Source of the DNA: Nitrososphaerales archaeon TH5895
GTDB lineage: Archaea > Thermoproteota > Nitrososphaeria > Nitrososphaerales > Nitrososphaeraceae
Length of the DNA: 15,950 nucleotides
NCBI GenBank assembly: GCA_014523695.1
Contig: JAATVS010000591.1
Coordinates: 1-15,950 of the forward strand
Reading direction: 5' to 3'
Made by a program: the position numbers and the translations under genes. The notes under the pieces were generated by a model. That model saw nothing but the letters and a program-made list of their open reading frames with translations. It was not told the origin of the DNA and ran no database searches. Positions 1-15,950 of this stretch are shown here, piece after piece (position 1 is the stretch's first letter; every line of letters starts with the position of its first letter).

Positions 1-448
1 ATGCGTCTTGTAATTCCAATCTCATCTCATCTTAAACCTTTCATAAGTCAAAATTGGATTGACCATCTTAGGTGAGATAGAGAATTCAGGTTTAGTAGAT
101 AGATATAAGGTCTTTAGTAGTCCATAATCACTTTAACCTATTGGTTATAGCTTCCGATGAAGTCATAAAAAGACTGTAGTAGCGTAGCTGTCCCTTAGAA
201 AAGGTGTCCCATCTTAACAGGTGGCAAGAGAGGGATTGAGCTAGGTCTTTAAACAGTTAAAATGCTATGTTATCTAGATTGATTCGAGATCTTCCATTTC
301 CTTGATCTCTCTAAAGCAGGTATTGAGGAACAAAGCACGTCGCACGTCGCGCTAATTCTGTAATGCCTAAGCAGTCAAGAGACCCAGTTCATCTCTACTT
401 AACTATCAATGTAATTCTATACCTATCATAAAAAGGGAGATGTCAATG
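1..448. other. Left-edge region without a supportable gene
   Basis: Stops are frequent in all six frames. A short open stretch from base 1 (starting MRLVIPISS and ending at a TGA near base 73) could be the tail of something entering from the left, but it is too short to assign. A tandem pair of GCACGTC units lies at 335-348. Nothing else is seen. Confidence 0.4.
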
Positions 449-457
449 GTTAAATAG
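449..457 (+). promoter_or_regulatory. Putative TATA box for the CYTH-like gene
   Basis: GTTAAATAG is centred about 29 bases before the ATG at 482, the spacing expected for a leaderless archaeal transcript. No Shine-Dalgarno sequence precedes the ATG. Confidence 0.4.
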
Positions 458-481
458 ACCAATAGTATCGAAGTTAGATCA

Positions 482-1297
482 ATGGAAAAATCCAATTTTC
501 CAGTAAATTCTCGAGAATATAAACTGATGTTCAATCCTTCTATATTCCAAGACTTGGAAAAAGGTTTGAACGAAACGACTGATACAATTCATCGACTTGT
601 GGAGCGACATGGAGCTATATTCAAGGAGGGTAAGAAGGATAAGAAAAGAAAAGTATTGTATCAGGATACTAGAACACATGACTTAGGAAATGGTAGCTTT
701 TTGCTGAGAATTAGAGAGGAAAAGAAAGAGGAATACAATAAAGAATAGGCATTCCGATCGCTATATCGCTGCATTGTACGATCTTTCAAAACCGCTGAAT
801 AAGGCTGACATGATCTTCGATAGATTCAAATTCGAAGAAGACATAATGCCTAAATTTACCAGCAAGTATTCTGCCTCCGTAGACTTCAAACAAGTCAAAT
901 GCCCAAGGTTGAGTCATTTCATGATGTCCTACAACTTACGCCTACCTTGAGTAAATTGGGTATTTCAACTACCGAAACATTAAGTAAGGTTAACAATTTT
1001 GAAGCCAATGAAATATCTTATGATCTGGGTGACATAAAATTTGATGATGAAAAGGATAAAGCTAAGGTACAGCTCAGTCTGTGGCATTTGTCTGATCGAT
1101 CTCCGGTAATTGTCGAATTTGACATAGATGTTGAACTAAGGGATTCCCCTAAGAAAGGTAGTAAAGAGCTAGAGGAATACCCCACTGCTTTAACTGTTGG
1201 TGTATACAAGTTATACATGGCGCCACAAGGTAAGGATATTATAGATAACACCTCTCCCAAGACTAAAACCGATTTTGCATATCATAGGGGTTTCTAA
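482..1297 (+). pseudogene. CYTH-like (triphosphate tunnel metalloenzyme fold) protein, frameshifted
   Basis: Three open segments read as one protein of about 270 codons: 482-748, then the +1-shifted frame from about 735 to 899, then the original frame from 899 to the stop at 1297. Segment 1 has an N-terminal strand with REYKLMF, a VLYQDTRTHDLG stretch and LLRIREE, the layout of CYTH domains (substrate-binding strand, then YYDT...L, then LRIR). Segment 2 continues with ALYDLSKP and FKFEEDI. Segment 3 has alternating basic and acidic strands, for example PVIVEFDIDVEL. The family ExExK motif seems altered, with Ser in place of the first Glu. CYTH proteins hydrolyse or cyclise nucleotide or inorganic triphosphates with metal ions; which reaction cannot be told here. 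The first shift falls in an A-rich run (about 718-745) and the second near 890-900. They compensate each other, so two sequencing errors are an alternative to real decay. The family call is by pattern and only moderately secure. Confidence 0.5.
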
Positions 1298-1621
1298 AGT
1301 GAAGATGATGCATGCAAATGCGTCGTCAAACATTTTTGCTCTAATCTGCTGCCTTCCAAGACGAATACAAGGAGATCTCTGTCCAATTGTTCCTCGTATA
1401 GGATGATCCAGCTTCGTTGCCCCATTTTGAATTGACAGTTGACTAATGGAGTAATTGGAATTTCAAGCGCAGAATTCAGTAAGTTAAATGTACATTCATT
1501 CTAACATTATTGAAGTATATTTCGGCGCCGAAAAAATCTGGGTTAGTTTGGGCTTAGTCATCTGACAAATGAAGCTTAATCGATATCTATAGTTACAAAG
1601 ATATATTTCTAAAAGAATCAC
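1298..1621. other. Convergent intergenic region
   Basis: This lies between the 3' ends of the CYTH-like gene and the M28 gene. A 43-codon open stretch on the minus strand (1294-1425, starting MGQRSWIIL) has no TATA box and no recognisable motif, and is not called. The region contains the GC-rich palindrome at 1520-1533. Confidence 0.4.
1520..1533. repeat. Perfect 14-base palindrome
   Basis: TTTCGGCGCCGAAA is perfectly self-complementary and GC-rich inside very AT-rich DNA. It lies about 90 bases beyond the M28 stop. The adjoining A run is a T run on the minus strand, so it may take part in termination of the M28 transcript, but the T run precedes the hairpin on that strand, which is not the classical order. 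A protein-binding site is equally possible. Confidence 0.45.
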
Positions 1622-2602
1622 TTAAGAAGTTCCTGTCCTTGCCTCTTTTAGTATTGTAGCCACTATTAATTTAGTTACAGATGTAATGTAACCCATATCA
1701 AGATCAGACGGGAGGTCGTCGCTGCTATGGTAATGTGGATTATTGTCCTGTCCTTCATCATATAACCCTGTTACTACATATCCTCGATTTTCAAAAGGGC
1801 AATAATCACTTCCATATATAGGTCCTTTTATAGCTGTTAAGTTTGTATAAACGGAGGCGACCTCCTCCATAGAATGCGCAAAAGTCTCAGAGTCATTATC
1901 ATTACTTGATACTCTGTTGCATGGTGTAACCGTATTGCCTATATCTCTTTCTATGGTAATGTTCTGTTGTCCTAATGGTGGATAGCCAACCATATCTAAA
2001 TTAATCACCCTATGTACATCCATAGTATTATCTTTGACATATTGAGCATATTCTTCTGCTCCCCAATAGTCTTGCTCTTCTCCCGAGAATAAAACAAATT
2101 GAATACTGTAGTGCAAGTCTACTTGTAAAAGAATTTGTGCAGTCTCGAGAACTACAGCCACACCACTAGCATTGTCATCAGCTCCTGGAGCGCTAGACTC
2201 TGCATCTTCACGCTCTTTCATTCTGCTGTCATAGTGGGCACAAATAATGATCACTTTATCAGTTTTGCCCTGTTTATTACAAATGACATTCTTTAACTGA
2301 TAGTTGCTTTTAGTATAATCATGAAAGTAGATATTCGTATGACCGATATTTTCGAACTCTATCTTTAACCACTCTGCTACTTGATTAATAAATCTAGACT
2401 TGGAATGTCGAGTAGGAAAAGAAGATGTAAGTCTATTGATCCATGCTTCGATACGAGTTTTGGAAACTAATTCCATCTGGGAATCGATAAATTTGTCACG
2501 AACGTATGTAGCCTTTTTCGCCTGTGTTATTTCGGAAGGAACTAGTGGAACCTCAGGACGATCTCCCTTACAAGAATGTAAATAAGGCTTATATTCTTTC
2601 AT
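1622..2602 (-). CDS. M28 family zinc aminopeptidase (copy 1)
   Basis: A 326-residue peptidase of family M28, which uses two zinc ions to remove N-terminal residues from peptides. All five metal ligands and the catalytic base are visible: H123 in CAHYDS, D143 in GADDNASG, E175 (catalytic) and E176 (ligand) in SGEEQ, D203 in NLDMVGY and H292 in HYHSSDD. The first 110 residues form the usual helical lead-in, with TRHSKSRF near 64-71. There is no hydrophobic signal peptide, so as annotated it would stay in the cytoplasm, although many M28 enzymes are exported. The ATG is favoured because a TATA box lies 26 bases upstream. It is clearly paralogous to the gene at 5464-6456, including a CKG triplet near the N-terminus and the RHSKS motif. 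The exact substrate (aminopeptidase or carboxypeptidase type) cannot be read from sequence. Confidence 0.93.
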   Translation of the reverse strand: MKEYKPYLHSCKGDRPEVPLVPSEITQAKKATYVRDKFIDSQMELVSKTRIEAWINRLTSSFPTRHSKSRFINQVAEWLKIEFENIGHTNIYFHDYTKSNYQLKNVICNKQGKTDKVIIICAHYDSRMKEREDAESSAPGADDNASGVAVVLETAQILLQVDLHYSIQFVLFSGEEQDYWGAEEYAQYVKDNTMDVHRVINLDMVGYPPLGQQNITIERDIGNTVTPCNRVSSNDNDSETFAHSMEEVASVYTNLTAIKGPIYGSDYCPFENRGYVVTGLYDEGQDNNPHYHSSDDLPSDLDMGYITSVTKLIVATILKEARTGTS

Positions 2603-2609
2603 AACCTAG

Positions 2610-2792
2610 TCAAACATACACGGTATTTATATTTGGTGATAAATAATGTCTTAGAGCTCTACACATTCGGATAGCCTTAAGACTATCTGGTTCAATGTTA
2701 CCTCGGACCTCAGTCTTAAAGAAGGATCTTAATACTTTGTCTGTCTTATCGAATTTCACTCTATTTTCTGGGCCGAAGTCTATTTCTGACAT
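2610..2792 (-). CDS. Small hypothetical protein upstream of M28 copy 1
   Basis: A 60-residue ORF with an ATG start, ending 7 bases before the M28 ATG on the same strand. The translation is charged, balanced and not low-complexity (it begins MSEIDFGPENRVKF and contains RMCRALRHYL), which speaks for coding. It has no recognised motif. Against it, the likely TATA box of the M28 gene lies inside its last codons, and its own upstream region shows only a weak TATACA-like element about 17 bases before the ATG. It could be a real upstream gene, a remnant of a longer gene, or chance. Confidence 0.35.
   Translation of the reverse strand: MSEIDFGPENRVKFDKTDKVLRSFFKTEVRGNIEPDSLKAIRMCRALRHYLSPNINTVYV
2624..2631 (-). 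promoter_or_regulatory. TATA box for M28 copy 1
   Basis: On the minus strand this reads TATAAATA, preceded by A-rich sequence, and is centred 26 bases before the ATG at 2602. This fits a leaderless transcript starting at or next to the start codon. Confidence 0.55.
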
Positions 2793-2961
2793 ATGAGATT
2801 CCTTGTATAGAATCCGTTCATGAAATTGAATTCCATGAAAACTTGTTGTTAGTTCGTTTTTGCATGTACTTCATTCTTTCGCCCAATTATTAGTAACAAT
2901 ATAATTCTGCCATAAGTCTTACATGATAATATGCAATATGCTTCAGTGTAATGAGACCGGT

Positions 2962-2985
2962 CATCATCATCATCATCATCATCAT
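2962..2985. repeat. (CAT)8 trinucleotide microsatellite
   Basis: Eight uninterrupted CAT units, continuing degenerately (agt cat aat cat gat) up to the stop codon of the Vps62-like gene. Read on the plus strand it would encode eight histidines; read on the minus strand it is (ATG)n. It lies just past the stop of the neighbouring gene, so it is most simply a slippage tract in the 3' untranslated region. Confidence 0.9.
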
Positions 2986-2993
2986 AGTCATAA

Positions 2994-4037
2994 TCATGAT
3001 GTCCCATCCATTTTTCTAATATATTTGGTACTGAAAGGCTTCCTGTTAAGTCCTGGTTTAAACAATTTACTCACAAGTTCTGCTGGATCTTGCCACATTA
3101 GTCCTAGTTCAATATCTTGCGAAAATTTAAGCCACTCTTTTTCTTTCCATAGCCATGGAGGGTTTGCTGAGCCCCCATGAAACTTTCCATCTTCAGCAAA
3201 AGTTGAATTTGGCCTATTTTTCCATCGTTCCCAAAGGCCTTCCTTCGGATCCAAAACATCTACTAGTTCATAATAGAAAGACGGATCATATGGTGTATTT
3301 TTCCCTTTGTTCAAATTTTCTATACTATAAGGGAATGCTTCCTCATTTGGATATAGGACTATTACGTCTGGGTGTATACCGAGCAGAGCGTAGAACCATT
3401 GTACAAGCTTGGTTCCGACGTTTATCTTTGTACCCAAGGCATAAAGCCCGTGTTTGCCTTTCTCTTGCTGTATTAAGGGTCTCTTGCTATCTAGCTCTTC
3501 GTCTACTTCCAACTGTTGTTCCCCTGCAAATTCTCTGCCAGACTTATTGAGCAGATTATTTTTGTATGGATACAACCAAAAATCGTAATGGGCGACTGTT
3601 ATTATTCCGAGAAGGAATTGAGAGGTCTCCTGTTTTTCTAATATAACTAAGCATCCTTCCATATCATTAGGATGCGTGTCATCATCTGCATGATAAAAAG
3701 AATACAAGATATAATAATGAGATTCAGTTTCCGAAATAGAATAATAAGCAGCGGGTTTTAGTTGCTCTATTGTGACTTCGTTCAATCTATCTCTAATATT
3801 TCTTGTATCCCAATGTGATTCTAGGTCTATGTTATCTCTTTTCCCATAGTACTGCAGATCAACGGGTACTACAAGATCTTTTTTTATGCCATAGCTAAGC
3901 TTATTCTTATCAAACCTTACATACTGATAGTCAATAGGGGCCCACTTCAATGCCAGACCTGTATAAAAGTCGTTCTCCGTCTTGTCCACAAAGGTATGGA
4001 ACAGTATTGGCATAAGAATATTTACTTCATTGGACAA
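2994..4037 (-). CDS. Conserved hypothetical protein resembling the Vps62-related family
   Basis: A 347-residue soluble protein with no signal peptide. It shows the spaced motifs of a family in bacteria and fungi that I know only as uncharacterised or Vps62-like: an aromatic YYILYSFYHADDD stretch leading to HPNDMEGCLVILE (residues 122-134), a second block VAHYDFW (148-154), KHGLYALG (195-202), and near the C-terminus GKFHGGSANPPW (284-295) followed by QDPAELVSKLF. The conserved H122, D125, E127, H150, D152, H196 and H287 could make a metal or catalytic site, but no reaction is known to me. The longest frame begins with TTG at 4037, directly after an in-frame stop. The TATA-like box at 4053-4063 is only about 21 bases away, so the ATG at 4013 (MPILFHTF) is a possible alternative start. 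It sits between the two M28 genes without operon-like spacing. Confidence 0.82.
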   Translation of the reverse strand: MSNEVNILMPILFHTFVDKTENDFYTGLALKWAPIDYQYVRFDKNKLSYGIKKDLVVPVDLQYYGKRDNIDLESHWDTRNIRDRLNEVTIEQLKPAAYYSISETESHYYILYSFYHADDDTHPNDMEGCLVILEKQETSQFLLGIITVAHYDFWLYPYKNNLLNKSGREFAGEQQLEVDEELDSKRPLIQQEKGKHGLYALGTKINVGTKLVQWFYALLGIHPDVIVLYPNEEAFPYSIENLNKGKNTPYDPSFYYELVDVLDPKEGLWERWKNRPNSTFAEDGKFHGGSANPPWLWKEKEWLKFSQDIELGLMWQDPAELVSKLFKPGLNRKPFSTKYIRKMDGTS

Positions 4038-4052
4038 GGATTATTTTTATTA

Positions 4053-4063
4053 GGTTTATATCC
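4053..4063 (-). promoter_or_regulatory. TATA box for the Vps62-like gene
   Basis: On the minus strand this reads GGATATAAACC, about 21 bases before the TTG at 4037 and 45 before the ATG at 4013. The spacing is a little short for the TTG. Confidence 0.4.
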
Positions 4064-4104
4064 GCCTATTTCCAGCGGTAACGCTATTATGATGGTTTGT
4101 AAAA

Positions 4105-4351
4105 TCATAGTTGACAAGAAATAAGATATGTAACCAGCTTCATATCATCGTACCAATTTTTGGAAATATCCTCTTTTGCCGTTACCCAGTTTCTAATTTG
4201 CTTTTTGATATGTTCTATCCAATACTTCTAAAGATCGATTGAAATAATAAGCAAAGTAATCAAGATATTCGATTTAAGAGAAGAGATGTATCATGAGATC
4301 TAATTGGATCAGGTCATCGCCAACATACTCAGGTCGTCTGAGCACCAGCAT
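4105..4351 (-). pseudogene. Decayed helical gene, unrecognised
   Basis: From the ATG at 4351 the frame reads MLVLRRPEYVGDDLIQ and meets an in-frame TAA near 4275. The same frame then resumes with coding-like sequence (IEYLDYFAYYF, then SLEVLDRTYQKAN) and stops. A shifted frame continues as IKKQIRNWVTAKEDISKNW and ends at a TGA at 4105. A TATA box 29 bases before the ATG suggests a former promoter. Charge pattern and codon choice look coding in all three pieces, so I read this as one helical gene broken by a nonsense mutation and a frameshift. Its family is not recognised, and chance open frames cannot be excluded. Confidence 0.4.
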
Positions 4352-4375
4352 AATTTATTAAATTGCCTCAAGTTA

Positions 4376-4384
4376 GATTATAAG
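4376..4384 (-). promoter_or_regulatory. Relic TATA box of the decayed gene
   Basis: On the minus strand this reads CTTATAATC, centred about 29 bases before the ATG at 4351. Confidence 0.35.
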
Positions 4385-4401
4385 ATTAATGTGGAATAAC
4401 C

Positions 4402-4409
4402 AAAAAAAA
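4402..4409 (-). terminator. T8 run, putative terminator of the small beta-rich gene
   Basis: Eight A on the plus strand, that is T8 in the transcript direction, about 50 bases past the stop at 4460. Archaeal RNA polymerase can terminate at T-runs without a hairpin. Confidence 0.45.
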
Positions 4410-4459
4410 GAAAGATTTGTCATGAGGAGGGTAAGTTCCTTTTCGCCTTTTTATGATAA

Positions 4460-4753
4460 TCAGAAATCTACTATTTCCGGTTCGTGCTCCGGGCCATTCT
4501 CATGTATCTTAAATTCTGGAGTTGTGCTGTCTGTAATTTCACTCTCATTCACAGGTACTAGTATAGCTACGAACTTCTCTCCTACTTTAATAGGGCTCCC
4601 ATCAAATGTGAGTTCAACTTTTAGCTTATTATCAGATTTGGAATATTCGAGCCTGCCTGATTTTACTTTACCTGGATTAAGAAACGCTATCCCATAGTAG
4701 GTGTGTTCATCGTCCTCTATGCTGTCGTGCCTGATAATGACTTTGAATGTCAT
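4460..4753 (-). CDS. Small acidic beta-rich protein, unrecognised
   Basis: A 97-residue protein with no signal peptide. Alternating hydrophobic residues (FKVIIRH, YYGIAFL, LKVELTF, KFVAILVP) and the turn motifs NPGKVKSG and DGSPIKVGE suggest a single beta-sandwich or barrel domain, ending in an acidic tail (HENGPEHEPE). The ATG at 4753 is supported by a TATA box about 30 bases upstream, and a T8 run follows the stop. The overlapping frame on the opposite strand is Ser- and Phe-rich and lacks these supports. Function is unknown. By size and fold it resembles small structural or binding domains, not an enzyme. Confidence 0.72.
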   Translation of the reverse strand: MTFKVIIRHDSIEDDEHTYYGIAFLNPGKVKSGRLEYSKSDNKLKVELTFDGSPIKVGEKFVAILVPVNESEITDSTTPEFKIHENGPEHEPEIVDF

Positions 4754-4779
4754 AATTAGTATTATTATTCACTTCGAGA

Positions 4780-4786
4780 TTATATA
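4780..4786 (-). promoter_or_regulatory. TATA box for the small beta-rich gene
   Basis: On the minus strand TATATAA, preceded by AAGT, is centred about 30 bases before the ATG at 4753. Confidence 0.55.
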
Positions 4787-5024
4787 ACTTTTCTAAGCTT
4801 TGGTATTAAGAAGTAGTTATTGCCTATGATGCATTAATCTATTAAGGCTTTACACCTTGAACAATTTTGGATCCTCATAACCAACGACACTTACCGAACA
4901 ACATTCGATTTGACTAGCATTATGATAAAATGATTAACAATCTAGTGATAGATCAACCTAAATCTGTTCGATCCGCAAGAATGATGATTTAAATGGGATT
5001 CTAATTTGTACATTGTTCCTCACG
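4787..5024. other. Intergenic DNA without a gene
   Basis: Stops are dense in all frames, and no motif, hairpin or repeat stands out. Confidence 0.4.
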
Positions 5025-5258
5025 TTACTTAGAATCGGTCGAAATATCTACCGGAACGGCAGCAGCACTAACTCCAGGGTCATAGGAGTAATGGTTGTTT
5101 AACTGTAAGATAGAATCCCATAATACCCAAGTCAGGAATGTATCTGAGAATACACTATAGAACCAACTCTTCAATCTTAATATGTATAAATACCTAACTA
5201 GACAAGAAGGTTGGAGAATTTGTGTTAACTGATTTAGGGTAACACTTCTAAAAGCAAA
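5025..5258 (-). pseudogene. Open, coding-like stretch without a start codon; possible C-terminal gene remnant
   Basis: A frame of 78 codons is open on the minus strand with no ATG at its head. Its last 40 codons (from FLTWVLWDSILQL through NNHYSYDPGVSAAAVPVDI to the TAA) use a balanced codon set that looks like a true protein C-terminus. Farther upstream on the same strand, in another frame, is a second coding-like piece (YPAIFYPAVV, then IEKYTIDDDF). Together they may be relics of one gene broken by frameshifts. The family is not recognised, and chance remains a serious alternative. Confidence 0.25.
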
Positions 5259-5428
5259 TCACCTGATTGTCTATTCTACCACCTACAAAAGTTTCTCAAT
5301 AAGCCGAAAGTCATCATCTATTGTGTACTTCTCGATTGAAACAACAGCTGGATAAAATATTGCAGGATACAAATAAGGTTCGATTTAACAAGAATCTAAA
5401 TCCAAATGCACTTTGGTCTAATCGAAAA

Positions 5429-5440
5429 ATATTTAATAAT
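5429..5440 (+). promoter_or_regulatory. TATA box for M28 copy 2
   Basis: ATATTTAATAAT with the preceding CGAAAA as a possible BRE is centred about 28 bases before the ATG at 5464. Confidence 0.5.
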
Positions 5441-5463
5441 TAGATAACTCCAGTACTGTATCC

Positions 5464-6456
5464 ATGGCGTGTAAAGGACCATTAGAATCTTATCCGCCTC
5501 CAGACAAGAGAAAGTCTCCTAGAATTTCCCATGAGTTTCTCAAAAGAACGCGACAGCGAGTCATAAGAAAATCTGCTGAAAAGACAAATTTCATAGGCTC
5601 GCAAGTCAATCTAGTTATAAGGAACAATATCAGTAATAAGATAGATAGCCTTACAACGTTTCACAATAGACATAGCAAATCTCCAAACATTAACATCGCA
5701 GCAGAATGGATTATGAATGAGCTCAAGCAGTTTGACAACAATGTCACGTACCACGAATATGTGCAGGGCAACCATCAATTAAGAAATGTTGTATACCACA
5801 AGCAAGGAGCAACAGATAAAATTCTCCTCTTTTGTGCACACTATGATACTATTTTGAACACGAGACGAGAGGACATAGATGCCAGAGCTCCTGGAGCTAA
5901 TGATAATGCCAGTGGTGTTTGTTCGCTTTTAGAAATATCTCGTATTATATCAAAATTAGACTTCGAACTTAGTTTACGTTTTGTTTTCTTTTCAGGAGAG
6001 GAGCAAGGACTATGGGGTTCTACGCATTACGCTGAAGCGATTAAGGAGAGAAATGAAGACCTTTATGCTGTCATTAACATGGATATGTGTGCGGAACCTG
6101 GTTTTCTATCCACTAATAGAACAACGTACGTAGACATAGATGACGGGAGTACGGGATTAGTCACTACTAACAATGAACCATCTCAGAAACTAGGTGAAAA
6201 GATGGAACAAATGGCAATAGATTACGTGCCCGGCCTGAACGTTGATTACGATCCTATTGATGCTAGTGACTACATGCCATTTGAAGCACGTGGATATGTA
6301 TGTATCGGCGCGTATGATGGATCAGCTGTATCGGAAAATTCTCACTACCATAGCGAAACTGATTTACTATCCAATCTAGACGTGGAACTCCTTACTTCTG
6401 TCACCAAAATGGTGTTGGCATTCGCACTAACTGAAGGGAAAGTTAAAGATTCTTAG
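5464..6456 (+). CDS. M28 family zinc aminopeptidase (copy 2)
   Basis: A 330-residue paralogue of the M28 protein at 1622-2602, with all active-site residues present: H126 in CAHYDT, D147 in GANDNASG, E179 (catalytic) and E180 in SGEEQ, D207 in NMDM and H296 in HYHSETD. The usual GADDN is GANDN here, but the ligand is the second acidic residue, which is kept. Residues 1-115 hold a charged, proline-containing head (PPPDKRKSPR) and the RHSKS motif shared with copy 1. There is no signal peptide. The ATG is chosen because of the well-spaced TATA box and because stops precede it. The gene is divergent from the minus-strand group, and a hairpin with a T-run follows it. The two copies differ enough in the loop between D207 and H296 to suggest different peptide preferences (inference). 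Confidence 0.93.
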   Translation: MACKGPLESYPPPDKRKSPRISHEFLKRTRQRVIRKSAEKTNFIGSQVNLVIRNNISNKIDSLTTFHNRHSKSPNINIAAEWIMNELKQFDNNVTYHEYVQGNHQLRNVVYHKQGATDKILLFCAHYDTILNTRREDIDARAPGANDNASGVCSLLEISRIISKLDFELSLRFVFFSGEEQGLWGSTHYAEAIKERNEDLYAVINMDMCAEPGFLSTNRTTYVDIDDGSTGLVTTNNEPSQKLGEKMEQMAIDYVPGLNVDYDPIDASDYMPFEARGYVCIGAYDGSAVSENSHYHSETDLLSNLDVELLTSVTKMVLAFALTEGKVKDS

Positions 6457-6474
6457 GGATAACACATTGAAATA

Positions 6475-6561
6475 ATGAGTCAAGCTGCAGATATGGTTGA
6501 ACCAGTAATACAGAATTTAGCCTCAATGTGGGGCAGAGATTTCAGATCGACAAAACCCTAA
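6475..6561 (+). other. 28-codon ORF downstream of M28 copy 2
   Basis: It starts 18 bases after the M28 stop with ATG (MSQAADMVEP...) and ends in the stem of the hairpin at 6553. No TATA box and no motif. It could be a micro-ORF on the M28 transcript or a fragment of a lost gene. Confidence 0.2.
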
Positions 6562-6599
6562 AGTTATCTAGTCCCGGCTAGTAAAGGGTTTAATTTTTT
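6553..6599 (+). terminator. Hairpin plus T6, likely terminator of M28 copy 2
   Basis: AAACCCT (6553-6559) pairs with AGGGTTT (6585-6591). Inside it, CTAG (6568-6571) pairs with CTAG (6578-6581) around a TCCCGG loop. A T6 tract follows at 6594-6599. The arrangement resembles an intrinsic terminator. The 6600-6780 stretch beyond it holds no gene I can support. Confidence 0.55.
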
Positions 6600-6780
6600 A
6601 TCCGCCTTTTAGACACCTGTATGAACCTGAATGGATTAAAATACTATCGTTTATTGAATAATTGTTCATTGCGTAGGAATCACCAATCTGGATATAGTAT
6701 TATTTTTGCTTTGCTAATACCGCTATCATATAGTGTAATCGAAAATCTGTTAGGAGAATACCAGAATTTACGTTCAACCT

Positions 6781-7113
6781 TTACACCCTTTCTACACGTA
6801 GGATCCGACCATCATCTTCAATCGCTACTATCCTCAATATAAAGGGATTCTTATCTTCTAGATAAATCTTGATGCTATCTGTCCCTTCAACAATGTATTT
6901 ACCGACTACCCTAACAGGCCTATCCGTACGACCGATCTCATGAAGGATAAATTCACCATTCCTTTTTATTTCAAAGCCTCTTCGTCCCCTGGAGGGAGGG
7001 AACGGGTAATCACTGGATCTATAAACGGAAATATTTTTTCTATCATCTCTGTCTTCGCGAGATTGTATCCAATGTTTGAACAGCTCTGGTGGGAGTTGAT
7101 CTAGGCCCATCAT
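6781..7113 (-). CDS. Conserved small protein of unknown function
   Basis: About 110 residues. The core FPPSRGRRGFE (residues 38-48), followed by a strand with NGEFILHEIG, then TDRPVRVVGKY and a terminal RILRVERV, matches a pattern I know from uncharacterised bacterial proteins of similar size (a G-x-F ... GPTDRP ... G-x-W beta-barrel-like protein). No catalytic residues are evident and there is no signal peptide. Two consecutive ATG codons (7113 and 7110) follow a TTG. The TATA box at 7129-7136 is slightly close to the first, so the second ATG may be the real start. Its 3' end nearly meets the region after M28 copy 2, and it lies downstream of the M43 protease on the same strand. Confidence 0.75.
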   Translation of the reverse strand: MMGLDQLPPELFKHWIQSREDRDDRKNISVYRSSDYPFPPSRGRRGFEIKRNGEFILHEIGRTDRPVRVVGKYIVEGTDSIKIYLEDKNPFILRIVAIEDDGRILRVERV

Positions 7114-7128
7114 CAACTAAATGATTAC

Positions 7129-7136
7129 TATAAATA
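7129..7136 (-). promoter_or_regulatory. TATA box for the small conserved protein
   Basis: TATTTATA on the minus strand lies about 19-22 bases before the paired ATG codons. Confidence 0.4.
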
Positions 7137-7176
7137 TTTGTTTTTCCATTATTCATAGAATATTGGATTTGAAAAT

Positions 7177-7183
7177 AAAAAAA
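7177..7183 (-). terminator. T7 run, putative terminator of the M43 gene
   Basis: Seven A on the plus strand give T7 in the transcript direction, about 50 bases past the M43 stop, the same arrangement as after the small beta-rich gene. Confidence 0.4.
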
Positions 7184-7232
7184 GAGTGATCATTTCCTTG
7201 TTAATTATTTCTTCTTCGTATGATGTTCTGTA

Positions 7233-8318
7233 TTAGACATACGATATTTTTTCTTCGACAGGGACGATCTTGTTCACTCCATCATAGACCTTACTTGACA
7301 GATGCATTGCCTCGGTTATACTCTTCTCATCATTATAGCATATTACAGGAGATTGCAATAATGACGCCCGAGGACCGTTGAGGGTGGCATGCATTCTAGC
7401 AGCTTGCCCAACGGTAAACATATACATTCCAACATCGTCCGTATAATCCATGTAATTCATGAACATTGTACCATTTGGCCCAGTATCATCGCATGACTGT
7501 TCGAAGCTCGGGAAGGTAGGTACTCCAGAACTATCAAGCTTCTGGTTAGGAGTATCTGCAACATTGTCATCAAGACTGCATGAATCTTCCATCCACTCAT
7601 CACCCCAAATATGATAGCAATCCAAATAATGACCAACTTCATGAGTTGCCGTTCTGCCCAAATTAAATCGAGTACCAAAAGGACTTTGAGGTGAAACAGC
7701 TGATCCTGTATTGCCAAATACCCAATGGTTACAGGCAACCCCATCTGTTTGTGGATCTCCAGCTGGAAACTGAGCGTATCCCAACAGTGATGTTCCCAAG
7801 TTACAGACCCACAGGTTCAAATAACGAATTGTATCCCAGGGATCTTTTCCGCCTAGAGCAGTAGATTTAATTTCCTCTACATTAGGTGTAGTATCAATCA
7901 AGAACTCGTCTATATTTGTGGCTGTTCTTGTAATACCATTAGTTTTGTCACCGTTAGGGTCGATACATGCGAGTTTAAATTCGATACGTGTATCAGCTGC
8001 GACTGATTTCCATATGTCAGGTATATTGATCGCATCAGAATTGAGTTTTCGAAAATCCTTGTTGAGGATCTCAATCTGACTATATATCTGCGCATCAGAT
8101 ATATTTTCTATGGGTTGTTTGTGTACTACGTGAACAACAACAGGTATCGTCATAACACCGGCTCTCATCATCTTTCTAGCAGAACTACCTGTATAATTTA
8201 GCACATAAGTTTCATCTTCTTGTCTATTCTTCTTATAACGTTCCCCATTCTTGTTTATGTTCTTTTGATGTAATATGCCTGTCCCACATAAATCACGTCT
8301 TCTTTGGATTTTACTCAC
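7233..8318 (-). CDS. M43 family (pappalysin/ulilysin-type) zinc metalloprotease
   Basis: A 361-residue metzincin endopeptidase. The zinc site is HEVGHYLDCYH (H226, E227, H230, H236), the extended HExxHxxGxxH motif with Asp replacing the usual Gly at 233. The Met-turn is M290 in NYMDYTDD, followed by GQAARMH, typical of M43. The N-terminal domain from PVVVHVVH (59-66) through ISDAQIYSQI to TNGITRT matches the family. Residues 9-40 contain CGT at C11-T13, the place where archaeal and bacterial M43 prosegments carry a cysteine-switch Cys that latches the zinc (family knowledge; here inferred). There is no signal peptide, although family members are usually secreted. The start is GTG at 8318, with a TATA box 27 bases upstream. 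The D233 change is beside, not in, the ligands, so activity is probable. Confidence 0.93.
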   Translation of the reverse strand: MSKIQRRRDLCGTGILHQKNINKNGERYKKNRQEDETYVLNYTGSSARKMMRAGVMTIPVVVHVVHKQPIENISDAQIYSQIEILNKDFRKLNSDAINIPDIWKSVAADTRIEFKLACIDPNGDKTNGITRTATNIDEFLIDTTPNVEEIKSTALGGKDPWDTIRYLNLWVCNLGTSLLGYAQFPAGDPQTDGVACNHWVFGNTGSAVSPQSPFGTRFNLGRTATHEVGHYLDCYHIWGDEWMEDSCSLDDNVADTPNQKLDSSGVPTFPSFEQSCDDTGPNGTMFMNYMDYTDDVGMYMFTVGQAARMHATLNGPRASLLQSPVICYNDEKSITEAMHLSSKVYDGVNKIVPVEEKISYV

Positions 8319-9340
8319 AAAATGCCTACTTTTTCGCTCGATTTATACTTTATGGCTTCTAAGATTAACGTATTAACACATACCACATTTAAACAATACC
8401 TCACTGAATAATATGTGACTAGAAAACCAGAGTAGGATTGTATTGATTGGGATTAAGAAGGGGACTAGCATATTGCCGAACATAACAGACCTAGTAATTG
8501 CGAAAGGCCAACTAATGAATTCTAAACAACCCGAGGGCATTGGCCGAAAACAAGGAACAAATTGTTCTGTAGATCATACAAGAATGGATAAATGTCAATG
8601 TCATAAATTCGAGTCCCGATTGATTGGTACGGGTAGTTTTGACTAAACTAGGCTCATTTCCTCTGCACTATCTATTTGATCGCATGACATACTAAAAGAT
8701 GCTTGTCACGATATATATAATCATGTGTTCTGAATACTGTTCTTCTTAATACCGTAGATGAGGAAGGTAATATAATCGCAGAGTATGTTAGAATTTTGAT
8801 TATGACATTTAATTCCGAGATCAAAGATAATAATGGAGAGTGATGATAATTCCTACAATGGGATAGCCATTCCTAATATGGGTACTATAAAACAGTGACT
8901 TCAATATTCCAAATCTAATAAAAAGCAAAGGGTCGACCTCATATTAATGCCATGCCTATTAATGTAGCTGGGAGGTTCATAACTATAGTAATATCAACTA
9001 AGGAGGGATTATTATCTATCTTATAATTTGCTGCTATATGTTTCGAATTCACAGAGTCTACTGTAAATGGACTCACTGTTGTGGAAAAATATATGAGATG
9101 CAAAAACAATAAATACTATCCTAATTGATGATGATTAATGGTTATGAATTTCATAAACGCAGCTATAATGTTGTCAATTTAATATGTAAATACCTTTGGA
9201 TAGTTTTCTAATAAATAAGAGAGACTCGAATGGAATGCAAAGAAATTGTCGTAAAATGTATATTGGTATTTTGCGCTGCCGATGCAATGACGAAGATAGC
9301 GTGAATGCATTAGGTCCGCGCTATGAATATAGACGAAATA
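8319..9340. other. One-kilobase region without a convincing gene
   Basis: The largest gene-poor stretch in the window. It holds several short coding-like open stretches that I cannot join into a gene: on the plus strand about 8721-8844 (contains NTVDEEGNIIAEYVRILI), then an ATG at 8833 reading MESDDNSYNGIAIPNMG for 21 codons; on the minus strand about 8520-8640 (contains YDIDIYPFLYDLQNN) and an ATG at 9310 giving 43 residues rich in Tyr, Phe and Ser. A TTG-started plus-strand frame at 8443-8646 lacks coding character. The region may be an eroded gene or genes; no repeats or RNA genes are seen. Confidence 0.4.
8341..8350 (-). promoter_or_regulatory. TATA box for the M43 gene
   Basis: AAGTATAAAT on the minus strand is centred about 27 bases before the GTG start at 8318, which supports that start and a leaderless transcript. 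Confidence 0.55.
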
Positions 9341-10180
9341 TCAAGGAGTAACCCGAAAAGCGGTAGCGTTACCTGCAATCCTTACCATTCGATGGTCTTC
9401 AACCTTCTTCGGGATGGATTCACCGATAGTCGAAACGTCATAAATCCTACCTTTGAAGTCCACCTTGCATTGATTTGCTATAGGAATAGTATAACCTTCT
9501 GACAAATCAACAGATGCAGAGAGAGATCCTCCAGGAGCAATTTGCACATAATCTTCTTTAATAGGCTGACCGCGCTTCATCATTATCCCCTCGTAAGGGA
9601 TATCTTTTCCGTCACAGGTAACATTAAAAATCTTTCCTTTCAGACCTTCTAACGGGGTATACCAATTTAGAATCCATAAATTTTCATCTGAAGAATTTTC
9701 TAACAGGAAGCCAATAACAATTGGTCTGTCTTTAATGTATGTGTCATTTGCGCTTAATCGGTACCTAATTTTTTCAGCTATTGAAGACATGTTATCCGTT
9801 TCCATAATTCTGCTCGTAACTTGCTGATTTAAGATCAGTTTGCACACATTTAAATTTTCTTCCTCCAAAGGTAATGATTCCTGTTTCAAATTATTTATTC
9901 CACTATCAACTTGTTGGGGCGAGAAGATGTCTGAATTGGAAATCTCCTTATTCATCAAGTCTAGTGCTCCATAGCCGTATGTAAAGATACCAATCGAATC
10001 AGTATAAGTGTCACAGACTTGCTGACTTGAGAATAGGGTCGCTTTATCATTCATTTCAGCTTTCAAACTTTCAATCAATTCAGGAGATAACTCACTTACC
10101 ATATTCCCATTCGATGCAAGAAACGTAATCATTATGAAATTAAGGCAAATAAATCGAGCAATTTCTGAATGTATTGTCAC
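9341..10180 (-). CDS. Exported-looking protein with an orphan M35 propeptide-like domain
   Basis: About 279 residues from the GTG at 10180. The longer TTG frame at 10201 is disfavoured because the likely TATA box (10201-10210) would overlap it. Residues 10-22 are a hydrophobic run (FICLNFIMITFLA) after one Arg, resembling a signal peptide or anchor. Residues 30-130 are polar, Ser- and Gln-rich and unrecognised. Residues 137-273 are homologous to residues 10-150 of the M35 protease encoded divergently next door: NSSDENLW matches NNSDRTLY, PLEG matches PIEG, MMKR matches VMKR, EDY matches DDY, and GRIYDV matches SRVLDV. In M35/aspzincin proteases this domain sits in front of the catalytic domain; in the Aeromonas enzyme AsaP1 the N-terminal propeptide blocks the active site. 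Here the catalytic HExxH domain is absent. Possible roles are inhibitor, chaperone or substrate recruiter for the neighbour (inference), or a remnant of a duplicated protease fused to other sequence. Confidence 0.8.
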   Translation of the reverse strand: MTIHSEIARFICLNFIMITFLASNGNMVSELSPELIESLKAEMNDKATLFSSQQVCDTYTDSIGIFTYGYGALDLMNKEISNSDIFSPQQVDSGINNLKQESLPLEEENLNVCKLILNQQVTSRIMETDNMSSIAEKIRYRLSANDTYIKDRPIVIGFLLENSSDENLWILNWYTPLEGLKGKIFNVTCDGKDIPYEGIMMKRGQPIKEDYVQIAPGGSLSASVDLSEGYTIPIANQCKVDFKGRIYDVSTIGESIPKKVEDHRMVRIAGNATAFRVTP

Positions 10181-10200
10181 AGGTGTAGTTGGAGGTACCA

Positions 10201-10210
10201 AAATAATTAA
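10201..10210 (-). promoter_or_regulatory. Putative TATA box for the orphan propeptide-like gene
   Basis: On the minus strand this reads TTAATTATTT and is centred about 26 bases before the GTG at 10180. The match to a TATA box is moderate. Confidence 0.35.
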
Positions 10211-10491
10211 GCATTTCGAGAGGATCTGTTAAATGCGGATTCGAATCTACTTATCCCAGAATCATCAAGATTCGACCTATCTCTCCTCAGATATTGAAAA
10301 AGGATTGACAGCTACTAAAACTCATCCATAAGATAACATCACTCTGTTATATATCCATTGTAAGCTTCTGTATTATTGGCATAGTGGATGCTTAGCCTAA
10401 TTCGAGGAGAGAAGCCAAGTTACCGTATGGAATTGACTAAATCTAATTAATTCAGCAACTTATATCTTGACTCTAGAAAAAGACGATCATG
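10211..10491. other. Divergent intergenic region between orphan propeptide-like gene and M35 gene
   Basis: About 300 bases separate the two divergent starts. No ORF, strong inverted repeat or RNA gene is seen. Its only recognisable elements are the two TATA-like boxes at its edges, so any shared regulation would have to act here. Confidence 0.4.
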
Positions 10492-10500
10492 TTTATATAG
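10492..10500 (+). promoter_or_regulatory. TATA box for the M35 gene
   Basis: TTTATATAG is centred 26 bases before the ATG at 10522. It is one of the best TATA matches in the window. Confidence 0.6.
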
Positions 10501-10521
10501 TATTGTATTAGAGAAATACTT

Positions 10522-11598
10522 ATGTCAAATAGTACTTACGGTTCGACAGCGCTTTCCGTAAAAATAGAATTGAGCAAAAAGCAATACCAATCACGAGATG
10601 GACAGGATCTTAGAGTTATTTTAAGCAACAATTCTGACCGAACCCTGTATCTGTTAAAGTGGCAATTACCGATTGAAGGTATGTGGGATTGCGATCCATT
10701 TTGGGTAAAAAGGGGGGAAGAGGTTCAGGTGTATCTGGGGAAGGTGATGAAGAGAGCAGCTCCAAAACCTGATGACTATATCACCCTAGATCCACAAGAA
10801 TCGATTCAAACTGATTTTGATGTTTCGGAGTCATATGATATCTCGAAAGCTGGTAAATACACTATCGAGCTCGATTCTCGAGTATTGGACGTGGGAACAC
10901 AGGAACCAAAAGTCTTAGTTAAAAGGCTGGCTGAGACACGTGAATTTCATTCACAGAGACTTCGTTCAAACATTGTTGATTTTGAACTTTTGGAAGACAG
11001 AGCTCCTAAACAATTGAAGGGGGTAGACTCAAAATGGAGCGCGCTATTGACTACTACTCCCAACATTCCTGATTTTCGATCCTGCACAACCAATCAACAG
11101 AATGAGCTGGGCGAAGCAAAAGAAGCAGCAGAGGGGATAGCAAAACAGGCCCATAGTGCCCTGTCAGGTACTGAACAATCTAGTATGGCCCAAGCACGTC
11201 GTTACAAAGAATGGTTTGGCAATTACACACAACAAGCACACAGTCAAGCGGCAAACAATTTCAGCAAAATAGTAGAGGCACTTGCTACAAAACAGATAAT
11301 TTTTAATTGTTCGATGGAGGATTGTCGAGAAGGAGTATTTGCATACGTCTACCCTTCGCGACCTTATGAGATTTTCTTATGCGGTGCATTCTGGAGTGCG
11401 GACTTGACAGGGACCGATTCTAGGGCCGGAACAATTGTGCATGAGTTGAGTCATTTCAATGTCGTAGCTGGAACTGATGATAACGTATATGGTCAAAGTG
11501 GTTGTAGGCAGCTCGCAATAGACAGTCCAGAAGAGGCAATAGCTAACGCCGACAGTCACGAGTATTTTGCAGAAAATACACCAGAGCTTCCCATGTAA
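10522..11598 (+). CDS. M35 family (aspzincin, peptidyl-Lys type) metalloendopeptidase
   Basis: A 358-residue zinc endopeptidase. The aspzincin signature is complete: HELSH (H307, E308, H311) followed by GTDDNVYG (317-324), whose D320 is the third zinc ligand. Upstream are the family blocks TNQQNELGEAK (190-200), a helix ending WFGNYTQQAH (231-240), FNCSMEDC (261-268), and VYPSRPYEIFLCGAFW (276-291). The C-terminal NADSHEYFAEN (341-351) closes the domain, so it is full length. Residues 10-150 are the beta-sandwich N-terminal domain that acts as propeptide in related enzymes, with VMKR at 75-78. Characterised relatives often cleave next to lysine. Remarkably there is no signal peptide, and an in-frame stop a few codons before the ATG rules out a longer N-terminus, whereas relatives are secreted. 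The gene is divergent from the orphan propeptide-like gene. A T7 run follows the stop. Confidence 0.94.
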   Translation: MSNSTYGSTALSVKIELSKKQYQSRDGQDLRVILSNNSDRTLYLLKWQLPIEGMWDCDPFWVKRGEEVQVYLGKVMKRAAPKPDDYITLDPQESIQTDFDVSESYDISKAGKYTIELDSRVLDVGTQEPKVLVKRLAETREFHSQRLRSNIVDFELLEDRAPKQLKGVDSKWSALLTTTPNIPDFRSCTTNQQNELGEAKEAAEGIAKQAHSALSGTEQSSMAQARRYKEWFGNYTQQAHSQAANNFSKIVEALATKQIIFNCSMEDCREGVFAYVYPSRPYEIFLCGAFWSADLTGTDSRAGTIVHELSHFNVVAGTDDNVYGQSGCRQLAIDSPEEAIANADSHEYFAENTPELPM

Positions 11599-11603
11599 CC
11601 TAA

Positions 11604-11617
11604 TTTTACTTTTTTTA
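11604..11617 (+). terminator. T-rich tract, putative terminator of the M35 gene
   Basis: TTTTACTTTTTTTAG begins about five bases after the M35 stop and includes seven consecutive T (11610-11616). No hairpin precedes it. Confidence 0.45.
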
Positions 11618-11645
11618 GAAATAACCTAGCCACATCTTATCGCTT

Positions 11646-11822
11646 ATGTTTCCAAACAGCAAATATTATATAATAATCGACCAAGTTTTCGAAACTTGTA
11701 TTTTCAATATTGTTCATCTATACGTGATCAAGCCACAAGCAAGATGCAACGCTGCGGCTATCCCGTGGAAAGACCATGTCAAAGGTTTGGTAGCTGATTC
11801 TAGATATTTCTCAACAGAGTGA
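11646..11822 (+). CDS. Possible 58-residue hypothetical protein
   Basis: An ATG-started frame (MFPNSKYYIIIDQVFE...) of 58 codons with no recognised motif. The second half, with NAAAIPWKDHVKGLVADS, has coding-like composition. The TATA-like sequence near 11614-11624 is poor and overlaps the M35 T-tract. The 17-base inverted repeat at 11682-11698 lies inside it. It may be a real small gene, a fragment, or chance. Confidence 0.28.
   Translation: MFPNSKYYIIIDQVFETCIFNIVHLYVIKPQARCNAAAIPWKDHVKGLVADSRYFSTE
11682..11698. repeat. 17-base inverted repeat
   Basis: CAAGTTT and AAACTTG flank a TCG loop, a perfect 7-base-pair stem, just after an AT-only stretch (11661-11678). It could be a hairpin or an operator-like site; the loop is too short for a stable RNA hairpin without fraying. 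Confidence 0.4.
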
Positions 11823-12118
11823 TTGCGGATTAAACGTGCAAGACGTCCTGTGAATAAGTGAGTAACTAGAGTATCTACTTACATTGACCTCACAATCAGG
11901 TTTCTTAAGTCTATTAGGTGAAATAGTAACAGTACGTATGGCTTTCGAATTCGTCGTCCACGTCCTATTACTCACACAAAACTTTAATACGGTCGTTAAA
12001 ACTTCTATGTTTGAATGCTGTTTGATTGCCGCATGCTTTAGGTTTTTTTCTGTTCTCGTAATTGTTTTTCTATGTCTTCTGCATTAATTTCCGTACAAGT
12101 TAACTGCTAACAAAATGC
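11823..12118. other. Gene-poor region with weak coding-like fragments
   Basis: A TTG-started hydrophobic plus-strand frame (11884-12087) has no promoter. The minus strand over 11960-12090 shows two short charged open pieces (INAEDIEKQLREQKK, then KACGNQTAFKHRSF in a shifted frame) that might be a frameshifted relic. Neither can be assigned. Confidence 0.3.
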
Positions 12119-12127
12119 TAATATAAC
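12119..12127 (+). promoter_or_regulatory. TATA box for the 76-residue protein
   Basis: TAATATAAC is centred 25 bases before the ATG at 12148, consistent with a leaderless start. Confidence 0.5.
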
Positions 12128-12147
12128 ACTAGTTCCATACCATCTGA

Positions 12148-12378
12148 ATGGGAGACACAAAAGTAGATTGCCAAACTACCGCTATCGCACTTGCTACTCT
12201 TAATTTAGCCGTAAGGATGATAGACAAGGCAAGTTTAGATGCTACCTTGAAGGAGGCAGAAATAGCTCCTAATTTCGAGACGATCAGAAAAAGATTGATA
12301 GACTTAAAAAATGATGTTAAGGATCACTGTTCAGTGCACGGTGTCTTAGATAATATTGACTTTCGTCAGAAAGAGTAA
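12148..12378 (+). CDS. Small helical protein, unrecognised
   Basis: A 76-residue soluble protein predicted by eye to be mostly alpha-helical, with heptad-like spacing in LNLAVRMIDKASLDATLKEA and in FETIRKRLIDLKNDV. It has cysteines at 8 and 61 and His at 60 and 64. The ATG is supported by a well-placed TATA box, and no other frame here looks coding. It has no signal peptide or membrane segment and I do not recognise the family. It stands alone between debris on both sides, so its retention suggests some use (inference). Confidence 0.6.
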   Translation: MGDTKVDCQTTAIALATLNLAVRMIDKASLDATLKEAEIAPNFETIRKRLIDLKNDVKDHCSVHGVLDNIDFRQKE

Positions 12379-12743
12379 TTTCTGGACTCAATTTTATCCA
12401 TTACTTTTCAAGAAATGAATTGCTTATTATCTGCTGTCAAAGATTAATAAATGATCCTAAGCAATACATTCCATCTCCGTTCGACAATATTTCTCAAAGA
12501 TTATTTCCAATCAATCTTAACATGGGTTGATCTACTTTTGCTAAGTTAGCTCTATGCTCGACAGATTAATCGACTGTTTTTTTCAAGTCAGACGCGCACC
12601 AGATTATTATAAGTCGTTACCAGATATTAGACCTTTCTCCTTGTGTAATCCATCTAATATGGCTGGAGCCGCAGAAAAAAGTTCTGATATTCCACCGGTA
12701 CCTTCTTCACCTCCTCCTTAAAGACGTTATATTTGCATTCAAT
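12379..12743. other. Intergenic region, no clear gene
   Basis: A T8 run at about 12576-12583 follows a weak 4-base-pair ACAG/CTGT stem and could end the 76-residue gene's transcript. A 20-codon ORF at 12659-12721 (MAGAAEKSSDIPPVPSSPPP) is Pro- and Ser-rich; it has only a weak TATA-like GATATTAG about 33 bases upstream and is not called as a gene. Confidence 0.35.
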
Positions 12744-12983
12744 TCAGAATTGCTTGTCCAACTGTATACATGATAGTGAAAGCCTTAATGCATCCAGACT
12801 ATCATGATGGGCTGCCTTATTCTTATCAAGTGAGTAGGGATTATCTCCGTTGTTCTGTGCACTCTTAGTGCTCCGATTACTTCCTCAAACTTGGGATGAA
12901 TTCTAAGGGTACCTTCGGCCATACAACTCTGTGTCTTAGAGAAATAAAATTGACAGGGAGGATCCTTCCTTTAGAGTATTCAT
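12744..12983 (-). pseudogene. C-terminal remnant of a terminase-like (viral packaging/RNase H fold) protein
   Basis: Reading the minus strand through three frames gives a continuous product: YSKGRILPVNFIS, then SKTQSCMAEGTLRIHPKFEE and VIGALR, then SAQNNGDNPYSLDKNKAAHH followed by DSLDALRLSLS and a TGA at 12744. The order (I-x-PVNF, then G-x-(L/V)-R-I-HP-x-F, then LDK...HDSLDALRL) matches the C-terminal nuclease-domain end of archaeal terminase-like proteins, where the last Asp belongs to the metal site. At least two frameshifts break it, and the ATPase part and most of the nuclease domain are missing on the upstream side, where the hydrolase pseudogene begins. I read it as a provirus or mobile-element relic. 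The family call rests on motif memory, not a search. Confidence 0.55.
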
Positions 12984-13005
12984 CCTGTTTTTACGGAGCT
13001 ATGAT

Positions 13006-13671
13006 TCACTCTCCTTTTGTTGCATTAAGGATGAAGTCAGCAATTTCATGTGGATGAGACACATATATACATGGCTAGCATTGAGTGACAGAGTGGTAGC
13101 ATTCATTTTTTCAGCGATTTTATGTTGTACGTCAGGAGGAACTATGTGATCAGACTCAGAAATTTGATACCATGTGGGAAGCTGCTTCCATGATGGTGGA
13201 ACAGATTTTGAAACAAAGTTCGATTGATTGAACGGCTTTTTGTGCAATTGTCATAATGTCTGCTTCAGTGGCTTCAACATCCTGCGCAAAATTCTCTCTG
13301 AATTCGTCGGGTTCAAGTAGATAAATCCACCACTGTCAAGCACGAAGAGTTCTTTCGGAAAGTTTGCTGGGTCGGCAAAAGTTGACAGTGACTGACCTTC
13401 ATCCGGAGCAAAGGCGGCATTATAGACACGTCCTGGGACATTGGGATTGTTATAGGCAGCGTTCGCGATTACTGCTCCGCCGTAGGAGTGACCTACAAGA
13501 GTTACTGGTCCTCCTATATGCTCAATCGTACGTTTTACGGTTTCTACATCATCTGCCAGTGAATGAAGTGGAAGCTGAGCAGCGATAACCTTGTGTCCTG
13601 CTTTTCAAGAATACGAATTTACTTGCTCCATCCAGATCCATCAACCCAACCTCATGGACTAGTACGATATT
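13006..13671 (-). pseudogene. Alpha/beta hydrolase (EstC-like), multiply frameshifted
   Basis: Minus-strand pieces in changing frames assemble into a near-complete alpha/beta hydrolase of about 220 residues: NIVLVH (13654-13671), GWVDGSGWSK, KAGHKVIAAQLPLHSLADDV, the nucleophile elbow LVGHSYGG (Ser codon at 13485-13487), AAFAPDEGQSLS, FVLDSGGFIYL, PDEFRENFAQDVEA, PPSWKQLPTWYQISESDH with the acid-containing strand, and the C-terminal SHPHEIADFILNATKGE ending at a TGA at 13006. At least four frame changes are needed (near 13650, 13605-13630, 13315, 13240 and 13065), and a TAA stands where the start codon would be. The intact gene would have been a cytoplasmic esterase-like hydrolase. This number of lesions makes sequencing error unlikely as the sole cause. 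Confidence 0.82.
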
Positions 13672-13691
13672 GGATTAGTCTCGACTAGACA

Positions 13692-13699
13692 TTTATAAG
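13692..13699 (+). promoter_or_regulatory. TATA box for the zinc-ribbon microprotein
   Basis: TTTATAAG is centred about 23 bases before the ATG at 13719. The near-symmetric element also reads CTTATAAA on the other strand, about 25 bases before the remains of the hydrolase start, so it may once have served both directions. Confidence 0.45.
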
Positions 13700-13718
13700 C
13701 CAAAATAAGTACAGCTTG

Positions 13719-13850
13719 ATGGTGATGCAATGTCCAAGCTGTGGTACAAGATGGGAAAACCTTGACGGAGCGGACCAAAAGCAGTTTGTGATGTGCGAGG
13801 AATGTGCTAGCAGAAGTTCTGTTATCTCATACAGCACAATGATAATCTAA
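13719..13850 (+). CDS. 43-residue zinc-ribbon microprotein
   Basis: A short ORF (MVMQCPSCGTRWENLDGADQ...) with two cysteine pairs, C5-x2-C8 in CPSCG and C26-x2-C29 in CEEC, spaced 17 residues apart. This is the classical layout of a zinc ribbon, as in many archaeal small regulators and rubredoxin-like fragments. The tail (SSVISYSTMII) is uncharged. A TATA box sits 23 bases upstream, matching the leaderless pattern of the neighbouring genes. A second ATG two codons later is an alternative start. Partner and role are unknown; archaeal one-domain zinc ribbons often bind nucleic acid or act as adaptors (family knowledge). Being intact amid pseudogenes suggests it is functional. Confidence 0.65.
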   Translation: MVMQCPSCGTRWENLDGADQKQFVMCEECASRSSVISYSTMII

Positions 13851-14264
13851 GTGCAGAATACTGGTATTAGATACTCATAAAATACTATTTAATATCGCGC
13901 CAAGCTTATTTCGCCATCCAATCTGAAACCTAATTGGGTTTAAAGGAACTACGATTCTAGGCACCGGGTGGACCCTGATGTAATACATAATGGATTGTGC
14001 CATCGAATCCAAGTTAGATATTCTTGCTGCCAACTGTGATCATGAAGAAAGGTAGAACCGCGATCGGGGCCTCTAGCTGATATCTCAATGAGTAACACAA
14101 TTACACTGACTTGAAATCCCTTCTCAAATTAGTATGCTATTCATTATTTATCTTGCCTTGGAGTACGAGTCTGCAACTGCCATTCATTGAGTCTGAACCT
14201 ATGAGATCGTTTTCATCTAACTTATGATCGTTATATAGTGAGGTAGTACCGTGATGATATGAGG
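13851..14264. other. Gene-poor region downstream of the microprotein
   Basis: No gene is called. On the minus strand a frame reads APIAVLPFFMITVGSKNI, a stop, then LGFDGTIHYVLHQGPPGA and a stop (about 13962-14065). This resembles a protein C-terminus with one nonsense mutation, but I cannot assign it. A small AAACC/GGGTTT stem lies at about 13925-13940. Confidence 0.3.
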
Positions 14265-14522
14265 TCATAAGATCTTTATTTTTAATGGTAAACTGCCTTT
14301 AAAGGCTATTTTTGCAGACCCCCCTTTTACCACCATTATTTCATAACTATCTGCCTTGAACTCGTCAGGAATATCGGGTATCTTGATGTCAATTCTCCCA
14401 TTGCTCCAACCTAGCAAATGTTCCCGGTCGTCGGATCTAATGCGTAAAGTCCCTAGCCAAACATCCTGGCGATCGTTGCCGAAATTTAAGCCGAATATAC
14501 TAAGATTTCCTCGAGCTGCCGA
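14265..14522 (-). pseudogene. IPT/TIG-domain remnant (C-terminal fragment)
   Basis: The minus strand is open without an initiator and reads ARGNLSIFGLNFGNDRQ, VWLGTL, HLLGWSNGRIDIKIPDIPDE, SYEIMVVKGGSAK, ending LPLKIKIL and a TGA at 14265. The order (G-x-L-x-I-x-G-x-NFG, then V-x-LG, W-S-N-x-x-I-x-I-x-IP, then Y-x-I-x-V-x-GG) is that of IPT/TIG immunoglobulin-like domains, found in tandem in large archaeal and bacterial surface proteins. Only the last domain remains. Sequence resemblance stops at about 14515-14527, exactly where coding resemblance begins on the opposite strand. The fragment was therefore probably cut off from its gene by a rearrangement. Confidence 0.65.
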
Positions 14523-15240
14523 AGCCTGGAAATTTTGGAGGGAAGAGGCTGTAGCAGACGTATTAGGTATCCTTAATTTCGGACCTGCATCTGCTATTGC
14601 TTATGCTGTGTTAGCCGCTATTTTGTCAGGAGACAAATTGAGAAGCGAGGGACGCGCACGTGATGAACACCCTGTAGATGTTCTGAGAATCCTCATGGCT
14701 GCTAATCTTGTCATGGGAATTAGTTCTTTAAGTGCTGGTGTGAGGAGCAAATGGAGCGATGCGCTTATGAAAATAGTTGATACTTATGCTAGTAACAAGG
14801 AAAAAATCATGCTTGGTAATCCAACCCCTCTTGGTTTCTTTCCAACTGTAGAATTTCCGATTGAGCCTATGAAAGAAACTACAAAAATAGCGGCTAACAC
14901 GTTGGGTTTCGAAGATTTTAAAACATTAGAAAATCATCATTTAGCTGAGATTAATACTTGGGATGATAATGATGAAATAATCACCGGTCGTATAGCTGAT
15001 GAATTTCTAAAGAACAAAGAGCCTTCTCTTGAATCACAACCAGGAGAGACAGAGGTTTATCCTGCTCATATCATTGCGGGTGCAATTTATGCCTTGGTAG
15101 AATCTGCTGAAGTTTCTGCAATTACAGATTTATCGGTAACAGCATTGAGCAAATCGTACGACAGAAATCATGTATGGGCGACATTTCCAATCCGTTATAC
15201 AAGCGATTTTAGTGTACATAGCTTTTACAATCCTTTGTGA
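14356..15240 (+). CDS. Chimeric ORF: 5'-truncated helical protein, unrecognised
   Basis: The frame is open for 294 residues, but residues 1 to about 56 are antisense to the TIG remnant and look non-coding (Ser-, Leu- and Arg-rich). From W58 the sequence looks like a real protein: WKFWREEAVADVLGILNFG (58-76), a hydrophobic helix (79-91), EHPVDVLRIL (104-113), ENHHLAEINTW (192-202), VYPAHIIAGAIYAL (234-247) and a normal stop. The E-x-x-A-D pattern (E64, A67, D68) recalls the helix carrying the third zinc ligand in gluzincin peptidases such as M48, where HExxH would lie upstream; that part would be lost here. This is speculative. The first internal ATG in the real part is at 14695. Most likely it is a pseudogene with an intact 3' portion. 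Confidence 0.55.
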   Translation: MNSSGISGILMSILPLLQPSKCSRSSDLMRKVPSQTSWRSLPKFKPNILRFPRAAEAWKFWREEAVADVLGILNFGPASAIAYAVLAAILSGDKLRSEGRARDEHPVDVLRILMAANLVMGISSLSAGVRSKWSDALMKIVDTYASNKEKIMLGNPTPLGFFPTVEFPIEPMKETTKIAANTLGFEDFKTLENHHLAEINTWDDNDEIITGRIADEFLKNKEPSLESQPGETEVYPAHIIAGAIYALVESAEVSAITDLSVTALSKSYDRNHVWATFPIRYTSDFSVHSFYNPL

Positions 15241-15618
15241 AAACATTTGGTAGATATTGTGACAGACCATCTCAGCTGCTTTTTATTTGCTTGTTCTGAT
15301 AATATTTAGTAAAGCAATAATGTCAGTACAGACTCTGTCGCGGGAATATATTCATACCGGGAGTGAGGAACAATATGCCCTATGCACGAAAGTAATTGAA
15401 CAGCCAAGCTTTTTCTATTATTTGTTCAAGATATAGTGTAGCTAGGGTTACAACATGGAGAGGAATCAGTACCTGTTAGCTGTATTGTCACCTATCTTAG
15501 GACCTGCAACAACTATTAGCATTTACAAGATCAGATTATGCCTATACCTCAATTGTCTATGTGTGCTTGGTTCTTCCCAAACTATAGATGACTTAATCAC
15601 ATAGTATGATTGAAAGAT
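15241..15618. other. Region with short unassignable ORFs
   Basis: Two short plus-strand ORFs are visible: 15320-15436 (MSVQTLSREYIHTGSEEQ..., 38 residues) and 15454-15603 (MERNQYLLAVLSPILG..., 49 residues). Neither has a well-spaced TATA box or a recognised motif. They could be fragments of one eroded gene. Confidence 0.3.
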
Positions 15619-15882
15619 ATGATGCCGTTAAAATACTTCAATGTGCTCAAAGAAAATGCTATAGACTCGCATTTTGCATCGGTATCTTATCACTTACTGC
15701 AACTGTGTCCCTGTCAAAGAAAGGTGTGATTATCATCCTACTTGGCATCCTGGACTTAAAGTGGATGGAGTGTCGTATGCAAGAAGTAAAGTGCGCCTCC
15801 TGGATTGGACAATCATGTTCTAAGCCAGGCTCGACCTGCAATGATAAGGACTATGCAAATGATATGCCTCCTTCAAACTTAA
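15619..15882 (+). pseudogene. Frameshifted gene remnant, unrecognised
   Basis: Coding-like sequence passes through three frames on the plus strand: MMPLKYFNVLKENAIDSHFA, then YLITYCNCVPVKERCDYHP, TWHPGLKVDGVSYARSKVR and LLDWT, then NHVLSQARPAMIRTMQ with a TAA at 15882. The middle part has a Cys/His cluster (YCNCV...CDYHPTWH) that could bind a metal. The single 95-residue frame at 15606-15893 crosses these pieces in a different register and is hydrophobic and irregular, so I think it is a by-product. The family is not recognised. The gene may continue beyond the right edge. Confidence 0.35.
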
Positions 15883-15950
15883 GAGCATTATGACTACTAA
15901 GACTACTAGGAGCCAGGTCCTGAACAACCTGCTACCATAACAAAAAGAAT

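Follow-up and report, generated by a model that had tools for sequence, protein, structure and literature searches.

The window, a stretch of 15,950 nucleotides from Nitrososphaerales archaeon TH5895, encodes beside an M35 (aspzincin) metalloendopeptidase a separate protein, here called the orphan, whose C-terminal domain is homologous to the N-terminal domain of that protease. Since we take this N-terminal domain to be a propeptide by way of its counterpart in AsaP1, the orphan is a separate gene whose product resembles a protease propeptide. It is a complete gene and not a decaying protease, as it has a leader and a spacer of its own, its domain is under purifying selection and an ortholog exists in a sister genome. 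From the sequences we suggest, with an even chance of being right, that its product resembles a propeptide in function too, inhibiting the neighbouring M35 in trans or conferring immunity to it.

Table 1. Features of the window that bear on the orphan and M35 genes
Feature	Position	Strand	Remarks
M28 peptidase	1622..2602	-	no leader by eye; shares 49% identity with the M28 that separates orphan and M35 in TH526
M28 peptidase	5464..6456	+	no leader by eye
M43 (pappalysin-type) peptidase	7233..8318	-	no leader by eye; downstream of the orphan, the next gene of some size
Orphan protein, 279 aa	9341..10180	-	hydrophobic leader, spacer and stand-alone M35-type N-terminal domain
Stand-alone AsaP1-type N-terminal domain of orphan	9341..9805	-	residues 126-279; omega 0.20
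K-R-G-Q-P loop of orphan	9563..9577	-	K202, R203, P206; from alignment of domain copies
Orphan spacer	9806..10096	-	residues 29-125; 40% identity between both archaeal orthologs, two Cys conserved
Orphan hydrophobic leader	10097..10180	-	residues 1-28; may serve for export or as an N-terminal anchor
Intergenic region between divergent start codons	10181..10521	.	341 bp
M35 aspzincin metalloendopeptidase, AsaP1-like, 358 aa	10522..11598	+	no export leader seen
N-terminal (propeptide-like) domain of M35	10522..10995	+	residues 1-158
K-R-A-A-P loop of M35 N-terminal domain	10750..10764	+	K77, R78, P81
M35 linker between N-terminal and catalytic domains	10996..11073	+	residues 159-184; limits set by us
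Aspzincin catalytic domain	11074..11595	+	residues 185-358; PF14521 at 221-351, chain 1g12 at 185-354
HELSH zinc-binding motif	11440..11454	+	M35 residues 307-311
GTDDNVYG, aspzincin GTxxDxxY motif	11470..11493	+	M35 residues 317-324

The M35 protease and the orphan protein

Both genes lie at the positions and on the strands given by the first-pass annotation (Table 1). The larger protein is a member of the M35 (aspzincin) family by Pfam score as well as by motif: it matches PF14521 with an E-value of 2.1e-46 and 158.3 bits, against a curated cut-off of 30, and contains both the HELSH motif and the sequence GTDDNVYG, which corresponds to the aspzincin family motif GTxxDxxY. A tyrosine three residues past the zinc-binding aspartate is described for aspzincins (PMC11985622). 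The protein matches the AsaP1 structures 2x3a (E 5.7e-64, residues 26-355) and 2x3b (E 1.5e-63), and its least conserved part is the linker, with 54% between orthologs.

The orphan itself does not belong to the M35 peptidases. As had been claimed, it lacks the catalytic domain, with no Pfam family matched and no HExxH found by eye in its 279 amino acids, and carries a hydrophobic leader and a spacer instead; the mean hydropathy over 15 residues peaks at 2.1 in this leader and at 3.43 in the ortholog of the sister genome TH526. Searches against Pfam, NCBIfam, PADLOC and PHROGs matched no family at the limits used. The start codon of the gene is GTG, which aligns with the ATG of the TH526 ortholog, and a TTG at 10201 is an alternative upstream start. 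AlphaFold models of the orphan and M35 computed from four-row alignments had mean pLDDT values of 37.3 and 41.4, respectively, too low for use.

The homology of the two domains had been proposed from four short blocks of similar residues, all of which are present, and the proposal is borne out by a BLASTP match of orphan residues 126-279 to the N-terminal domain of M35 (2e-14). Whole-genome searches recover the same match with E-values of 2.6e-12 and 1.7e-11, and phmmer scores it with 50.0 bits, as compared to 8.8 bits for the best of 2000 shuffles of the M35 domain. Identity over the alignment is 28%. The orphan domain moreover matches the N-terminal domain of AsaP1 directly (E 1.9e-5). In all ten aligned copies of the domain the K-R-x-x-P motif is identical, and the AsaP1 N-terminal domain has it in the alignment too.

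Conservation and arrangement of the pair in archaea and bacteria

An ortholog of the orphan with the same 279-aa layout is located near an M35 gene in the sister genome Nitrososphaerales archaeon TH526. For the first-pass annotation much hung on whether the two genes co-occur in relatives and whether a remnant of a catalytic domain lies close to the orphan. Two of 61 related genomes, TH5895 and TH526, contain the M35 gene, and the same two contain the orphan gene. PF14521 is found in these two among 70 genomes of the family, and a profile of the N-terminal domain in these two, both M35-bearing, among 400 genomes of the order. A search of the TH5895 genome with the whole M35 at E-values of up to 1 returned M35 itself and the orphan domain, and no catalytic remnant. 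Both outcomes favour the first-pass reading, which had offered an inhibitor, an immunity protein or a folding partner as possible roles and is thereby supported in part. Two weak matches in TH5895 were taken as chance, namely a third match on contig C50 (E 0.114), which lies inside a 483-aa ORF that by eye is recombinase-like, and a match on contig C162 (E 0.70) that contains two stops. A scan of the genome contigs with patterns derived from the N-terminal domain alone confirmed at least one locus, on the sister contig of TH526.

Could the orphan be an N-terminal relic of another M35 gene? Wrecks of this kind do exist, since remnants of a second orphan/M35 set lie together on contig C455 of TH526, where the N-domain piece has a broken frame that runs into an M14 carboxypeptidase fragment. 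However, for the orphan itself the idea is hardly credible and we discard it: omega for the archaeal ortholog pair is 0.20 in the orphan domain and 0.18 in M35, indicating purifying selection on both, the layout is the same in both genomes and includes a leader and a spacer that are absent from M35, and the genome search turned up no trace of a further catalytic domain.

What is kept is the neighbourhood of orphan and M35, not their orientation. The genes were first described as a divergent pair, and this holds for the window, where they stand head-to-head, but in TH526 they are tail-to-tail with an M28 gene between them, and in two Gammaproteobacteria the corresponding genes are in tandem. 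A divergent promoter as the key feature is ruled out by these differences. Promoter-like matches between 9000 and 11900 number 12, as compared to 9.6 (sd 2.6) in shuffled sequences, and Rfam gave no match on the window. An M28 gene is found beside the orphan/M35 pair in both the window and TH526.

The pair had also been framed as an archaeal one, but a similar pair is present in two bacterial records. Seven of 72,556 bacterial plasmid records contain relatives of M35, four of them with the N-terminal domain, and in two of these four a stand-alone copy of the domain adjoins the M35 gene, with no further copy in the record. These two are from the Gammaproteobacteria Aeromonas caviae and Pseudoalteromonas xiamenensis, in which the stand-alone gene, unannotated or labelled 'hypothetical', follows M35 in tandem at distances of 43 bp and 127 bp downstream, respectively. 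In both, M35 and the stand-alone protein carry an N-terminal hydrophobic leader by eye. The other two records with the N-terminal domain, both from Streptomyces, have no stand-alone copy on the plasmids searched, and the three records in which the match covers the catalytic part alone contain no copy of the domain. All four M35s with a stand-alone partner also carry the domain in cis.

Whether the archaeal and bacterial stand-alone copies have one origin is neither supported nor rejected by the tree (p-AU 0.35). The best tree groups the orphans of the two archaea with M35 domains of Streptomyces at weak support (53/78), and one of these domains is also the one against which the orphans score best. 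No relative was found in the viral contigs scanned, and phage records gave no match to M35 or to the Pseudoalteromonas stand-alone protein. E. coli genomes gave no match at the DNA level, at which a diverged M35 could escape the search; an AsaP1-like protein is reported from an E. coli strain (PMC3749937). Among the matches listed from literature titles and abstract openings we recognised no stand-alone M35 propeptide-like protein.

A possible inhibitor acting in trans

In our model the orphan would be a dedicated partner of M35. As a separately encoded version of the protease's N-terminal domain it would reach the cell surface by export, or be tethered there, attach in trans to the catalytic domain of M35 and shut the protease off, and it would protect the producer's own surface. 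In its mode of action it would resemble the stand-alone propeptide-type inhibitors of subtilisins. Contact is probably made by the loop that carries the invariant K-R-x-x-P. Because peptidyl-Lys type aspzincins cleave before lysine, the invariant Lys could occupy the S1' pocket as a pseudo-substrate. The AsaP1 propeptide reportedly inhibits its enzyme intramolecularly, going by the title of a 2016 paper by Bogdanovic et al. Since a similar neighbour pair recurs in two distantly related bacteria, the orphan may be a dedicated off-switch or protector, where the bacterial basis consists of two instances from plasmid records. Further points in favour of the model are the domain homology, the ortholog near M35 in TH526, purifying selection on both genes, their co-occurrence in the genomes searched, the K-R-x-x-P motif of all aligned copies and the remnants that lie together on C455.

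But why would M35 have such a partner if it already carries a copy of the domain in cis? This counts against the inhibitor model, and so do the Streptomyces plasmids that lack a stand-alone copy and a tree that does not show a common origin of the archaeal and bacterial stand-alone copies. In addition, the archaeal M35 lacks an export leader and the orphan has a hydrophobic one, a contrast that the first-pass annotation did not mention, and the two proteins are therefore possibly located in different compartments. The mismatch is either a problem for the inhibitor model or a hint of an effector/immunity topology.

Other functions of the free domain have to be weighed against inhibition. The orphan may be a duplicate that has taken on another binding task as a surface beta-domain, such as surface adhesion, substrate capture or targeting, and that lies near M35 by history alone. 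The long and poorly conserved spacer with its own cysteines and the mere 28% identity to the M35 domain fit such a change of function, which we nevertheless regard as rather unlikely: across the genomes and records searched the orphan is accompanied by an M35 that bears the domain, orphan and M35 domains have the K-R-x-x-P motif in common, and in TH526 the remnants of both genes are found together on contig C455. It is improbable, too, that the free domain, instead of inhibiting the M35 catalytic domain, helps it to fold as an intermolecular chaperone. Subtilase propeptides can serve both roles (PMC6993865), and the Aeromonas and Pseudoalteromonas proteins, being leader-bearing by eye, could meet in the periplasm; however, proteases that carry the domain in cis, as all four found with a partner do, would have no obvious use for another copy to assist folding. 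Finally, it is a long shot that the archaeal pair is an effector/immunity system, in which the leaderless M35 zymogen and the other leaderless hydrolases of the island would leave the cell independently of Sec, perhaps through a particle of the contractile-injection kind, the exported prodomain copy would shield the surface of the producer and its kin, and the same module of protease plus free prodomain would be used by bacteria with a secreted M35. Sheath genes are present in the same two of the five genomes of the genus, TH5895 and TH526, and the side-by-side gene arrangement recurs in TH526 and the two bacterial records. The contig of the window has no sheath gene, and tube families had no member above cut-off in the genomes searched, the control genomes likewise being without a match.

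If the inhibitor model is correct, the orphan would represent a new family of naturally encoded aspzincin inhibitors, built by reuse of the enzyme's propeptide domain. AsaP1 is termed a major virulence factor of a fish pathogen in a title cited in PMC3749937, and the neighbour gene of M35 in A. caviae and Pseudoalteromonas would be a candidate off-switch. For the archaeon, the pairing of a protease that has no leader with a partner that has one would suggest antagonism by means of proteases or an unconventional way of release.

Comparison with known systems

AsaP1 of Aeromonas salmonicida (M35, 2x3a/2x3b) matches the M35 of the window, and its N-terminal domain matches the orphan domain. In AsaP1 the domain is in cis, whereas the additional archaeal copy forms a protein of its own that bears a leader, and the archaeal M35 is leaderless. 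The stand-alone subtilisin propeptide-like inhibitors differ from the orphan domain in fold and act on a serine protease family, and inhibition has been measured there whereas it is predicted for the orphan. They are nonetheless alike in that a separate gene encodes the mimic of a protease propeptide, as described for MEROPS I9 members such as the yeast peptidase B inhibitor and for SUB1-ProM, TgMIC5 and other known stand-alone mimics, of which SUB1-ProM is similarly encoded beside subtilase genes (PMC6993865).

The protealysin-emfourin operon likewise encodes a metalloprotease together with its inhibitor, and an effector/immunity use has been proposed for it (PMC9505478). Emfourin, however, is termed the prototype of a novel inhibitor family in a title cited in the same paper, whereas the orphan is homologous to the N-terminal domain of the very protease that it accompanies. 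IPI of B. subtilis, of Ig-like fold, is an all-beta protein that inhibits a protease made by the same cell and is possibly exported, but it is reported against a subtilisin (PMC3901451). No relation of the archaeal orphan to IPI is indicated, because the orphan matches no Pfam family. Periplasmic effectors of the Tse1 kind are not known to carry a leader. For the archaeal pair a secretion system, delivery and toxicity would be predictions, and the bacterial M35s have leaders of their own. Then again, in periplasmic effector-immunity pairs such as Tse1/Tsi1 the immunity protein is sent to the producer's periplasm to meet the toxin (PMC3391265), and the archaeal pair is like them in combining a leader-bearing orphan with a leaderless M35.

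Homology and upkeep of the orphan domain

The homology that the first-pass annotation had read between the C-terminal domain of the orphan, the protein encoded next to the M35 protease, and the N-terminal domain of that protease is real, and it is better supported than a first look at the sequence could know. The two domains score 50.0 bits against each other, as compared to a best of 8.8 bits among 2000 shuffles of the M35 domain, and the orphan domain also matches the N-terminal domain of AsaP1 (E 1.9e-5). AsaP1 structures match the window M35 across residues 26-355, and the motifs HELSH and GTDDNVYG are present in it. The orphan itself matches no Pfam, NCBIfam, PHROGs or PADLOC family at the limits used.

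Judged from sequence, the orphan is a maintained gene, because its ortholog in TH526, an archaeon of the same genus, has equal length and layout (61% identity across 277 codons compared), ω between the two genomes by Nei-Gojobori count is low (whole orphan 0.34, domain 0.20, spacer 0.55; M35 0.18), all five of its cysteines have counterparts in the ortholog, and the full M35 as query against the whole genome of the window (E up to 1) finds the M35 itself and the orphan domain and nothing else. On the same grounds of search, shared layout and domain ω, the orphan does not appear to be a shortened protease, a reading for which a nearby catalytic remnant had been named as the sign.

The window makes up contig C499 in an archaeal draft genome of 3.9 Mb that is 92% complete. 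Peptidases that lack a leader by eye cluster around its M35, and relatives of the first M28 occur in 10 of the 41 genomes searched, its own counted. The two archaeal contigs share a small protein at 85% identity; its sole Pfam match, STK_08120-like, is sub-threshold.

Features of the window, of its sister genome and of the bacterial records
Feature	Location	Strand	Length	Assignment or remark
Orphan	window 9341-10180	-	279 aa	hydrophobic leader, variable spacer, C-terminal domain (sequence comparison); motif K202, R203, P206
M35 aspzincin protease	window 10522-11598	+	358 aa	PF14521, E 2.1e-46; motif K77, R78, P81
M28 peptidase (first)	window 1622-2602			no leader by eye
M28 peptidase (second)	window 5464-6456			no leader by eye
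M43 peptidase	window 7233-8318			no leader by eye
Small protein	window 4460-4753; TH526 contig L016 2106-2423
TH526 contig	JAATVR010000568.1		12,377 bases	Nitrososphaerales archaeon TH526
Decayed second set	TH526 contig C455 (L017) 1678-4557
Pseudoalteromonas stand-alone protein	127 bp downstream of M35		151 aa	annotated hypothetical
A. caviae stand-alone protein	43 bp downstream of M35		143 aa	no annotation in record; start picked behind GGAGG
Streptomyces M35s	L026 5040-6689; L027 5007-7247			the latter annotated hemopexin repeat-containing
Tail-sheath proteins	L045 3194-4771; L046 2695-3798; L047 3748-5349			PF04984

Distribution and origin of the pair

The orphan travels with M35. Either protein as query finds a match in the same two of 61 genomes, those of the window and TH526, as would be expected of the co-occurring pair proposed earlier; PF14521 likewise turned up in these two among 70 genomes of the family and the domain profile in these two among 400 of the order, in what were loose first-look searches of many drafts, where absence is no proof. 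Among 398 genomes of the phylum, a sample into which TH526 was presumably not drawn, the profile finds the window genome only. The closeness of the two genes holds in both archaea; their divergent orientation does not, since TH526 has the order orphan (+), M28 (+), M35 (-), tail-to-tail with 2.07 kb between. Contig C455 of TH526 bears a decayed second set with stops: the orphan is represented by two pieces and M28 by three, and the opposite strand holds a piece of the M35 N-domain that continues into an M14 zinc carboxypeptidase fragment. A tyrosinase piece lies there as well.

By domain matches, a similar pair exists in bacteria. Relatives of the window M35 were found in 7 of 72,556 plasmid records, and the domain profile places the N-terminal domain in the M35 of four of these (two Streptomyces, Pseudoalteromonas xiamenensis and Aeromonas caviae). 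Both gammaproteobacterial records hold a further stand-alone copy, so that records of 0.92 Mb and 4.94 Mb contain exactly two domain copies each, side by side. With the same profile no stand-alone copy was found on the plasmids searched from the two Streptomyces, nor any domain copy in the three records whose M35 match is the catalytic part alone. The Streptomyces M35s show no leader by eye; besides the shared N-terminal domain, they have long repeats at the C-terminal end. The A. caviae record (NZ_AP026896.1), filed as a plasmid with 18 listed features, is chromosome-sized and probably a mislabelled chromosome.

Scores of the archaeal orphans are highest for one Streptomyces M35 domain (59 and 65 bits). 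The other Streptomyces domain gives 45-50 bits, the archaeal M35s 48-58, the bacterial stand-alone proteins 47-51, and the M35 domains of Aeromonas and Pseudoalteromonas 32-34. The best 10-row tree places the archaeal orphans with the Streptomyces M35 domains at weak support (53/78), its branching being poorly supported; a single origin of all stand-alone copies (p-AU 0.35) and a clade that unites orphans and M35s of the archaea (p-AU 0.50) are each neither supported nor rejected. Either a single module was transferred between archaea and bacteria, or domain-bearing M35s gained free copies beside them on more than one occasion; the latter, if true, would hint more strongly at a function.

Proposed mode of action and encounter

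Bogdanovic et al. (2016) are said to have found that the AsaP1 propeptide inhibits its enzyme intramolecularly. In the alignment of 10 domain copies, seven columns are invariant, three of which make up the motif K-R-x-x-P. Peptidyl-Lys metalloendopeptidases cleave before lysine (PMC11985622). Taken together, these three points suggest that the motif lysine may be presented to the M35 active site as a pseudo-substrate, by the prodomain in cis and by the orphan in trans. Single-chain structure predictions are of low confidence (mean pLDDT 37.3 for the orphan, 41.4 for M35). An inhibitor or immunity function is the reading of the orphan that we favour, with roughly an even chance of being right.

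But where would the two proteins meet? In both archaea a leader is present on the orphan but absent from M35, whose open frames (365 aa in the window and 364 aa in TH526, vs 358) leave room for only a few extra upstream residues. Because of this mismatch, the archaeal M35 either exits the cell by another route, or is freed on lysis, or never meets the orphan. In A. caviae and Pseudoalteromonas both M35 and stand-alone partner start with a hydrophobic leader, by eye.

As another route, delivery by a putative contractile particle may be a lead, though a weak one. PF04984 tail-sheath genes occur in the same two of five genomes of the genus as M35, a coincidence not significant with five genomes; they were not found in the other three, one of them 78% complete, nor on the window's contig. 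For two of the sheaths, comparison with solved structures gives matches to tail sheath family proteins, Afp and Pvc included (best E 2.8e-138 and 2.8e-73). The tube family PF06841 gave a single match, below the cut-off (E 0.008) and interrupted by a stop, on the TH526 sheath contig, and none in any control genome. Two of the sheath contigs encode hydrolases too: an M64 peptidase in one case, a tyrosinase plus a PLD-like protein in the other.

Relation to known systems

No stand-alone M35 prodomain copy adjoining an M35 is described in the titles and abstract starts of the open-licence literature among the matches listed; stand-alone propeptide-like inhibitors as such are already known. Effectors of the Tse1/Tsi1 kind are not known to carry a leader. 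In Tse1/Tsi1 the immunity protein is moved outside the cytoplasm to meet the toxin (PMC3391265), and the leader-bearing archaeal orphan, if exported, would resemble it in this placement. Two further sources supply precedents: stand-alone propeptide-like inhibitors of subtilisins (PMC6993865) for the kind of protein proposed to adjoin M35, and the protealysin/emfourin operon (PMC9505478) for a metalloprotease and its inhibitor encoded together.
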